Part shown: positions 1-64,000 of the stretch, piece after piece
Layout of the letters: every line of letters begins with the position of its first letter
Numbering within the stretch: position 1 is the first letter of the stretch
Assembly (NCBI RefSeq): GCF_018326005.1
Contig: NZ_AP021903.1
Coordinates: 6,135,501-6,199,500, forward strand
From: Pseudomonas sp. Seg1
Lineage (GTDB): Bacteria; Pseudomonadota; Gammaproteobacteria; Pseudomonadales; Pseudomonadaceae
Direction: 5' to 3'
DNA length: 64,000 nucleotides
Translations under genes and position numbers: made by a program
Notes under the pieces: generated by a model
What the model was told of the DNA's origin: nothing
The model's input: the letters and a program-made list of their open reading frames with translations, nothing else
Databases searched by the model: none

Positions 1-1094
1 TGAACGTCGCCCTGCGCGAGCCGGGCTACAGCCGTAAAGGTTCGATTGCCAGCGAAACCCGCGCAGCCGCCGCCGGCGGCGTGACCAGCCTGTGCTGCCC
101 GCCGAAAACCAAACCGGTGCTCGACACCTCCGCCGTGGCCGAACTGATCCTCGACCGCGCACGTGAGGCCGGCAACACCAAGGTGTTCCCGATTGGCGCG
201 CTGAGCAAAGGTCTGGACGGTGAGCAGTTGGCAGAACTGGTCGCCCTGCGCGACGCTGGTTGTGTGGCGTTCGGCAACGGTCTGGAGAGTTTCCGCAATA
301 CCCGCACCCTGTGCCGGGCGCTGGAATACGCAGCGACGTTTGATCTGACAGTGATTTTCAACTCGCAGGATCATGATCTGGCCGAAGGTGGCCTGGCCCA
401 CGAAGGCGCCGTCGCCAGTTTCCTCGGTCTGCCGGGGATTCCGGAAACGGCGGAAACCGTAGCTTTGGCTCGGGATCTGTTGCTGGTCGAGCAAACTGGC
501 GTGCGTGCGCACTTCAGCCAGTTGACCAGCGCTCGCGGCGTGGCGCTGATTGCTCAGGCTCAGGCTCGCGGCTTGAAGGTCACAGCAGATGTCGCGCTGT
601 ATCAACTGATCCTGACCGATGAAGCGTTGATCGACTTCAGCAGCCTCTATCACGTACAACCGCCGCTGCGCACCCGCGCTGATCGCGATGGCCTGCGTGA
701 AGCGGTGAAGTCCGGTGTGATCTCGGCAATTTCCAGCCATCACCAGCCGCACGAGCGCGACGCCAAACTGGCACCGTTCGGCGCGACCGAGCCGGGCATC
801 AGCAGTGTTGAACTGCTGCTGCCGTTAGCGATGACGTTGGTTGAGGATGGTTTGCTCGATCTGCCGACTTTGCTGGCTCGGTTGAGCTCAGGACCTGCCG
901 AGGCACTGCGTCTGCCGGCGGGCAAACTGGCGGTGGGTGGGGCTGCGGATATCGTGCTGTTCGATCCGAAGGCCTCGACCGTGGCCGGTGAAGGCTGGCT
1001 GTCGAAGGGTGAGAACTGCCCGTTCCTGGGGCACAGTCTGCCGGGCGTGGTTCACTATACCCTGGTGGATGGGCGGATCAGCCACCAGCTTTAA
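1..1094 (+). CDS. pyrC': Dihydroorotase-like protein PyrC' (5' end outside window)
   Basis: The reading frame is open from base 3, so the gene is cut by the left edge; 363 residues are present. It belongs to the dihydroorotase/amidohydrolase family. The segment NVALREPGYSRKG lies where active enzymes carry the D-x-H-x-H-x-R-x-PG zinc loop, but both metal-binding histidines are replaced (Asn and Ala). This is the signature of the non-catalytic PyrC' of pseudomonads, which is encoded beside pyrB and forms a structural part of the aspartate transcarbamoylase complex. The end (LVDGRISHQL) is typical of the family. pyrB should lie just upstream outside the window; this is inference. Confidence 0.88.
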   Translation, partial: NVALREPGYSRKGSIASETRAAAAGGVTSLCCPPKTKPVLDTSAVAELILDRAREAGNTKVFPIGALSKGLDGEQLAELVALRDAGCVAFGNGLESFRNTRTLCRALEYAATFDLTVIFNSQDHDLAEGGLAHEGAVASFLGLPGIPETAETVALARDLLLVEQTGVRAHFSQLTSARGVALIAQAQARGLKVTADVALYQLILTDEALIDFSSLYHVQPPLRTRADRDGLREAVKSGVISAISSHHQPHERDAKLAPFGATEPGISSVELLLPLAMTLVEDGLLDLPTLLARLSSGPAEALRLPAGKLAVGGAADIVLFDPKASTVAGEGWLSKGENCPFLGHSLPGVVHYTLVDGRISHQL

Positions 1095-1109
1095 TACCGG
1101 GTTGCCCCA

Positions 1110-1191
1110 ATCGCTGGCAAGCCAGCTCCCACAGGTTTTGCGCTAACCCGAAAATTGCGCAAGACCTTGTGGGAGCTGGCTTGCCAGCGAT
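1110..1191. repeat. REPIN (two inverted REP copies)
   Basis: Two inverted copies of the REP core (ATCGCTGGCAAGCCAGCTCC at 1110, its complement ending at 1191) separated by about 35 bp. It sits between two convergent genes, so the long hairpin could also act in 3'-end formation. Confidence 0.85.
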
Positions 1192-1194
1192 GGC

Positions 1195-1629
1195 TTATTG
1201 GAAGGCGCCTCTACCTTCGGCGTTACGCACCGAGACCTGATCGTTCAGCGTCCAGAAGTCATACAGCACGCCGATAAAGAACAAACCGCCCGTCAGCAGA
1301 TAGATCAGCCCGCTGATCCACTTGCCCTGATACATCCGGTGCACGCCCAGCGCGCCAAGAAACGTCAGCAGAATCCACGCCACGTTGTACTCGATCGGCC
1401 CTTCGGCAAAACGCAGATCCGCCTCGCGATCCATCGCCGGGATCAGGAACACGTCGATCAGCCAGCCAATTCCGAGCAAACCGAAGGTGAAGAACCAGAT
1501 CGTTCCGGTCACCGGCTTGCCGTAATAAAAGCGGTGAGCACCGGTGAATCCGAAGATCCACAGCAGATAACCGATGAGTTTGCTGTGGGTGTCTTTTTCC
1601 TTCACACGGGGTAGCTGATAGCTGTTCAT
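1195..1629 (-). CDS. TM2 domain membrane protein
   Basis: A 144-residue membrane protein with two TM2-like units in tandem: roughly residues 14-65 (GFTGAHRFYYGK, then hydrophobic) and 80-135 (GALGVHRMYQGKW, then GLIYLLTGG). TM2 domains are pairs of membrane helices joined by a short loop; their biochemical role in bacteria is not established. The start at MNSYQLPRV is chosen because AACGAGG precedes it by 5 bp; an upstream in-frame start would add 33 residues of unlikely sequence. It is monocistronic and divergent from the NlpC/P60 gene. Confidence 0.8.
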   Translation of the reverse strand: MNSYQLPRVKEKDTHSKLIGYLLWIFGFTGAHRFYYGKPVTGTIWFFTFGLLGIGWLIDVFLIPAMDREADLRFAEGPIEYNVAWILLTFLGALGVHRMYQGKWISGLIYLLTGGLFFIGVLYDFWTLNDQVSVRNAEGRGAFQ

Positions 1630-1877
1630 GAAGACCTCGTTGCACTCGATAGATAAATATTCTTGAATTCTTTGTGACTTTTTTACAGGTAGCCGACGTA
1701 TGGCAAATGTTACCGTTGCTACCTCCAAAGCCTTGTAGCACAGGACTTCTGTCCGACAATCGCGTCAATTTGCCGCTTATTTGGTTCCGTTGCCTCCAGA
1801 GTCAATCGACCAACGGCCTCGGAAGGGACAAAAAAGCTGTTATAAAGTTGCGCGCTATCACTGAAGAGCCACGCCTA

Positions 1878-2501
1878 ATGCGACCATTTTTCAAGACATG
1901 GCTAACCATTTGCCTATTAATGCCACTGGCCGCCCACGCCACCAATCGTGAGCAACGTCTTCCCAACGTTAACGGTTTCACCCCTAAATCCCATGCTTCT
2001 GCTCCATCGAGCAAAAGCAAGCAAAGCAAAGTCACCACGCTGAGCAGCAAGAGCCACGGCAAGCTGGTACCGCCGATGGCGAACAAGGAAAGCAGTAACG
2101 TCCTTAGCCGCGCAGTGAACGTCCTCGGTACGCCATACCGTTGGGGCGGCAGCAGCCCAAGTAAAGGTTTCGATTGCAGCGGTCTGGTGAAATACGCGTT
2201 CAACGACGCCACATTCGACCTGCCACGTACTTCCAATGCCATGGCCAGTGGGCATGGCGAGAAAGTCGAACGCAAGGATCTGAAACCGGGCGACCTGATC
2301 TTCTTCAACATCAAGAGCCGTCGGGTCAATCACGTTGCCATCTACCTGGGCAACGACCGCTTTATCCACGCACCGCGCCGTGGCAAGTCGGTGAGCATCG
2401 ATACGCTGAACAAGCCGTATTGGGAAAAGCATTACGTGGTGGCCAAGCGTGTGCTGCCGAAAGAACCGGCCAGCAAGCAGCTGCGCGTGGTTCAACGCTA
2501 A
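1878..2501 (+). CDS. Exported NlpC/P60 family cell-wall hydrolase
   Basis: A 207-residue protein with a signal peptide (MRPFFKTWLTICLLMPLAAHA, cleavage after AHA), a Ser/Lys-rich linker to about residue 65, then an NlpC/P60 domain. The expected catalytic residues are visible: Cys100 in FDCSGLV, His152 in NHVAIYLG and His164 in FIHAPRRG. The family cleaves gamma-D-glutamyl-diamino acid bonds in peptidoglycan peptides, so a periplasmic murein endopeptidase is likely (MepS/Spr-like). The start is placed at the ATG giving the signal peptide; an upstream in-frame start exists but encodes no plausible leader. Confidence 0.85.
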   Translation: MRPFFKTWLTICLLMPLAAHATNREQRLPNVNGFTPKSHASAPSSKSKQSKVTTLSSKSHGKLVPPMANKESSNVLSRAVNVLGTPYRWGGSSPSKGFDCSGLVKYAFNDATFDLPRTSNAMASGHGEKVERKDLKPGDLIFFNIKSRRVNHVAIYLGNDRFIHAPRRGKSVSIDTLNKPYWEKHYVVAKRVLPKEPASKQLRVVQR

Positions 2502-2507
2502 CACCGC

Positions 2508-2615
2508 AGATCGTTCCCACGCTCTGCGTGGGAACGCAGCCCGGGACGCTCTGCGTCCCAAAGCGGACGCGGAGCGTCCATCGAGGCATTCCCACGCAGA
2601 GCGCGGGAACGATCA
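2508..2615. repeat. Palindromic repeat, GTTCCCACGC family
   Basis: A compound inverted repeat bounded by GATCGTTCCCACGCTCTGCG and its near complement (GAACGATC), with an inner palindrome around GGGACGCTCTGCGTCCC. It differs from the GTGGGAGC REPs but matches the element at 54501-54609, so it is a second repeat family. It lies between the convergent NlpC/P60 and pilT genes. Confidence 0.8.
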
Positions 2616-2620
2616 TCCTC

Positions 2621-3655
2621 TCAGAAGTTATCCGGCGTACGCGCCTTCTCCCGCGCATGCTCGCGGCTGATCAAGCCCTTGGTCACCAGGTCCTTCAGGC
2701 ACATGTCGAGTGTCTGCATCCCCAACGCCCCACCCGTCTGAATCGCCGAATACATCTGCGCCACCTTGTCTTCGCGGATCAGGTTACGGATCGCCGACGT
2801 TCCCAGCATGATCTCGTGCGCCGCCACCCGTCCGCCGCCGATCTTCTTGATCAGCGTCTGGGACACAACTGCCAATAACGACTCCGACAGCATCGAGCGC
2901 ACCATCGACTTCTCATCACCGGGGAATACGTCGACCACCCGGTCGATGGTTTTCGCCGCCGAGGTGGTGTGCAGCGTGCCGAACACCAGATGCCCGGTCT
3001 CGGCAGCGGTCAGGGCCAGGCGGATGGTTTCCAGATCACGCATCTCGCCCACCAGAATCACATCCGGATCTTCGCGCAGTGCTGAACGCAACGCGGTGGC
3101 GAAGCTGCGGGTATCGCGGTGGACTTCGCGCTGGTTGATCAGGCATTTGCGCGATTCGTGAACGAATTCGATCGGGTCTTCGATGGTGAGGATGTGGTGA
3201 TGGCGATGGGTATTGAGGTAGTCGATCATCGCCGCCAGCGTGGTCGACTTGCCGGAGCCGGTCGGCCCGGTGACCAGCACCAGCCCGCGCGGGGCATCGG
3301 TGATCTTGCGAAAGACGTCGCCCATGCCGAGGTCTTCCATGCTCAGCACCTTCGATGGAATGGTGCGGAACACCGCGCCGGCGCCACGGTTCTGGTTGAA
3401 GGCGTTGACCCGGAAACGTGCAACACCGGGGACCTCGAAGGAAAAATCCGTTTCCAGGTGTTTCTCGAAGTCGACGCGCTGGGTGTCGTTCATGATGTCG
3501 TAGATCAATTCGTGCACTTGCTTGTGATCCAGCGCCGGCAGATTGATCCGCCGCACATCGCCATCGACTCGAATCATCGGCGGCAGACCGGCCGACAGGT
3601 GCAGGTCGGAAGCTCCCTGTTTGGCGCTGAAGGCCAGCAGTTCAGTGATATCCAT
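2621..3655 (-). CDS. pilT: Type IV pilus retraction ATPase PilT
   Basis: A 344-residue hexameric ATPase that depolymerises type IV pili at the inner membrane and so drives twitching. Visible motifs: Walker A GPTGSGKST at about residues 130-138, acidic Walker B region DPDVILVGEMRD, His box TGHLVFGTLHTTSA, and the C-terminal AIRNLIRE motif needed for retraction. The start MDITELLAFSA is preceded by GAGGAG at 5 bp and gives the usual PilT length. The gene is divergent from yggS with only 56 bp between them. A pilU gene is not present in this window. Confidence 0.97.
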   Translation of the reverse strand: MDITELLAFSAKQGASDLHLSAGLPPMIRVDGDVRRINLPALDHKQVHELIYDIMNDTQRVDFEKHLETDFSFEVPGVARFRVNAFNQNRGAGAVFRTIPSKVLSMEDLGMGDVFRKITDAPRGLVLVTGPTGSGKSTTLAAMIDYLNTHRHHHILTIEDPIEFVHESRKCLINQREVHRDTRSFATALRSALREDPDVILVGEMRDLETIRLALTAAETGHLVFGTLHTTSAAKTIDRVVDVFPGDEKSMVRSMLSESLLAVVSQTLIKKIGGGRVAAHEIMLGTSAIRNLIREDKVAQMYSAIQTGGALGMQTLDMCLKDLVTKGLISREHAREKARTPDNF

Positions 3656-3711
3656 AGCGCTCCTCAATTCCAGTAGAATGCCGCGAACCTTCAGACCGCC
3701 GGCGCCTCTTG

Positions 3712-4398
3712 ATGTCCACGATAGCAGACAACATTCAACTGGTTAGTTCGCGCATCCAGGCCGCTACCGCTGCCGCCGGGCGCCCCGAAAACAGCGTGCA
3801 GTTGCTGGCCGTGAGCAAAACCAAACCCGCTGAAGCCCTGCGCGAGGCACATGCAGCCGGCCTGCGCGATTTTGGCGAGAACTACCTGCAGGAAGCCTTG
3901 GGCAAACAGCTCGAACTGGCCGACCTGCCCTTGATCTGGCACTTCATCGGCCCCATTCAATCGAACAAGACTCGAGCCATTGCCGAGCATTTCGACTGGG
4001 TGCACTCCGTGGATCGCCTGAAAATTGCTCAACGCCTGTCCGAACAACGCCCGGCCGACCTGCCAGCGCTGAACATCTGCATTCAGGTCAACGTCAGCGG
4101 CGAGGCCAGCAAATCCGGCTGCACCCCGGCTGATCTGCCGGCACTGGCCGCGTCCATAAACGCGCTGCCGCGCCTGAAGTTGCGCGGGCTGATGGCGATT
4201 CCCGAGCCGACCGAAGATCGCGCCGAACAGGACGCCGCATTTGCTGCCGTGCAGAAGTTGCAGGCCAGCCTCGATCTGCCGCTCGACACGCTGTCCATGG
4301 GCATGAGTCACGACCTCGAGTCGGCCATTGCCCAAGGCGCCACCTGGGTTCGTATCGGTACGGCCCTGTTTGGCGCCAGAGATTATTCCCAGTCTTGA
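3712..4398 (+). CDS. yggS: PLP homeostasis protein YggS/PLPBP
   Basis: A 228-residue single-domain TIM-barrel protein that binds pyridoxal phosphate without known catalysis and keeps PLP and amino/keto-acid pools balanced. The PLP lysine is Lys36 in LLAVSKTKP; FGENYLQE, HFIGPIQSNK and MSMGMSHDLESAIAQGATWVRIGTALFG are family blocks. ATG at 3712 is preferred to the TTG directly before it. It is first in an apparent operon yggS-proC-yggT-yggU; linkage of yggS and proC is very common in bacteria. Confidence 0.95.
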   Translation: MSTIADNIQLVSSRIQAATAAAGRPENSVQLLAVSKTKPAEALREAHAAGLRDFGENYLQEALGKQLELADLPLIWHFIGPIQSNKTRAIAEHFDWVHSVDRLKIAQRLSEQRPADLPALNICIQVNVSGEASKSGCTPADLPALAASINALPRLKLRGLMAIPEPTEDRAEQDAAFAAVQKLQASLDLPLDTLSMGMSHDLESAIAQGATWVRIGTALFGARDYSQS

Positions 4399-4422
4399 AC
4401 GTTTCCAGATAAGGACCAAAAC

Positions 4423-5241
4423 ATGAGCAACACACGTATTGCGTTTATCGGTGCGGGCAACATGGCGGCCAGCCTGATTGGCGGCCTGCGCGCCAAAGGT
4501 CTGGAAGCCGCGCAGATTCGCGCCAGCGACCCGGGCGAGGAAACCCGCGCCAAGGTCAGCGCCGAACACGGCATTGAAACCTTCGCCGACAACGCTCAGG
4601 CCATCGACGGCGTCGACGTCATCGTGCTGGCGGTCAAGCCACAGGCGATGAAAGCCGTTTGCGAAGCGATTCGCCCGAGCCTGAAAGCCAATCAACTGGT
4701 GGTCTCGATTGCTGCCGGCATCACCTGCGCCAGCATGACCGCATGGCTCGGCGAACAACCGATCGTGCGCTGCATGCCGAACACTCCGGCGCTGCTGCGT
4801 CAGGGCGTCAGCGGCCTGTACGCCACGCGCGAAGTGACCGCCGAGCAGCGTCAGCAAGCCGAAGAGCTGCTGTCCGCCGTCGGCATCGCGCTGTGGCTCA
4901 ACGAAGAGCAGCAACTGGACGCGGTCACTGCGGTGTCCGGTTCCGGCCCGGCCTACTTCTTCCTGCTGATCGAAGCCATGACCGCCGCCGGCGTCAAACT
5001 CGGTCTGCCAAAAGAAATCGCTGAGCAACTGACCCAGCAAACGGCTCTGGGCGCCGCGCACATGGCTGTCTCCAGCGACGTTGACGCTGCTGAACTGCGC
5101 CGTCGCGTGACCTCGCCAAACGGCACCACCGAAGCTGCCATCAAATCATTCCAGGCCAATGGCTTCGAAGCCCTGGTCGAAACCGCACTCGGCGCCGCCG
5201 CGCACCGCTCGGCCGAAATGGCCGAACAACTGGGCAAATAA
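4423..5241 (+). CDS. proC: Pyrroline-5-carboxylate reductase
   Basis: A 272-residue enzyme for the last step of proline synthesis, reducing 1-pyrroline-5-carboxylate with NAD(P)H. The N-terminal Rossmann motif is FIGAGNMAASLIGGL (residues about 5-19); the C-terminal signature is AVSGSGPAYFFLLIEAM followed by LRRRVTSPNGTTEAAI. It starts 24 bp after yggS with AAGGACC upstream and is followed 10 bp later by yggT. Confidence 0.96.
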   Translation: MSNTRIAFIGAGNMAASLIGGLRAKGLEAAQIRASDPGEETRAKVSAEHGIETFADNAQAIDGVDVIVLAVKPQAMKAVCEAIRPSLKANQLVVSIAAGITCASMTAWLGEQPIVRCMPNTPALLRQGVSGLYATREVTAEQRQQAEELLSAVGIALWLNEEQQLDAVTAVSGSGPAYFFLLIEAMTAAGVKLGLPKEIAEQLTQQTALGAAHMAVSSDVDAAELRRRVTSPNGTTEAAIKSFQANGFEALVETALGAAAHRSAEMAEQLGK

Positions 5242-5251
5242 GGAGCCTTAC

Positions 5252-5842
5252 ATGATTGGATTGAACACCGCAGCGGTTTACGTGCTGCAAACCCTCGGCA
5301 GTATGTATCTGCTGATCGTGCTGCTGCGCTTCGTGCTGCAACTGGTACGGGCAAACTTCTATAACCCGCTGTGCCAGTTCATCGTTAAAGCGACCCAGCC
5401 ACTGCTCAAGCCGCTGCGCCGGATCATTCCGAGCCTGTTCGGCCTCGACATGTCGTCGTTGGTGCTGGCGATTCTGGTGCAGCTGGCACTGATGGCCCTG
5501 ACCCTGCTGCTGACTTACGGCACCACCGGCAACCCGCTGCAACTGTTTATCTGGTCGATCATCGGCGTAACCGCGCTGTTCCTGAAGATTTTCTTCTTCG
5601 CCCTGATCATCAGCGTGATCCTCTCGTGGGTCGCGCCGGGCAGCCACAATCCGGGTGCTGAACTGGTCAACCAGATCTGCGAACCGGCCCTGGCGCCGTT
5701 CCGCCGCTTTCTGCCAAGCATGGGCGGTCTGGACCTGTCGCCGATCTTCGCGTTTCTGGCGCTGAAGCTGATCGACATGTTGGTGATCAACAATCTGGCG
5801 GCGATGACGATGATGCCGGAAATCCTGCGCCTGCTGATGTGA
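5252..5842 (+). CDS. yggT: YggT family integral membrane protein
   Basis: A 196-residue protein with two repeats of the YggT unit, each a pair of hydrophobic helices around an L-R-x-x-P-S/x motif (ATQPLLKPLRRIIPSLFGLD and CEPALAPFRRFLPSMGGLD). The family is linked by genetic evidence in other bacteria to membrane homeostasis and osmotic tolerance, but no biochemical activity is known to me. The start ATG follows AAGGAGCC; it is translationally coupled at its end to the next gene (GTGA overlap). Confidence 0.9.
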   Translation: MIGLNTAAVYVLQTLGSMYLLIVLLRFVLQLVRANFYNPLCQFIVKATQPLLKPLRRIIPSLFGLDMSSLVLAILVQLALMALTLLLTYGTTGNPLQLFIWSIIGVTALFLKIFFFALIISVILSWVAPGSHNPGAELVNQICEPALAPFRRFLPSMGGLDLSPIFAFLALKLIDMLVINNLAAMTMMPEILRLLM

Positions 5843-6129
5843 GCTGGTTTCGCTGGGACGGTGACGACTTGATCATCGAGTGTCACCTGCAACCAGCAGC
5901 CCGCAGCGATGATTTCTGCGGGCTGCACGGTGATCGCTTGAAGATCCGCCTGACCGCGCCGCCGGTCGAGGGCAAGGCCAATGCCTATCTGATGGGCTTT
6001 CTGGCCAAGGCGTTTGGGGTGTCCAAGAGCCAGGTCAGTTTGCTCAGTGGCGAGTTGAATCGGCAGAAGCGCGTGAAGATCTGTTCGCCGAAGAAGTTGC
6101 CGGATTTGCCTGATCTGGTGCGCCCGTGA
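5839..6129 (+). CDS. yggU: DUF167 (YggU) family protein
   Basis: A 96-residue protein of the DUF167 family, recognised by PPVEGKANAYLMGFLAKAFGVSKSQVSLLSGELNRQKRVKI. It begins with GTG, the codon overlapping the yggT stop by 4 bp, which indicates translational coupling. The biochemical function is unknown. Position as the last gene of yggS-proC-yggT-yggU is the usual one in gammaproteobacteria. Confidence 0.88.
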   Translation: MSWFRWDGDDLIIECHLQPAARSDDFCGLHGDRLKIRLTAPPVEGKANAYLMGFLAKAFGVSKSQVSLLSGELNRQKRVKICSPKKLPDLPDLVRP

Positions 6130-6146
6130 TCGAGTAGTGCAGCACT

Positions 6147-6269
6147 TGTGGCGAGGGGATTTATCCCCGATGGGTGGCGAAGCCGCCCCTTGCTTTCTTC
6201 CAGCCAGTCCGCGTCAGCAGGTTTTGCGACTGCTGCGCAGCCGATCGGGGATAAATGCCCTCGCCACAG
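6147..6269. repeat. REPIN, GTGGCGAGGGGATTTATCCCC type
   Basis: Inverted copies of TGTGGCGAGGGGATTTATCC (6147) and its complement ending near 6269, about 75 bp apart. The same element type recurs at 34964-35093. It fills most of the yggU-metX gap. Confidence 0.82.
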
Positions 6270-6400
6270 GGGGCGCGTTCAATGAATGAATGAGGCCCGA
6301 TCGTTGCTTGCCGCTAACCCCCCCGGTCTTTAGACTTACGCCTCATTTCAACGAGAGCAGGGTCGATGCCAGCTGCCTTTCCCCCGATTCTGTTGGTCTG

Positions 6401-7504
6401 GTGACGCCCCAAACGGCGCACTTCAGCGAACCGCTGGCCTTGGCCTGTGGCCGTTCGCTGCCCGCCTATGACCTGATCTACGAAACCTACGGCACGCTGA
6501 ACGCACAGGCGAGCAACGCCGTGCTGATCTGCCACGCCTTGTCCGGCCACCACCACGCCGCCGGCTATCACAGCCCCGACGACCGCAAACCGGGTTGGTG
6601 GGACAGCTGCATCGGCCCCGGCAAACCGATCGACACCAACAAATTCTTCGTGGTCAGCCTGAACAACCTCGGCGGCTGCAACGGCTCCACTGGCCCAAGC
6701 AGCATCAACCCGGACACCGGCAAACCGTTCGGCGCCGACTTCCCGGTGCTCACCGTGGAAGACTGGGTGCACAGTCAGGCGCGTCTCGCTGACCTGCTCG
6801 GCATCGGCCAGTGGGCGGCGGTGATCGGCGGCAGCCTCGGCGGCATGCAAGCGCTGCAATGGACCATCACCTACCCGGATCGCGTGCGCCACTGCCTGGC
6901 CATCGCCTCGGCGCCCAAACTGTCGGCACAGAACATCGCCTTCAACGAAGTCGCCCGCCAGGCGATCCTCACCGACCCCGAGTTCCACGGCGGTTCGTTC
7001 CAGGAACAAGGCGTGATCCCCAAGCGCGGGCTGATGCTGGCGCGGATGGTCGGGCACATCACCTACCTGTCCGACGACTCCATGGGCGAGAAATTCGGCC
7101 GTGGTCTGAAGAGCGAAAAGCTCAACTACGACTTTCACAGTGTCGAATTCCAGGTCGAGAGCTACCTGCGTTATCAGGGCGAGGAGTTCTCCGGGCGCTT
7201 CGATGCCAACACCTATCTGTTGATGACCAAGGCACTGGATTACTTCGATCCGGCGGCGAACTTCGACGATAACCTGGCGAAAACCTTCGAGAACGCCACG
7301 GCGAAGTTCTGCGTGATGTCGTTCACCACCGACTGGCGCTTCTCCCCGGCACGTTCGCGTGAACTGGTCGATGCCCTGATGGCGGCGCGCAAAGACGTCA
7401 GCTATCTGGAAATCGACGCGCCGCAGGGCCACGACGCCTTCCTGATTCCGATCCCGCGCTACTTGCAGGCGTTCGGCAATTACATGAACCGAATTACGGT
7501 GTGA
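6401..7504 (+). CDS. metX: Homoserine O-succinyl/acetyltransferase MetX; N-terminus unclear (possible 1-base deletion)
   Basis: Alpha/beta-hydrolase fold acyltransferase that activates homoserine for methionine synthesis; in pseudomonads MetX is reported to use succinyl-CoA. Motifs: [13 protein letters not shown], nucleophile Ser in [14 protein letters not shown], and the C-terminal Asp/His region around [10 protein letters not shown]. Relatives, from memory, begin MPxAFPPDSVGLV. That start would be the ATG at 6366, but here it runs TTT-CCCCC-GAT and reaches TGA after 12 codons; one extra C would restore the frame. I give the in-frame GTG at 6401 (367 residues). An ATG at 6290 is also in frame. 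metW follows after 7 bp. Confidence 0.88.
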
Positions 7505-7511
7505 ACAAGCC

Positions 7512-8132
7512 ATGAGAGCTGATCTGGAAATCATCCAGGAATGGATCCCCGCCGGCAGCCGCGTCCTCGACCTCGGTTGCGGTGACGGCGAACTGCTGAC
7601 CTGGCTGCGCGACAACAAGCAGGTCACCGGTTATGGCCTGGAAAACGACCCGGATAACATTGCCGAGTGCGTGGCCAAGGGCATCAACGTTATCGAGCAG
7701 GACCTGGACAAGGGGCTGGGCAACTTCGCCAGCAACAGTTTCGACATCGTCGTGATGACCCAGGCCCTGCAAGCCGTGCACTACCCGGACAAGATCCTCG
7801 ACGAAATGCTGCGGGTCGGCCGCCAGTGCATCATCACCTTCCCCAACTTCGGTCACTGGCGCTGCCGCTGGTATCTGGCGAGCAAGGGCCGGATGCCGGT
7901 GTCGGAGTTTCTGCCCTACACCTGGTACAACACGCCGAACATCCACTTCTGCACCTTCGAAGACTTTGAAGAACTTTGTCGCGAACGTGATGCGAAGGTC
8001 ATTGATCGGCTTGCCGTGGATCAACAGCACCGCCACGGGTGGGCCAGTAAGCTATGGCCTAATCTGTTAGGTGAGATCGGTATCTACCGCGTCAGCAGCC
8101 CGGTGCTTGCAGATCATCGGATCGCGGTCTGA
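7512..8132 (+). CDS. metW: Methionine biosynthesis protein MetW
   Basis: A 206-residue class I SAM-methyltransferase-fold protein; the SAM loop VLDLGCGDGELL is at about residues 18-29. MetW is always found with MetX in pseudomonads and is reported to be needed for efficient homoserine acylation, probably as a partner of MetX rather than as a methyltransferase. Sequence blocks VMTQALQAVHYPDKILDEMLRVG and FPNFGHWRCRWYL are typical of the family. The gene follows metX by 7 bp, so the two are one operon. Confidence 0.93.
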   Translation: MRADLEIIQEWIPAGSRVLDLGCGDGELLTWLRDNKQVTGYGLENDPDNIAECVAKGINVIEQDLDKGLGNFASNSFDIVVMTQALQAVHYPDKILDEMLRVGRQCIITFPNFGHWRCRWYLASKGRMPVSEFLPYTWYNTPNIHFCTFEDFEELCRERDAKVIDRLAVDQQHRHGWASKLWPNLLGEIGIYRVSSPVLADHRIAV

Positions 8133-8157
8133 GCCACGACTTTTCGAGGAGACGATC

Positions 8158-8592
8158 ATGGGTCGTTTAGCGTTGTTGTTACTCACAGCCTGCCTCAGCG
8201 TCAGTGCCATGGCGGCCGACGTCATCAAGGGCGAGCGCAAGGAAACCTTCGGCGACGTGACGGTGCACTACAACACCTTCAATTCCACGTTTCTGACCCC
8301 GGACATCGCCAAGGCAGCAGAGCTTGTCCGCAGCAAGAATCAAGGCGTGATCAACGTCTCGGTGATCAAGGATGGCAAACCACTGGTCGCCAGCGTCACC
8401 GGCACGGTCAAAGACCTGACCAGCCAGAGCGTGCCGCTGAATTTCCGCCAGGTGACCGAACAAGGCGCGATCTACTACATCGCCCAGTACCCGGTGGAGC
8501 AGCAGGAAACCCGCACCTTTGAAATCAAGGTGCAGAACGGCGACAAGATCAACACCATCAATTTCAACCAAGAACTCTTTCCCGGCGAATGA
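8158..8592 (+). CDS. Exported DUF4426 family protein
   Basis: A 144-residue protein with a clear signal peptide ([19 protein letters not shown]) and a small beta-rich mature domain beginning [20 protein letters not shown]. It matches what I recall of DUF4426 proteins encoded between metW and rdgB in pseudomonads. No catalytic motif is seen; function unknown. The stop overlaps the rdgB start by 4 bp (ATGATG region), so expression is coupled to rdgB. Start chosen at the ATG preceded by CGAGGAG. Confidence 0.82.
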
Positions 8593-9185
8593 TGAACCTC
8601 AAGCAGCTCGTACTGGCCAGCCATAACGCCGGCAAACTCAAAGAACTCCAGGCCATGCTCGGCGACTCGGTGCAACTGCGCTCGATTGGCGAGTGGAGCA
8701 AGGTCGAGCCGGAAGAAACCGGTCTTTCGTTTGTCGAGAACGCGATCCTCAAGGCGCGCAATGCCGCACGCATTTCCGGGCTGCCGGCGCTGGCCGACGA
8801 CTCCGGCCTGGCAGTGGATTTCCTCGGCGGTGCGCCGGGCATCTACTCGGCGCGTTATGCCGACGGCAAAGGCGATGCGGCGAACAACGCCAAGCTGCTC
8901 GACGCCCTCAAAGACGTGCCGGAAGCCGAGCGCGGCGCACAGTTCGTCTGCGTGCTGGCGCTGGTGCGCCACGCTGATGATCCGCTGCCGATTCTTTGCG
9001 AAGGCCTGTGGCACGGGCGCATCCTGACCGCCGCCAGTGGCGAACACGGTTTTGGCTATGACCCGCTGTTCTGGGTGCCGGAACGTAACGTGTCCAGCGC
9101 CGAACTGAGCCCGGCCGACAAGAACCAGATCAGCCACCGCGCCCGTGCAATGGATCTGCTGCGCCAGCGTCTGGGCTTGAAATGA
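8589..9185 (+). CDS. rdgB: XTP/dITP pyrophosphatase RdgB (HAM1)
   Basis: A 198-residue nucleotide-pool sanitising enzyme that hydrolyses dITP, XTP and dHAPTP-type purines to monophosphates. Motifs: [12 protein letters not shown] near residue 10, [34 protein letters not shown], and SHRARAM near the end. Two adjacent ATGs are possible (8589 and 8592). It overlaps the DUF4426 gene upstream and hemW downstream by 4 bp each, giving a tightly coupled run. Confidence 0.96.
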
Positions 9186-10387
9186 CCCGTGACTCTTCTG
9201 CGTCGTCGCTGATTGTCGGCGGCGCCGCTTCTTCACCTCGGGCGCCGCTGCCGACGCTGCCGCCCCTGGCGCTGTACATCCACATCCCGTGGTGTGTGCG
9301 CAAATGCCCGTATTGCGACTTCAACTCGCACACCGCCAGCCCGGTTTTGCCGGAGCAGGAATACGTCGACGCGTTGCTGGCTGATCTCGATCAGGACCTG
9401 CACGCGGTTTACGGCCGTGAAATCAGCTCGATCTTCTTCGGTGGCGGCACGCCGAGCCTGTTCAGCGCCGAGGCCCTAGGGCGTTTGCTGGAAGGCGTCG
9501 AGCAGCGCATTCCGTTCGCCTCCGACATCGAAATCACTCTGGAAGCCAATCCCGGCACCTTCGAACAAGAGAAGTTCGTCGCGTACCGCAAGCTGGGGAT
9601 CAATCGCCTGTCGATCGGCATCCAGAGTTTCCAGCAGGAAAAACTCAAGGCGCTCGGTCGCATCCACAACGGCGACGAAGCGGTGCGTGCGGCCGGCATG
9701 GCGCGACAGGCAGGGTTCGATAACTTCAACCTCGACTTGATGCACGGCTTGCCCGATCAGTCGCTGGACGACGCATTGAGCGATTTGCGCCAGGCCATCG
9801 AACTGAAGCCGACGCACATTTCCTGGTATCAGCTGACGCTGGAACCGAACACGGTGTTCTGGAACCAACCGCCCGTGCTACCGGAAGACGACACGCTGTG
9901 GGACATTCAGGAAGCCGGGCAAGCGCTGCTGGCCGAGCACGGTTACGCGCAATACGAAGTGTCGGCCTATGCCCAGGCCGGACGCCCGGCGCGGCATAAC
10001 CTCAACTACTGGAGTTTCGGCGACTTCATCGGTATCGGTGCGGGTGCGCATGGCAAGCTCAGTCATCCGGACGGGCGCATCGTGCGCACCTGGAAAACGC
10101 GCCTGCCGAAGGACTACCTCAATCCGGCGAAAAGCTTCCAGGCCGGCGAGAAGGCCCTGACCAACGACGAAATGCCGTTCGAGTTTCTGATGAACGCTTT
10201 ACGCCTGACCGCAGGTGTCGAATCGCGTCTGTATCCGGAGCGCACCGGCCTGTCGCTGGACACGCTTGCCGAAGGCCGGCGCGAGGCCGAACAAAGCGGT
10301 CTGTTGCAGGTCGAACCGTCACGTCTGGCGGCCACCGAGCGCGGACAGCTGTTCCTCAACGACTTGCTGCAACAATTTCTGAACTGA
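9182..10387 (+). CDS. hemW: Radical SAM heme chaperone HemW
   Basis: A 401-residue radical SAM protein, related to coproporphyrinogen dehydrogenase HemN but acting as a heme-inserting chaperone. The cluster motif is [13 protein letters not shown] (C-x3-C-x2-C) at about residues 38-50; FGGGTPSLF and the [19 protein letters not shown] block follow. HemW lacks the fourth N-terminal cysteine of HemN, as here. The start is the ATG in the rdgB stop overlap; it carries a Ser/Ala/Pro-rich leader of about 28 residues before LYIHIPWC, so a later start cannot be excluded. Confidence 0.94.
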
Positions 10388-10422
10388 GCCCAACCCTCAA
10401 CTTCTGTCCCAAGGGAAAACGC

Positions 10423-10746
10423 ATGGATTTGATACTCGACCTGCTCGCCACCGTCTCCCGCTGGAGCCGCAGCAACCTCTCGGAAATCGCCCTCGCGTTG
10501 GTTGGTTGCCTGCTGGTGCTGTTCGGCGCCGACTTCAAAGGCTGGGTCGAGCAACGCCTGGGCAGCATCGCCGGCGCCCTGCGCGTACCGCTGATGGCCC
10601 TGCTGTGCGTCATCGGCAGCGGCGCCGCACTGATCTACGCCACACCGTGGGTGATCAAGGGGCTGAGCCAGTTCAACAACTACAGCCTGGCGCCGGTGTT
10701 GTTGGTGGTGCTGGTATTGATTGGCGTCGTCGCTGACCGCCGCTAA
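10423..10746 (+). CDS. DUF3392 family small membrane protein
   Basis: A 107-residue protein with three predicted membrane segments (about residues 22-38, 55-78 and 86-103) and a conserved N-terminus MDLILDLLATVSRWSRSNL. It matches the DUF3392 family from memory. No function known. It follows hemW by 35 bp and precedes kptA by 19 bp on the same strand. Confidence 0.8.
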   Translation: MDLILDLLATVSRWSRSNLSEIALALVGCLLVLFGADFKGWVEQRLGSIAGALRVPLMALLCVIGSGAALIYATPWVIKGLSQFNNYSLAPVLLVVLVLIGVVADRR

Positions 10747-10765
10747 ATGCAAAACAGGGACGTTC

Positions 10766-11314
10766 ATGAGTAAAAAACTGCTGGATGAAACAAGCAAATT
10801 TCTCAGCTACGTGCTGCGCCACGAGCCTCAAGCCATTGGCCTGACGCTGGACTCTGAAGGCTGGGCGAATATCGAAGCGCTGATCAGCGGCGCGGCGCGC
10901 GACGGTCGCACTCTCGATCGCGCACTGATCGAAACCGTCGTGGCGAGCAACGACAAGAAGCGCTTTTCGATTTCCGAGGACGGCCAGCAGATCCGCGCCG
11001 TGCAGGGTCACTCGACCAAGAGCGTGGAGCTGCAACTTGAGGCAAAGCAGCCACCAGAAACGCTGTATCACGGCACGGCGACGCGCTTCATGAACTCGAT
11101 CAACCAGCAAGGCTTGATCCCCGGATCGCGGCATCACGTGCATCTCTCGGCAGAAACCACCACCGCCTCAGCCGTAGGTCAACGCTACGGCACCGTGGTC
11201 ATTCTGAAAGTCGCCGCGCGGCAGATGCAGGAACAAGGCTTCAAGTTCTATCAGGCGGAAAACGGCGTCTGGCTGACAGAGCAAGTGCCGGTGCGCTTCA
11301 TCTCTACGCTGTAG
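10766..11314 (+). CDS. kptA: RNA 2'-phosphotransferase, KptA/Tpt1 family
   Basis: A 182-residue protein homologous to yeast Tpt1, which moves an internal RNA 2'-phosphate to NAD+ to give ADP-ribose 1'',2''-cyclic phosphate. An N-terminal winged-helix domain (KFLSYVLRHEPQAIGLTLD; LIETVVASNDKKRFSI) is followed by the ADP-ribosyltransferase-like domain with LYHGTATRF, GLIPGSRHHVHLS and GVWLTEQVPVRFI. The catalytic Arg-His-Arg-Arg set has candidates in LRHEP and SRHHVH. The ATG at 10766 gives the usual KptA N-terminus. Bacteria have no splicing route that makes 2'-phosphate junctions, so its physiological substrate is open. Confidence 0.92.
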   Translation: MSKKLLDETSKFLSYVLRHEPQAIGLTLDSEGWANIEALISGAARDGRTLDRALIETVVASNDKKRFSISEDGQQIRAVQGHSTKSVELQLEAKQPPETLYHGTATRFMNSINQQGLIPGSRHHVHLSAETTTASAVGQRYGTVVILKVAARQMQEQGFKFYQAENGVWLTEQVPVRFISTL

Positions 11315-11333
11315 TCCTCGACACCTTCGTCAT

Positions 11334-12122
11334 CTATTCAGCGCTGGCTTTGACCTCACTTCGAATCATCGCACTGAGCCCGTAGTAGTCCTTACAGCCC
11401 AACGCTTCTGCATTGTCCAGATACGCAATATTCTGAGCATCGTGCCGGTCATTCTCGTTTACATGCGTCAGCGCAAGAATGTAGTTGGCCTCAGCCCGAT
11501 ATTGATCTTCTGACAATAACAGCGCGACAGCGCGGGCCCGCATTGCCGCCAATTTGCCTTGCTGTCCGACGGGCGCCCTCTCGTCGACGAAGCACAGCGA
11601 ATGCTTGGCCTGCAAAGGATAGACGTCGGCATAAGCGTCGGGCTTGCTCAATAACTGTTGCAGCGACTGCAAGAACTTCAAATGATCCGCGTTTTGCAGA
11701 TCAAACCTTTCGTATGCCTTGTCGCATAAATGGTAGTAACCCACCGCAGCCGCCAGCAACCCCTGATCCATGGCTTTCTGGTAAAGGCCACAGGCCTCCA
11801 TCCGCGTTCGCTCAGAGAACATTGGATTGTCCTGAAGGTTGGCTAGCAAGTACGTTGCGAGCACATGCCCGCCATCCGAGGCCTTTTTCAGATTGTCTGC
11901 AAGCGCTGCAAAATCGCCTTCGGCATTGCGCAACTGCTCCGGCGTATACGCGAGTTCCGGCTCGCCGGCGCCTTCCCGCCTGATCCGCTCATCGGCGTCA
12001 CGCTGGATTTTTTCGGCCACTCTTTGCGCGCTGGCGAAGTATTCATCGGGCGTTACCACGCGCTCGCAAGCCGCTGAAAACAGCAGACCCAACGCCAGCA
12101 TGCAGGTGAAAAGGGCTTTCAA
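11334..12122 (-). CDS. Putative lipoprotein, TPR/Sel1-like
   Basis: A 262-residue protein with a lipoprotein signal (MKALFTCMLALGLLFSAAC, Cys19 the modified residue). The body is alpha-helical with segments such as DGGHVLATYLLANLQDNP and CGLYQKAMDQGLLAAAVGYYHLCDKAYE, which resemble Sel1/TPR repeats. I do not recognise a specific family. It is convergent with kptA (19 bp apart). Its function cannot be told from sequence. Confidence 0.75.
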   Translation of the reverse strand: MKALFTCMLALGLLFSAACERVVTPDEYFASAQRVAEKIQRDADERIRREGAGEPELAYTPEQLRNAEGDFAALADNLKKASDGGHVLATYLLANLQDNPMFSERTRMEACGLYQKAMDQGLLAAAVGYYHLCDKAYERFDLQNADHLKFLQSLQQLLSKPDAYADVYPLQAKHSLCFVDERAPVGQQGKLAAMRARAVALLLSEDQYRAEANYILALTHVNENDRHDAQNIAYLDNAEALGCKDYYGLSAMIRSEVKASAE

Positions 12123-12202
12123 GACTCGTCTTCCTTTACAAGTGGGGGGACGTAGAGCTTTCGGCGGATCGCCAGCAATCTTTAAGGCACCCCAAAAACA
12201 AC

Positions 12203-12292
12203 TGTAGGAGTGAGCCTGCTCGCGATAGCGGTGTGCCAGTCTGCATAAGTACTGACTGATCCACCGCTATCGCGAGCAGGCTCACTCCTACA
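12203..12292. repeat. REPIN, GTAGGAGTGAGCCTGCTCGC type
   Basis: Inverted copies of TGTAGGAGTGAGCCTGCTCG (12203) and its complement ending near 12292, including the extended GATAGCGGT flank on both sides. This is a third variant of the REP core, also seen in diverged form at 25494-25582. Confidence 0.85.
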
Positions 12293-12310
12293 TTGGGTAT
12301 TGCGTGATGC

Positions 12311-13036
12311 TTAAGCGAGTTTTTCGAACTTCAGGTCCCAGACGCCATGGCCAAGACGTTCGCCGCGGCGTTCGAACTTGGTGATCGGGCGTTCGGCCGG
12401 GCGCGGTACGCACTTGCCGTCTTCGGCGAGGTTGCGGTAGCCCGGGGCGACGTTCATCACTTCCAGCATGTATTCGGCGTACGGTTCCCAGTCGGTGGCC
12501 ATGTGCAGAATGCCGCCAACCTTCAACTTGCTGCGCACCAGTTCAGCGAACGACGCCTGAACGATGCGACGCTTGTGGTGACGGCTCTTGTGCCATGGAT
12601 CCGGGAAGAACAGCATCAGGCGATCAAGGCTGTTGTCGGCGATGCAGCGGTTGAGCACTTCGATCGCGTCGCAATCGTAGACGCGCAGGTTGGTCAGGCC
12701 CTGCGTCAGCACGCCGTTGAGCAGCGCGCCAACACCCGGACGGTGTACTTCAACGCCGATGAAATCCTGATCCGGTGCCGCTGCGGCCATTTCCAGCAGC
12801 GAGTGACCCATGCCGAAACCGATCTCCAGCGAGCGCGGTGCCGAGCGGCCAAACACTTGATCGTAATCCACCGGCGCGTCGGCCAGTGGCAGCACGAACT
12901 TGGGCGCGCCTTGATCCAGACCGCGTTGCTGGCCTTCGGTCATGCGCCCGGCGCGCATCACGAAGCTCTTGATGCGGCGGTGTTGGCGCTCGTCGCCCTC
13001 TTCCGTCTGGATAGGCGTGTCGTTCGATTCAGTCAT
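12311..13036 (-). CDS. trmB: tRNA (guanine-N7-)-methyltransferase
   Basis: A 241-residue SAM-dependent enzyme that makes m7G46 in tRNA variable loops. Motifs: [16 protein letters not shown] (SAM loop), [31 protein letters not shown] (the family's hallmark PDPWxKxRHxKRR) and [15 protein letters not shown] at the C-terminus. The ATG at 13036 is taken; the TTG just upstream is less likely. It follows thiG by 9 bp on the minus strand, as in other pseudomonads. Confidence 0.96.
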
Positions 13037-13045
13037 CAATGGCTC

Positions 13046-13840
13046 TTACTTGATCAGACCATCCAGCGGCGAAGAGGCGCTGGCATAGAGTTTTTTCGGC
13101 ATGCGGCCGGCGAGGTAGGCCAGACGGCCCGCGACGATCGCGTGTTGCATGGCTTGCGCCATCATCACCGGTTGCCCGGCGTGGGCGATGGCCGAGTTCA
13201 TCAGCACGGCATCGCAGCCCAGTTCCATGGCGATGGTGGCGTCGGAAGCAGTACCGACACCGGCATCGACCAGCACCGGAATTTTTGCTTCTTCGAGGAT
13301 GATCTGCAGGTTGTACGGGTTGCAGATCCCCAGACCGGAACCGATCAGACCGGCCAGCGGCATGACTGCAATGCAGCCGATCTCCGCCAGTTGCCGGGCA
13401 ATGATCGGGTCATCGCTGGTGTAAACCATCACGTCGAAGCCTTCCTTGACCAGCGTTTCGGCGGCCTTGAGGGTTTCGATCACGTTAGGGAACAGGGTTT
13501 TCTGGTCGGCCAGCACTTCCAGCTTCACCAGGTTGTGGCCGTCGAGCAGCTCACGGGCCAGACGGCAAGTGCGCACGGCTTCGATAGCGTCGTAGCAGCC
13601 GGCGGTGTTCGGCAGAAAGGTATAGCGATCCGGCGACAACACGTCGAGCAGGTTCGGCTCGCCCTCGATCTGGCCCAGGTTGGTACGGCGCACGGCGAAG
13701 GTGACGATCTCGGCACCCGAGGCTTCGATGGCCTGACGGGTTTCTTCCATGTCACGGTACTTGCCGGTACCGACCAGCAAACGCGACTGGTAAGTACGAC
13801 CGGCCAAGACGAAAGGCTTGTCGCTACGAACGATGCTCAT
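13046..13840 (-). CDS. thiG: Thiazole synthase ThiG
   Basis: A 264-residue TIM-barrel enzyme that builds the thiazole phosphate of thiamine from 1-deoxy-D-xylulose 5-phosphate, dehydroglycine and ThiS thiocarboxylate. The Schiff-base lysine is in the block [29 protein letters not shown] and [28 protein letters not shown] are family signatures. It lies between thiS (60 bp upstream) and trmB; ThiS is its direct sulfur donor. Confidence 0.97.
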
Positions 13841-13900
13841 GGGGAATCCTCTTTACGGGTGAGGGTCTTGCAGAATTCTCTGCCCTTGCGGGCCGGGCGA

Positions 13901-14101
13901 CTAGCCGCCGCCGATGGCGTGCACGACTTCGACGTTGTCGCCGTCGTTGAGCGTGGTGTCGGCATGCTGGCTGCGCGGGACGATATCCAGATTGAGTTCG
14001 ACCGCTACCCGGCGTCCGGTCAGTTCCAGACGGGTCAGCAGGGCCGCAACGGTTTCACCGTCGGGCAGTTCAAGGGATTCGCCGTTCAACTGAATGCGCA
14101 T
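13901..14101 (-). CDS. thiS: Sulfur carrier protein ThiS
   Basis: A 66-residue ubiquitin-like protein ending in Gly-Gly (HAIGGG), which is adenylated and thiocarboxylated to supply sulfur for the thiazole ring. The start [20 protein letters not shown] gives the normal ThiS length and N-terminal beta strand; an upstream in-frame ATG would add 16 residues unlike ThiS. It is directly upstream of thiG in the same operon. Confidence 0.93.
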
Positions 14102-14172
14102 GCTTAACGCCGCCATCATTTTTAGGGGCTGGCATTCTAGCCCGATCATGACCTAAAGGTCAGCACCGAGCG

Positions 14173-14553
14173 TCAAGCGGTGGGTTGCAAGCGCCAGGCG
14201 GCGAGCCCCAGGCATACCCAACCGGCCAGAAATGCCAGACCACCGAACGGGGTGATGATGCCAAGCTTGCTAATGCCGGTGGTGGTCAGCGCGTAAAGAC
14301 TGCCGGAGAACAGGACGATGCCGACGGTGAACGAAACACCGGCCCAAGTAACCAGTCGCCCCTGAATTTGCGTGGCCAGCAGCGCTACGCCGAACAACGC
14401 CAGGGTGTGCACCAGTTGATAGGTGACGCCGGTATGGAAAATCGCCAGATACTCGGGCGTGAGGCGGTTTTTCAAACCGTGGGCGGCGAAAGCACCCAAG
14501 GCAACGCCGGTGAAACCAAAAAAAGCGGCCAGCATCAGAAAGCCACGCAGCAT
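14173..14553 (-). CDS. DUF423 family membrane protein
   Basis: A 126-residue protein with four predicted membrane helices and the DUF423 N-terminus (LGAFAAHGLKNRLTPEYLAIFHTGVTYQLVHTLAL). This small family (E. coli YgdD-like) is widespread and of unknown function. It is encoded on the minus strand just upstream of thiS and divergent from mtgA, 74 bp away. Confidence 0.88.
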   Translation of the reverse strand: MLRGFLMLAAFFGFTGVALGAFAAHGLKNRLTPEYLAIFHTGVTYQLVHTLALFGVALLATQIQGRLVTWAGVSFTVGIVLFSGSLYALTTTGISKLGIITPFGGLAFLAGWVCLGLAAWRLQPTA

Positions 14554-14627
14554 GTGGAACTCCAGTCAGACTCGATCGGCAGGGTCTGTATAATGGCCCG
14601 CTCCACCGGTTCGGCCAAGCCATCTCT

Positions 14628-15350
14628 ATGCTGCGTACTATTTTTCGTCGTCTCACGAAGGCCCTGCTCTGGTTCGCGGGTGGCAGCGTATTGCTGGTGT
14701 TGCTGTTTCGCTTCGTGCCGCCACCGGGCACGGCATTGATGGTCGAGCGTAAAGTCGAATCCTGGGTCGACGGTGAGCCAATCGACCTGCAACGCACCTG
14801 GAAACCGTGGGACGAGATCTCCGATGACCTCAAAGTGGCCGTCATGGCTGGCGAGGATCAGAAGTTTCCCGAGCATTGGGGTTTTGATTTCGGCGCCATC
14901 CAGGCTGCACTGGCGCACAACGAACTGGGCGGCTCGATCCGAGGCGCCAGCACATTGAGCCAGCAGGTGTCGAAGAACCTGTTTCTGTGGGCCGGCCGTA
15001 GCTATCTGCGCAAAGGTCTGGAAGCGTGGTTTACCGCGCTGATCGAGGTTTTCTGGCCCAAGCAGAGGATTCTTGAGGTGTACCTGAACAGTGTCGAGTG
15101 GGATGACGGTGTGTTCGGCGCTGAAGCAGCGGCCCGCCATCACTTTGGTGTGAGCGCGAAGTCCCTGTCACGGCAGCAGGCGAGTTATCTGGCGGCAGTA
15201 TTGCCGAATCCTCGCGTCTGGAGCGCGAGTCATCCGACGGCGTACGTGTCGCGCCGTGCCGGATGGATTCGGCAGCAGATGAGTCAATTGGGTGGGACCA
15301 GTTATCTGCTGGGGCTCAATGATTCGCGCCGGGCACCTTGGGCGCAATAG
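14628..15350 (+). CDS. mtgA: Monofunctional biosynthetic peptidoglycan transglycosylase
   Basis: A 240-residue GT51 enzyme that polymerises lipid II into glycan strands at the inner membrane. It has one N-terminal membrane anchor (about residues 10-30) and the GT51 motifs VMAGEDQKFPEHWGFD (first catalytic Glu), GGSIRGASTLSQQVSKNLFL, RKGLEAWFTALIEVFWPKQRILEVYLNSVEWDDGVFGAEAAARHHFG. No transpeptidase domain is present, as expected for MtgA. Confidence 0.96.
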   Translation: MLRTIFRRLTKALLWFAGGSVLLVLLFRFVPPPGTALMVERKVESWVDGEPIDLQRTWKPWDEISDDLKVAVMAGEDQKFPEHWGFDFGAIQAALAHNELGGSIRGASTLSQQVSKNLFLWAGRSYLRKGLEAWFTALIEVFWPKQRILEVYLNSVEWDDGVFGAEAAARHHFGVSAKSLSRQQASYLAAVLPNPRVWSASHPTAYVSRRAGWIRQQMSQLGGTSYLLGLNDSRRAPWAQ

Positions 15351-15383
15351 TCGAGCATTAACCTTCCAGACACTGATGATCCC

Positions 15384-15472
15384 TGTGGGAGCGGGCTTGC
15401 CCGCGATTGCGGTGGTTCAGCAGACATCTAAATGATTGACAGGACGCCATCGCTGGCAAGCCAGCTCCCACA
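15384..15472. repeat. REPIN, mixed pair
   Basis: A copy of the variant TGTGGGAGCGGGCTTGCCCGCGAT at 15384 faces an inverted copy of the common form (ATCGCTGGCAAGCCAGCTCC) ending near 15472. The two arms differ, so this hairpin is made of two REP subtypes. Confidence 0.8.
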
Positions 15473-15502
15473 GGGTTTGATATAGCCCCGAAACACGCGG
15501 AT

Positions 15503-15542
15503 AAAAAAACGCCCCGATCATCGCTGATCGGGGCGTTTTTTA
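15503..15542. terminator. Bidirectional intrinsic terminator, rpoH/mtgA
   Basis: The stem GCCCCGATCA/TGATCGGGGC is flanked by A7 on the left and T6 on the right. It reads as a rho-independent terminator for rpoH on the minus strand (16 bp after its stop) and for mtgA on the plus strand. Confidence 0.92.
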
Positions 15543-15558
15543 TTGCCGTGGCGCCGGT

Positions 15559-16413
15559 TTAGGCGGCGATCGACAACTTGAGCTTGTTCATCGCACTCTT
15601 TTCGAGCTGACGAATACGCTCGGCCGACACGTTGTACTTCTGCGCCAGGTCGTGCAGCGTGGCTTTCTCTTCTGCCAGCCAGCGCTGGTAGAGAATGTCA
15701 CGGCTGCGCTCGTCCAGCACTTCCAGCGCTTCGTGCAGGTTGTGGTTGGAGTTGTCGCTCCAGTCGGCATCTTCCAGTTGACGCGCCGGGTCGTACCGGT
15801 GGTCTTCCAGATAGTTGGCCGGCGACTGGAAAGCACTGTCGTCGTCTGCTTCCGCAGCCGGGTCGAAGGCCATGTCATGGCCGGTCAGGCGACTTTCCAT
15901 CTCGCGCACTTCCCGCGGCTCGACGCCAAGGCTTTCCGCCACACGGTGGACTTCCTCGTTGTTCAGCCACGCCAGACGTTTCTTCTGGCTGCGCAGGTTG
16001 AAGAACAGCTTGCGCTGGGCCTTGGTGGTCGCGACTTTCACAATGCGCCAGTTGCGCAGGATGAACTCGTGAATTTCCGCCTTGATCCAGTGCACGGCGA
16101 ACGACACCAGACGCACACCCATTTCCGGGTTGAAGCGTTTGACGGCCTTCATCAGGCCGACGTTACCTTCCTGGATCAGGTCAGCCTGAGCCAGACCGTA
16201 GCCGGAATAGCTACGGGCAATGTGTACGACAAAACGCAGGTGGGCGAGCACCATCTGCCGAGCCGCCCCCAAATCCTGCTCATAGTAGAGACTCTCGGCC
16301 AGTTCACGCTCCTGCTCCGGCGTCAGCAATGGAATGCTGTTGACGGTGTGCACATAGGCTTCCAGGTTCGCACCCGGAACCAACGCGTACGCAGGTTGCA
16401 AAGAATTGGTCAT
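15559..16413 (-). CDS. rpoH: RNA polymerase heat-shock sigma factor RpoH (sigma 32)
   Basis: A 284-residue sigma factor that directs transcription of heat-shock genes. Region 2 is [37 protein letters not shown]; the RpoH box, which marks this sigma subclass, is RKLFFNLR; region 4 ends [20 protein letters not shown]. Start [14 protein letters not shown] is preceded by GGGAGG and matches the normal length. It lies downstream of ftsX by 115 bp, the same ftsYEX-rpoH order as in enterics. I saw no obvious thermosensor fold in the short leader but could not fold it. Confidence 0.97.
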
Positions 16414-16528
16414 GCGAAAAAACCTCCCACTTACATACTCGTGCCTCTCGGCACTGCGAAAAATTGACCGGGAATTCAAGTACAAGTTCCCAAAAAAACC
16501 GCGAGGCCAATCACGCGCAAAAAAGATT

Positions 16529-17554
16529 CTACTTCGGCGCCAGCTCCCTGAGATGACGTGCGACTGCAATCCATGCACCGATATAACCCAACAGCACCGC
16601 GCCAAGCAAGAGCGACAGACCGTCGGCAACTGGCACTCCGGCCAGCGCGAAATCACTGCCGTACAAGCCGGCCAGCCCAACCACCGCGTCGTTCAGCCAG
16701 TTCAGGCCGAACGCCAACACTCCCCAGGACAACAGCCCCGCACCGAAACCGTACAACGCGCCCATATAAAGGAAGGGACGCCGCACATAGCTGTCGGTGC
16801 CGCCGACGAGTTTAATCACTTCTATCTCGGTGCGGCGGTTTTCGATATGAAGACGAATGGTATTGCCTATCACCAAAAGTAATGCAGAAACCAGCAGCAC
16901 TGTCAGACCGAAGACAAAACGATCGCCGAGCTTGAGGATGGCGGCCAGACGCTCGACCCAGACTAGATCAAGTTGCGCCTGTTGTACCTTGGGCAGCTCG
17001 GAAAGTTTTTGTCTTAATGCTTCCAGCGTCGACTTGTCGACTTCGTTCGGGGTGACCAGCACCACGCCCGGCAGCGGGTTTTCCGGCAGCTCGCGCAGGG
17101 CTTCACCCAATCCTGACTGCTGCTGGAACTCTTCCAACGCCTGATCGCGGCCGACATATTCAGCATCAGCTACGCCGGGCATGCCTTTGATCTGCTCGCG
17201 CAATGACTCGCCCTGCTCCGGGCTTGCATCGAGTTGCAGGTACAGCGAAATCTGCGCCGCACGCTGCCACGAACCGCCAAGACGCTCGACATTATTGAGC
17301 AACAGTGACAAGCCCATCGGCAAGCTCAACGCCACCGCCATCACCATGCAGGTAAAGAAGCTGCCGATCGGCTGCTTGCCGAGTCGGCGCAGGCTGTCGA
17401 GCAGACTGGCGCGATGGCTTTCGATCCAGGCACGCAACAGCGTAGCGAAATCAGGACCATCGTCATCGTCGTGCTTTTTCTTCTTCGGCGGCTGCGGATC
17501 AGCGGCTTTCGGGGCCACGCGCTCGGAAACCTTCGGACTGCGTGTCGCACTCAT
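16529..17554 (-). CDS. ftsX: Cell division protein FtsX
   Basis: A 341-residue ABC-type transmembrane protein that, with FtsE, transmits a cytoplasmic signal to periplasmic amidase activators at the septum. A Lys/Asp-rich cytoplasmic N-terminus (about 1-60, with KKKKHDDDD) precedes the first helix ([22 protein letters not shown]); a periplasmic domain spans roughly 90-210, and three more helices follow, the last near [20 protein letters not shown]. Overlaps ftsE by 4 bp (ATGA), so the subunits are made together. Confidence 0.95.
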
Positions 17555-18222
17555 ACCCCGGCCTCCCCGTCACCGATCAATCGGCCACGTTGCAGGGTCA
17601 GCATGCGGTGACGCATGCGCGCGATCAGTGCCAGGTCGTGACTGGCGATCAGCACGCTGGTGCCCAAACGGTTGATATCTTCGAACACGCCCATGATCTC
17701 GGCCGCCAGACGCGGGTCGAGGTTACCGGTCGGTTCGTCCGCCAGCAGCAGGGCCGGGCGGTGAACGATGGCGCGCGCAATGCCGACGCGCTGTTGCTGA
17801 CCGGTGGACAGGTCGCCCGGGTACAGATCGGTTTTGTCCGACAACGCCACACGCTCCAGCGCCGAATCAACGCGCTTGGCGATCTCGGCCTTGGACAGTC
17901 CGAGAATCTGCAGCGGCAACGCGACGTTGTTGAACACCGTGCGATCAAACAGCAACTGGTGATTCTGGAAGACCACGCCGATCTGCCGGCGCAGGAACGG
18001 AATCTGCGCGTTGCTGATGGTGCTCAGGTCTTGCCCGGCGAGCAGCAGCTTGCCGCTGGTCGGACGCTCCATCGCCAGCAACAGGCGCAACAGTGTGGAC
18101 TTACCGGCACCGGAGTGGCCGGTGACAAACAAGAACTCGCCACGACGGACTCGAAAGCTCAGCTCATGCAAGCCGACGTGACCGTTCGGGTAGCGTTTAC
18201 CGACCTGTTCGAAACGAATCAT
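17551..18222 (-). CDS. ftsE: Cell division ATP-binding protein FtsE
   Basis: A 223-residue ABC ATPase. Walker A GHSGAGKSTLL at about residues 36-46, signature LSTGQQQRVGIARA, Walker B LLLADEPTGNLD, and switch His in IASHDLALI. It forms the FtsEX complex at the division ring. It overlaps ftsY upstream by 4 bp and ftsX downstream by 4 bp. Confidence 0.97.
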   Translation of the reverse strand: MIRFEQVGKRYPNGHVGLHELSFRVRRGEFLFVTGHSGAGKSTLLRLLLAMERPTSGKLLLAGQDLSTISNAQIPFLRRQIGVVFQNHQLLFDRTVFNNVALPLQILGLSKAEIAKRVDSALERVALSDKTDLYPGDLSTGQQQRVGIARAIVHRPALLLADEPTGNLDPRLAAEIMGVFEDINRLGTSVLIASHDLALIARMRHRMLTLQRGRLIGDGEAGV

Positions 18223-19721
18223 GAACGCTCCCGCTCGGCAAACAGTGCCTGGACAAAGGGTTCGGCTTCAAAGGTACGCAAATCGTCGATGCCTTCACCG
18301 ACGCCGATGTAACGAATCGGCAGGCCAAACTGCTTGGCCAGGGCGAAGATCACCCCGCCCTTGGCGGTGCCGTCGAGCTTGGTCAGCGCCAGGCCGGTCA
18401 GTTCGACGGTCTGGTTGAATTGCTTGGCCTGGTTGATGGCGTTCTGGCCAGTACCGGCGTCTAGCACCAGCAGCACTTCGTGCGGCGCATCGGCGTCAAG
18501 CTTGCCGATCACCCGGCGAACCTTTTTCAGTTCTTCCATCAGGTTGTCTTTGGTGTGCAGACGACCGGCGGTGTCAGCGATCAGCACATCAATGCCACGG
18601 GCCTTGGCGGCTTGTACGGCATCGAAGATCACCGAAGCCGAGTCCGCGCCAGTGTGCTGGGCGATCACCGGGATCTTGTTGCGCTCACCCCAGACCTGCA
18701 ACTGCTCAACGGCGGCGGCGCGGAAGGTATCACCGGCGGCGAGCATGACTTTCTTGCCTTCCAGTTGCAGCTTCTTCGCCAGTTTGCCGATGGTGGTGGT
18801 CTTGCCGGCGCCGTTGACGCCGACCACCAGAATCACGAATGGCTTGTTCTGCGAAACGATCTTCAGCGGCTGCTCGACCGGCTTAAGCATAGCGGCCAGC
18901 TCGGCTTGCAGGGATTTGTACAGTGCGTCGGAGTCGGCCAGTTCCTTGCGTGCGACCTTCTGGGTCAGGCGCTGGATGATCTGCGTGGTGGCTTCGACGC
19001 CAACGTCGGCGGTGAGCAGACGGGTTTCGAGGTCATCAAGCAGATCGTCATCGATGGTTTTACGGCCGAGGAACAGGCTGGCCATACCCTCGCCGATGCT
19101 GGCGCTGGTCTTCGACAGGCCTTGCTTGAGACGGGCGAAGAAACCGGCTTTGGTTTCTTCAGTGCGCGGGGCTTCGACGGGCGTTTCGGCAACCACTTCA
19201 ACCGGCAATACTGGCGCAGCGACAACCGGTGCAGGTGCTGGCTGATGAATGACTGGAGCTACGGGAGCAGCAACTACCGGGGCAACTGGCTCCGGAACAA
19301 CAGGCTCAGCTACAACAGGCGCAGGTTCGACCACCGGCGCCGGAGCCACCTCGGGAATGAACGCGGCAGGCGCGGGAATCACTGGCGTGACATGCGGCGC
19401 AGCCTCTTCAACCAACGCTACCGGCTCTTCCGCCACTGGCAACGTCAGCCACGGCTCGGCTACCGGGGTCAGCGGCGCCTCGGCAATCACAGGGGTTTCA
19501 GGCTCAGGTTCGGCGGCCGGTTGCAGCACCGGCTCGGCGATCGGCAGCACGATCGGTGCCGGCTCTTCTTCTATGACTGGAGCAGGCGCCGGAACGGGCT
19601 CAGGAATCGCGGGCGGCTGTTCGACGACGGGTTCCTGCGGTTTCTTACGCAGCCATCCGAACAGGCTTTTCTTTTCGCCAGCCGCAGCTGGGGTCTTCTT
19701 GTCGTCGTTGGAACCAAACAT
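18219..19721 (-). CDS. ftsY: Signal recognition particle receptor FtsY
   Basis: A 500-residue SRP receptor GTPase that brings ribosome-SRP complexes to the inner membrane. Residues about 30-190 form a long acidic A domain made of Pro/Ala/Val/Glu-rich sequence (VAEPVVPEPVAPVVAAPVAP and similar). The N domain starts near GFFARLKQGLSKTSASIGEG. GTPase motifs: GVNGAGKTTTIGKLA, DTAGRLHTKDNLMEELKK, TKLDGTAKGGV. First gene of ftsY-ftsE-ftsX. The A domain is longer than in many relatives, but this region is variable in the family. Confidence 0.96.
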   Translation of the reverse strand: MFGSNDDKKTPAAAGEKKSLFGWLRKKPQEPVVEQPPAIPEPVPAPAPVIEEEPAPIVLPIAEPVLQPAAEPEPETPVIAEAPLTPVAEPWLTLPVAEEPVALVEEAAPHVTPVIPAPAAFIPEVAPAPVVEPAPVVAEPVVPEPVAPVVAAPVAPVIHQPAPAPVVAAPVLPVEVVAETPVEAPRTEETKAGFFARLKQGLSKTSASIGEGMASLFLGRKTIDDDLLDDLETRLLTADVGVEATTQIIQRLTQKVARKELADSDALYKSLQAELAAMLKPVEQPLKIVSQNKPFVILVVGVNGAGKTTTIGKLAKKLQLEGKKVMLAAGDTFRAAAVEQLQVWGERNKIPVIAQHTGADSASVIFDAVQAAKARGIDVLIADTAGRLHTKDNLMEELKKVRRVIGKLDADAPHEVLLVLDAGTGQNAINQAKQFNQTVELTGLALTKLDGTAKGGVIFALAKQFGLPIRYIGVGEGIDDLRTFEAEPFVQALFAERERS

Positions 19722-20066
19722 GGAGGACGGCTATCTCACGGTAGCGACGCGCCATAAGGGCGCCCCGGCAAATAAATATTCGATGCAGAACAGACTGTGT
19801 TTCACCCAGCTTGTTCACGCGCAACATTTTGTCGAGGCGCCAATGGCACCTCAAAGGTCGATTATTACGAAGGACTGGAACGGCATCTTCGGCGAAAACG
19901 CAGAGTTTAGCTGAGAAACTCAAAGCTTCTGCCGGTAACCCATACAACCTATCGACCGATCAATGGCTTGATAGGCGTGGCCGCCAGTAAAACGGATCAG
20001 TATCCTAGCACCCTCTCGCCCGCCGACGCTAAGACCAAGCGGGCAGCTCAACAGGTTAAAAAACGA
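19722..20066. other. Divergent intergenic region, ftsY / M16 peptidase
   Basis: 345 bp between divergent genes. It must hold the promoters for ftsYEX and the M16 pair. I found no convincing consensus promoter pair (TTGATA at 19968 and TATCCT at 20001 are 27 bp apart, too far), no REP copy, no terminator and no plausible small gene with a ribosome binding site. Confidence 0.5.
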
Positions 20067-21422
20067 ATGAATGCTCTAGCCCGCCGCGCTGCAGGCCTGC
20101 TGCTCAGCACAGTCTGCCTGCCCCTTTCGGCCCTGGCGGCCGACCCGCAACCGACTCACGAATTCACCCTCGACAACGGTTTGAAGGTTGTCGTGCGCGA
20201 AGACCATCGCGCGCCGGTAGTGGTGTCGCAGGTCTGGTACAAGGTCGGTTCCAGCTACGAAACCCCGGGCCAGACCGGTCTGTCCCATGCGCTTGAGCAC
20301 ATGATGTTCAAGGGCAGCGAAAAAGTCGGTCCCGGCGAAGCTTCGCTGATCCTGCGTGATCTGGGTGCCGAAGAGAACGCGTTCACCAGCGACGACTTCA
20401 CCGCTTATTACCAGGTACTGGCCCGCGATCGTCTGGGCGTGGCCTTCGAACTGGAAGCCGACCGCATGGCCAACCTGCGCCTGCCGGCCGACGAGTTCGC
20501 CAAGGAAATCGAAGTCATCAAGGAAGAGCGCCGTCTGCGCACTGATGACAAGCCGATGTCCAAGGCCTACGAGCGCTATAAGGCCATGGCCTACCCGGCC
20601 AGCGGCTACCACACGCCGACCATCGGCTGGATGGCCGACCTCGACCGGATGAAAGTCGAAGAGCTGCGCCACTGGTATCAGTCCTGGTACGTGCCGAACA
20701 ACGCCACCCTGGTGGTGGTCGGTGACGTCACCCCGGACGAAGTGAAGACCCTCGCCCAGCGCTACTTCGGCCCGATCGCCAAGCGCGACGTGCCACCGGC
20801 GAAGCAACCACTGGAACTGGCCGAGCCCGGCGAACGCCAGATCACCCTGCACGTGCAGACGCAATTGCCTAGCCTGATGCTCGGTTTCAACGTGCCGAGC
20901 ATCGCCACCGCCGAAGACAAACGCTCGGTCAACGCTCTGCGCCTGATCTCGGCACTGCTCGACGGCGGCTACAGCGGGCGCATCCCGACGCAGTTGGAGC
21001 GCGGTGAAGAGTTGGTCTCCGGCGGTTCGTCGAGCTACGACGCCTACACGCGCGGCGACAGCCTGTTTACCCTTTCGGCCACACCGAATACCCAGAAGAA
21101 AAAGACCATGGCGCAAGCCGAGGCCGGTCTGTGGAAGCTGCTCGATCAGTTGAAAACCACAGCGCCCTCCGCCGCAGAGCTTGAGCGCGTACGTGCACAA
21201 GTGATTGCCGGTCTGGTCTACGAGCGTGACTCGATCACCAGTCAGGCCACTGCCATTGGCCAACTGGAGACTGTCGGTCTGTCGTGGAAACTGATGGACA
21301 CCGAACTCGCCGATCTGGAAAGCGTGACCCCGCAAGATATCCAGAATGCCGCCAAGCTGTATTTCACCCGCGAACGTCTCAGCGTCGCCCACGTCCTGCC
21401 ACTGGAGACGACTCATGAGTGA
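20067..21422 (+). CDS. M16 family zinc metallopeptidase, catalytic subunit
   Basis: A 451-residue periplasmic peptidase (signal MNALARRAAGLLLSTVCLPLSALA). The inverted zinc motif H-x-x-E-H is HALEHMMFKGS, with the third ligand Glu in the segment EVIKEERRLRTDD. Family members are two-domain proteases of the pitrilysin/PqqF class, often working as a pair with a second, inactive M16 protein. The next gene (8 bp overlap) lacks the zinc site, so the two probably form a heterodimer. ATG 20067 gives the signal peptide; an upstream extension is not plausible. Confidence 0.9.
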   Translation: MNALARRAAGLLLSTVCLPLSALAADPQPTHEFTLDNGLKVVVREDHRAPVVVSQVWYKVGSSYETPGQTGLSHALEHMMFKGSEKVGPGEASLILRDLGAEENAFTSDDFTAYYQVLARDRLGVAFELEADRMANLRLPADEFAKEIEVIKEERRLRTDDKPMSKAYERYKAMAYPASGYHTPTIGWMADLDRMKVEELRHWYQSWYVPNNATLVVVGDVTPDEVKTLAQRYFGPIAKRDVPPAKQPLELAEPGERQITLHVQTQLPSLMLGFNVPSIATAEDKRSVNALRLISALLDGGYSGRIPTQLERGEELVSGGSSSYDAYTRGDSLFTLSATPNTQKKKTMAQAEAGLWKLLDQLKTTAPSAAELERVRAQVIAGLVYERDSITSQATAIGQLETVGLSWKLMDTELADLESVTPQDIQNAAKLYFTRERLSVAHVLPLETTHE

Positions 21423-22902
21423 GCGCAAAACCCCACGCCTGTTGCTTGGTCTGATCGCGGTCGCCGTGATCGGCTCCGCCGCGTTCTATCTGACCCCAGG
21501 CGCTAACACCAACGCCAGTGAAGCGCTGGATAACGCCAAGACCAGCCAGAAGCTGCAATCGCTGGCCGAACTCGACGGCAAGGCGCCGGCCAGCCGCAAG
21601 CTCGACGTACAGACCTGGAACACCGCCGAAGGCGCCAAGGTGCTGTTCGTAGAAGCGCATGAGCTGCCGATGTTCGACATGCGCCTGATCTTCGCCGCCG
21701 GCAGCAGCCAGGACGGCAATGCGCCGGGGCTCGCGGTGCTGACCAACGCGATGCTCAACGAAGGTGTTGCCGGCAAAGACGTCGGCGCCATCGCCCAGGG
21801 CTTTGAAGGCCTCGGCGCGGATTTCGGCAACGGTGCCTTCAAGGACATGGCGCTGGCGTCGCTGCGTAGCCTGAGTGCTGTCGACCAGCGTGAACCGGCC
21901 TTGAAGCTGTTCTCGGAGGTGGTCGGCAAACCGACCTTCCCGGCCGATTCGTTCGCGCGCATCAAGAACCAGATGCTCGCCGGCTTCGAATACCAGAAAC
22001 AGAACCCCGGCAAACTCGCCAGCCTCGAGCTGATGAAGCGTCTGTATGGCGATCACCCATATGCGCATTCCAGCGATGGCAACGCGCAAAGCGTGCCGAA
22101 AATCACCCTCGCGCAACTGCGTGAGTTCCATGCCAAGGCTTACGCTGCTGGCAACGTGGTGATCGCGCTGGTGGGCGACTTGTCCCGCGCCGATGCCGAG
22201 GCGATTGCCAATCAGGTGTCCGCCGCCCTGCCGAAAGGCCCGGCGCTGGCGAAAATCGCCCAGCCGCAGGAACCGAAGGCCAGCATCGGTCACATCGAGT
22301 TCCCGTCCAAGCAAACCAACCTGATGATCGCGCAACTGGGCATCGACCGCGACGACCCGGACTACGCCGCCTTGTCGATGGGTAACCAGATCCTCGGCGG
22401 CGGCGGTTTCGGTACGCGTTTGATGAGTGAAGTGCGCGAGAAGCGCGGCCTGGCCTATGGCGTGTATTCCGGGTTCAGCCCGATGCAGGCTCGCGGTCCG
22501 TTCATGATCAACCTGCAGACCCGCGCGGAAATGAGCGAAGGCACCCTGAAACTGGTGCAGGACGTACTCGCCGACTACCTGAAAACCGGCCCGACGCAAA
22601 AAGAACTCGACGACGCCAAACGCGAACTCGCCGGCAGCTTCCCGCTGTCCACCGCGAGCAACGCCGACATCGTTGGCCAGCTCGGCGCCATGGGCTTCTA
22701 TAATCTGCCGCTGAGCTATCTGGACGACTTCATGCGTCAGTCCCAGAGTCTGACCGTCGAGCAGGTCAAAGACGCGATGAACAAACACCTGAGCACGGAC
22801 AAAATGGTCATCGTCAGCGCTGGCCCGACCGTGCCGCAAAAGCCGTTACCGGCCCCATCTGATAAACCTGCCGAGCAACCGCTCGGGGTTCCGGAGCATT
22901 AA
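21415..22902 (+). CDS. M16 family peptidase-like protein, non-catalytic partner
   Basis: A 495-residue M16 homologue with an N-terminal membrane anchor or signal (LLLGLIAVAVIGSAAFYL). At the position of H-x-x-E-H it reads GLAVLTNAMLNEG, so the zinc ligands are missing. The C-terminal half keeps the R/Y substrate-binding region (GGGGFGTRLMSEVREKRGLAYGVYSGF). It is therefore likely the inactive partner of the upstream peptidase. The C-terminal tail is Pro-rich (PQKPLPAPSDKPAEQP). It overlaps the upstream gene by 8 bp. Confidence 0.9.
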   Translation: MSERKTPRLLLGLIAVAVIGSAAFYLTPGANTNASEALDNAKTSQKLQSLAELDGKAPASRKLDVQTWNTAEGAKVLFVEAHELPMFDMRLIFAAGSSQDGNAPGLAVLTNAMLNEGVAGKDVGAIAQGFEGLGADFGNGAFKDMALASLRSLSAVDQREPALKLFSEVVGKPTFPADSFARIKNQMLAGFEYQKQNPGKLASLELMKRLYGDHPYAHSSDGNAQSVPKITLAQLREFHAKAYAAGNVVIALVGDLSRADAEAIANQVSAALPKGPALAKIAQPQEPKASIGHIEFPSKQTNLMIAQLGIDRDDPDYAALSMGNQILGGGGFGTRLMSEVREKRGLAYGVYSGFSPMQARGPFMINLQTRAEMSEGTLKLVQDVLADYLKTGPTQKELDDAKRELAGSFPLSTASNADIVGQLGAMGFYNLPLSYLDDFMRQSQSLTVEQVKDAMNKHLSTDKMVIVSAGPTVPQKPLPAPSDKPAEQPLGVPEH

Positions 22903-23519
22903 TGGCGACTCGTTCCCCAAAAAAACCTGCGCACAACGTTCACAACGGTGTGAACCAGTTGCGCATCATTGGCGGCCAATGGCGCAGCCGCAAGCTGAGC
23001 TTCCCCGATGCGCCGGGCCTGCGCCCGACGCCGGATCGTGTGCGTGAAACCCTGTTCAACTGGCTCGCGCCCTACGTTGAAGGGGCCAAGGTGCTCGACC
23101 CGTTCGCCGGCAGCGGCGCGCTGTTTCTCGAAGCGCTGTCCCGTGGCGCGGCCATGGGTCAGGCGCTGGACGCCAGCAACATTGCGGTGTCCAGCCTGAA
23201 AGAACACCTCGGCACGCTACGCTGCACCAACGGGCAGGTGCAGACCGCTGACGCCCTGCGCTATCTGGAAACGCAAGTTGCCACGCCGTTTGACCTGGTG
23301 TTCCTGGACCCGCCGTTCAACCAGAACCTGCTGCCGGCGGTTTGCACTCTGCTTGAAGAACGTCAGTGGCTGGCGCCCGACTCGTGGATCTACACTGAAA
23401 GCGAAACCGCGCCTTCGACGCTGGGTCTTCCGGGCAACTGGCGCCTGCACCGCGAGCAGAAGTCCGGACGCGTTTATTACGCGCTGTGGCAACGCACGGC
23501 AGAGATAGCCGTTAACTAA
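22902..23519 (+). CDS. rsmD: 16S rRNA (guanine966-N2)-methyltransferase RsmD
   Basis: A 205-residue SAM-dependent methyltransferase that makes m2G966 of 16S rRNA during 30S assembly. Motifs: RIIGGQWRSRKLSFPDAPGLRPTPDRVRETLFNWL, SAM loop VLDPFAGSGALFLEALSRGA and catalytic LVFLDPPFN (N-P-P-Y/D-P-P-F type). Its ATG shares one base with the stop of the preceding M16 gene, so it is coupled to it. Confidence 0.95.
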   Translation: MATRSPKKPAHNVHNGVNQLRIIGGQWRSRKLSFPDAPGLRPTPDRVRETLFNWLAPYVEGAKVLDPFAGSGALFLEALSRGAAMGQALDASNIAVSSLKEHLGTLRCTNGQVQTADALRYLETQVATPFDLVFLDPPFNQNLLPAVCTLLEERQWLAPDSWIYTESETAPSTLGLPGNWRLHREQKSGRVYYALWQRTAEIAVN

Positions 23520-23535
23520 AAGTTTGCGAGAAACC

Positions 23536-23634
23536 TGTGGCGAGGGAGCTTGCTCCCGCTGGGTCGCGAAGCGGCCCTTATTTCAGAAGCGAGGCCTGCT
23601 GCGCAGTCCAGCGGGAGCAAGCTCCCTCGCCACA
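23536..23634. repeat. REPIN, GTGGCGAGGGAGCTTGCTCCC type
   Basis: Inverted copies of TGTGGCGAGGGAGCTTGCTC (23536) and its complement ending near 23634, with the flanks CGCTGG/CCAGCG also paired. It lies between rsmD and the hydrolase gene, whose GTG start follows 20 bp later. Confidence 0.85.
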
Positions 23635-23653
23635 AAGTGCATCGAGAACCATC

Positions 23654-24649
23654 GTGTCCCCTTCGTCAGAACGCTTCATTCCTGCCTTCGGCCTCGGCAA
23701 TCCGCACTTGCAAACCTTGTGGGGCCCGCTGTGGCGCAAAACCGTTCACCTTGAGCGCGAGCGCGAACGGCTTTGGCTCGACGACGGCGACTTCCTTGAT
23801 CTTGACTGGCACGGCCCGCATAGCGCCGACGCACCGCTGGTGTTGGTGCTACACGGGCTGACTGGCTCTTCCAATTCGCCCTACGTGGCAGGTGTCCAAA
23901 AGGCTTTGGCCGATCAAGGCTGGGCCAGCGTCGCGTTGAACTGGCGCGGCTGTTCGGGCGAACCGAATCTGTTGCCGCGCAGCTACCACTCCGGCGCCAG
24001 CGAAGACCTCGCTGAAGCCATTCGCCACCTGCGCGCCAAACGTCCGTTGGCGCCGCTGTATGCCGTCGGTTATTCCCTGGGCGGCAACGTACTGCTCAAG
24101 CATCTGGGGGAAACCGGCAGCGCCAGTGGTGTGCTCGGCGCGGTGGCGGTGTCGGTGCCGTTTCGCCTCGACCAATGCGCCGACCGCATCGGCCAAGGGT
24201 TTTCCAAGGTCTATCAGGCGCACTTCATGCGCGAGATGGTCGCTTACATCAAGAACAAGCAACGTCAGTTCCAGCATGACGGACGCGACGATGGCCTCGC
24301 CGCGCTGGCGGCGCTCGGTTCGCTGGAGAACATGCGCACGTTCTGGGACTTCGATGGCCGGGTGACGGCGCCGCTTCACGGTTTCACCGATGCCGAGGAT
24401 TACTACCGCCGCGCCTCGAGCCGTTACTTTCTCGGCGAAATCCGCACGCCGACCCTGATCATTCAGGCGGCGGACGATCCGTTCGTATTCCCGCACAGCC
24501 TGCCGCAAGCCAGCGAGCTGTCGGAGTGCACCGAATTCGAATTGCAGACTCGCGGCGGACACGTCGGCTTCGTCGAGGGTTCGCTGCGTCAGCCGGGTTA
24601 TTACCTGGAACGGCGCATCCCGCAATGGCTGGCACGCCTGACGTCATGA
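23654..24649 (+). CDS. yheT: YheT-like alpha/beta-fold hydrolase
   Basis: A 331-residue hydrolase of the YheT/ABHD1-3 family. Opening block FIPAFGLGNPHLQTLWGPLWRK is diagnostic; oxyanion segment LHGLTGSSNSPYV; nucleophile Ser in GYSLGGNVLLKHLGE; Asp in IQAADDPF; His in RGGHVGFVEG. Substrate unknown; related eukaryotic proteins are lipid esterases. The GTG start at 23654 is the most likely. The end overlaps the AraC-type regulator by 4 bp (ATGA). Confidence 0.88.
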   Translation: MSPSSERFIPAFGLGNPHLQTLWGPLWRKTVHLERERERLWLDDGDFLDLDWHGPHSADAPLVLVLHGLTGSSNSPYVAGVQKALADQGWASVALNWRGCSGEPNLLPRSYHSGASEDLAEAIRHLRAKRPLAPLYAVGYSLGGNVLLKHLGETGSASGVLGAVAVSVPFRLDQCADRIGQGFSKVYQAHFMREMVAYIKNKQRQFQHDGRDDGLAALAALGSLENMRTFWDFDGRVTAPLHGFTDAEDYYRRASSRYFLGEIRTPTLIIQAADDPFVFPHSLPQASELSECTEFELQTRGGHVGFVEGSLRQPGYYLERRIPQWLARLTS

Positions 24650-25488
24650 ACGATCAGGGCGAGTCGATCCGTTTCTGGCAAACCACGCCGCTGGCCGGAG
24701 TCGAACTGCTGTCGGCACGCTACATCGAACAACGCTTTGCCCCGCACGTTCACGATGGCTACGTGATCGGCATGATCATGGCCGGCGCTCAGCGTTATCG
24801 CTATCGCGGCGCTGAACATCTGGCGGGCAGCGGCACGCTGGTGTTGATCAATCCGGACGAATTGCACACCGGCCACAAGGGCACCGAGAACGGCTGGCTG
24901 TACCGGGCGTTTTATCCCGACACCGGCAAAGTCATGGCGTTGCTGGACGAACTGGAATTGCCCAGCGCGCCGATGCCTGCCTTTGGCGAAACGCTGTACC
25001 GCGACCCGGACCTGGTCAACGGTTTCTGTCAGTTACACCGTTTGCTGGAAAATCCGGCCACGGCGTTGCAGCAGCAAACCGTGTGGCGCGAAATGATGAT
25101 TTTGCTGTTACAGCGTCACGCTGCCGTGCGGATCCCCGGCAAACCCGGCAAGGAACACCGGGCGGTGGTGCGCGCCAAGGAACTCCTGCACGCACAGCTG
25201 GCGGCGCCGCCATCGCTCGAAGAATTGGCGGCGGTGGTCAATCTGTCGCCTTTTCACTTCGCCCGGGTGTTCCGCCGTGCCACCGGCATGCCGCCGCATA
25301 CCTGGTTGATGCAGCAACGCATCGCCACGGCCCGGGGGTTGCTGCAAAGTGGATGTTTACCCGTGGAGGTCGCCCTGCAGTTGGGGTTTGCCGATCAGAG
25401 TCACCTGAGCCGGCAGTTCAAGCAGGTTTATGGCGTGGGGCCGGCGGCTTATCGCAGTGCCCGGCAGATTTCCCCAGACACCGCATAG
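24646..25488 (+). CDS. AraC family transcriptional regulator
   Basis: A 280-residue regulator with an N-terminal cupin-like sensing domain (FAPHVHDGYVIGMIMAGAQRYRYRGAEH, residues about 25-55) and a C-terminal double HTH (LEELAAVVNLSPFHFARVFRRATGMPPHTW, then VEVALQLGFADQSHLSRQFKQVYG). The inducer is unknown. Translation is coupled to the YheT-like hydrolase by an ATGA overlap, so it may sense something related to that enzyme; this is inference. No LysE-type or other transporter is adjacent. Confidence 0.9.
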   Translation: MNDQGESIRFWQTTPLAGVELLSARYIEQRFAPHVHDGYVIGMIMAGAQRYRYRGAEHLAGSGTLVLINPDELHTGHKGTENGWLYRAFYPDTGKVMALLDELELPSAPMPAFGETLYRDPDLVNGFCQLHRLLENPATALQQQTVWREMMILLLQRHAAVRIPGKPGKEHRAVVRAKELLHAQLAAPPSLEELAAVVNLSPFHFARVFRRATGMPPHTWLMQQRIATARGLLQSGCLPVEVALQLGFADQSHLSRQFKQVYGVGPAAYRSARQISPDTA

Positions 25489-25493
25489 CCCAT

Positions 25494-25582
25494 ATGGGAG
25501 CGAGCCTGCTCGCGAAAGCGCTCGTTCATTCAACATTGATGTCGACTGATCCGATGCATTAGCGAACAGGCTCGCTCCCACA
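25494..25582. repeat. REPIN, GGGAGCGAGCCTGCTCGC type
   Basis: Inverted, slightly diverged arms: TGGGAGCGAGCCTGCTCGCG near 25495 and GCGAACAGGCTCGCTCCCAC ending near 25582. It separates the convergent araC-type and sulfurtransferase genes. Confidence 0.8.
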
Positions 25583-25599
25583 GAGAGGATTTGCCGTGT

Positions 25600-26454
25600 T
25601 TATTCGCCCGTGGCGATACCGCGCGAAGGCTCGTTGATCCACTCGCTCCACGACCCGGCGTACAGCGAGCCCAACGGATAACCCGCCAGACACAACGCAA
25701 ACAGGTTGTGACACGCCGTCACACCGGAGCCGCAATACGCCACCAGATCCGCTGGCGAGCGATCACCCAGTCTGGCGGCAAAGCGCTGCTTGAGTTGCTC
25801 CGCCGGCAGGAACCGGCCATCACTCCCGAGGTTGTCAGTAAACGCCGCACATTGCGCACCGGGAATGTGCCCGGCAACCGGGTCGATCGGCTCGACTTCG
25901 CCCTTGAAGCGCGGCAAGGCTCGGGCATCGATCAAAGTCAGTGCCGGTTGACCGAGGCGCTGCTGCAATTGTTCGGCGCTGAGCAGCAAAGACATGTCCG
26001 GCTGACCACTGAAGGTTCCACGCGTGATCGTCGGCGCATCCAGACTCAGCGGCAGGCCCGCCGCATGCCAGGCCTTGAGCCCGCCATCGAGAATGAACAC
26101 ACCGTCACGCTTGCCCAGCCATACCAGCAACCACCACGCACGCGCCGCGTACGCACCGGGGCCATCGTCATACAAAACCACGTCGCTGTCGGCACTGATG
26201 CCCCAGGCTTGCAAGCGTTCGATCAGCGCTGCCGGCTCCGGCAACGGATGGCGCCCGGTCACGCCCTTGACCACTTTGCCGCTGAGATCACGCTCGAGAT
26301 CGGCGAAGCTCGCCCCGGCAATATGCCCTTCAGCGTAGCTACGCTGCCCGTAGTCCGGGTCTTCGAGGGCAAAACGACAATCGAGAATCACCAGCCCCGG
26401 TTGCTCCTTGCGAGCATCCAGAGCGTTGGGGCTGATCAGTTGCGCAATCGGCAT
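25600..26454 (-). CDS. sseA: 3-mercaptopyruvate sulfurtransferase-type rhodanese
   Basis: A 284-residue tandem rhodanese protein. Domain 1 (about 1-125) lacks an active cysteine; domain 2 holds the catalytic loop CGSGVTA, the form typical of 3-mercaptopyruvate sulfurtransferases rather than thiosulfate rhodaneses (CRKGVT). It moves sulfur from 3-mercaptopyruvate to thiols or cyanide. It is on the minus strand, 32 bp downstream of the tetR-type gene. Confidence 0.88.
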   Translation of the reverse strand: MPIAQLISPNALDARKEQPGLVILDCRFALEDPDYGQRSYAEGHIAGASFADLERDLSGKVVKGVTGRHPLPEPAALIERLQAWGISADSDVVLYDDGPGAYAARAWWLLVWLGKRDGVFILDGGLKAWHAAGLPLSLDAPTITRGTFSGQPDMSLLLSAEQLQQRLGQPALTLIDARALPRFKGEVEPIDPVAGHIPGAQCAAFTDNLGSDGRFLPAEQLKQRFAARLGDRSPADLVAYCGSGVTACHNLFALCLAGYPLGSLYAGSWSEWINEPSRGIATGE

Positions 26455-26486
26455 AACGGGCTCCTGTGGGATTTCAACAGAACGGT

Positions 26487-27158
26487 TTACTTCACGTCTT
26501 CGAGGGCCTGGGCCAGCGGCACGTAGAACTCCTCGAACAGCGCATTGACCTGCTCGCGCGCCTGATCGGTGACGAACCCGGCTTCCAGTACCAGCACCTG
26601 ATACACGCCACGTTTAATGGCTTGCTCGCTCAGGTGGTTGGAGTTTTCCCGGGTGGTGCACAGAAAGCGCACCCACGACGTCAGGATGATCCAGGCGTTG
26701 AGGGTCAGGGATTCGATCTGCACGCGATCCATTTCGAGGATCCCGGCGGCGACAAAACCTTCGTAGATCGCCGCACCCTGGATCACGCAGCGCTGGGAAA
26801 AACGCCGATAACGCGCGGCCAGCTCCGGATCGCTGTCGAGCAGGTGCTCCAGATCACGGTGCAGAAAGCGGTAGCGCCACATCGCCGACAACAGCTCCTT
26901 GAGGTAGAAGCGCTTGTCTTCGACCGTCGCGGCGCGTCCCTGTGGCGGGCGCAGGAAGCTGTCGACCAGGCTTTCGTACTCACTGAACAACACGGCGATG
27001 ATCGCCTGCTTGTTGGGGAAGTGGTAGTACAGGTTGCCCGGAGAAATCTCCATGTGGGCTGCAATGTGATTGGTGCTGATGCTGCGTTCGCCCTGCTGAT
27101 TGAACAGCTCGAGGCTGTTCAGCACGATACGCTCGCTGGTTTTTATTCGTGGGGCCAT
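26487..27158 (-). CDS. TetR family transcriptional regulator
   Basis: A 223-residue repressor-type regulator. HTH at about residues 25-50 (RSISTNHIAAHMEISPGNLYYHFPNKQAI); the C-terminal ligand domain matches TetR_C-type sequences with SEYESLVDSFLRPPQG. It is divergent from the aldehyde dehydrogenase gene, and a perfect 11-bp inverted repeat lies between them at 27248-27275, so autoregulation and control of that gene are likely. Confidence 0.92.
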   Translation of the reverse strand: MAPRIKTSERIVLNSLELFNQQGERSISTNHIAAHMEISPGNLYYHFPNKQAIIAVLFSEYESLVDSFLRPPQGRAATVEDKRFYLKELLSAMWRYRFLHRDLEHLLDSDPELAARYRRFSQRCVIQGAAIYEGFVAAGILEMDRVQIESLTLNAWIILTSWVRFLCTTRENSNHLSEQAIKRGVYQVLVLEAGFVTDQAREQVNALFEEFYVPLAQALEDVK

Positions 27159-27247
27159 GGCTTGAGCTTTAATTCAGAGTGCGTTGACGGGCATCTTACG
27201 ACCTAACCGGAAATGGATAAAACACTGCTGTGCATGGAAGTCATTTG

Positions 27248-27275
27248 ACTTTCTAGAGCATAGACTCTAGAAAGT
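27248..27275. promoter_or_regulatory. Inverted repeat, candidate TetR operator
   Basis: A perfect inverted repeat: ACTTTCTAGAG, six bases (CATAGA), CTCTAGAAAGT. It lies 90 bp from the tetR-type start and 30 bp before the aldehyde dehydrogenase start, a natural place for the repressor to block both. Binding is inferred from symmetry and position. Confidence 0.75.
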
Positions 27276-27304
27276 TCCTCACTACAATAAATCCGGAGCC
27301 GACC

Positions 27305-28735
27305 ATGACTGCCGACATTGCCTACCTGCAAACGCTGCAACAGCCACTGGAAGAGCTCGATCGGCAGTTCGCTGCACAACGGGCCGCATACGCCGCCAAC
27401 CCGATGCCACCCGCCGCCCAGCGTCAGCAATGGCTCAAGGCATTGCGCGATTTGCTGAGCAACGAACGTCAGGCCCTGATTGAGGCGATCAGCGCCGATT
27501 TCAGCCACCGCAGCGCCGATGAAACCCTGCTCGCCGAACTGATGCCGAGCCTGCACGGCATCCACTACGCCAGCCGTCATCTCAACGGCTGGATGAAGCC
27601 ATCGCGGCGCAAGGTCGGCATGGCTTTCCAGCCCGCCTCGGCGAAAGTGGTCTACCAGCCATTGGGCGTGGTGGGCGTCATCGTGCCGTGGAATTACCCG
27701 CTGTATCTGGCCATCGGCCCACTGGTCGGCGCTTTGGCGGCGGGCAACCGGGTAATGCTCAAACTCAGTGAATCGACCCCCGCCACCGGGCTGTTGCTCA
27801 AACAACTGCTGGCGCGGATTTTCCCCGAAGATCTGGTCTGCGTGGTGCTGGGCGAAGCCGATATTGGCGTGGCGTTTTCCCGTTTGCGCTTCGATCACCT
27901 GCTGTTCACCGGCGCCACCAGCATCGGCAAGCATGTGATGCGCGCCGCCGCAGAAAACCTCACGCCTGTAACCCTGGAACTGGGCGGCAAGTCGCCCGCC
28001 ATCGTCTCGCGCGATGTGCCGCTCAAGGATGCGGCCGAGCGCATTGCCTTCGGCAAAACTCTCAATGCCGGGCAGACCTGCGTCGCACCTGATTACGTGC
28101 TGGTCCCGGAAGACCGGGTCGGCGGCTTCGTCGAAGCCTATCGCCAGGCAGTGCAGGGTTTTTATCCGACCCTCGCCGACAACCCGGACTACACGGCAAT
28201 CATCAACGAACGCCAATTGGCCCGGCTCAACGGCTACGTCAGCGACGCCACCAGCAAAGGCGCGCTGCTGATCCCGCTGTTCGATCAGGGTCAGGGCCGG
28301 CGCATGCCGCACAGTGTGCTGTTGAACGTCAGCGACGAGATGACAGTGATGCAGGACGAAATCTTCGGCCCGCTGCTGCCGATCGTGCCGTACCGGGATC
28401 TGGAGCAGGCATTCGCTTACATCAATCAGCGGCCACGTCCTCTGGCTCTTTACTACTTTGGCTACGACAAACGCGAACAGACTCGCGTCCTGCACGAAAC
28501 CCATTCCGGCGGCGTGTGCCTGAACGACACCCTGCTACATGTGGCGCAGGACGACATGCCCTTCGGCGGCATCGGTGCTTCGGGCATGGGCCATTACCAC
28601 GGTCACGAGGGCTTTCTGACGTTCAGCAAAGCCAAAGGCGTGCTGGTTAAACAGCGCTTCAACGCGGCCAGACTGATTTACCCGCCCTACGGCAAATCCA
28701 TTCAGAAACTGATCCAGAAGCTGTTCATTCGCTAA
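27305..28735 (+). CDS. Coniferyl aldehyde dehydrogenase-like ALDH
   Basis: A 476-residue NAD(P)+-dependent aldehyde dehydrogenase of the class-3/CalB type. Motifs: VVGVIVPWNYPLYLAIGPLVGALAAGN, catalytic Glu in LELGGKSPAIV, catalytic Cys in NAGQTCVAPDYVLVP. The C-terminal region (YPPYGKSIQKLIQKLFIR) resembles membrane-associating tails of fatty aldehyde dehydrogenases. The substrate is not certain: CalB-like enzymes act on coniferyl aldehyde, close relatives on medium and long aliphatic aldehydes. It heads a run with a Tat protein and a GMC oxidoreductase, which would supply aldehyde from alcohol. Confidence 0.9.
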   Translation: MTADIAYLQTLQQPLEELDRQFAAQRAAYAANPMPPAAQRQQWLKALRDLLSNERQALIEAISADFSHRSADETLLAELMPSLHGIHYASRHLNGWMKPSRRKVGMAFQPASAKVVYQPLGVVGVIVPWNYPLYLAIGPLVGALAAGNRVMLKLSESTPATGLLLKQLLARIFPEDLVCVVLGEADIGVAFSRLRFDHLLFTGATSIGKHVMRAAAENLTPVTLELGGKSPAIVSRDVPLKDAAERIAFGKTLNAGQTCVAPDYVLVPEDRVGGFVEAYRQAVQGFYPTLADNPDYTAIINERQLARLNGYVSDATSKGALLIPLFDQGQGRRMPHSVLLNVSDEMTVMQDEIFGPLLPIVPYRDLEQAFAYINQRPRPLALYYFGYDKREQTRVLHETHSGGVCLNDTLLHVAQDDMPFGGIGASGMGHYHGHEGFLTFSKAKGVLVKQRFNAARLIYPPYGKSIQKLIQKLFIR

Positions 28736-28767
28736 ACCTTCGTCATCGTCGCCGGGTAATAAAAACA

Positions 28768-29313
28768 ATGCACCCAAGCCTGACCGATACACCTGCCCTG
28801 TCGCGCCGTGGCCTGCTGAAATTCAGCCTCGGCGCCACGGCATTCCTTGCCACCGCAGGCCTTGGTGCCAGCCTCAGCGGCTGTTCGTCGAGCGTCGCCG
28901 CCAACGGTTTCGTTTCATTGCGCGACGACGATCTGCTGTTTTTGCGCGCACTGATTCCAGTGATGCTCGACGGCGCCGTGGCGGCCGAGAAAATGCCGAG
29001 TGCCGTCGATGGCACTCTCAAGTCGCTGGACTACAGCCTCGATCATCTGTCGCCGGAAATGCTCAAGCTCACCCGGCAACTGTTTGACGTGCTCGGCATG
29101 GCCGTGACGCGTGGACCGCTGACCGGCATCTGGGGCAGTTGGGAAAACGCCAGCCCCGAAGGCATGCGCCACTTCCTCGACCGCTGGCAAAACAGCTCGT
29201 TGAGCCTGCTGCGCATGGGTCACAGCTCCTTGCAGCAATTGGTGCTGATGGCCTGGTACACCCGCACCGAATCCTGGGCGCATTGCGGCTACCCCGGCCC
29301 GCCTGTCGTCTGA
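28768..29313 (+). CDS. Tat-signal protein, putative small subunit for the GMC oxidoreductase
   Basis: A 181-residue protein with a twin-arginine signal (LSRRGLLKFSLGATAFLATAG) followed by SGCSSS, so it may also be lipidated. The mature part is helical with no cofactor motif seen. Position between an aldehyde dehydrogenase and a GMC oxidoreductase suggests a role like the small Tat-carrying subunits of membrane sugar/alcohol dehydrogenases, which export the flavoprotein subunit by hitch-hiking. This role is inference from layout only. Confidence 0.72.
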   Translation: MHPSLTDTPALSRRGLLKFSLGATAFLATAGLGASLSGCSSSVAANGFVSLRDDDLLFLRALIPVMLDGAVAAEKMPSAVDGTLKSLDYSLDHLSPEMLKLTRQLFDVLGMAVTRGPLTGIWGSWENASPEGMRHFLDRWQNSSLSLLRMGHSSLQQLVLMAWYTRTESWAHCGYPGPPVV

Positions 29314-29326
29314 ACAGCACAAACCC

Positions 29327-29350
29327 TGTGGGAGCGGGCTTGCCCGCGAT
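29327..29350 (+). repeat. Single REP copy
   Basis: One copy of TGTGGGAGCGGGCTTGCCCG followed by CGAT, without an inverted partner nearby. It lies between the Tat protein gene and the GMC oxidoreductase gene. Confidence 0.75.
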
Positions 29351-29401
29351 GCGCCAGTTGCCCCACCCCTGCATCCAGAATAATAAAAGAGAACCTGATC
29401 G

Positions 29402-30997
29402 ATGCCCGTACCCGACCCCTTCCGCGAAGGCCTCGCCCGAGGCTGGAAAACCTACAACGGCGCCCAACTCAGCGACGATCTGACCCTTGAAGCCGACGTC
29501 GCGATCATCGGCAGCGGTGCCGGTGGCGGGACCACGGCGGAAATCCTCAGTGCCGCCGGCTATAAGGTGCTGCTGATCGAAGAAGGCCCGCTGAAAACCA
29601 GCACCGACTTCAAACTGCTCGAAGATCAGGCCTACAGCAGCCTCTATCAGGAAGGCATCGGCCGCATGAGCAAGGACGGAGCGATCACCATCCTGCAGGG
29701 CCGCGCGGTGGGCGGCACCACACTGATCAACTGGACATCGAGCTTCCGCACGCCGGAACCGACCCTTGAGCACTGGGCCAAAGAGCACAACGTCAAAGGC
29801 CACAGCCCTGCCGAGATGGCACCGTGGTTCGAAAAAATGGAGCAGCGCCTCGGCGTCGCACCGTGGATGGTCCCGCCCAACGCCAACAACGACGTGATCC
29901 GTAAAGGCTGCGAGCAACTCGGCTACAGCTGGCACGTGATCCCGCGCAACGTGCGCGGCTGCTGGAACCTTGGTTACTGCGGCATGGGCTGCCCGACCAA
30001 TGCCAAGCAATCGATGATGGTCACGACCATTCCGGCAACCCTGGAAAAGGGCGGCGAGCTGCTTTATCTGGCCCGTGCGGAGAAGCTGTTGATCAACGGC
30101 GACAAAATCTCCGGCCTGCAATGCGTGGCGATGGACGAGCGCTGTGTCGAGCCGACCGGACACAAGATCACCGTCAAGGCACGGCACTACGTGCTGGCCG
30201 GCGGCGGTATCAACAGCCCGGCGTTGCTGCTGCGCTCGGATGCGCCAGACCCGCATCAACGCCTGGGTAAACGCACCTTCCTGCATTTGGTGAACATGTC
30301 CGCCGCACGCTTCGACGAGGTGATCAACCCGTTCTACGGTGCGCCGCAGTCGATCTACTCGGACTATTTCCAGTGGAAGGACGGCACCACCGGGCCGATA
30401 GGCTACAAACTTGAAGTGCCGCCGCTGCACCCGGCGCTGGCGGCCACCCTGCTCGGTGGGTTCGGCCAGCAGAACGCCGAGCATATGGCTGATCTGCCGC
30501 ACACCCACGCGATGCTGGCGCTACTGCGCGACGGCTTTCATCCGGACAGTCCCGGTGGCAGTGTCGAACTGCGCGGCGACGGCTCGCCGGTGCTCGACTA
30601 TCAGGTTTCACCGTACGCTTGGGAAGGCCTGCGCCGTGCGTTCCACAGCATGGCCGAGATCCAGTTTGCCGGCGGCGCCAAAGCGGTGCTGCCGATGCAC
30701 GCCGACGCGCATTACGTGAAAACCCTGGCCGAGGCGCGCAGCCTGATCGATGGTTTGAGCCTTGAGTTGTACCGCACGCGGCTGGGCAGCGCCCACGTCA
30801 TGGGCGGCTGTGCGATGGGCGAAGACGCGAAAACCGCGGTCACCGACAGCCTCGGTCGCCATCATCAACTGAGTAATCTGTCGATCCACGACGGCTCGCT
30901 GTTCCCCACCAGCATCGGCGCCAACCCGCAATTGTCGGTGTATGGCCTGACCGCACAATTGGCGACATCCCTCGCCGATCGGCTGAAAAATCCATGA
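29402..30997 (+). CDS. GMC family FAD-dependent oxidoreductase
   Basis: A 531-residue flavoprotein of the glucose-methanol-choline family. FAD motif DVAIIGSGAGGGTTAEILSAAG near residue 32; GRAVGGTTLINW; C-terminal active-site region HVMGGCAMGED and GSLFPTSIGANPQLSVYGLTAQLA. It lacks its own signal peptide. Relatives oxidise alcohols; together with the upstream Tat protein and aldehyde dehydrogenase it suggests alcohol to aldehyde to acid oxidation. The substrate and electron acceptor are unknown. Confidence 0.9.
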   Translation: MPVPDPFREGLARGWKTYNGAQLSDDLTLEADVAIIGSGAGGGTTAEILSAAGYKVLLIEEGPLKTSTDFKLLEDQAYSSLYQEGIGRMSKDGAITILQGRAVGGTTLINWTSSFRTPEPTLEHWAKEHNVKGHSPAEMAPWFEKMEQRLGVAPWMVPPNANNDVIRKGCEQLGYSWHVIPRNVRGCWNLGYCGMGCPTNAKQSMMVTTIPATLEKGGELLYLARAEKLLINGDKISGLQCVAMDERCVEPTGHKITVKARHYVLAGGGINSPALLLRSDAPDPHQRLGKRTFLHLVNMSAARFDEVINPFYGAPQSIYSDYFQWKDGTTGPIGYKLEVPPLHPALAATLLGGFGQQNAEHMADLPHTHAMLALLRDGFHPDSPGGSVELRGDGSPVLDYQVSPYAWEGLRRAFHSMAEIQFAGGAKAVLPMHADAHYVKTLAEARSLIDGLSLELYRTRLGSAHVMGGCAMGEDAKTAVTDSLGRHHQLSNLSIHDGSLFPTSIGANPQLSVYGLTAQLATSLADRLKNP

Positions 30998-31025
30998 AAA
31001 AGCAGAATATTCCCCTCGTCTATAG

Positions 31026-31592
<567 letters not shown>

Positions 31593-31714
31593 GCGCTGCC
31601 GAAGGCTCGGGCTGCGATCAGACGATCTTTTGCTTTTAAAGGATTGCAGTCGCGTGCCCTTGATCGCACCCGCGTGCACTGCGCTCGCCAATGCGGCACA
31701 ATTGCGCGCATTGA

Positions 31715-32005
<291 letters not shown>

Positions 32006-32029
32006 GTCCTTCAGCGCCTGATCCGACGC

Positions 32030-32122
32030 CATCGCGGGCAAGCCCGCTGCCACAGGTTTCCGTGGTGAAACACTAATCGTGTAAACACCAAAAACCCTGT
32101 GGGAGCGGGCTTGCCCGCGATT
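32030..32122. repeat. REPIN, GGGAGCGGGCTTGCCCGC type
   Basis: Inverted arms: ATCGCGGGCAAGCCCGCTGC at 32030 and TGTGGGAGCGGGCTTGCCCG ending near 32122. The loop contains GTGAAACACTAATCGTGTAAACACC, related to the loops of the REPINs at 42304, 45131 and 48584. Confidence 0.83.
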
Positions 32123-32156
32123 GGGCCATCAGAAACACCATTGACTCCGGAGCAGC

Positions 32157-32480
32157 TCACTCACGCTGCTCAAACCCCTCCCCCGTACACCCCAGACACC
32201 GCACAAACGCCGCTTTCGCCGGGTCCACGACCAGCGCCTGTCCTGCATCGCCAATCCCGCCACCCAACGCGGTAAATGGCAGCGACACAATAAACGCCCC
32301 CGCGCCAATCACCGTAGCCACCACCAGCAAAGGTCGGGCAATCAGCAAGTCGCCGATCATGGCGTAGGCCGGTGGATTCTGAATGGTGTAACGCGGATCA
32401 CCACTGCCGTTTTCCGTGGCCTGAACAACCAGGCTGGAACACAGCAGCAGTGTTGCGAAGAGGACTTGCAAGGATTTCAT
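32157..32480 (-). CDS. Small exported membrane protein of unknown function
   Basis: A 107-residue protein with a signal peptide ([21 protein letters not shown]) and one long hydrophobic segment ([31 protein letters not shown]). Two cysteines near the end (CLGC). Similar proteins are common beside mutM in pseudomonads from memory; none has a known function that I can name. Confidence 0.72.
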
Positions 32481-32549
32481 GGCACGATCCTTCGGGCTGA
32501 ACAGTGAGACAACTCACTATAGACCGTAGGACTTTTTCAGCCTTTCGTC

Positions 32550-33362
32550 TCAGGTCTGGCAGCGCGGGCAGAACACACTGGCGCGTTGTCCCAGCTTCAC
32601 TTCGCGCAAACCGGTGCCGCAAACCTTGCAGTGTTCACCGCCACGACCGTAGACAAACAGTTCCTGCTGGAAATACCCCGGCTGCCCGTCGCCGCCGATG
32701 AAATCACGCAACGTGGTGCCGCCACGCTCGATGGCGGCAGCGAGGATGCGCTTGATCTCGATGGCCAGCTTCAGATAGCGCGCCCGGGAAATGCCCCCGG
32801 CCTCGCGGCGCGGATCGATCCCGGCGGCAAACAGCGCTTCCGTCGCGTAGATATTGCCGACCCCGACCACCACCGCGTTGTCCATGATGAACGGCTTGAC
32901 CGCCATCGAACGCCCGCGTGACAGCTGGAACAGCCGCTCGCCATCGAACAGATCAGTAAGCGGCTCCGGCCCGAGGCGAATCAGCAATTCGTGATTGAGC
33001 GGATCATTGCTCCACAACATCGCGCCGAACCGCCGCGGATCGGTATAGCGCAGGGCCAGACCCGACTCCAGCTCGATATCGACATGCTCATGCTTGAGCG
33101 CCGGCAACCCGACCTCGACCAGACGCAGATTGCCCGACATGCCCAAATGGCTGATCAACGTGCCGACCTCGGCATTGATCAACAGATACTTGGCCCGGCG
33201 CTCGACCAACACGATGCGCTGCCCCGAAAGTCGCACATCGAGGTCTTCGGGGATCGGCCAGCGCAGCCGCCGGTCACGCACGATCACCCGGCTGACGCGC
33301 TGGCCTTCCAGATGCGGAGCAATGCCCCGGCGGGTGGTTTCAACTTCCGGCAGTTCAGGCAT
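32550..33362 (-). CDS. mutM: Formamidopyrimidine-DNA glycosylase MutM (Fpg)
   Basis: A 270-residue bifunctional glycosylase/AP lyase that removes 8-oxoguanine. It has the catalytic N-terminus [14 protein letters not shown] (Pro1 and Glu2 after Met removal) and a C-terminal zinc finger CKVCG...FCPRCQ with C-x2-C-x16-C-x2-C spacing. The helix-two-turn-helix region [21 protein letters not shown] is intact. It lies 12 bp downstream of the HDOD gene on the same strand. Confidence 0.97.
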
Positions 33363-33374
33363 GACGTCCTCGAA

Positions 33375-34241
33375 TCAATGCGCGCCGAGGTCGCGGATCG
33401 TTTGTTTGAGGGTTTCGAAGTCGTAGTCCGACAGCCCTACGTAATCGAGTACCAGCGGGCCCACTGCGTTCCATTCGAAATCTTCGGTCTGATTGCCCAG
33501 CACTCGATACGAGGCGCAGATGTGCTCGGCCATCTTGAGAATCGCCAACAGGTTTTTCAGCTGACTGTTGCGCGACGACTCATCGCTGAAGATCGCCAAG
33601 GCATTGTGGTGATTGGCGATGGCCGCGCTGACATGTTCCGGCAGGCGCCAGGACTTGGCGGTGTAGTAGCCGACCACAGCGTGGTTGGTGTTGAACTCGG
33701 CGTTTTCAGTGTCCACCACACGGCATTCGGCGCTGGCATTGGCGTAAGCCTTTTCCAGTACCGACATGTAATTGGGGAACCGCTGCAACATCAACGGTAC
33801 GCCGCAGTCGTGGAACAGGCCGAGAGCGTATGCCTCGTCGCCCGCCTGAGTGCCGATGCGCTTGGCCAGGGTCAGGCAAGTCATCGCCACGTCCTGCGCG
33901 GTGTCCCAGAAACGATTGAGGGTGACGATGGTGTCGTCGTTCATCTCGCCCTTGATCGATTGGGCATTGATCAGGTTGATGATCGAACGGCTGCCCAGCA
34001 GGTTTACCGCGCGCTGGATCGAAGTGATCTTGTTGCTCAAGCCGTAATACGGCGAGTTGACGATTTTCAGCAGCGCGCCGGACAGGCCGGGATCCTGGGC
34101 GATCAGCTTGGCGATCACCTCCAGATCCGGGTCGGGCATGTACTGCTCCATTTGCAGATCCACCATGATCTGCGGCTGCGCGGGCACGCTGATGCCCTGC
34201 AGGGATTGTTGAATCTGTTCGGTGGTCAGCTCTTGGGACAT
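33375..34241 (-). CDS. HDOD domain protein
   Basis: A 288-residue protein consisting of one HDOD domain (about residues 20-225), recognised by AQDPGLSGALLKIVNSPYYGL, SIQRAVNLLG and LGLFHDCGVPLML. HDOD proteins are related to HD phosphohydrolases but usually serve as signalling scaffolds; here a His-Asp pair (FHDC) is kept. No receiver, GGDEF or EAL domain is attached. Upstream of mutM and probably cotranscribed with it. Confidence 0.88.
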   Translation of the reverse strand: MSQELTTEQIQQSLQGISVPAQPQIMVDLQMEQYMPDPDLEVIAKLIAQDPGLSGALLKIVNSPYYGLSNKITSIQRAVNLLGSRSIINLINAQSIKGEMNDDTIVTLNRFWDTAQDVAMTCLTLAKRIGTQAGDEAYALGLFHDCGVPLMLQRFPNYMSVLEKAYANASAECRVVDTENAEFNTNHAVVGYYTAKSWRLPEHVSAAIANHHNALAIFSDESSRNSQLKNLLAILKMAEHICASYRVLGNQTEDFEWNAVGPLVLDYVGLSDYDFETLKQTIRDLGAH

Positions 34242-34415
34242 AAGTACACACTCTGGGACAGGCGGCGATTCTAACCCCTAAAAACCGCAAGACGACACAC
34301 CAGTGGGCAATTGTCAGGAACTTTCATTCAGGCCCTGGCTTCGGACTCTGTAATGCCCGACGGTTCATTTCGATCCCGTGGGGCGGCTATTTCCAACAGA
34401 CTCAGGAGCTTATTG

Positions 34416-34955
34416 ATGGCTACTTCACTCAACGGCAAGCGCGTCGCTTTTTTGGTAACCGATGGTTTCGAACAGGTTGAATTGACCGGTCCCAAGCAGG
34501 CGCTGGAAGAGGCTGGTGCGCAGGTCGATATCCTCTCGGCCGAGGCCGGCAAGGTTAAAGGCTGGCATCACGACAAGCCGGCGGACGACTTCACCGTCGA
34601 CCAGACTTTCCAGGGCGCCAGCAGCGAGCAATATGACGCGATTGTGCTGCCCGGTGGCGTCCAGAACTCCGACACGATCCGCATCGATCAGGATGCCCAG
34701 CATCTGGTCAAGACCGGCACTTCGGCCGGCAAACCGATTGCGGTGATCTGCCATGGCAGTTGGTTGCTGATCTCGTCGGGGCTGGTCAATGGCAAAACCA
34801 TCACCAGCTACAAGACACTCAAGGATGATCTGGTGAATGCCGGAGCCAACTGGGTCGATCAGGAAGTGGTCAGAGACGGCCACTTGATCAGCAGCCGCCA
34901 GCCGGATGATATTCCGGCGTTCAGCCGAGAGTTGATCGACGCACTCTCTGATTGA
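34416..34955 (+). CDS. DJ-1/PfpI family protein
   Basis: A 179-residue protein of the PfpI/YhbO group. The nucleophilic elbow is AVICHGSWLL (Cys-His), with the acidic partner in VTDGFEQVEL near residue 18. Members are described as stress-protective deglycases, chaperones or peptidases; which activity applies here is not clear. ATG at 34416 is preceded by CAGGAG. Divergent from the HDOD gene. Confidence 0.9.
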   Translation: MATSLNGKRVAFLVTDGFEQVELTGPKQALEEAGAQVDILSAEAGKVKGWHHDKPADDFTVDQTFQGASSEQYDAIVLPGGVQNSDTIRIDQDAQHLVKTGTSAGKPIAVICHGSWLLISSGLVNGKTITSYKTLKDDLVNAGANWVDQEVVRDGHLISSRQPDDIPAFSRELIDALSD

Positions 34956-34963
34956 ACTGCCCT

Positions 34964-35093
34964 TGTGGCGAGGGGATTTATCCCCGATCGGCTGCGCAGC
35001 AGTCGCAAATCTGACAGCGCGAGATATCAGGCTTACCGTGTCAGACAGGTGCGACGGCTGCGCCGTCCGGCGGGGATGAATCCCCTCGCCACC
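34964..35093. repeat. REPIN, GTGGCGAGGGGATTTATCCCC type
   Basis: Arms TTGTGGCGAGGGGATTTATC (34964) and GGGGATGAATCCCCTCGCCA ending near 35092, about 90 bp apart, with an inner GCTGCGCAGCAGTCGCA segment also seen in the copy at 6147-6269. It lies between the PfpI gene and rlmI. Confidence 0.8.
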
Positions 35094-35194
35094 GGTAAGC
35101 CCTATCACCATTGCTGTCGCGCCACATGTCCACTCACCAGCCAATCGTGCCGAGCAACACGGTATACTCCCGCTCTTTTTTCCGGAGCGACGTC

Positions 35195-36391
35195 ATGTCC
35201 CTGCCTAGCTTGCGCCTCAAAGCCAACGCCGACCGTCGCCTGCGCGCCGGTCACCTGTGGGTCTACAGCAACGAAATCGATGTGGCCGCCACGCCACTGC
35301 ACGGCTTCAACGCCGGCGATCAGGCGATCCTCGAAGCCGCCGGCGGCAAGCCGCTGGGCATCGTCGCGATGAGCCCGAACAACCTGATCTGCGCCCGCCT
35401 GCTATCGCGTGACACCAAGGTCGCGCTGGACAAATCGCTGTTGGTGCACCGCCTGAACGTCGCGCTGTCCCTGCGCGAGCGTCTGTTCGACAAGCCGTTC
35501 TATCGTCTGGTCTACGGTGATTCCGACCTGCTGCCGGGCCTGGTTGTCGACCGTTTCGGCGACATTCTTGTGGTGCAGATCGCCTCGGCGACCATGGAAG
35601 CGCATAAAGATGACGTGATCGCCGCACTGACCCAAGTGCTCAAGCCAAGCGGCATCCTTTTCAAGAACGACTCCGCCGCCCGTGACGCCGAAGGCCTCAA
35701 CCGTTACGTCGAAACCGTATTCGGTCTGGTGCCGGAGTGGGTCGCGCTGGAGGAGAACGGCGTGAAATTCGAAGCACCGGTCATCCAGGGCCAAAAAACC
35801 GGCTGGTTCTACGACCACCGCATGAACCGCGCGCGTCTGGCTCCTTACGCCAAAGGCAAACGCGTCCTCGACCTCTATAGCTACATCGGTGGCTGGGGCG
35901 TGCAGGCTGCCGCTTTCGGCGCCAGCGAAGTGTTCTGCGTCGATGCCTCGGCTTTCGCTCTCGACGGTGTCGAGCGCAACGCTGCACTGAACGGCTTCGC
36001 CGACAAGATGACCTGCATCGAAGGCGATGTTTTCGAAGCCCTGAAAGAACTGAAGGCCAGCGAAGAACGCTTCGACGTGATCGTGGCCGACCCGCCGGCG
36101 TTCATCAAACGCAAGAAAGACATGAAAAACGGCGAAGGCGCCTACCGTCGCCTGAACGAGCAAGCCATGCGCCTGCTCAACAAGGACGGCATCCTGGTCA
36201 GCGCTTCGTGCTCGATGCACCTGCCGGAAGACGATCTGCAGAACATCCTGCTGACCAGCGCCCGTCACCTGGACCGAAATATCCAGTTGCTTGAGCGTGG
36301 CGGTCAGGGCCCGGATCACCCGGTGCATCCGGCGATCGCCGAAACCCGCTACATCAAGAGCATCACCTGCCGCCTGCTGCCAAACAGCTGA
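35195..36391 (+). CDS. rlmI: Class I rRNA methyltransferase, RlmI-like
   Basis: A 398-residue protein with an N-terminal PUA domain (RLKANADRRLRAGHLWVYSNEID...) and a C-terminal SAM methyltransferase domain: GWFYDHRMNRARLAPYAKGKRVLDLYSYIGGWGVQAAAFGA, catalytic block VADPPAFIKRKKDM and SCSMHLPEDDL. This architecture is that of RlmI, which makes m5C1962 in 23S rRNA. ATG follows CCGGAG. It ends just before an intrinsic terminator and marks the left border of the accessory locus. Confidence 0.9.
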   Translation: MSLPSLRLKANADRRLRAGHLWVYSNEIDVAATPLHGFNAGDQAILEAAGGKPLGIVAMSPNNLICARLLSRDTKVALDKSLLVHRLNVALSLRERLFDKPFYRLVYGDSDLLPGLVVDRFGDILVVQIASATMEAHKDDVIAALTQVLKPSGILFKNDSAARDAEGLNRYVETVFGLVPEWVALEENGVKFEAPVIQGQKTGWFYDHRMNRARLAPYAKGKRVLDLYSYIGGWGVQAAAFGASEVFCVDASAFALDGVERNAALNGFADKMTCIEGDVFEALKELKASEERFDVIVADPPAFIKRKKDMKNGEGAYRRLNEQAMRLLNKDGILVSASCSMHLPEDDLQNILLTSARHLDRNIQLLERGGQGPDHPVHPAIAETRYIKSITCRLLPNS

Positions 36392-36403
36392 TCAATGCGG
36401 ATG

Positions 36404-36433
36404 ACGGGGAGCCAGCAGGCTCCCCGTTTGCTT
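36404..36433 (+). terminator. Intrinsic terminator after rlmI
   Basis: A perfect 10-bp stem ACGGGGAGCC/GGCTCCCCGT with a 4-base loop (AGCA), followed by TTGCTTT, starting 13 bp after the rlmI stop. It isolates the following locus from rlmI transcription. Confidence 0.82.
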
Positions 36434-36621
36434 TACGCCAGCCCATGCCAGTCAGGGCGCTATCTCTGCTTCAATAGTCGACACTTCCTACACTTGCTTT
36501 CCTACTGACGTGCAGGATATTTCCTTACGCCTTTTAATTATTGAAACTTAGCCTACAAAGTCCAACTCCAGCTAAAGATCGCTCCGACAAAATTACTGGA
36601 ATATTCCTACTTAATATCCAC
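36434..36621. other. AT-rich gene-free stretch upstream of the accessory locus
   Basis: By my count about 37% GC over 36481-36660, far below the flanking genes. No reading frame with a ribosome binding site was seen, no REP copy, no tRNA. It probably came in with the downstream locus and carries its upstream control region. Confidence 0.6.
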
Positions 36622-36649
36622 TTGCCAATAATCCATTACAAACTATTAT
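36622..36649 (+). promoter_or_regulatory. Predicted sigma-70 promoter for the small peptide gene
   Basis: TTGCCA (36622-36627) and TATTAT (36644-36649) are 16 bp apart, each matching the sigma-70 hexamer at five of six positions. The predicted start site near 36656 leaves a leader of about 45 nt before the 23-codon gene. Confidence 0.6.
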
Positions 36650-36655
36650 GAAGTT

Positions 36656-36671
36656 GTCACCACGAGGTGAC
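36656..36671. promoter_or_regulatory. Inverted repeat at the predicted transcription start
   Basis: Perfect palindrome GTCACC-ACGA-GGTGAC located at the predicted +1 of the peptide transcript. Outer bases GAAG and CTTC also pair with a small bulge. It could be a repressor site or an RNA hairpin in the leader. No regulator gene is adjacent. Confidence 0.5.
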
Positions 36672-36702
36672 TTCGACTATCAATGAACAAGGAGTTCACA
36701 TC

Positions 36703-36774
36703 ATGAAAACCATTTATCTGGAAACCAACAAAATCGCCAACCTGGCTTTTCTGGTTGCCCCTAAAGCCCGCTAA
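36703..36774 (+). CDS. 23-residue peptide, candidate RiPP precursor
   Basis: ATG to TAA, 23 codons, with a strong ribosome binding site AAGGAG at 8 bp spacing. The peptide begins MKTIYLETNK and ends FLVAPKAR; it has one Tyr (5), one Glu (7), two Asn, three Lys and one Arg, and no Cys or Ser. It is followed 8 bp later by a strong hairpin and then by genes for a SagB-type dehydrogenase, an AurF-type oxygenase and an MFS exporter. Size and position resemble minimal precursors such as PqqA, but I see no clear sequence match. A leader peptide for attenuation is the main alternative; it lacks runs of one codon. Confidence 0.62.
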   Translation: MKTIYLETNKIANLAFLVAPKAR

Positions 36775-36782
36775 ATAGGGCA

Positions 36783-36825
36783 GGACGCCGGGAAGTGCCG
36801 GCAACCCGGCGTCCTTTTCGATTTT
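36783..36825 (+). terminator. Strong hairpin with T tract between peptide gene and enzyme genes
   Basis: A perfect 10-bp stem GGACGCCGGG/CCCGGCGTCC, 12-base loop, followed by TTTTCGATTTT. It has the form of an intrinsic terminator, but the enzyme genes start only 32 bp after the stem with no clear promoter in between. A leaky terminator giving more peptide mRNA than enzyme mRNA is the likely reading. Confidence 0.8.
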
Positions 36826-36845
36826 ATCCAGAGTAAATAACCCAC

Positions 36846-37919
36846 ATGTACATAAACCCTTACCTGTTTATATTGCCGCGCTCGCCGGGACAAATAGTAT
36901 GGAACTACAAAGATCATACCCAGCATGAACTTGACCTTGATTATTCAATTCGGCTCACGCAACTAATCAACAACCCTGACCTGTTCGACACGCACAGCAT
37001 AATAGACACACAACTATTAAGTGCGGGCATCCTAACCGTTTCAAAAATAGACAATCCACAATGGGGTTGGGATGAACTGTCGAAGATCTACCATATCGGT
37101 ACGCAAAACATTCCCTGCGAACACACCCCCCAGAATATTCACGAGTGGTCCAGGCAATATCTTTCTCACTGCAACGAAGTCCTGGCGACCCCGGCTCCCG
37201 TGAAAGAACGCCAGCAGCAGGAAGCCGGGCAGAGCATCGCGTTGCCCCTCCCGCATGAATTGCGCGACGACAGCCTGGTTCACGCCCTGCTCCAGCGTAA
37301 AACCTGCCGCACCTATACCGGCGCAGCGATGACACTCGATGACCTGGGCACCCTGCTTTATCTTTCGCTCGGTTACCTGCGCGAGCGCGACGGGGACCGT
37401 GACGAAAGCATCGCCGACGATCTCGGCGCACGCCGCAGCAGTCCTTCCGGTGGCGGTCTGAACGCCTGCGAAGGTTTTCTGCTGGTGCAGAACGTCGACG
37501 ATCTGGAGCCCGGGATCTACGCCTATCAGCCGACCGACCATTCCATCAGTCGGGTCAATTCATTGCCTCAATCCGCGTTGGGGGTTTTGCTCGCAGGCCA
37601 GCACTTCATCAACAATCTGCCGCTGGGCCTGTTCATCACCGCCCGATTCGATCGGCTCTGGTGGAAATACGAGCACTCACGGGCCTATCGCATGGCATTC
37701 GTGGAAGCCGGTCATCTGTCGCAAACCTTTCAACTGGTCGCCACAGCACTTGGCCTCAACACCTGGTTGACCGGTGCGTTTGCCGACAGGCAAGTCGAAG
37801 CACTGCTCAAGCTTGAGGGAAGCGCGGAGCAACCGCTGTTCTTTGTCGGCTGCGGCGAAAGCGACGGCCAGGCGATGTGCCAGGAAATGCACGGACTGTT
37901 GCGCGAGGTACAAGCATGA
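36846..37919 (+). CDS. SagB/ThcOx-type FMN-dependent dehydrogenase
   Basis: A 357-residue protein. Residues about 1-90 resemble the winged-helix N-domain of SagB-type oxidases (NPYLFILP, LLSAGILTV), which in RiPP systems helps bind peptide. Residues about 140-355 are a nitroreductase-fold FMN domain with RRSSPSGGGLNACEGFLLV (196-214), DLEPGIYAYQPTDHSISRV and KYEHSRAYRMAFVEAGHLSQTFQLVATALGL; Lys274-Tyr275 matches the KY motif needed for azoline oxidation. In known clusters this enzyme turns azolines into azoles after a YcaO cyclase; no YcaO is present here. Weak ribosome binding site; early codons AT-rich. Overlaps the next gene by 4 bp. Confidence 0.85.
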   Translation: MYINPYLFILPRSPGQIVWNYKDHTQHELDLDYSIRLTQLINNPDLFDTHSIIDTQLLSAGILTVSKIDNPQWGWDELSKIYHIGTQNIPCEHTPQNIHEWSRQYLSHCNEVLATPAPVKERQQQEAGQSIALPLPHELRDDSLVHALLQRKTCRTYTGAAMTLDDLGTLLYLSLGYLRERDGDRDESIADDLGARRSSPSGGGLNACEGFLLVQNVDDLEPGIYAYQPTDHSISRVNSLPQSALGVLLAGQHFINNLPLGLFITARFDRLWWKYEHSRAYRMAFVEAGHLSQTFQLVATALGLNTWLTGAFADRQVEALLKLEGSAEQPLFFVGCGESDGQAMCQEMHGLLREVQA

Positions 37920-38893
37920 CAGTCTTGATTCCGGATCCGGCCGAAGTGCCTGTGTCATGGGCGCTCAAATTTACTTTGGGGGACTGGGACAGCCGCGCCT
38001 CGGTACGCACCAGCACCCACAACTATCAATTGCCGGACGACGTGCAGCAACAACTCGAAAGCCGCTACTGGTTTCCCCCCGCCTTCCTGCCTTATCTCGC
38101 TCATCCAGCGATCCAGGCCGCAGGCCGCGAGGTGCTGCACCGCCTGACCGCCAACCATCTGGTGTACTTTCTCGACTACACCACCCTGCTCGAGCATCGC
38201 ATCGTCAATCGCGCGGTTGAAGTCATCGCCCATCGGGAACTGCCCATTTATGTGCCGCTGGCGATGAAGCACGCAGCGCTGCAGCTCTACACCGACGAGG
38301 GCTACCACGCGCTGTTCTCCAATCGTCTCGCCGAACAGATCGCCACGCTCTATAACGTTGGCGGGCGCCCGGCGATACCCAAGCGCATCACGCGCATGAA
38401 CGCACTGGTCGCCCGTACCCCGGAAAAGCAACGTTCACTGACATGGTTTCTGCTCGGTTTCGTTTCGGAAACCATCATTGCCCGGGAACTGCTGGACGTG
38501 TGCCGCGACAGTCTCGTGTCCAGTGTGAACGACATGCTGCGCGATCATCTGGCCGACGAAGCCCGCCACAGTCGCTATTTCGCTGAAGTGTTCCATTACC
38601 TTTGGCTGTCCATGAACATTCGCCAGCGCACATTTGTGAGCAAAACGCTGCTCGAGATCATCGGCATTTTCTTCGAGGCCGACGAACGCTGGCTGCAACA
38701 GAGCCTGCGTGGAGCGGGCATTGCCGAGAGCGATGTACGAAATATTGTCGGCAGCATGGCAACAGTGCAGGCCAGCCGTGCGCGTGCAAAATCAGGCTCC
38801 ATCGCTACGCTGGATGCACTGCGCAAGGCCGGTTTCTTCGCCACGCCCCATAACCAGACACTTTTTTCCAAGGCAGGACTGATCGATGGATAA
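37916..38893 (+). CDS. AurF-type diiron oxygenase
   Basis: A 325-residue helical protein of the AurF (p-aminobenzoate N-oxygenase) family. All seven expected iron ligands are present with near-identical spacing: Glu93, Glu128 and His131 (DEGYH), Glu185 (SETIIARE), His211, Glu215 and His218 (HLADEARH). Relatives oxidise amines to hydroxylamine, nitroso or nitro groups, and some oxidise C-H bonds. Starts at the ATG overlapping the SagB-type stop (ATGA). The substrate is unknown; the neighbouring peptide or a product from it is a candidate. Confidence 0.87.
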   Translation: MTVLIPDPAEVPVSWALKFTLGDWDSRASVRTSTHNYQLPDDVQQQLESRYWFPPAFLPYLAHPAIQAAGREVLHRLTANHLVYFLDYTTLLEHRIVNRAVEVIAHRELPIYVPLAMKHAALQLYTDEGYHALFSNRLAEQIATLYNVGGRPAIPKRITRMNALVARTPEKQRSLTWFLLGFVSETIIARELLDVCRDSLVSSVNDMLRDHLADEARHSRYFAEVFHYLWLSMNIRQRTFVSKTLLEIIGIFFEADERWLQQSLRGAGIAESDVRNIVGSMATVQASRARAKSGSIATLDALRKAGFFATPHNQTLFSKAGLIDG

Positions 38894-40118
38894 AGGAAAA
38901 TCCGTGGTAACCCCCCGTCAGCGTCGCGGGGCTGTCAGCCTGTTGCTGGCGATGGTGCTGCTCGGCGCGTTCCCACTGGATGTCCTGCTTCCATCGTTTC
39001 CGGCACTGGCCGCGCACTTCCAGACAACCCCGGCGGACATCGCACTGTCGATCAGCCTGTTCGCCGTGGGCATCGCCTTTGCCCAGGTACTGATCGGCCC
39101 ACTGTCCGATACGATCGGTCGCAAGGGCTTGTTGCTCGCTGGCATGAGCGTCTCGATGCTCGGTGCACTTGGCTGCGTGATGACCGACGATTACACGCTG
39201 TTCCTGATATTCCGTGTCGTACAGGCAATAGGGTGCGGTTGTTTCGTGCTGTCCCAGGCACTGGTGCAGGATCTGTTCGAAGGTGAAGAGCGTGATCGCC
39301 TGCGTATCCTGATGGTCACCGCCAGCGGGATCTTCATTTCGGTGTCGCCACTGGCCGGCACCTTTCTACAAGCCACCCTTGGCTGGCGCGGCAGCTTCTG
39401 GGTATTTACCGCACTCGCGGCGGTCGTGCTCATCAAGGCCTGGCTGTTGCTGGACAACAGTCAGCCGGCCAGCAGTGGCATACGCTTGGGTTTCATTCAG
39501 TCGTACCGACGGGTACTGGGAAATTTCCAATCCGTCGGTTACTGGTTGATATCGGCGTTCGCCTTCGCCTGCCACTTTTCGTTCATCGTGATTTCGCCGC
39601 TGATTTTCATGGATCAGCTACAACTCGCGCCCTATGACTTTTCGCTGATTCTGCTGATTTACGGGGCTGCCTATATCGTCGGCGGCATTGTCGCCAGCGT
39701 GCTAAATCGACGCATCACCCCAGGCCGACAAATCATTACCGGGCTGAGCCTGATCCTGCTGTCGGGCCTGGCCATGCTGTATCTGGCCGCCCATCATGCG
39801 CTGGCGCCGACCACGGTGCTGATCCCGATGCTGATCTGCACGGCCGGCACCACCATCACACGACCGGCCGCCACCTCTCGGGCCATGGCGCTGTTTCCCG
39901 ACAACGCCGGCACTTCGGCCTCGGCCGGTAGCACCATCATTTTTATCAGCGGCGGTTTGATCAGCGCACTGATCAGTCTGAGCCCGGCCAATCTGCAAGC
40001 CACGCTGGGTTACAGTTTTGTACTGCTCAGTTGCGTCGCGCTGGCACTCAACAGCGGGATCAGCCGGCGCTTGAGGAGCGTTCAGGCCAGTGCGCTGGTG
40101 CAACCTGGCAGCGAATGA
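38886..40118 (+). CDS. Bcr/CflA-type MFS exporter
   Basis: A 410-residue, 12-helix drug/H+ antiporter of the DHA1 Bcr/CflA group: LLGAFPLDVLLPSFPALAAHF in helix 1, IGPLSDTIGRKG in loop 2-3, and FRVVQAIGCGCFVLSQALVQD. These proteins export small molecules such as bicyclomycin, chloramphenicol and sulfonamides, and often sit in biosynthetic clusters as self-resistance. It overlaps the diiron oxygenase by 8 bp and is the last gene of the locus, so it likely exports the product. Confidence 0.9.
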   Translation: MDKGKSVVTPRQRRGAVSLLLAMVLLGAFPLDVLLPSFPALAAHFQTTPADIALSISLFAVGIAFAQVLIGPLSDTIGRKGLLLAGMSVSMLGALGCVMTDDYTLFLIFRVVQAIGCGCFVLSQALVQDLFEGEERDRLRILMVTASGIFISVSPLAGTFLQATLGWRGSFWVFTALAAVVLIKAWLLLDNSQPASSGIRLGFIQSYRRVLGNFQSVGYWLISAFAFACHFSFIVISPLIFMDQLQLAPYDFSLILLIYGAAYIVGGIVASVLNRRITPGRQIITGLSLILLSGLAMLYLAAHHALAPTTVLIPMLICTAGTTITRPAATSRAMALFPDNAGTSASAGSTIIFISGGLISALISLSPANLQATLGYSFVLLSCVALALNSGISRRLRSVQASALVQPGSE

Positions 40119-40375
40119 TCCTGCCGGTCGTCATGCCACAGGCACCGTCGGCACTGGAACAATGCTTTGCGCCATTCCCTCCAGACGCCAGCGGTGTAGA
40201 ATCGGCTGATTCATCGCCATTCATCCCCCGGCGGGTTTATGAGCTCAAGCTGAGACCAGCGGCGATCCCGCAACGTCATCGGCAACTTCACGGACACACG
40301 GCCATTTCTGAGTGTTCCAGACGTCAATAGAAGCTCACTCCCCTTTGATACCTGATTAGCCGCCCGGAGTGCTCC

Positions 40376-42217
40376 ATGCCAGATTACCGCTCGAAAACAT
40401 CCACCCACGGCCGCAACATGGCCGGCGCCCGCGCACTGTGGCGCGCCACCGGGATGAAAGATGACGACTTCAAAAAGCCGATCATCGCCATTGCCAACTC
40501 GTTCACCCAGTTCGTACCGGGCCATGTGCACCTGAAGGATCTGGGCCAGCTGGTCGCCCGCGAAATCGAACGCGCCGGTGGCGTCGCGAAAGAATTCAAC
40601 ACCATCGCCGTGGATGACGGTATCGCCATGGGCCACGACGGCATGCTCTATTCGCTGCCGAGCCGCGAGATCATCGCCGATTCCGTCGAGTACATGGTCA
40701 ACGCCCACTGCGCCGATGCCATCGTGTGCATTTCCAACTGCGACAAGATCACCCCGGGCATGCTGATGGCTGCCTTGCGCCTGAACATCCCGGTGATTTT
40801 CGTTTCCGGCGGCCCGATGGAAGCCGGCAAGACCAAACTCGCTTCCCACGGCCTCGACCTCGTCGACGCCATGGTGATCGCCGCCGACGAAAGCGCTTCT
40901 GACGAGAAAGTCGCTGAGTACGAGCGCAGCGCCTGCCCGACCTGCGGTTCGTGCTCCGGCATGTTCACCGCCAACTCGATGAACTGCCTGACGGAAGCGC
41001 TGGGTCTGGCATTGCCGGGCAACGGTTCGACCCTCGCCACCCACAGCGACCGCGAGCAGCTGTTCCTGCAGGCGGGCCGTACCATCGTCGAGCTGTGCAA
41101 GCGTTACTACGGCGAGAACGATGAATCGGTATTGCCGCGCAACATCGCCAACTTCAAGGCGTTCGAGAACGCGATGATGCTCGACATCGCCATGGGCGGT
41201 TCGACCAACACCATCCTGCACTTGCTGGCTGCCGCCCAGGAGGCGGAGATCGATTTCGACCTGCGCGATATCGACCGTCTTTCGCGCAGCGTTCCACAGC
41301 TGTGCAAAGTCGCGCCAAACATCCAGAAGTACCACATGGAAGACGTGCACCGCGCCGGCGGCATCTTCAGCATCCTCGGTTCGCTGGCCCGTGGCGGCCT
41401 GCTGCACATCGACCTGCCGACCGTGCACAGCCGCAGCATGGAAGAAGCCATCGCCAAGTGGGACATCACCCAGACCACTGACGAAGCGGTTCACCACTTC
41501 TTCAAGGCTGGTCCTGCCGGCATCCCGACCCAGACCGCGTTCAGCCAGTCGACCCGTTGGGAAACCCTGGATGATGACCGTGAAAACGGCTGCATCCGCA
41601 GCTTCGAACACGCTTACTCGCAAGAGGGTGGCCTGGCCGTGTTGTACGGCAACATCGCGCTGGACGGCTGCGTGGTGAAAACTGCCGGCGTCGATGAGTC
41701 GATCCATGTCTTCGAAGGCAACGCGAAAATCTTCGAAAGCCAGGACAGCGCCGTGCGCGGCATCCTCGCTGACGAAGTGAAGGCTGGCGACATCGTCATC
41801 ATTCGCTACGAAGGCCCGAAAGGCGGCCCGGGCATGCAGGAAATGCTCTACCCGACCTCGTACCTGAAATCCAAAGGCCTGGGCAAAGCCTGTGCGCTGC
41901 TCACCGATGGCCGTTTCTCCGGCGGCACTTCGGGCCTGTCCATCGGCCACGCTTCGCCAGAGGCTGCGGCCGGCGGCGCGATCGGTCTGGTGCAGGACGG
42001 CGATAAAGTGCTGATCGACATCCCGAACCGTTCGATCAACCTGTTGGTCAGCGACGAAGAACTGGCTGCACGCCGGGTCGAGCAGGACAAGAAAGGCTGG
42101 AAACCGGTTGAGGTTCGTCCTCGCAAAGTGACCACCGCCCTCAAGGCCTACGCCCTGCTGGCGACCAGCGCCGACAAGGGTGCTGTGCGTAACAAGGCAA
42201 TGCTCGACGGGCTGTAA
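40376..42217 (+). CDS. ilvD: Dihydroxy-acid dehydratase
   Basis: A 613-residue Fe-S enzyme that dehydrates 2,3-dihydroxy acids in valine, leucine and isoleucine synthesis. Cluster cysteine blocks: [22 protein letters not shown] and [25 protein letters not shown]-terminal [24 protein letters not shown] follows CCCGGAG. A strong terminator follows 20 bp after the stop. It marks the right border of the accessory locus. The 257 bp upstream hold no other gene; TAGAAT near 40198 could be a -10 element. Confidence 0.97.
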
Positions 42218-42236
42218 GCGTCGAATCGCAGTAACG

Positions 42237-42268
42237 AAAATGCCCCGCCAACGTGCGGGGCATTTTTT
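42237..42268 (+). terminator. Intrinsic terminator after ilvD
   Basis: Stem TGCCCCGC/GCGGGGCA with a 6-base loop, flanked by AAAA and T6, 20 bp after the ilvD stop. Confidence 0.92.
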
Positions 42269-42303
42269 CGCCTGATCGAATCAATGGATGAACACGAGGG
42301 CCC

Positions 42304-42395
42304 CATCGCTGGCAAGCCAGCTCCCACAGGGATTTATGGTGTTCTCACCATTTGTGTTTCACCTTGGACACTGTGGGAGCTGGCTTGCCAGCGAT
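42304..42395. repeat. REPIN, common type
   Basis: ATCGCTGGCAAGCCAGCTCC at 42304 faces TGTGGGAGCTGGCTTGCCAG ending near 42395. Its loop, read on the minus strand, is nearly the same as the loops at 45131-45221 and 48584-48673. Confidence 0.87.
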
Positions 42396-42410
42396 TGGAG
42401 CGACTCGGTC

Positions 42411-43472
42411 TTACTGAATCTCTTCAGGCTTGACGATCACCCAGTTCTTGTCCGCCGTCACCGGCAACCCTTCCTTGGCCTGCGCCGCTGCGTGCTTGGC
42501 CATCATGCCGTTGAGCTGCGTCATGTATTTGTCCTTGCGGTTGACCCACAGGTGAATGCCGCCCTTGGCCACGTCAACATCGTGGAACAGCATGTAACCA
42601 TCGCTGGTCGGGGTATCGCCACCCACCAGGACCGGTTTTTTCCATTCGTCGATGTAGGTAAGGATCGCCGCATGCTTGCCGGCCATCCATGTTGCCGGGG
42701 TCCACAGGTACGGGGTCAGCTCAAGGCCGAGGTTGGCCTTCTCGTCATACTTGCCGGCGGTGATCTGTTTACGCGCAGTGGTCAGTTCGTTGGTTTCGCG
42801 GTTTTTCAGCAACGTGGTCACGCCGATGACGTTCTGCGGTTTGACGTTGTAGCCATACTTCGGATCGGCCGCGACCATGCGCACCAGTTCTTCCGAGGCC
42901 GCAGTCATCACGTAGACCTCGATGCCGTTCTCCATCAGCTTGTTGTACAGCTCAACCTGGCCGGTGAAGATTTTCGGTGGTTGAACGTCGAGGTTCTTCA
43001 CCACATCGCCTTCGTAATAAGTCGCCGGCACCGGTTTGCCCGAGGCCATCAACTCATCGACGTAGCCCTTAAGCTCCTTGAGGGTGAAGCCGGAGAACAC
43101 CTGCGCCACCCACGGGTAGCAGACCATGTCGTCGACTTCGCAGAGGCGATAGTAGTAACTGAACAGGCTTTCCTTGTGGTCGGCGGTGTCCTTGAACGGC
43201 ATCAGCTTCAGGGAGGGATCGAGCTTGTCGCGGGTGATCAGGCCCTTGTTTTCCATGAATGGCAGCAAGGACTCTTCGAGGTCGTAGCGGTAACTGGTGT
43301 TGTCCATGTCGAACACCGCGTAGTTACCCTTGTTGGCGTTGGCGGCGATCATCGCGTCCAGTGCCTTGGCCTGATCCGCCGGCCAGTGTTTGAGGTCGGT
43401 GGCGAAAGCCTGACCGGCCAGGCCCAAACCTACAGTCAGTGCGACAGCCAGAAATTTCGGTGCGAACTTCAT
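42411..43472 (-). CDS. pchP: Exported HAD phosphatase, phosphorylcholine phosphatase-like
   Basis: A 353-residue periplasmic phosphatase (signal MKFAPKFLAVALTVGLGLAGQAFA). HAD motif I is FDMDNTSYRYD, motif II VYVMTAASEEL, motif III/IV around KPVLVGGDTPTSDGYML. The DMDNT motif and overall sequence resemble PchP of P. aeruginosa, which hydrolyses phosphorylcholine during choline use. Substrate assignment is by resemblance from memory. Divergent from the cystine transporter gene. Confidence 0.78.
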   Translation of the reverse strand: MKFAPKFLAVALTVGLGLAGQAFATDLKHWPADQAKALDAMIAANANKGNYAVFDMDNTSYRYDLEESLLPFMENKGLITRDKLDPSLKLMPFKDTADHKESLFSYYYRLCEVDDMVCYPWVAQVFSGFTLKELKGYVDELMASGKPVPATYYEGDVVKNLDVQPPKIFTGQVELYNKLMENGIEVYVMTAASEELVRMVAADPKYGYNVKPQNVIGVTTLLKNRETNELTTARKQITAGKYDEKANLGLELTPYLWTPATWMAGKHAAILTYIDEWKKPVLVGGDTPTSDGYMLFHDVDVAKGGIHLWVNRKDKYMTQLNGMMAKHAAAQAKEGLPVTADKNWVIVKPEEIQ

Positions 43473-43713
43473 CGATGCTTTCTCCCTGAGCTAAAGACAT
43501 CGACGCTAACAAATATGTGTGACAGTCCTCGTCTGTCAGCGACCGCTCACGTCCCCATTGCGCCAAATGCATTGCCGAGAGCGACATGCACTTATTCCAA
43601 AAACGACGGAAGACCTTCAATTTCGGTATTAAATCATTGCAAATCAAACTGTTAGGCTTGCCGGTTCGCAGCAGCCCCGGAAGGCTGTTGGCACAGTCTT
43701 ACCTGGAGATCTC

Positions 43714-45105
43714 ATGAATCTACCGTTGATTCTCAACCTGCTGGTGTTCCTCGCCCTGCTCTTCGGTCTGGCACAAACTCGCCACACCGCTTGGAGCCTG
43801 GCGAAAAAAGTCCTGCTCGCGCTGGGATTGGGTGTTGCGTTCGGTGTTGCGCTGCACACGATCTACGGTGCCGGCAACCCGGTGCTGAAAGCCTCGATCG
43901 GCTGGTTCGATCTGGTTGGCAACGGCTACGTGCAGTTGCTGCAAATGATCGTCATCCCGCTAGTGTTCGCCTCGATCCTCAGCGCCGTGGCGCGCCTGCA
44001 CAACGCTTCGTCGTTGGGCAAGATCAGCTTCCTGACCATCGGCACGCTGCTGTTCACCACGGCGATTGCGGCGCTGATCGGTATCGGCCTGACCAATCTG
44101 TTCGGCCTCACCGCTGAAGGTCTGGTCGCCGGCACCCAGGAAATGGCCCGTCTGCAAACCATTCAGACCGACTACGCCGGCAAGGTTGCCGACCTGAATG
44201 TGCCGCAATTGCTGCTGTCGTTTATCCCGCAGAATCCGTTCGCCGACCTGGCGCGGGCCAAGCCGACCTCGATCATCAGCGTGGTGATTTTCGCCGCGTT
44301 CCTCGGGGTTGCCGCGCTGCAACTGCTCAAGGACGACGTCGAGAAAGGTCAGAAAGTGATCAACGCCATCGACACCCTGCAAGCCTGGGTGATGCGTCTG
44401 GTGCGTCTGGTGATGAAACTGACCCCGTACGGCGTGCTGGCGCTGATGACCAAAGTGGTCGCCGGTTCCAACCTGCAAGACATCATCAAGCTCGGCAGTT
44501 TCGTGGTGGTGTCGTACCTCGGCCTCGGTCTGATGTTTGTCGTCCACGGTTTGCTGGTGTCGGCGGCCGGGATCAACCCGCTGCGTTTCTTCCGCAAGAT
44601 CTGGCCGGTGCTGACGTTCGCGTTCACCAGCCGCTCCAGCGCCGCCAGCATTCCGCTGAGCATTGAAGCGCAGACCCGTCGTCTGGGCATTCCACAATCG
44701 GTGGCGAGTTTTGCCGCTTCGTTCGGTGCGACCATCGGCCAGAACGGCTGCGCAGGCCTGTACCCGGCGATGCTGGCGGTGATGGTTGCGCCAACCGTTG
44801 GCATCAACCCGCTGGATCCGCTGTGGATCGCGACGCTGGTGGCGATTGTGACCCTGAGTTCGGCCGGTGTGGCCGGCGTGGGTGGCGGTGCGACGTTCGC
44901 CGCGCTGATCGTGCTGCCGGCGATGGGCTTGCCGGTGTCACTGGTGGCGTTGCTGATTTCGGTTGAGCCGCTGATTGATATGGGTCGTACGGCGTTGAAC
45001 GTGAGTGGTTCGATCACGGCGGGTGCGATTACCAGTCAGGTGATGCAGCAGACCGATAAAGAGTTGCTGGATGCCGATGAGCATGCGGAGCTTGCTCAGG
45101 CTTAA
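43714..45105 (+). CDS. tcyP: Dicarboxylate/amino acid:cation symporter, TcyP-like cystine transporter
   Basis: A 463-residue secondary transporter of the DAACS family. Signature segments: [41 protein letters not shown] (hairpin loop HP1) and [26 protein letters not shown]; sequence is closest from memory to TcyP/YdjN L-cystine uptake proteins rather than to the C4-dicarboxylate carrier DctA. ATG follows CTGGAG. Monocistronic. Confidence 0.85.
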
Positions 45106-45130
45106 GGTCTTCTTTGCCTGATCTGGCCCT

Positions 45131-45221
45131 ATCGCTGGCAAGCCAGCTCCCACAGTGTCCGAGGTGAAACACATATTGTGTGAACACCATCAATCCCTGT
45201 GGGAGCTGGCTTGCCAGCGAT
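45131..45221. repeat. REPIN, common type
   Basis: ATCGCTGGCAAGCCAGCTCC at 45131 faces TGTGGGAGCTGGCTTGCCAG ending near 45221, with loop CAGTGTCCGAGGTGAAACAC then ATATTGTGTGAACACCATC. Between the convergent tcyP and folA genes. Confidence 0.87.
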
Positions 45222-45225
45222 GCTT

Positions 45226-45738
45226 TTAAGCCTTTTCCCAGACTTCGAAGTTGTACGCCGGCTTATCGCCTTCCGCCGGATTCGGCACGTTCGACACCAG
45301 TTTCCACTGGTTCAAATCAAACTCCGGAAACCATGCATCGCCCTCCGGGCTCAGCGCCACACGGGTCAGATACAAGCGATCCGCATCGGCCAGCCCTTGC
45401 GCATACAACTGCGCCCCGCCAATCAGCATCAGCTCATTGACGCCCTGCTCTTTCGCCCATTCTTCGGCGCGCACCACTGCAGCCTCCAGCGACGGATAAA
45501 CCTCCGCACCTTCGAGCACCAGGTCTTGCTGACGGCTGACCACGATGTTCAAGCGTCCCGGCAGCGGACGACCGAGGGAATCCCAGGTCTTGCGACCCAT
45601 GATGATCGGCTTGCCCAAGGTCGTCGCCTTGAAGTATTTGAAGTCCCCCGGCAGGTGCCAGGGCATGCTGTTGTCGACGCCGATCACACGGTTTTCACCG
45701 AGGGCTGCGATCAGGCTGAGGGGGAGTGATTTAGTCAT
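45226..45738 (-). CDS. folA: Dihydrofolate reductase
   Basis: A 170-residue enzyme that reduces dihydrofolate with NADPH. Motifs: SLIAALGENRVIGVDNSMPWHLPGDFKYFKATTLGKPIIMGRKTWDSLGRPLPGR and LMLIGGAQLYAQGL. The start MTKSLPLSLIAALG gives the normal length; a longer in-frame extension upstream is not supported. It supports thymidylate synthesis by thyA further on in the window, but the two are not adjacent. Confidence 0.96.
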   Translation of the reverse strand: MTKSLPLSLIAALGENRVIGVDNSMPWHLPGDFKYFKATTLGKPIIMGRKTWDSLGRPLPGRLNIVVSRQQDLVLEGAEVYPSLEAAVVRAEEWAKEQGVNELMLIGGAQLYAQGLADADRLYLTRVALSPEGDAWFPEFDLNQWKLVSNVPNPAEGDKPAYNFEVWEKA

Positions 45739-45823
45739 GCCGGCGAGGATACCAGAGCCTCGCTTGACCCGATAAGCGCCACAGCGGTTATGCTCACGGC
45801 TCAATTGAGCGACGGGATGCCGC

Positions 45824-47197
45824 GTGACACAACTGACTCCACTGCAAAACCTCTGGTTGACCGAAACCGTGCGCCTGCGCGAAGAACACGCAGGTCCCCT
45901 GGATGATCTGGAAGCCAATCGCCTGGCCCGCGCGGCCGGCGGCGATCTGCCGAGCCGGATTCAGCGCCGTGCGCTGTGGCTGGCTGAGCGTGACGGGCTG
46001 ACATCTGCACTCAAACACTGGCTGCAAGGCGCGCGTCTGGCGCTGATGGTGCTGATGATTTTCGCCGTATTGAGCGGTGCCGGGCTGGCCTTCGCCGCGC
46101 TGGGACAAACCCCGGTCAACGTGTTCTGGGCCTTGGGCAGCCTGCTCGGGCTGAACCTGATTCTGCTGCTTAGCTGGGTGCTGGGGCTGATGTTTGCCGG
46201 CGAACACGGCGCCACCCTTGGCCGCTTGTGGCTGTGGCTCAGCGAAAAATTCGCCCGCGACGCCAAAGCCGCGCAACTGGCGCCAGCGCTGCTGCTGATG
46301 CTCCAGCGCCAGAAGCTCAATCGCTGGGCGCTGGGTGCATTGGTCAACGGCTTGTGGTTATTGGCGATGCTCAGCGCACTGATTCTGTTGCTGACGCTGA
46401 TGGCGACCCGGCGCTACGGCTTCGTCTGGGAAACCACGATTCTCAGCGCCGACACCTTTATCCACGTCACCCACGCGCTCGGTTATCTGCCGTCGCTGCT
46501 CGGTTTCAATGTGCCGACGGTGGAGATGATCCGCGCCAGCGGCGACAGCGCACTCGACATCGAAAGCGCCCGCCAGGCCTGGGCGACATGGCTGGTTGGC
46601 GTGCTGGTGGTCTACGGCGGCGTCCCGCGGTTGTTGCTCGCGCTGTTTTGCCTGTGGCGCTGGAATGCCGGCAAAGCCGCACTGCGTCTGGACTTGAACC
46701 TGCCCGGCTACGCGCAACTGCGCGAACGCCTGATGCCCACCAGCGAACGCCTCGGCGTCAACGACCCGGAGCCTGCGCAGATGCATCGCGTCGAAAGCGG
46801 CGTGGGTGAACTCGCCAGCGAAGGCGCGCTGCTGGTCGCCATCGAACTCGATGAGCAACGCCCATGGCCGCCCGCCCTGCCGAAAAGCGTCAGCAACGCC
46901 GGCATCCTCGACAGCCGCGAATCGCGGCACAAACTCCTCGAACAACTGAGCCGCTTCCCCCCGGCACGTCTGGCGATTGCCTGTGATCCACGACGTTCGC
47001 CGGATCGCGGCAGCCTCGCCTTGATCGCCGAATTGGCACGCAGTGCGGGCGAAACCCGGGTCTGGCTGCTGCAAGCGCCACCCGGCGAAGCGCTGGACGC
47101 CGAGCGCCTCGGTGACTGGCACATTGCGCTGCAACAACTGGAGTTGCCCTTCGCCGATTGCGCACCGCTGAACTGGCTGGAGACGGGTCATGACTGA
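45824..47197 (+). CDS. DUF2868 membrane protein
   Basis: A 457-residue protein beginning with GTG. Four hydrophobic segments are seen (about residues 70-95, 105-128, 172-195, 255-280), then a long soluble C-terminal region. It matches the DUF2868 family from memory, which is regularly encoded directly before a DUF3482 GTPase, as here (8 bp overlap). No function is known; the pair suggests a membrane protein whose state is set by the GTPase. Confidence 0.82.
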   Translation: MTQLTPLQNLWLTETVRLREEHAGPLDDLEANRLARAAGGDLPSRIQRRALWLAERDGLTSALKHWLQGARLALMVLMIFAVLSGAGLAFAALGQTPVNVFWALGSLLGLNLILLLSWVLGLMFAGEHGATLGRLWLWLSEKFARDAKAAQLAPALLLMLQRQKLNRWALGALVNGLWLLAMLSALILLLTLMATRRYGFVWETTILSADTFIHVTHALGYLPSLLGFNVPTVEMIRASGDSALDIESARQAWATWLVGVLVVYGGVPRLLLALFCLWRWNAGKAALRLDLNLPGYAQLRERLMPTSERLGVNDPEPAQMHRVESGVGELASEGALLVAIELDEQRPWPPALPKSVSNAGILDSRESRHKLLEQLSRFPPARLAIACDPRRSPDRGSLALIAELARSAGETRVWLLQAPPGEALDAERLGDWHIALQQLELPFADCAPLNWLETGHD

Positions 47198-48566
47198 TAC
47201 CTGGAAAGCGCCGCTGAAACTCGCGGTGGTCGGCCACACCAACGTCGGCAAGACCTCACTGTTGCGTACGCTGACTCGTGATGTCGGCTTCGGCGAGGTC
47301 TCCCATCGCCCAAGCACCACCCGCCATGTCGAGGGTGCGCGGCTGTCGGTGGACGGCGAACCGTTGCTCGACCTCTACGACACGCCGGGGCTGGAAGACG
47401 CCATCGCCCTGCTGGATTTTCTCGAACGCCTGGAGCGTCCCGGCGAACGCCTCGACGGCCCGGCGCGGCTGGCGCGGTTTCTCGACGGCAGCGAGGCGCG
47501 TCAGCGTTTCGAACAGGAAGCCAAGGTGCTGCGGCAACTGCTCGCCTCCGACGCCGGTTTGTATGTCATCGACGCCCGCGAGCCGGTGTTGGCCAAGTAT
47601 CGCGATGAACTGGAAGTGCTCGCCAGTTGCGGTAAACCGCTGCTGCCGGTGCTGAATTTCGTCAGCAGTGCCAATCACCGTGAACCGGATTGGCGTGAGG
47701 CGTTGGCGCGGCTCGGATTGCATGCATTGGTGCGTTTCGACAGCGTCGCGCCGCCGGAGGATGGCGAGCGGCGGCTGTACGAGAGTCTGGCGTTGTTGCT
47801 GGAAACGGCGCGACCGCAACTGGAACGGTTGATCGCTGATCAGCAAGCCCAGCGCCTCGCCCGCCAGCAAAGTGCGGCGCGCCTGATCGCCGAATTGCTG
47901 ATCGACTGCGCCGCGTGTCGACGCAGTGTGGTCAGTGAAGCCGAGCAGGAACAGCAAGCCATCAGCGAATTGCGCAAAGCCGTGCGTCAGCGCGAACAGA
48001 AATGCGTCGAAGCGCTGCTCAAGCTCTATGCGTTTCGCCCGCAGGATGCGGCGGCGAGTGATTTACCTCTGCTGGATGGGCGTTGGGGCGATGACCTGTT
48101 CAATCCGGAAACCCTCAAACAACTCGGTGTGCGGGTCGGTGGTGGCATCGCCGCAGGCGCGGCGGCGGGGGCTGGCGTCGATTTGCTGGTCGGCGGAATT
48201 ACTCTCGGCGCAGCGGCGTTGGCTGGCGCGATTGCTGGCGGTGCGCTGCAAACGGCGCGCAGTTATGGCAGTCGCTTGCTCGGCAAGATCAAAGGCCAGC
48301 GGGAATTGACGGTGGATGACGGGGTGCTGCGGTTATTGGCGTTGCGCCAGCGGCAGTTGTTGCTGGCGCTGGATCAGCGTGGGCATGCGGCGATGGACGC
48401 GGTTCAGGTGGCGACGCCGCAGGACAAGACCTGGCGTGAGGGCAAGTTGCCCGAGGCGCTGAGCAAGGCGCGGGCGCATCCGCAGTGGTCCTCGTTGAAT
48501 CCGCAGGCGAAATTGAATCAGGCGGAGCGGCAGGAGCAGATTGAGTCTTTGGCCAAAGAGCTCTAG
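47190..48566 (+). CDS. Era/TrmE-like GTPase with DUF3482 domain
   Basis: A 458-residue protein. N-terminal G domain: G1 GHTNVGKTSLLR at residues about 15-26, G2 Thr in RPSTTRHVEG, G3 DTPGLEDA. A C-terminal DUF3482 region contains a Gly/Ala-rich hydrophobic stretch (GGGIAAGAAAGAGVDLLVGG, then TLGAAALAGAIAGGAL) that could insert into or touch the membrane. A canonical G4 NKxD is not obvious; VLNFVSS lies in its place. It is coupled to the DUF2868 gene; the role is unknown. Confidence 0.85.
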   Translation: MTDTWKAPLKLAVVGHTNVGKTSLLRTLTRDVGFGEVSHRPSTTRHVEGARLSVDGEPLLDLYDTPGLEDAIALLDFLERLERPGERLDGPARLARFLDGSEARQRFEQEAKVLRQLLASDAGLYVIDAREPVLAKYRDELEVLASCGKPLLPVLNFVSSANHREPDWREALARLGLHALVRFDSVAPPEDGERRLYESLALLLETARPQLERLIADQQAQRLARQQSAARLIAELLIDCAACRRSVVSEAEQEQQAISELRKAVRQREQKCVEALLKLYAFRPQDAAASDLPLLDGRWGDDLFNPETLKQLGVRVGGGIAAGAAAGAGVDLLVGGITLGAAALAGAIAGGALQTARSYGSRLLGKIKGQRELTVDDGVLRLLALRQRQLLLALDQRGHAAMDAVQVATPQDKTWREGKLPEALSKARAHPQWSSLNPQAKLNQAERQEQIESLAKEL

Positions 48567-48583
48567 CGCCTGACCTGGCCCCT

Positions 48584-48673
48584 TCGCTGGCAAGCCAGCT
48601 CCCACAGTGTCCGAGGTGGAACACATATTGTGTGAACACCATCGATCCCTGTGGGAGCTGGCTTGCCAGCGAT
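48584..48673. repeat. REPIN, common type
   Basis: TCGCTGGCAAGCCAGCTCCC at 48584 faces TGTGGGAGCTGGCTTGCCAG ending near 48673. The loop differs from the copy at 45131-45221 by only a few bases. Confidence 0.87.
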
Positions 48674-48695
48674 AGCCGCACCTCGGTCTAACGCC

Positions 48696-49253
48696 TCAAG
48701 CAGCCAAAAGTCGCGCCGCTTTGTCCTTCAAAACCCCAAGATCCATCACCGGCACCGCCGTTTCCTTGGCCAGCTCATCCCACTGCCGCATCCGCAGACT
48801 GACCGCACACAGCGGATCGCGCTCAAACACATCCGCCTCAGCCCCCGTCATCACCCCGCCCTGATATTCCAGCGTCCGCCGACTCGCCTCACTCAAACGC
48901 TCGAAATACCCCGGCTCGCGTAAGGTCAGATACCGCTTGGCCTGCACGTGATATTCCACCAACCGTGCCAACCGCTCGCTGAAGCCGGCCTCACGCAAAT
49001 AATCCGCGCCCAACCGTTCATGGCTGACCACCCCATAGCCGCCCATGCTCTGTGCACCTTCGGCACACAAATGGCCGATGTCGTGGAAGAACGCGGCGAG
49101 CACCACTTCATCATCAAAGCCTTCAGCCATCGCCAACTGCGCTGCCTGAGACATGTGCTCGATCTGCGATACCGGCTCACCGATGTAATCGCTGCTGCCG
49201 AAGCATTCATACAGCGCAAACACCCGGTCAACGACTTGCGCGTGATCTGCCAT
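48696..49253 (-). CDS. phnZ: PhnZ-like HD-domain phosphonate oxygenase
   Basis: A 185-residue HD protein of the phosphonate-degradation group. PhnZ uses a mixed-valence diiron site to cleave 2-amino-1-hydroxyethylphosphonate to glycine and phosphate. The sequence has Tyr23 and Glu26 (DYIGEP), His33, the HD pair His57-Asp58 (FFHDIGH), His78 (SHERLG) and His102 (EYHVQ), a pattern and spacing that fit PhnZ as I remember it. The start MADHAQVVDRV shares one base with the upstream FAD gene stop. Confidence 0.85.
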   Translation of the reverse strand: MADHAQVVDRVFALYECFGSSDYIGEPVSQIEHMSQAAQLAMAEGFDDEVVLAAFFHDIGHLCAEGAQSMGGYGVVSHERLGADYLREAGFSERLARLVEYHVQAKRYLTLREPGYFERLSEASRRTLEYQGGVMTGAEADVFERDPLCAVSLRMRQWDELAKETAVPVMDLGVLKDKAARLLAA

Positions 49254-50386
49254 CAAACCTCCTCCAGCACCTGCGCCACGTTGCACTCGGCCATCGCCGG
49301 GCCGACGCTCATGCCGACGCCCGTGTGCATCAGCGCCACACTTAACCCCGGAGCCGGGCGCAAAAACGAAAACGCCCCCGGCCCCCGGGAACCATAGACA
49401 CCCTGCCAGCGCTCGACCACTTGCACCTTGCAGCCGAGCGTGTGCTCGGCCAGTTCAATCATCCAGGTGTCGACCTGCTCGGCGTTGAACGGCGACGGAT
49501 CGCTGCCGTAGTGATGTGAATCACCAATGATCAATTCGCCATAAGGTGTCGGGCTGATAAGCAAGTGAATGCCGTTTTCGTGCAGGTGCGGTTGTTCGCG
49601 CAGAATCTGCGCCTGCACTGCTGCCGCCTCTGGCAAATCGGCGAAAGCACCGTAATGCACGCAGCTCAGGCCGGTGAGCAAGGCGTGTTGCAGATTCAGC
49701 TCGATCTGCGGTTTTGCGCGGAGCATTTGCAGGCGGCAGATCTGCGGATCGAGCGTGCCAATCGGCTCGGCCAGCAAGGTCTGATAGTCGTGGCCGGAGC
49801 AGACAATGATCTGCTTGGCGCTGAAACGGCCGACAGTGCTTTGCAGGTGCCCCGGCTCGACATCGCGCACCAGCGTGGAGAAGTGAAACTCGACGCCGAG
49901 GTCGCGGCGCAGGTAGTCGATCAGCGCCGGAATCGCTTCGCGCGAGTACAACTGTTGATCGTCCATGCCGTGCAGAGCGGCGCGGTGATGGCTGAACTGG
50001 CCGTTGTACAAATCGCGCAGTGCCGCGCCGCGCAGTAGGTCGACGTTGTAACCGTGCTCGACGGCGCGACCGGCGCAGAAGGCTTCGAGCAGATGCTCTT
50101 CGGCTTCAGTGCGGGCGAACAGGTACGAGCCGTTGCGCTTGATTTGCAGGCCGGCGAGTTTTGCCCAGTCGCCCCAGATCTCGCGGCTGGCCTTGGCCAG
50201 TTCGAGCATTTGGCCTGGCGGCTGACCAGTGACCAGCGCCTGACCGAAGTTGCGCACCGAGGCGCCGAGGGGCGTGGCAGTGCGTTCGAAAACGGCGACT
50301 TTGAGGCCGCGTTTGGCGGCGGCGTAGGCGTGGGACAGGCCGAGGATGCCGGCGCCTACGATGAGCAGGTCTTTGTGGTGTGTCAT
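49253..50386 (-). CDS. FAD-dependent oxidoreductase of phosphonate clusters
   Basis: A 377-residue DAO-like flavoprotein with N-terminal LLIVGAGILGLSHAYAAAKRG (FAD motif) and C-terminal GVGMSVGPAMAE. It belongs to the group found beside HD-type phosphonate genes (TIGR03364 as I recall it). Members of this flavoprotein class have been proposed to act on 2-aminoethylphosphonate or its N-methyl forms; the exact reaction here is inference. It precedes the HD oxygenase in the same operon. Confidence 0.83.
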   Translation of the reverse strand: MTHHKDLLIVGAGILGLSHAYAAAKRGLKVAVFERTATPLGASVRNFGQALVTGQPPGQMLELAKASREIWGDWAKLAGLQIKRNGSYLFARTEAEEHLLEAFCAGRAVEHGYNVDLLRGAALRDLYNGQFSHHRAALHGMDDQQLYSREAIPALIDYLRRDLGVEFHFSTLVRDVEPGHLQSTVGRFSAKQIIVCSGHDYQTLLAEPIGTLDPQICRLQMLRAKPQIELNLQHALLTGLSCVHYGAFADLPEAAAVQAQILREQPHLHENGIHLLISPTPYGELIIGDSHHYGSDPSPFNAEQVDTWMIELAEHTLGCKVQVVERWQGVYGSRGPGAFSFLRPAPGLSVALMHTGVGMSVGPAMAECNVAQVLEEV

Positions 50387-50414
50387 TTAGAGATGCTCTG
50401 AATGCGAGACCGCT

Positions 50415-50495
50415 ATCGCTGGCAAGCCAGCTCCCACAGTTGACCGAGTTGTCCAGACGGACGCGGTCCAGTGTGGGAGCTGGCTTGCCAGCGAT
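50415..50495. repeat. REPIN, common type
   Basis: ATCGCTGGCAAGCCAGCTCC at 50415 faces TGTGGGAGCTGGCTTGCCAG ending near 50495. It lies inside the phosphonate operon, between the substrate-binding protein gene and the FAD gene, where it may reduce downstream expression or protect upstream mRNA. Confidence 0.87.
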
Positions 50496-50520
50496 GAGGC
50501 CCTGTCAGTCGATAAAAATC

Positions 50521-51546
50521 TTACTTGGCGGCGACTTTCTCGGACTTGCCGTCATAGCGCTTGCGCCACTCGGTGAGGATCTCGTCGCGATTCTTCGAGG
50601 CCCAGGCAAAGTCGTTCTTGATCAAACGCTGCTCGTAATCGGCCGGCAGTTCGGTCTGCGGCTTGGCGATGCCCGGCTGCGCGAGGACGGCGAAGTTCTC
50701 CTTGTACAGGTCCATCGCCTCGGCGCTGGCGGAGAAGTCGGCGAGTTTCTTCGCCGCGTCTTCATGCGGCGTGCCTTTGATCACGGCCGTCGCTTCGATC
50801 TCCCAGCCCAGGCCTTCCTTCGGCAGGATGATGTCCAGCGGCGCGCCCTGGCGCTTCAACTGTACGGCCGGGTATTCAAAGGAAATGCCGATCGGGAATT
50901 CCCCCGCCGCCGCCAGTTTGCAAGGCTTGGAACCGGAGTGAACGTACTGGCCGATGTTCTGGTGCAGGCCGTCCATGTAGGCCCAGCCCTGCTTCTCGCC
51001 GAAAGTTTGCAGCCAGGCGCTGACGTCGAGGAAACCGGTGCCGGACGACGCCGGGTTGGGCATTACGATCTTGCCTTTGTACTCAGGCTTGGTCAGGTCC
51101 TGCCAGCTCACCGGTTTGCTCAGGCCCTGCTTTTCGGCTTCGACGGTGTTGAAGCAAATGGTTGCGGCCCAGACGTCCATGCCGACCCAGGCGGGCGGGT
51201 TGGCGGCGTCCCGGTAGTTCGCGCCGATCTTGCCCAGATCCTTCGGCGCGTAGCTTTGCAGCATGCCCTGCTGGTCGAGGATCGCCAGACTGGAAGCGGC
51301 CAGGCCCCACACGGCGTCAGCCTGCGGACGGGCCTTTTCGGCCAGCAGTTTGGCGGTGATGATCCCGGTGGAATCGCGTACCCACTTGATCTCGACGTCA
51401 GGATTGGCCTTTTCGAAGGCCTCTTTGTAGGTCTTCAGTTGTTCGGCTTCGAGGGCGGTGTACACCGTCAACTCGGTTTTTGCCGCGAAGGCATTCAGGC
51501 TGAAAGTCGCGAGCACAGCAGCGGCCAGGGCCATAGGCTTGAACAT
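50521..51546 (-). CDS. phnS: 2-aminoethylphosphonate ABC transporter, substrate-binding protein
   Basis: A 341-residue periplasmic binding protein (signal MFKPMALAAAVLATFSLNAFA), similar in build to iron/polyamine-type binding proteins: LTVYTALEAEQLKTYKEAFEKANP at the start, GLAASSLAILDQQGML, and MPNPASSGTGFLDVSAWLQTFGEK. The genes around it place it in the PhnS2-type aminoethylphosphonate group. It delivers the phosphonate to the permease encoded upstream. Confidence 0.86.
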   Translation of the reverse strand: MFKPMALAAAVLATFSLNAFAAKTELTVYTALEAEQLKTYKEAFEKANPDVEIKWVRDSTGIITAKLLAEKARPQADAVWGLAASSLAILDQQGMLQSYAPKDLGKIGANYRDAANPPAWVGMDVWAATICFNTVEAEKQGLSKPVSWQDLTKPEYKGKIVMPNPASSGTGFLDVSAWLQTFGEKQGWAYMDGLHQNIGQYVHSGSKPCKLAAAGEFPIGISFEYPAVQLKRQGAPLDIILPKEGLGWEIEATAVIKGTPHEDAAKKLADFSASAEAMDLYKENFAVLAQPGIAKPQTELPADYEQRLIKNDFAWASKNRDEILTEWRKRYDGKSEKVAAK

Positions 51547-51586
51547 GATCGTTTTCCTGTCTTTTGGAGTTGAGGGGTCTGGAAAA

Positions 51587-53311
51587 TCAGTGACCGGGCG
51601 CGGTTTGCCGCCAGGCCTGGGAACGGCGCAGCAAGCCGCGCGAAGCCCACGCCAGCAGCAAGGACACGCCCGCCGAGGTGAACAGAATCAGGGTCGACAT
51701 CGCCGCCGCGCCGCCGACGTTGCCGGCGTCATCCATGTTCAGCACCGCCACCGCTGCGAGGATGGTGTCGGGGCTGTAGAGGAAGATCGCCGCCGACACG
51801 GTGGTCATCGCCGAGACAAACAGGTAGCGCACGATGTCGAGCAGCGCCGGCAGGCAAATCGGCACGGTCACGCGCAGGTAGTGCCGATACAGCGGCGCCT
51901 TCAGCGACAGCGCGGCGGCTTCGAACTCGGCGTCGAGTTGGCGCAGCGCGGTGGTCGCGGTCATTTGTGCGGTGGTCAAATAGTGAGCAATGGTGCAGAC
52001 GATCAGCAGCGTCATCGTCCCGTACAGCACGTGCAACGGGTTGCCGGTCAGGTTGAAGAAGAAGACGTAACCCAGACCGAGCACCAGCCCCGGCACCGCC
52101 ATCGGGATGAAACTGAGCATGCGCAGAGTCAGGTTGAGGCCACGTTGTGTGCGGGTCTTTTCCATCAGATACGCGCCAGTGAAGATCAATACACTGCCGA
52201 TCAGCGCCGTGCCCAGCGCCATCTTCAAGCTGTTGCTGTAGGCCAGCCAGCCACCGCCGGCGGTTTCGTTGAACTGGTAGTGGTTGAGCGACAACGACAG
52301 GTTGTATGGCCAGAACTTCACCAGCGACGAGAACACTGCCATGCCGAATACCAGAATCAACGCGGCGCTGATCAACAAGACAATCGCTAGATAGCAGCCA
52401 TCGCGCAATTTCGACGGTGCCGGTTTGAATACTTGGGCACGGCCGCTCATGGAGTCGCCGTGACGGCGGCGCAGCCAGGCATCGACACCAAAGCTGAACA
52501 GCGCGGGCAGCAACAGCACCATGCCGATCAATGCGCCGCGACCGAACTGCTGCTGACCGACCACGGCTTTGTAGGCTTCCAGCGCCAGCACTTGGTAGTC
52601 GCCACCCACCACCACCGGCACGCCGAAATCGGTGATGGTCAGGGTGAACACCAGACAGAATGCGGCGAACACCGCCTGACGGGTCGCCGGCCAGGTGATG
52701 CTGCGGAACGCTTTGGCAGGACTGGCGCCCATGCTCGATGCGGCATCGAACAGGCGCGCATCGGCCAGCGAAAGCGCCGACAGCAGAATCATCAGCGCAT
52801 GCGGAAAGGTGTAAATCACCTCGCCCAGCACAATGCCCCAGAACCCGTAGATGTTGTCCGAGAGCAGCCCGCGCAACATGCCCTGGTTGCCGAACAGATA
52901 AACCAGCGCAATACCCGGCAGCATCGACGGCGCCATCAACGGCAGCAGGGAAATCCCGCGCCAGATGCCCTTGGCCGGAATCAGCGTGCGTTGCAAAGCG
53001 TAGGCAAACAGGTAGGCCAGCGGTACGACGATGGCCGCCACGCTGAGGGAAACTTTCAGGCTGTTACCGAGCAACCAGTGGAAATTGTCGCTGGTCACCA
53101 GCTCCTTGGCGGCGAGCCAGCCACCGCCCTGCCCGGCCTCGCTACTGAAGCCGCGCCAGAAGATCGCCAGCAGCGGCAACAACACCGCGACACCAAGCAA
53201 CAGCAGCAAGAGGACTTTGCCGCCGACTACAAAGATGCGGTCGCCAATCTCGGCTTTCGAAGACTGTCGCACCTGCTTGTGCGGTAGCGGCAGCGCGAGG
53301 TTGCTGTTCAT
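51587..53311 (-). CDS. phnU: 2-aminoethylphosphonate ABC transporter, fused permease
   Basis: A 574-residue permease with two binding-protein-dependent transport domains in one chain, about 12 membrane helices. The two cytoplasmic coupling loops are visible: ASSMGASPAKAFRSITWPAT in the first half and EAAALSLKAPLYRHYLRVTVP in the second. Such fused permeases are usual for this transporter type. Its start overlaps the ATPase gene stop by 1 bp. Confidence 0.87.
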   Translation of the reverse strand: MNSNLALPLPHKQVRQSSKAEIGDRIFVVGGKVLLLLLLGVAVLLPLLAIFWRGFSSEAGQGGGWLAAKELVTSDNFHWLLGNSLKVSLSVAAIVVPLAYLFAYALQRTLIPAKGIWRGISLLPLMAPSMLPGIALVYLFGNQGMLRGLLSDNIYGFWGIVLGEVIYTFPHALMILLSALSLADARLFDAASSMGASPAKAFRSITWPATRQAVFAAFCLVFTLTITDFGVPVVVGGDYQVLALEAYKAVVGQQQFGRGALIGMVLLLPALFSFGVDAWLRRRHGDSMSGRAQVFKPAPSKLRDGCYLAIVLLISAALILVFGMAVFSSLVKFWPYNLSLSLNHYQFNETAGGGWLAYSNSLKMALGTALIGSVLIFTGAYLMEKTRTQRGLNLTLRMLSFIPMAVPGLVLGLGYVFFFNLTGNPLHVLYGTMTLLIVCTIAHYLTTAQMTATTALRQLDAEFEAAALSLKAPLYRHYLRVTVPICLPALLDIVRYLFVSAMTTVSAAIFLYSPDTILAAVAVLNMDDAGNVGGAAAMSTLILFTSAGVSLLLAWASRGLLRRSQAWRQTAPGH

Positions 53312-54387
53312 CAGGCAAACACCTGCAGGCTGCGCGGCGGCAAGGCGACCATGATCTGCTGCGCGCCGAGGCGTGGCATGGCTTCCGGCGCCAGTTCAGC
53401 GAGCAGCGCGTGGCCCGGCAGTTGATCGAGTTCGAAGCTCATGCGGCAGCGATTGCCGAGGAAGGTGATCTCACGGACTTTGGCCGGGAACAGGTTTTCT
53501 TCATGCACCAGCGGATTGACGTTGATCGCTTCCGGGCGGCAGAACAGTCGCCCCGAGGCGCCGCTGACGCTGCCATCGGCCAGACGCACATCCATCCCGC
53601 CGACCCGGGCGTGACTGGCGCTGCTGCGCTGGAACGGCAGCCAGTTACCCTGCCCGACAAACTCGGCCACGAACGGCGTGGCCGGGCGGTTGTAGATTTC
53701 CTGCGGGGTGGCGTACTGCTCGACGCGGCCGTTGTTCATCACGGCGATGCGGTCGGCCATCAGCATGGCTTCGTCCTGATTGTGGGTGACCATCAGGGTG
53801 GTGATGCCGAGGTTGCGCTGCAGTTGGCGCAGCTCGGTGCACAGATGCTCGCGCACTCGGGCGTCCAGCGCCGACATCGGCTCATCGAGCAACAGCAGCG
53901 ACGGTGCCGGCGCCAGAGCGCGCGCCAGTGCCACCCGTTGCTGCTGGCCGCCGGACAATTGGCCCGGGTACTTTTTCTCACTGCCGGTGAGGCCGACCAG
54001 TTCCAGCATCTGACCGACGCGGCGGCGCACTTCGTCGCGACCGCTGCCGGCGAGGCCGTAGGCAATGTTCGCTTCGACGGTCAGATTGGGGAACAGCGCG
54101 TAGGACTGAAACAGAATGCCGTAGTCCCGGGCTTGTGGCGCAAGGTGCGAAACGTCGCGGTCACCCAGGTACAACTCGCCGCTGTCCTGCTTCTCCAGAC
54201 CGGCGATGCAGCGCAGCAACGTGGTCTTGCCGCAACCCGAGGGGCCGAGCAGACAGACCAGCTCACCGGCCGCGACGTCGAGGGAGACGTTATCCAGCGC
54301 AGTAAAAGCGCCAAAGCGCTTCTGCACGCAGTGCACTTTCATCGGCGCACCGGGGTTGGTCAGGGCAGTTGCGATTGCAGGATTCAT
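53311..54387 (-). CDS. phnT: 2-aminoethylphosphonate ABC transporter, ATPase
   Basis: A 358-residue ABC ATPase. Walker A GPSGCGKTTLLRCIAG, signature LSGGQQQRVALARALAP, Walker B LLLLDEPMSALD, H-loop MVTHNQDEAM, then a C-terminal TOBE-like domain (about 250-350). First gene of the operon phnT-permease-phnS-FAD-phnZ on the minus strand, controlled presumably by the LysR gene upstream. An alternative start at MKVHCVQKRFGAF is possible. Confidence 0.88.
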   Translation of the reverse strand: MNPAIATALTNPGAPMKVHCVQKRFGAFTALDNVSLDVAAGELVCLLGPSGCGKTTLLRCIAGLEKQDSGELYLGDRDVSHLAPQARDYGILFQSYALFPNLTVEANIAYGLAGSGRDEVRRRVGQMLELVGLTGSEKKYPGQLSGGQQQRVALARALAPAPSLLLLDEPMSALDARVREHLCTELRQLQRNLGITTLMVTHNQDEAMLMADRIAVMNNGRVEQYATPQEIYNRPATPFVAEFVGQGNWLPFQRSSASHARVGGMDVRLADGSVSGASGRLFCRPEAINVNPLVHEENLFPAKVREITFLGNRCRMSFELDQLPGHALLAELAPEAMPRLGAQQIMVALPPRSLQVFA

Positions 54388-54395
54388 GGGACAGA

Positions 54396-54414
54396 CCTCA
54401 TCAAGCAGATGAGG
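54396..54414. promoter_or_regulatory. Short inverted repeat upstream of phnT
   Basis: CCTCATC, five bases, GATGAGG, located 9 bp before the phnT start. It could be an operator or a leader hairpin that hides the ribosome binding site (the GATGAGG arm reads CCTCATC on the transcript and the other arm GATGAGG contains GAGG). Confidence 0.4.
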
Positions 54415-54500
54415 CCAATCCTAGAGTTGTAATGCGTCCGTCATGTGGCAGTGAGGCAAAAACGGCCGATAGTGGTATTCGGGGATTTTGGTTCACCAGA

Positions 54501-54609
54501 GATCGTTCCCACGCTCTGCGTGGGAATGCCTCATCGGACGCTCCGCGTTCGGCTGTTGGGACGCAGAGCGTCCCGGGCTGCGTTCCCACGCGGAGCGTGG
54601 GAACGATCA
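54501..54609. repeat. Palindromic repeat, GTTCCCACGC family
   Basis: Bounded by GATCGTTCCCACGCTCTGCG and GCGGAGCGTGGGAACGATC, with inner CGCAGAGCGTCCC. Second copy of the element at 2508-2615. It lies between the LysR stop (which follows directly) and the phnT start region. Confidence 0.82.
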
Positions 54610-55479
54610 TTACGCCGGGGACATCTCTTGGGCCAAGCCGAGAAATGCCGCCGGCAACCGCGCATTCTTCCTCTCTTTGAGGCAATACAGATACTCGGGA
54701 ATCTGCGGCGCATTCTCGATCGTAAGCACGCGCAACTGCGGGTCATGCGGCACTTCCTGCCGGGCAATGATGCTGATGCCAATATTGCGCAGCACCGCCT
54801 CACGAATCGATTCACGGCTGCCGATCTCCAGCAACGGCCCAAAACTCACGCCCGCGCTGGCCAGTAACTCTTCAGTCAATCGCCGAGTGGTCGAGCCGGT
54901 CTCACGCATCAGCAAGGTATGCCCGGCCAGTGCGCTCAATGTCACATGCTCCTGCGCCGCCAGCGGATGATTGCGATGCACCGCCAGCACCAGCGGATCT
55001 GTGCCCAGCACCCGGCGAATCAGCCGTGCATCCTCGAGCAATTGCGACGAAGCAGCCACATCCACCCGGTAATCCTCCAGCGCTTCCAGTACCTGCTGCG
55101 AGTTGCCGATTTCCACCGACACTTCCACCTGCGGCAGACGCTCGCGGAAGGTCTTCACCAGATCAAGAATGTAATACGGCGCGGTGGCGGCGATGCGCAG
55201 CGTGCCCTGCACCTGACCGCTGTTGCGCAGGAAGAACTCGATATCGGCCTCCTGCTGCAACAGCACCTTGACCATCGGCAGCAACCGCGCGCCTTCGTCG
55301 CTGATGCTCAGCCGGCGACCGCCACGGTAAAACAGTTCCACCGAATACTGGCTTTCCAGATTGCGGATCTGTGTGGTCACGGTCGGTTGGCTAAGGCCGA
55401 GTTTTTTTGCCGCCAGCGTAATGCTGCCCAGGCGGGCGACCATGTAAAACGCTTTCAGCTCGGCACTCAGCACAACCAT
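54610..55479 (-). CDS. LysR family regulator, phosphonate locus
   Basis: A 289-residue LysR protein. N-terminal HTH FYMVARLGSITLAAKKLGLSQPTVTTQIRNLESQYSVELFYR; substrate-binding domain from about residue 90. Its place directly upstream of the phosphonate transporter on the same strand, and its likeness to phosphonate-associated LysR proteins, make it the probable activator of that operon. It is separated from cadA by 10 bp on the same strand. Confidence 0.87.
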   Translation of the reverse strand: MVVLSAELKAFYMVARLGSITLAAKKLGLSQPTVTTQIRNLESQYSVELFYRGGRRLSISDEGARLLPMVKVLLQQEADIEFFLRNSGQVQGTLRIAATAPYYILDLVKTFRERLPQVEVSVEIGNSQQVLEALEDYRVDVAASSQLLEDARLIRRVLGTDPLVLAVHRNHPLAAQEHVTLSALAGHTLLMRETGSTTRRLTEELLASAGVSFGPLLEIGSRESIREAVLRNIGISIIARQEVPHDPQLRVLTIENAPQIPEYLYCLKERKNARLPAAFLGLAQEMSPA

Positions 55480-55489
55480 CCCTCATCGT

Positions 55490-57799
55490 TTACTTGCGCA
55501 GCAGGCGCAAACCGTTGAACACCACCAACAGGCTCACGCCCATGTCGGCGAACACAGCCATCCACATGGTGGCGAGCCCGGCGAAGGTTACCCCAAGAAA
55601 GATAGCTTTGATCACCAGTGCCAACGCGATGTTCTGTTTCAGGATGCTTGCGGTGTTGCGCGACAGGCTGATGAACGCCGGGATCTTGCGCAGATCGTCG
55701 TCCATCAGGGCGACATCGGCGGTTTCGATCGCGGTGTCGGTGCCCGCCGCGGCCATGGCAAAACCGATCTCGGCGCGGGCCAGTGCCGGGGCGTCGTTGA
55801 TGCCGTCGCCGACCATGCCGACGCGATGACCTTTACCGTAAAGCTCTTCGATGGCTTGCAGTTTGTCAGTTGGTAACAAGTCGCCCTTGGCCTGATCGAT
55901 GCCGACCTGAACGGCAATCGCCTGCGCGGTGTGTACGTTATCGCCGGTGAGCATCAGGGTTTTCACGCCCAGCGCGTGCAACTGGCGGATCGCTTCGCGG
56001 CTGGTTTCCTTGACCGTATCGGCCACGGCGAACAGCGCCAACGGGCCGGAGCTGTCGAGCAGCAGCACCACGGATTTGCCCTGTTTTTCCAGCGCGAACA
56101 GCTTTTCTTCCAGTTGCGGCGAGCACAGACCCAGCTCTTCCACCAGACGGTGGTTGCCCAAGTGGTAGGTCTGACCGTTGATCTCACCTTTGACACCACG
56201 CCCGGCCAGCGCTTCGAAGTTATCCACACTCAGCGCCGCGAAGTTTTTATCCACAGCCGCATTGGCGATGGCCAGCGACACCGGGTGATCGGAGCGCCCG
56301 GCCAACGCAGCAGCAATTGCCGGGGCCGTGGCATCGGCGGTTGGATCAAGGGATAGGTAATCGGTCTGCACCGGTTTGCCGTGGGTGATCGTCCCGGTTT
56401 TATCCAGCGCCAGGTAGTCGAGCTTGAAACCGCCCTCCAGGTACACACCGCCCTTGACCAGAATGCCTTTGCGCGCCGCCGCCGCGAGGCCGCTGACGAT
56501 GGTCACTGGGGTGGAAATCACCAGCGCACACGGGCAAGCCACCACCAGCAGCACCAGCGCGCGGTAGATCCAGTCGAACCACACCGCGCCCATGAACAAC
56601 GGCGGAATGATCGCCACGGCCAGCGCCAGAACGAACACCACGGGGGTGTAGATTTTCGAGAATTGATCGACGAAGCGTTGGGTCGGGGCGCGCGCGCCTT
56701 GAGCCTGTTCGACGGCGTGGATGATCCGCGCCAGGGTCGAATTGTTCGCCGCCGCAGTCACCGTGTATTCCAGCGAACCCGCCTGGTTGATGGTGCCGGC
56801 GAAGACTTTGTCGCCCACAGTTTTTTCCACCGGCAGGCTTTCACCGGTAATCGGCGCCTGGTCGATGGTCGAGCTGCCGCTGACCACTTCGCCATCCAGC
56901 GCGATGCGCTCACCGGGCTTTACCCGCACAATGGCACCCAGTTCGACGATTTTCACCTCCTGCTCAAGCCAGGTACCGTCAGCCTGCTGCACGGTCGCCT
57001 GCTCGGGCGTCATCTGCATCAGGCCACCGATTGCATTGCGCGCACGGTCCAGCGAGCGCGCTTCGATCAACTCGGCCACGGTGAACAGGAACATCACCAT
57101 CGCCGCTTCCGGCCACTGACCGATGAGGATGGCACCGGTCACCGCGATGCTCATCAGCGCATTGATGTTGAGATTAAGGTTCTTCAGGGCGATCCAGCCC
57201 TTTTTATAGGTGGTCAGGCCACCGCTGAGGATCGACACCAGCGCAATGATCGCCACCACCCAGGTCGGCGCGGCGTTGGTGAAGTGGATGACTTCGGCAG
57301 CCAGTGCACCGACACCGGACAGTGCCAGTGGCCACCAGTGTTTTTTCACTGCCGCAGGTGCCGGCGCTTCGACGCCCGCTTCCAACGGCTCGGCGTGCAT
57401 GCCGAGGGACTTGATCGCCTCGGTGATGGGCTCGGTGCCCGGCAGCGTGTGAGTCACGCCGAGCACACGGTTGATCAGGTTGAATTCCAACTGCTCAACG
57501 CCGGCCAGTTTGCCGAGTTTGTTCTGGATCAGCGTCTGCTCGGTCGGACAGTCCATCGCCTCGATGCGAAAACTGCTCAACCGCGCATCGGCGCTGGTCT
57601 TTTCGCTCAGTTGCACCAGCGCAGGCGCGGCGGCTTCCGACGAGCAGCAGGAGTCCTCGTGCGCATGAACCGGTGCCGGTGCTGCGACTTTCGACCCGCA
57701 GCAAGCATCGCCGCCATGGGAATGCTTATGCACAGGCTGCAATTTATGACTGTGAACGTGCCCGTCGCCGGGCTTGTGGGTGTGCTGGGAATCGCTCAT
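55490..57799 (-). CDS. cadA: Cd2+/Zn2+/Pb2+-exporting P-type ATPase CadA
   Basis: A 769-residue P1B-type ATPase that pumps divalent soft metals out of the cytoplasm. The N-terminus is His-rich (HTHKPGDGHVHSHKLQPVHK) with CC pairs, then a metal-binding domain with MDCPTEQ. Catalytic motifs: CPC in VVACPCALVIS, phosphorylation DKTGTITHG, TGES in PITGESLPVEK, and GDGINDAPALARAEIGFAM. Divergent from cadR with a MerR-type operator between. Confidence 0.95.
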   Translation of the reverse strand: MSDSQHTHKPGDGHVHSHKLQPVHKHSHGGDACCGSKVAAPAPVHAHEDSCCSSEAAAPALVQLSEKTSADARLSSFRIEAMDCPTEQTLIQNKLGKLAGVEQLEFNLINRVLGVTHTLPGTEPITEAIKSLGMHAEPLEAGVEAPAPAAVKKHWWPLALSGVGALAAEVIHFTNAAPTWVVAIIALVSILSGGLTTYKKGWIALKNLNLNINALMSIAVTGAILIGQWPEAAMVMFLFTVAELIEARSLDRARNAIGGLMQMTPEQATVQQADGTWLEQEVKIVELGAIVRVKPGERIALDGEVVSGSSTIDQAPITGESLPVEKTVGDKVFAGTINQAGSLEYTVTAAANNSTLARIIHAVEQAQGARAPTQRFVDQFSKIYTPVVFVLALAVAIIPPLFMGAVWFDWIYRALVLLVVACPCALVISTPVTIVSGLAAAARKGILVKGGVYLEGGFKLDYLALDKTGTITHGKPVQTDYLSLDPTADATAPAIAAALAGRSDHPVSLAIANAAVDKNFAALSVDNFEALAGRGVKGEINGQTYHLGNHRLVEELGLCSPQLEEKLFALEKQGKSVVLLLDSSGPLALFAVADTVKETSREAIRQLHALGVKTLMLTGDNVHTAQAIAVQVGIDQAKGDLLPTDKLQAIEELYGKGHRVGMVGDGINDAPALARAEIGFAMAAAGTDTAIETADVALMDDDLRKIPAFISLSRNTASILKQNIALALVIKAIFLGVTFAGLATMWMAVFADMGVSLLVVFNGLRLLRK

Positions 57800-57835
57800 T
57801 GGTCGCGTCCATGAAGGTGCCTGTTGCCAAGTAAA

Positions 57836-57858
57836 GACCCTGTAGCCACTATAGGGTC
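57836..57858 (-). promoter_or_regulatory. MerR-type operator in the cadA promoter
   Basis: GACCCT at 57836-57841 and AGGGTC at 57853-57858 form the ends of an imperfect palindrome (GTAGCCACTAT between). Read on the minus strand it lies between TTGACC (-35) and TTTACT (-10) with a 19-bp spacer, the over-long spacing typical of promoters twisted open by MerR proteins. Confidence 0.85.
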
Positions 57859-57883
57859 AAGCACCCTTTTGGAGATTGCCGTC

Positions 57884-58333
57884 ATGAAGATCGGAGAACT
57901 GGCCAAACTCACCGACTGCGCCGTGGAAACCATCCGCTATTACGAGCGCGAAAACCTGCTGCCGGAACCGGCCCGCAGCGACGGCAACTACCGCGTCTAC
58001 ACCCAGGCCCACGCCGAACGCCTGACCTTCATCCGCAACTGCCGCACCCTCGACATGACGCTCGAAGAGATCCGTAGCCTGCTAGCCATGCGTGACAGCC
58101 CGCAGGATCAGTGTGAGAGCGTTAATACCCTGATCGACGAGCATATCCAGCATGTGAAAGCGCGGATTGATGGGTTGCTAGCGTTGCAGACACAACTGCT
58201 CGACCTGCGCCAACGCTGTGGCGAAGGGCCGGGGGCGGAGCAATGCGGGATTTTGCAGCGGCTGGAAGTGAGTGGCGGGGTTGTTGCGACGGAAATCGAA
58301 CACTCCCACGTGGGCCGCAGCCACGGCCATTAA
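57884..58333 (+). CDS. cadR: MerR family Cd(II)/Pb(II) regulator CadR
   Basis: A 149-residue MerR protein. HTH KIGELAKLTDCAVETIRYYERENLLPEPARSDGNYRVY; dimer helix from about 80; metal-binding cysteines Cys77 (QDQCESV), Cys112 and Cys119 (RCGEGPGAEQCGI), and a C-terminal His-rich tail (HSHVGRSHGH), all as described for CadR of P. putida. It should repress and, with metal, activate the divergent cadA. Confidence 0.94.
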   Translation: MKIGELAKLTDCAVETIRYYERENLLPEPARSDGNYRVYTQAHAERLTFIRNCRTLDMTLEEIRSLLAMRDSPQDQCESVNTLIDEHIQHVKARIDGLLALQTQLLDLRQRCGEGPGAEQCGILQRLEVSGGVVATEIEHSHVGRSHGH

Positions 58334-58349
58334 GAACACCGAGTATCCC

Positions 58350-58438
58350 TGTGGGAGCTGGCTTGCCAGCGATAGCGGTTTTACAGACACATCAATGTTG
58401 AATGTGCCGCCGTCATCGCTGGCAAGCCAGCTCCCACA
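58350..58438. repeat. REPIN, common type
   Basis: TGTGGGAGCTGGCTTGCCAG at 58350 faces ATCGCTGGCAAGCCAGCTCC ending near 58438 (opposite outward orientation to most copies here). Between convergent cadR and thyA. Confidence 0.86.
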
Positions 58439-58455
58439 GGTTTATTGGCAAGCCT

Positions 58456-59427
58456 TCAGACCGCCATCGGCGCGGTCATCGGCGCGTGGTGCTCATAACC
58501 TTCCAGCGAGAAATCGCTCGGCTCAACCAGCTCCAGCCACTCCGGCTGATATACACCGGTCTTGGCAAACTCCGGCACGCGGTCGGAGATTTTCAGCTTC
58601 GGCATGGCGAACGGCTCGCGCTTGAGCTGTTCATTGAGCATGTCGAGGTGGTTCTCGTAGACGTGCGCATCACCGATGAAATAGGTGAACCAGCGCGGCG
58701 TGTAGCCGGTCAGGCGACCGATCAGGCTCAGCAGCGCGGCGCCTTCGGTGAGGTTGAACGGCGTGCCCAGACCCAGGTCGTTGGAGCGGATGTAGAGGGT
58801 CAGGGAAATTTCCTTGGTCTCGACATTCGGGTGGAACTGGTACAGCAGGTGGCAAGGCGGCAGGGCCATTTCATCGAGCTGGGCGCAGTTCCAGCCGTGG
58901 AACAGAATGCGGCGGCTGCCCGGGTCATTGATGATCGTGTCGACGCACTGGCGCACCTGATCGATGGCTTTGTACAACACCACGTAGGCCTGGCCGTCTT
59001 CTTCGCCTTGGGCGATTTGCTTGTAGCCGTTGCTCAAGGTTTGTTCGATGGCGGCCGTGTTGCTCAACGGGATCTGCTTGTACGCCGGCCATTTGCGCCA
59101 TTGCACGCCGTAGATCTCGCCGAGGTCGTCGTCGCCCTGGCGGAACGGGTTGGCCAGCCACTGGGCATTTTCGTTGGCGTTCTGGTCCCAGACCTTGCAG
59201 CCCAGCGCACGGAATTCAGCGGCGTTGTTGACGCCCCGCAGAAAGCCGCACATCTCGCCGATGGCCGATTTGAAGGCCATCTTGCGGGTGGTGATCGCCG
59301 GGAAACCTTCCTGCAGATCGAAACGCAGCATCGCCCCCGGGAAACTGATGGTGTTGATGCCGGTGCGGTTGGCCTGTTTGGTGCCGTTCTGAATGACGTG
59401 CGAGACCAGTTCGAGATATTGCTTCAT
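58456..59427 (-). CDS. thyA: Thymidylate synthase
   Basis: A 323-residue enzyme that methylates dUMP with methylenetetrahydrofolate. Catalytic Cys in [33 protein letters not shown] and [18 protein letters not shown] are the dUMP and folate-binding blocks. It is longer than E. coli ThyA (264) because of an insertion around residues 85-150, as in other pseudomonads. It follows lgt by 50 bp. Confidence 0.96.
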
Positions 59428-59448
59428 GAGTTACCTGTGTCCTTGGAG

Positions 59449-59469
59449 CCCCGGCGTCGCGCGCCGGGG
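59449..59469. other. Hairpin between lgt and thyA
   Basis: An 8-bp perfect stem CCCCGGCG/CGCCGGGG with a 5-base loop, in the 50 bp between the lgt stop and the thyA start. There is no T tract on the minus strand side, so it is not a clear terminator. Confidence 0.55.
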
Positions 59470-59477
59470 TTCGTAGT

Positions 59478-60293
59478 TTAAGCCGTCGGAGCGAGCGGTG
59501 CTGCCGGCGCGCGACGATAGGCCAGCCAGATCAGGAACAGCCCGCCGATGATCATCGGCACGCACAGAACCTGCCCCATGGTCAGCCAGTTCCAGGCCAG
59601 ATAGCCCAGTTGCGCATCCGGGACGCGGACGAACTCGACGATGAAACGGAAGATGCCGTAAAAAAGCGCGAACATGCCGGAAACGGCCATGGTTGGGCGC
59701 GGTTTACGCGAGAAAATCCACAGGATCAGGAACAGCGCCACGCCTTCGAGGGCGAACTGATACAGCTGCGAGGGGTGACGCGGCAGTTGCGCCGGATCGC
59801 TGAACGGCGGGAAGACCATGGCCCACGGCACGTCGGTGGCCTTGCCCCACAACTCGGCGTTGATGAAGTTGCCGATACGCCCGGCACCCAGACCGATCGG
59901 CACCATAGGCGCGACGAAGTCCATCAACTGGAAGAACGACTTGCCGTTACGCTTGCCGAACCAAAGGGCCGCGAGCATCACCCCGATAAAGCCGCCGTGG
60001 AACGACATGCCGCCCTTCCACACTTCGAAAATCAGCGTCGGGTTGGCCAGGTAAGCGCTCAGGTCGTAGAAAAGCACATAGCCCAGACGCCCGCCGACAA
60101 TCACGCCCATCGACAGCCAGAAGATCAGATCGGAGAGCTTCTCCTTGGACCAGGTCGGGTCGAAGCGGTTGAGCCGGCGCGACGCCAGCAGCCACGCACC
60201 GCCGATGCCGATCAGGTACATCAGACCGTACCAGTGGATTTTCAGCGGACCGATGGCCAGGGCCACCGGGTCGATCTGCGGGTAAGGCAGCAT
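59478..60293 (-). CDS. lgt: Prolipoprotein diacylglyceryl transferase
   Basis: A 271-residue inner-membrane enzyme that attaches diacylglycerol to the lipobox cysteine, first step of lipoprotein maturation. Signature [38 protein letters not shown] and [16 protein letters not shown] are also typical. Seven membrane helices expected. Upstream of thyA, as in E. coli (lgt-thyA). Confidence 0.96.
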
Positions 60294-60372
60294 TGCGACT
60301 CCTCGTTAGAGTTGAAACCAAAATTCCCGGGCGACGCTGCCACCTCAGGATTAAGTCAGGATTGCGGCGCGG

Positions 60373-61155
60373 TTAAAGCAGAAAGCTCAAACCCACGCTG
60401 AACAGCAAAGCGGCGAACAGCCGTTTCAGCAAGCGCGGCGACAATCGATGTGCCAAACGCGCGCCGATGCGGGCGAAGACCATGCTGGTCAGGGCGATGC
60501 CCAACAACGCCGGCAAATAAACAAAACCGAGACTATGGGCTGGCAGCAACGGATCATGCCAGCCCAGAATCATGAAACTTAATGCACTGACCAGAGCGAT
60601 CGGCAGGCCACAGGCTGATGAAGTCGCCACGGCTTGCTGCATCGGCACACTGCGCCAGGTCAAAAACGGAACGGTGAGCGAACCGCCACCGACGCCAAAT
60701 ATCGCCGAGGCCCAACCAATCACACTGCCGGCCACGGTCAGACCGAGTTTGCCCGGCACGGTTCGGCTGGCCTTGGGTTTGATATCCAGCGCCAGTTGCA
60801 CGGAAATCACCAGGGCGAACACACCGATGATTTTTTGCAGGTTTGGCCCCGAGATCGCTTCAGCGGTCAGCGCACCGAAACCGGCACCGAGCAAAATGCC
60901 CACCGCCATCCACATGAAGATCGGCCAGCGCACCGCACCACGCCGATGATGTTCACGCACAGCGTTGACCGAGGTGAAAATGATCGTTGCCAGCGACGTA
61001 CCCACCGCCAGATGCGTCAGGATCGACTGGTCAAAACCTTGCAGGGTGAAACTGAACACCAGCACCGGGACAATGATGATCCCGCCCCCCACTCCGAACA
61101 GCCCGGCCAGTACGCCCGCACAGGCGCCCAGCGCCAGATAGAGCAGAAATTCCAT
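60373..61155 (-). CDS. TauE/SafE family sulfite/sulfonate exporter-like permease
   Basis: A 260-residue membrane protein with two TauE repeats. The N-terminal block GACAGVLAGLFGVGGGIIIVPVLV and the second GWASAIFGVGGGSLTVPFL are diagnostic. Eight helices expected. Substrate unknown; family members move small sulfur-containing anions. MEFLLYLALG is the chosen start; an upstream extension lacks any likely leader. Confidence 0.9.
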   Translation of the reverse strand: MEFLLYLALGACAGVLAGLFGVGGGIIIVPVLVFSFTLQGFDQSILTHLAVGTSLATIIFTSVNAVREHHRRGAVRWPIFMWMAVGILLGAGFGALTAEAISGPNLQKIIGVFALVISVQLALDIKPKASRTVPGKLGLTVAGSVIGWASAIFGVGGGSLTVPFLTWRSVPMQQAVATSSACGLPIALVSALSFMILGWHDPLLPAHSLGFVYLPALLGIALTSMVFARIGARLAHRLSPRLLKRLFAALLFSVGLSFLL

Positions 61156-61286
61156 GACCGTCTCCCAAGGCGCATCGCCAAAACCGGAGCGGCATGGTAA
61201 CGGATGCATGGCCTCCTGCTCCACTTGCGATGGATGCACGGACGCTGGATGCGTAGAGTGAGCAAAAAACACACAAGGACCACCTT

Positions 61287-62033
61287 ATGTGCCTGATTGT
61301 TTTCGCCTGGCGCCCGGGCCGTGCCCAGCCGCTGATCGTCGCGGCCAACCGTGACGAATTCTATGCCCGGCCAAGCCTGCCGCTGGCGCAATGGCCGGAG
61401 GCGCCGCAGGTGCATGCCGGGCGTGATCTGGAGGCTGGCGGGACCTGGCTGGGGATTGGCGCCAGTGGCCGCTTTGCCGCACTGACCAATATTCGCGATC
61501 CGCATCAGCCGCCGGCCCGCAAGTCACGGGGCGAGTTGGTGGCGCGGTTTCTGACGGGTGATGCGTCGATTGATGATTATTTGAACGATGTGGTCGGACG
61601 TGCGCCGGAATATGCCGGGTTCAATCTGCTGCTCGGCAACAGCCATGAACTGTGGCACTTCAATGCGCGGATGTCGGAGCCGGTGATGCTTGAGCCCGGT
61701 GTTTACGGTCTGTCGAATGCCGGGCTGGATACGCCGTGGCCGAAGTTGCTCAAGGCCAAGGCAGCGTTGAGCGCGGTGCTGGATGATCCGCAGCCAGCGC
61801 GATTGCTGGAATTACTCGGCGATGCGCAGACCGCGCCGTTTGCCGAGTTGCCGGATACCGGAGTGGGTCTGGCGACGGAGTCATTGTTATCGAGTGTATT
61901 TATCGCCAGCCAGAGTTACGGGACGCGGGCGAGTACGGCGCTGGTGGTTCAGGCGGACGGTACGCGGCGGATGGTAGAGCGGAGTTTCGGGCCGTATGGC
62001 GGGCATTTGGGCGAAGTGGAGATTCTGGTTTAG
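61287..62033 (+). CDS. NRDE family protein (TANGO2-like)
   Basis: A 248-residue protein starting MCLIVFAWRP with the naming motif NRDE at residues 21-24. Nucleophile-hydrolase-like fold with Cys2. Human TANGO2 is a homologue linked to acyl-CoA or heme handling, but the bacterial role is not settled. ATG follows AAGGACC. Monocistronic between the TauE and ptsP genes. Confidence 0.9.
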   Translation: MCLIVFAWRPGRAQPLIVAANRDEFYARPSLPLAQWPEAPQVHAGRDLEAGGTWLGIGASGRFAALTNIRDPHQPPARKSRGELVARFLTGDASIDDYLNDVVGRAPEYAGFNLLLGNSHELWHFNARMSEPVMLEPGVYGLSNAGLDTPWPKLLKAKAALSAVLDDPQPARLLELLGDAQTAPFAELPDTGVGLATESLLSSVFIASQSYGTRASTALVVQADGTRRMVERSFGPYGGHLGEVEILV

Positions 62034-62052
62034 CAGTGCCTGGAGGGACGCC

Positions 62053-62143
62053 ATCGCTGGCAAGCCAGCTCCCACAGGTCTCTCGGGTGTTCACAAAGTC
62101 TGTGTTCACTGAAGAACCTTGTGGGAGCTGGCTTGCCAGCGAT
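62053..62143. repeat. REPIN, common type
   Basis: ATCGCTGGCAAGCCAGCTCC at 62053 faces TGTGGGAGCTGGCTTGCCAG ending near 62143; loop includes GGTGTTCACAAAGTCTGTGT. Between the convergent NRDE and ptsP genes. Confidence 0.87.
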
Positions 62144-62158
62144 GAGGCCAGCAGCCTT

Positions 62159-64000
62159 TTAGAGGGCTTTGTTGACCGCCGGCGGATTGATCTTCGACAA
62201 CCCAAGATTCTTCAGCGCCAGTTGCAACGAGCTGTGGATAACTTGCGGATTATCGATGGTCATCAACTCCGCCAGCAGTTCCTTGGCCTTGCTCAGATTG
62301 ACCTGACGCAACATCCATTTCACCTTCGGCAAGTTGGTGGCGTTCATCGACAGGCTGTCGAACCCCATCGCCATCAACAGCACGGCCGCCGCCGGGTCAC
62401 CGGCCATCTCGCCGCAGATGCTCACCGGTTTGCCTTCGGCATGCGCATCGCGGACCACGGTTTGCAACGCTTGCAGCACCGCCGGGTGCAGGTAGTCGTA
62501 GAGGTCGGCCACACGCGGGTTGTTACGGTCGACTGCCAGCAAATACTGGGTCAAGTCGTTGGAACCGACGGACAGGAAGTCGACCATCCGCGCCAGTTCC
62601 TTGGTCTGGTACACGGCCGCCGGAATCTCGATCATCACGCCAATCGGCGGCATCGGCACGTCGGTGCCTTCGTCGCGCACTTCACCCCAAGCCCGGTGAA
62701 TCAGGTGCAAGGCTTCTTCGAGTTCATGAGTGCCGGAGATCATCGGCAGCAGAATCCGCAGGTTGTTCAGGCCTTCGCTGGCCTTGAGCATCGCGCGGGT
62801 CTGCACCAGGAAGATTTCCGGGTGGTCGAGGGTGACGCGAATGCCGCGCCAGCCGAGGAACGGGTTGTCTTCCTTGATCGGGAAGTACGACAGCGACTTG
62901 TCACCACCGATGTCGAGGCTGCGCATGGTTACCGGTTGTGGGTGGAACGCGGCGAGCTGTTCACGATAGATCGCCAGTTGTTCCTTCTCGCTCGGGAAGC
63001 GCTGGTTGATCATGAACGGCACTTCGGTGCGGTACAGGCCGACACCTTCGGCGCCACGCTTCTGCGCCCGCGCCACATCGGCCAGCAGGCCGGTGTTGAC
63101 CCACAGCGGCATGCGGTGGCCATCGAGGGTCACGCACGGCAGGTCGCGCAGGGTGTCGAGGCCCAACGCCAGTTGTTTCTCTTCTTCGACGACTTCGGCG
63201 AACTGCTTGCGCAGCACTTCGCTCGGGTTGGTGTAGACCTCGCCGCGCGTACCGTCGACGATCATTTCGATGCCGTCGACCTTGGCATACGGCAGATCGA
63301 CCAGACCCATCACCGTCGGAATGCCCATGGCCCGGGCGAGGATCGCGACGTGGGAGTTACCCGAACCAAGTACCGAAACCAGACCGACCAGCGTGCCTTC
63401 CGGCACCTCGCCGAGCATTGCCGGCGTCAGCTCTTCGCTGACCAGAATGGTTTTTTCCGGGTAGACCAGGTTCTGCTGACGTTCTTCCTGCAAGTAAGCG
63501 AGCAGGCGGCGGCCGAGATCCTTGACGTCCGAGGCGCGCTCACGCAGGTAGGCGTCGTCCATCAATTCGAAACGGTTGACGTGTTCGGTGACCACCTGAC
63601 GCAGCGCGCCCTGCGCCCACTGGCCAGTCTTGATCACAGTGGTGATTTCGCTGCCCAGCGAGGCATCGTCGAGCATCATCAGGTAGACGTCGAACAGCGC
63701 GCGCTCTTCCGGGCGCAACTGGGTCGCAAGCTTGGCGGACAAGGCACGCATGTCGGCGCGCACGCCTTCGATGGCGGTCTTGAACAGCGCCAGCTCAGCG
63801 TCGATGTCGGTGATGGTCTTGTCCGGCACCACGTCCAGATCAGCGGGCGGCAGCATGACAACTGCAGTACCGACCGCCGCACCCGGCGAACCCGGCACGC
63901 CGACGAACTTGGCTTCCTGGATACCCTTGCCCTGACGGCCCAGGCCACGGATCGAACCGGTAGCCTCGGCATGGGCGATAACGCCGGCAAGCTGCGCACT
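62159..64000 (-). CDS. ptsP: Phosphoenolpyruvate-protein phosphotransferase PtsP (EI-Ntr), 5' end outside window
   Basis: 613 residues to the right edge of the window; the gene goes on beyond it, where the N-terminal GAF domain must lie. PtsP moves phosphate from PEP to the NPr protein in the nitrogen PTS. Visible here: the EI core from GVPGSPGAAVG onwards, the phosphorylated His in GSGNSHVAILARAMGIP, PEP-utilising signature SVGSNDLTQYLLAVDRNNPRV and the catalytic Cys loop SICGEMAGDPAAAV. The frame is open to base 64000; the internal GTG near 63898 is not the start. Confidence 0.96.
   Translation of the reverse strand, partial: SAQLAGVIAHAEATGSIRGLGRQGKGIQEAKFVGVPGSPGAAVGTAVVMLPPADLDVVPDKTITDIDAELALFKTAIEGVRADMRALSAKLATQLRPEERALFDVYLMMLDDASLGSEITTVIKTGQWAQGALRQVVTEHVNRFELMDDAYLRERASDVKDLGRRLLAYLQEERQQNLVYPEKTILVSEELTPAMLGEVPEGTLVGLVSVLGSGNSHVAILARAMGIPTVMGLVDLPYAKVDGIEMIVDGTRGEVYTNPSEVLRKQFAEVVEEEKQLALGLDTLRDLPCVTLDGHRMPLWVNTGLLADVARAQKRGAEGVGLYRTEVPFMINQRFPSEKEQLAIYREQLAAFHPQPVTMRSLDIGGDKSLSYFPIKEDNPFLGWRGIRVTLDHPEIFLVQTRAMLKASEGLNNLRILLPMISGTHELEEALHLIHRAWGEVRDEGTDVPMPPIGVMIEIPAAVYQTKELARMVDFLSVGSNDLTQYLLAVDRNNPRVADLYDYLHPAVLQALQTVVRDAHAEGKPVSICGEMAGDPAAAVLLMAMGFDSLSMNATNLPKVKWMLRQVNLSKAKELLAELMTIDNPQVIHSSLQLALKNLGLSKINPPAVNKAL

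Follow-up and report, generated by a model that had tools for sequence, protein, structure and literature searches.

A widespread Pseudomonas locus that looks like a small YcaO-less pathway for a modified ribosomal peptide

The locus described here looks like a widespread small pathway of Pseudomonas, apparently undescribed, that would convert a ribosomal peptide into a chemically altered product. Judging from the sequence, its four genes probably form a RiPP pathway of a type not yet described, which does without YcaO, and the peptide is probably the substrate of the enzymes encoded beside it. No such peptide-SagB-AurF-exporter system appeared among the papers listed by literature searches. 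The locus was present in at least 108 of the 398 sampled Pseudomonas species genomes, and an undiscovered metabolite is probable in common soil and plant-associated members of the genus. Genome miners would tend to overlook it, since annotation seldom includes genes of 23 codons and none of the enzymes that usually mark a RiPP class is present.

Layout of the locus

In the window (the whole 64-kb stretch of DNA that was analysed) the unit runs in the order peptide-SagB-AurF-MFS on the forward strand, flanked by rlmI and ilvD. Direct reading of the sequence confirmed every element of the preliminary description, namely a promoter-like pair, a 23-codon gene, an AAGGAG, a 10-bp hairpin and overlapping genes. 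The sigma-70-like promoter (36622..36649) comprises TTGCCA at 36622-36627 and TATTAT at 36644-36649 with a 16-nt spacer, and a by-eye comparison indicated that this block is kept in close relatives. Upstream of the promoter stands a TTCCTAC element (36604..36610) conserved across the family; TCCTAC occurs within 260 nt 5' of the peptide gene in 94 of 110 loci, where its frequency in the window would predict about 1.6. Placed where the transcript is predicted to begin, the short hairpin GTCACC-ACGA-GGTGAC (36656..36671) may be an RNA stem or an operator, and a hairpin occupies the same stretch in all 110 loci (mean score 15.4 vs 6.9 for shuffles) with arms that differ among them (GTCAC/GTGAC, GTCGC/GCGAC).

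The Shine-Dalgarno AAGGAG (36689..36694) lies 8 nt 5' of the ATG of the precursor peptide gene MKTIYLETNKIANLAFLVAPKAR (36703..36774), which has 23 codons and a stop, residues 1-7 being the putative leader. It is followed by a terminator-like hairpin (36782..36818), in which a perfect 10-bp GGACGCCGGG/CCCGGCGTCC stem within 36783-36814 precedes TTTT. Next come, by their profile matches, a SagB/ThcOx-type FMN dehydrogenase of nitroreductase fold (36846..37919), an AurF-type ferritin-like diiron oxygenase (37916..38893; 4-bp overlap with the SagB gene) and a Bcr/CflA-like MFS exporter (38886..40118; 8-bp overlap with the AurF gene). The sole Rfam match in 36300-40400 was below threshold and due to chance. 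With this arrangement, the promoter would give a short transcript mostly ending at the hairpin after the peptide gene, which would supply peptide in excess over the enzymes.

Conservation of the peptide and site of the locus

The 23-codon ORF is a genuine gene, conserved under protein-level constraint and tied to the enzymes, a linkage that the preliminary description had proposed. In each of the 110 Pseudomonas loci examined, the 23-residue peptide or one of its kind lies 5' of a SagB-like gene, at -123 to -163 nt relative to it (one of these loci, L072, stops at a contig edge before the exporter). A second scan, of named genomes, placed the peptide before the SagB-like gene in 80 of 80 loci, a sample that is not independent of the first (43 of the 80 are repeats) and whose filter likewise preferred the leader shape. 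Thus, the short precursor conserved beside modifying enzymes that is expected of a RiPP was observed throughout, and the search for homologous loci lacking the upstream peptide, set beforehand as the refutation, returned none of the 110 and none of the 80 in the overlapping scan. Among the named genomes, P. koreensis DSM 16610 carries a locus with the peptide MKAITLEANKIANLAFLVAPKAR (L232).

Among the 110 loci there are 82 distinct peptides, in which the leader MKxIxLE and the central Ala12-Asn13 are nearly fixed (E7 in 109 loci), while residues 15 to the end vary and the C-termini differ in length and residue (..PKAR, ..VKAK, ..KTASK, ..LGTLK). This is the kept leader and varied core of a RiPP precursor, although the peptide caller preferred an ATG, a Shine-Dalgarno match and the leader shape, and the leader columns are consequently partly selected for; residues 8 onward, including Asn13, were not subject to selection by the caller. 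Some Shine-Dalgarno match precedes 106 of the 110 genes, being absent at the called start in L049, L061, L067 and L090, and the called start was moved to a later Met for L061 and L091. Across all pairwise comparisons of 87 23-mers, synonymous change (mean pS 0.41) exceeded nonsynonymous change (mean pN 0.16), an excess that was gone in the +1 and +2 frames (60 of the 87).

Searches beyond the genus did not recover full relatives. SagB matches at E<=1e-25 occurred in 4 of 369 class-level genomes and 15 of 398 phylum-level genomes, counts that include the window genome in both sets and four other Pseudomonas in the phylum-level set. In the 10 non-Pseudomonas genomes the matches were at 32-38%, with nine restricted to the C-terminal part; tblastn of the 3.6-4 kb around each of the 10 detected no AurF or MFS relative, and no leader-shaped peptide lay upstream of the six on the plus strand. 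The AurF search of same-order genomes likewise gave no match outside Pseudomonas, and the family therefore looks confined to this genus at the sampling used. Of the 49 long family loci, 39 adjoin both rlmI and ilvD, as do 70 of the 80 named loci, while neither gene was in the fetched DNA of the remaining 10 long loci. A mobile-element origin was considered, but since most loci share this one rlmI/ilvD site, old residence there plus losses fits better. SagB or AurF is split or incomplete in several loci, which indicates that the trait is dispensable.

The enzymes and the proposed modifications

The window SagB matched PF00881 at 66.8 bits and TIGR03605 at 126.1 bits (cut-off 78.4), which places it in the SagB family, and TIGR03605 also matched 50 of 50 aligned SagB members at E<=0.001; it scored below the curated cut-off of SagB_rel_DH_2 (TIGR04511, 162.4 vs 240). 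In Pfam it has PF00881 without PF05114 and is thus not an MNIO fusion of the PflD type, such as the MNIO-nitroreductase fusion present in L084. Its fold is that of ThcOx and McbC, and the whole chain superposes poorly on ThcOx (rmsd 16.7 A over 287 residues). The enzyme also carries an N-terminal domain roughly 115 residues long, which the whole-chain model shows as three strands followed by helices, the order seen in RRE domains; Pfam and PDB profile searches with this domain gave weak unrelated matches only and no peptide-binding family. Considering the conservation of MKxIxLE, this motif would be the recognition sequence for the SagB clade, probably bound by the N-terminal domain.

The window AurF matched PF11583 at 76 bits (gathering cut-off 29.6) and, when aligned to AurF by its ligand numbering, has all seven metal ligands (E93, E128, H131, E185, H211, E215 and H218), which are intact in 96 of 96 near-full-length AurF homologues. 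It did not reach the curated cut-off for 4-aminobenzoate N-oxygenase proper (NF045603, 63.8 vs 620). The MFS protein matched PF07690 at 139 bits and fell slightly below the Bcr/CflA cut-off (TIGR00710, 187 vs 200.9). PHROGs gave no match for SagB or AurF and assigned the MFS protein to a family of unknown function.

Partner enzymes differ among subfamilies of the peptide-SagB loci. Asn13 occurs in 101 of 101 AurF-bearing loci, and the only clade without AurF (7 loci) has Gly, Ala or His at this position; the named-genome scan gave Asn13 in 76 of 76 loci with AurF and Ala in 4 of 4 without it. In the SagB tree, from which L073 was left out, the AurF-less clade is nested within AurF-bearing lineages, indicating that AurF and Asn13 were lost together, probably once. 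As the association is probably a single event, what gives it weight is that Asn13 stays invariant across deep branches, rather than many independent losses. There is about an even chance that AurF acts at or beside Asn13. The frequent C-terminal Lys/Arg was rejected as the AurF site because Lys is the final residue in the AurF-less clade as well.

As to the order of events, the SagB-like FMN enzyme would take two hydrogens from the peptide to leave an alpha,beta-dehydro residue, for which PflD is the precedent. Position 14 would be the leading candidate. It is Leu in the window, and relatives carry Leu, Met, Phe, Trp or His there, residues whose beta carbon is always a CH2, although desaturation at this very residue is still somewhat doubtful. 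Position 16 (Phe), suggested by the PflD analogy, was rejected because relatives have Cys, Gly, His, Tyr or other residues there, and position 14 is preferred on account of this variability. The diiron enzyme would then oxygenate the neighbouring Asn13 or require it, as their joint loss suggests. MFS export of a 23-residue peptide would be unusual unless it is trimmed, and a housekeeping protease may trim the peptide before the MFS protein exports the product, which is the least certain step.

More broadly, and tentatively, the MKxIxLE SagB clade may represent a new RiPP class, in which a fixed YcaO-independent peptide desaturase would be combined with exchangeable partners (an AurF-type oxygenase on the neighbouring Asn, none, or a carbamoyltransferase with or without a methyltransferase). 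In its AurF branch, a ferritin-like enzyme of the AurF type would for the first time be seen to oxidise a ribosomal peptide; the small exported product, with an oxidised Asn beside dehydro-Leu, would be made by about a quarter of Pseudomonas species. The proposed pair of desaturase and diiron oxygenase is testable on a 23-residue, synthesisable substrate.

Alternative explanations and known systems

The 23-codon ORF could instead be an attenuator, whose translation would control read-through of the hairpin into enzymes acting on a free small molecule. The window does have a terminator-like hairpin separating the ORF from SagB, and a crude rule finds one at 72 of the 110 loci but not at the other 38; the amino acids are constrained while synonymous sites are free, the conserved residues are scattered along the peptide without a codon run, and Asn13 tracks the AurF gene, which make this explanation unlikely. 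We consider it slightly less probable still that the peptide is a recycled carrier or scaffold, with the enzymes acting on an attached group as in PEARL pathways, or a small protein partner. Its short size, its conserved centre and leader and the small-molecule-type exporter would suit such a role; however, Pfam revealed no ligase among the three enzyme and exporter proteins, and the variable C-terminus is unlike a fixed attachment point.

A hydrophobic centre and a basic end, as this peptide has, occur in some short membrane-active peptides, and it might be an unmodified bacteriocin, toxin or signal with the enzymes as unrelated neighbours, but its linkage to SagB and the association of AurF with Asn13 make this very improbable. 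Least probable of all would be an azole (TOMM) pathway, remnant or variant, with SagB oxidising azolines formed by a YcaO whose gene lies elsewhere. The SagB/ThcOx family enzyme is compatible with it, and two YcaO genes do exist in the window genome, at 3.68 and 3.92 Mb, far from the locus at 6.17 Mb; nonetheless, the conserved unit has no YcaO, residues 11-23 of the window peptide include no Cys, Ser or Thr, and these are absent from residue 11 on in 58 of 101 AurF-bearing loci, the other 43 having one to four.

Altogether, the best reading remains that of two oxidative enzymes and an exporter acting on the peptide, as the preliminary description had it, in a conserved unit from which, also as described there, genes for YcaO, radical SAM, ATP-grasp and peptidase proteins are absent. 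The description also drew a likeness to pantocin or PQQ, which the analysis did not bear out. PQQ and pantocin/microcin C types share a very short precursor and a small exporter, but by Pfam none of the three proteins is a radical SAM, PqqB/C/D or E1-like enzyme, the signature enzymes of such systems being absent from the locus. Thiazole/oxazole RiPPs (SagB, McbC, ThcOx) resemble the locus in TIGR03605 family membership and in the ThcOx/McbC fold, whereas both TOMM hallmarks are missing, the unit having no YcaO and many cores no Cys, Ser or Thr. The cyclodipeptide oxidases AlbAB act on cyclic dipeptides without a precursor gene, and their structural Z against the window SagB is no higher than that of generic nitroreductases. 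Compared with the arylamine N-oxygenases AurF/CmlI, identity is about 20%, and the enzyme here adjoins a peptide gene in a unit with no PKS or NRPS.

The nitroreductase domain of PflD is a closer precedent than pantocin or PQQ. PflD, encoded by the pfl/pos RiPP clusters of Pseudomonas, is an MNIO-nitroreductase fusion whose nitroreductase domain makes dehydrophenylalanine, PflA carrying dehydroPhe7 and hydroxyAsp8 (PMC12636437). Nitroreductases in YcaO-less RiPP clusters are, according to the same authors, rare and functionally uncharacterised (PMC12636437); the present loci offer a large family of them, in which natural variants hint at the residues involved. The locus differs from pfl/pos in having an AurF-type diiron enzyme and a peptide of 21-26 residues, with no MNIO, HEXXH enzyme or NHLP leader, and the pfl/pos-type nitroreductase is a distant homologue of the window SagB (35-38% identity over the C-terminal domain; L084, L083). 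Besides the host genus, both systems share a YcaO-less nitroreductase-fold dehydrogenase, a gene set without a protease, as in the pfl cluster (PMC12636437), and two oxidations on neighbouring residues, which are those of PflA in pfl and are proposed here.

Locus architecture and conservation of the short peptide

The genome around the window consists of a single contig of 6.63 Mb, in which the unit lies between rlmI, ending at 36391, and ilvD, starting at 40376. This interval holds a promoter, a 23-codon peptide gene (36703-36774), a terminator-like hairpin (36782-36818) separating that gene from the enzyme genes, and three overlapping genes for a SagB/ThcOx-type FMN dehydrogenase, an AurF-type diiron oxygenase and a Bcr/CflA-like MFS exporter. 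A sequence check recovered every element of the preliminary description at its assigned position.

The AurF-like protein matched 40 of 95 related genomes (E<=0.001), with 20 strong places in 19 same-genus genomes (window genome included) and only weak, remote matches in the remaining 21. At the 19 strong places besides the window, AurF and MFS matches were found in all 19 and SagB in 18. The SagB query matched 117 of 398 Pseudomonas genomes (E<=1e-30), and loci were taken from 116 of these (G309 was left out) and from G031, giving 119 loci besides the window. Of the resulting 120, 110 were SagB and MFS family loci representing 108 genomes, including L072, which was kept although its contig stops before the MFS gene; the ten excluded were L050, with no SagB left, and nine loci with other neighbourhoods (L076, L077, L079-L085). 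Additionally, named genomes were scanned with the L068 SagB, yielding 80 loci, all from Pseudomonas, as a partial replicate in which 43 loci are identical letter for letter over 400 nt to loci of the first set. Close SagB homologues with a named source were Pseudomonas among the best 120 of 590 listed.

An ORF of 21-26 residues occurs 123-163 nt upstream of SagB in 110/110 family loci, and a peptide of the MKxIxLE leader shape was present in 80/80 loci of the named scan, the uniformity of the leader being partly selected by a caller that weighted ATG, Shine-Dalgarno match and leader shape. The called start lacked a Shine-Dalgarno match in four of the 110 loci, and in L061 and L091 it was set at a later Met. 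The pattern IANLAFLVA matched 51 of 396 genomes, once in each, and all 51 were SagB-positive. Moreover, change among the 87 peptides of 23 residues was mostly synonymous (mean pS 0.41 vs pN 0.16), which argues that the gene is conserved as a peptide, beyond a mere structured RNA; the synonymous excess was absent in the +1 and +2 frames, as computed on 60 of the 87. These comparisons indicate that the 23-codon gene is a real peptide gene.

Upstream of the peptide promoter, a TCCTAC/TTCCTAC element (36604-36610 in the window) occurs in 94 of the 110 loci, against about 1.6 expected. Where the transcript is predicted to start (36656-36671), a short GTCAC..GTGAC hairpin, for which compensating variants (e.g., GTCGC..GCGAC) occur, may serve as an RNA stabiliser or an operator. 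The terminator-like hairpin 3' of the peptide was detected by a crude rule in 72/110 loci.

Genomic site and loss of AurF

The rlmI and ilvD genes are both found next to the unit in 39 of the 49 long family loci, and 70 of the 80 named loci share this arrangement. A DNA probe across this site covered 19 genomes, 16 without a SagB match, the other three being G017 and G021, from the AurF-less branch, and G103, whose SagB belongs to another branch and is located elsewhere (L076). Five probed genomes were fetched, and the rlmI-ilvD gap was 263-275 bp in three; in G103 (L260) and G003 (L261) a lone MFS gene (43-46% identity) lies between rlmI and ilvD, and the peptide is absent from this site. G003 gave no SagB match in the search of Pseudomonas genomes.

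Nine family loci were scored without AurF, namely a seven-locus clade (L059-L062, L064-L066), L072 and L086. In the SagB tree (107 rows covering 101 of the 110 loci; a quick method with SH-aLRT support only, the deep order being unsure given long branches and a distant root), the clade has 99% support and is nested, together with 85 AurF-bearing rows, in a group supported at 97%; further AurF-bearing rows fall outside that group. Of the three changes of AurF state counted on the tree, one falls on L072, whose contig ends there, and another separates the outer rows; by our count, this would leave a single true loss of AurF in the family, one event and thus weak statistics. This sister clade, which has SagB and MFS, probably carries a less elaborate form of the pathway. 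Besides, the tblastn pieces show SagB or AurF as fragmented or incomplete in several loci (e.g., L045, L049, L050, L086-L091, L106), and from such loci the pathway seems to have been lost repeatedly.

Distant SagB loci

Some distant SagB genes adjoin a carbamoyltransferase, assigned by Pfam in L076 and L080 and by clustering in L077, L081 and L085; L079 was grouped with these five, and L080 also carries a TPR-methyltransferase and an MFS gene. The distant SagB/carbamoyltransferase loci encode different conserved peptides with the same leader shape (MKRVTIEPTLNNQSNDAYQTP..., MRKINLQTRLTALSNNAYN...) and are possibly another undescribed RiPP family.

Residue pattern and putative chemistry compared with PflD

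Across the 110 loci, I/V4 and L/M6 are invariant, E7 is found in 109 and A12 in 107, and position 14 is Leu in 97, Phe in 5, Met in 3, His in 3 and Trp in 2. From position 15 to its end the peptide varies (AFLVAPKAR, ACLAVPPQR, AGLITPKSR, HCLVATKQR, AHLVKKTK, TQLAGPVKTASK and others). All 101 AurF-bearing loci have Asn13, and the peptides of the AurF-less clade, Lys-terminated and 21-22 residues long (e.g., MKTVILESKELAAFSLIGMPK, MAKIKLEHEVSAGHHTMLGTLK), carry Gly, His or Ala there; Asn13 is retained in L072, at a contig end, and in L086, where SagB is degraded too. The named scan gave Asn13 in 76/76 loci with AurF and Ala in 4/4 without.

The window core cannot undergo azole formation, the usual reaction of SagB enzymes, since it has no Cys, Ser or Thr within residues 11-23; these are likewise absent in 58/101 AurF-bearing loci. 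Two YcaO-family genes are located elsewhere in the window genome (G000:C1:3680321-3681328 and 3918585-3919529).

Overall, the proposal of a minimal oxidative peptide pathway held as regards an unclassified pathway of the RiPP kind, a reading well supported by comparative evidence, with a putative chemistry. No SagB-AurF peptide system appeared among the papers that searches of open-licence PMC brought up, and an earlier description in subscription papers is possible.

The closest comparison is with PflD, from a Pseudomonas RiPP cluster, whose nitroreductase domain converts Phe7 to Z-dehydroPhe and whose MNIO domain hydroxylates the adjoining Asp8 (PMC12636437). Its authors suggest that nitroreductases of other YcaO-less RiPP clusters may form other dehydroamino acids (PMC12636437). 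Among our loci, L084 encodes a PflD-type MNIO-nitroreductase fusion (PF05114 and PF00881, Pfam) that is distantly related to the SagB of the window, and L083 was assigned to this type on the basis of its equal length and clustering with L084. By analogy with PflD, AurF would oxidise Asn13, either at its amide nitrogen or at a carbon, and SagB would desaturate a peptide residue, the neighbouring position 14 being the best candidate.
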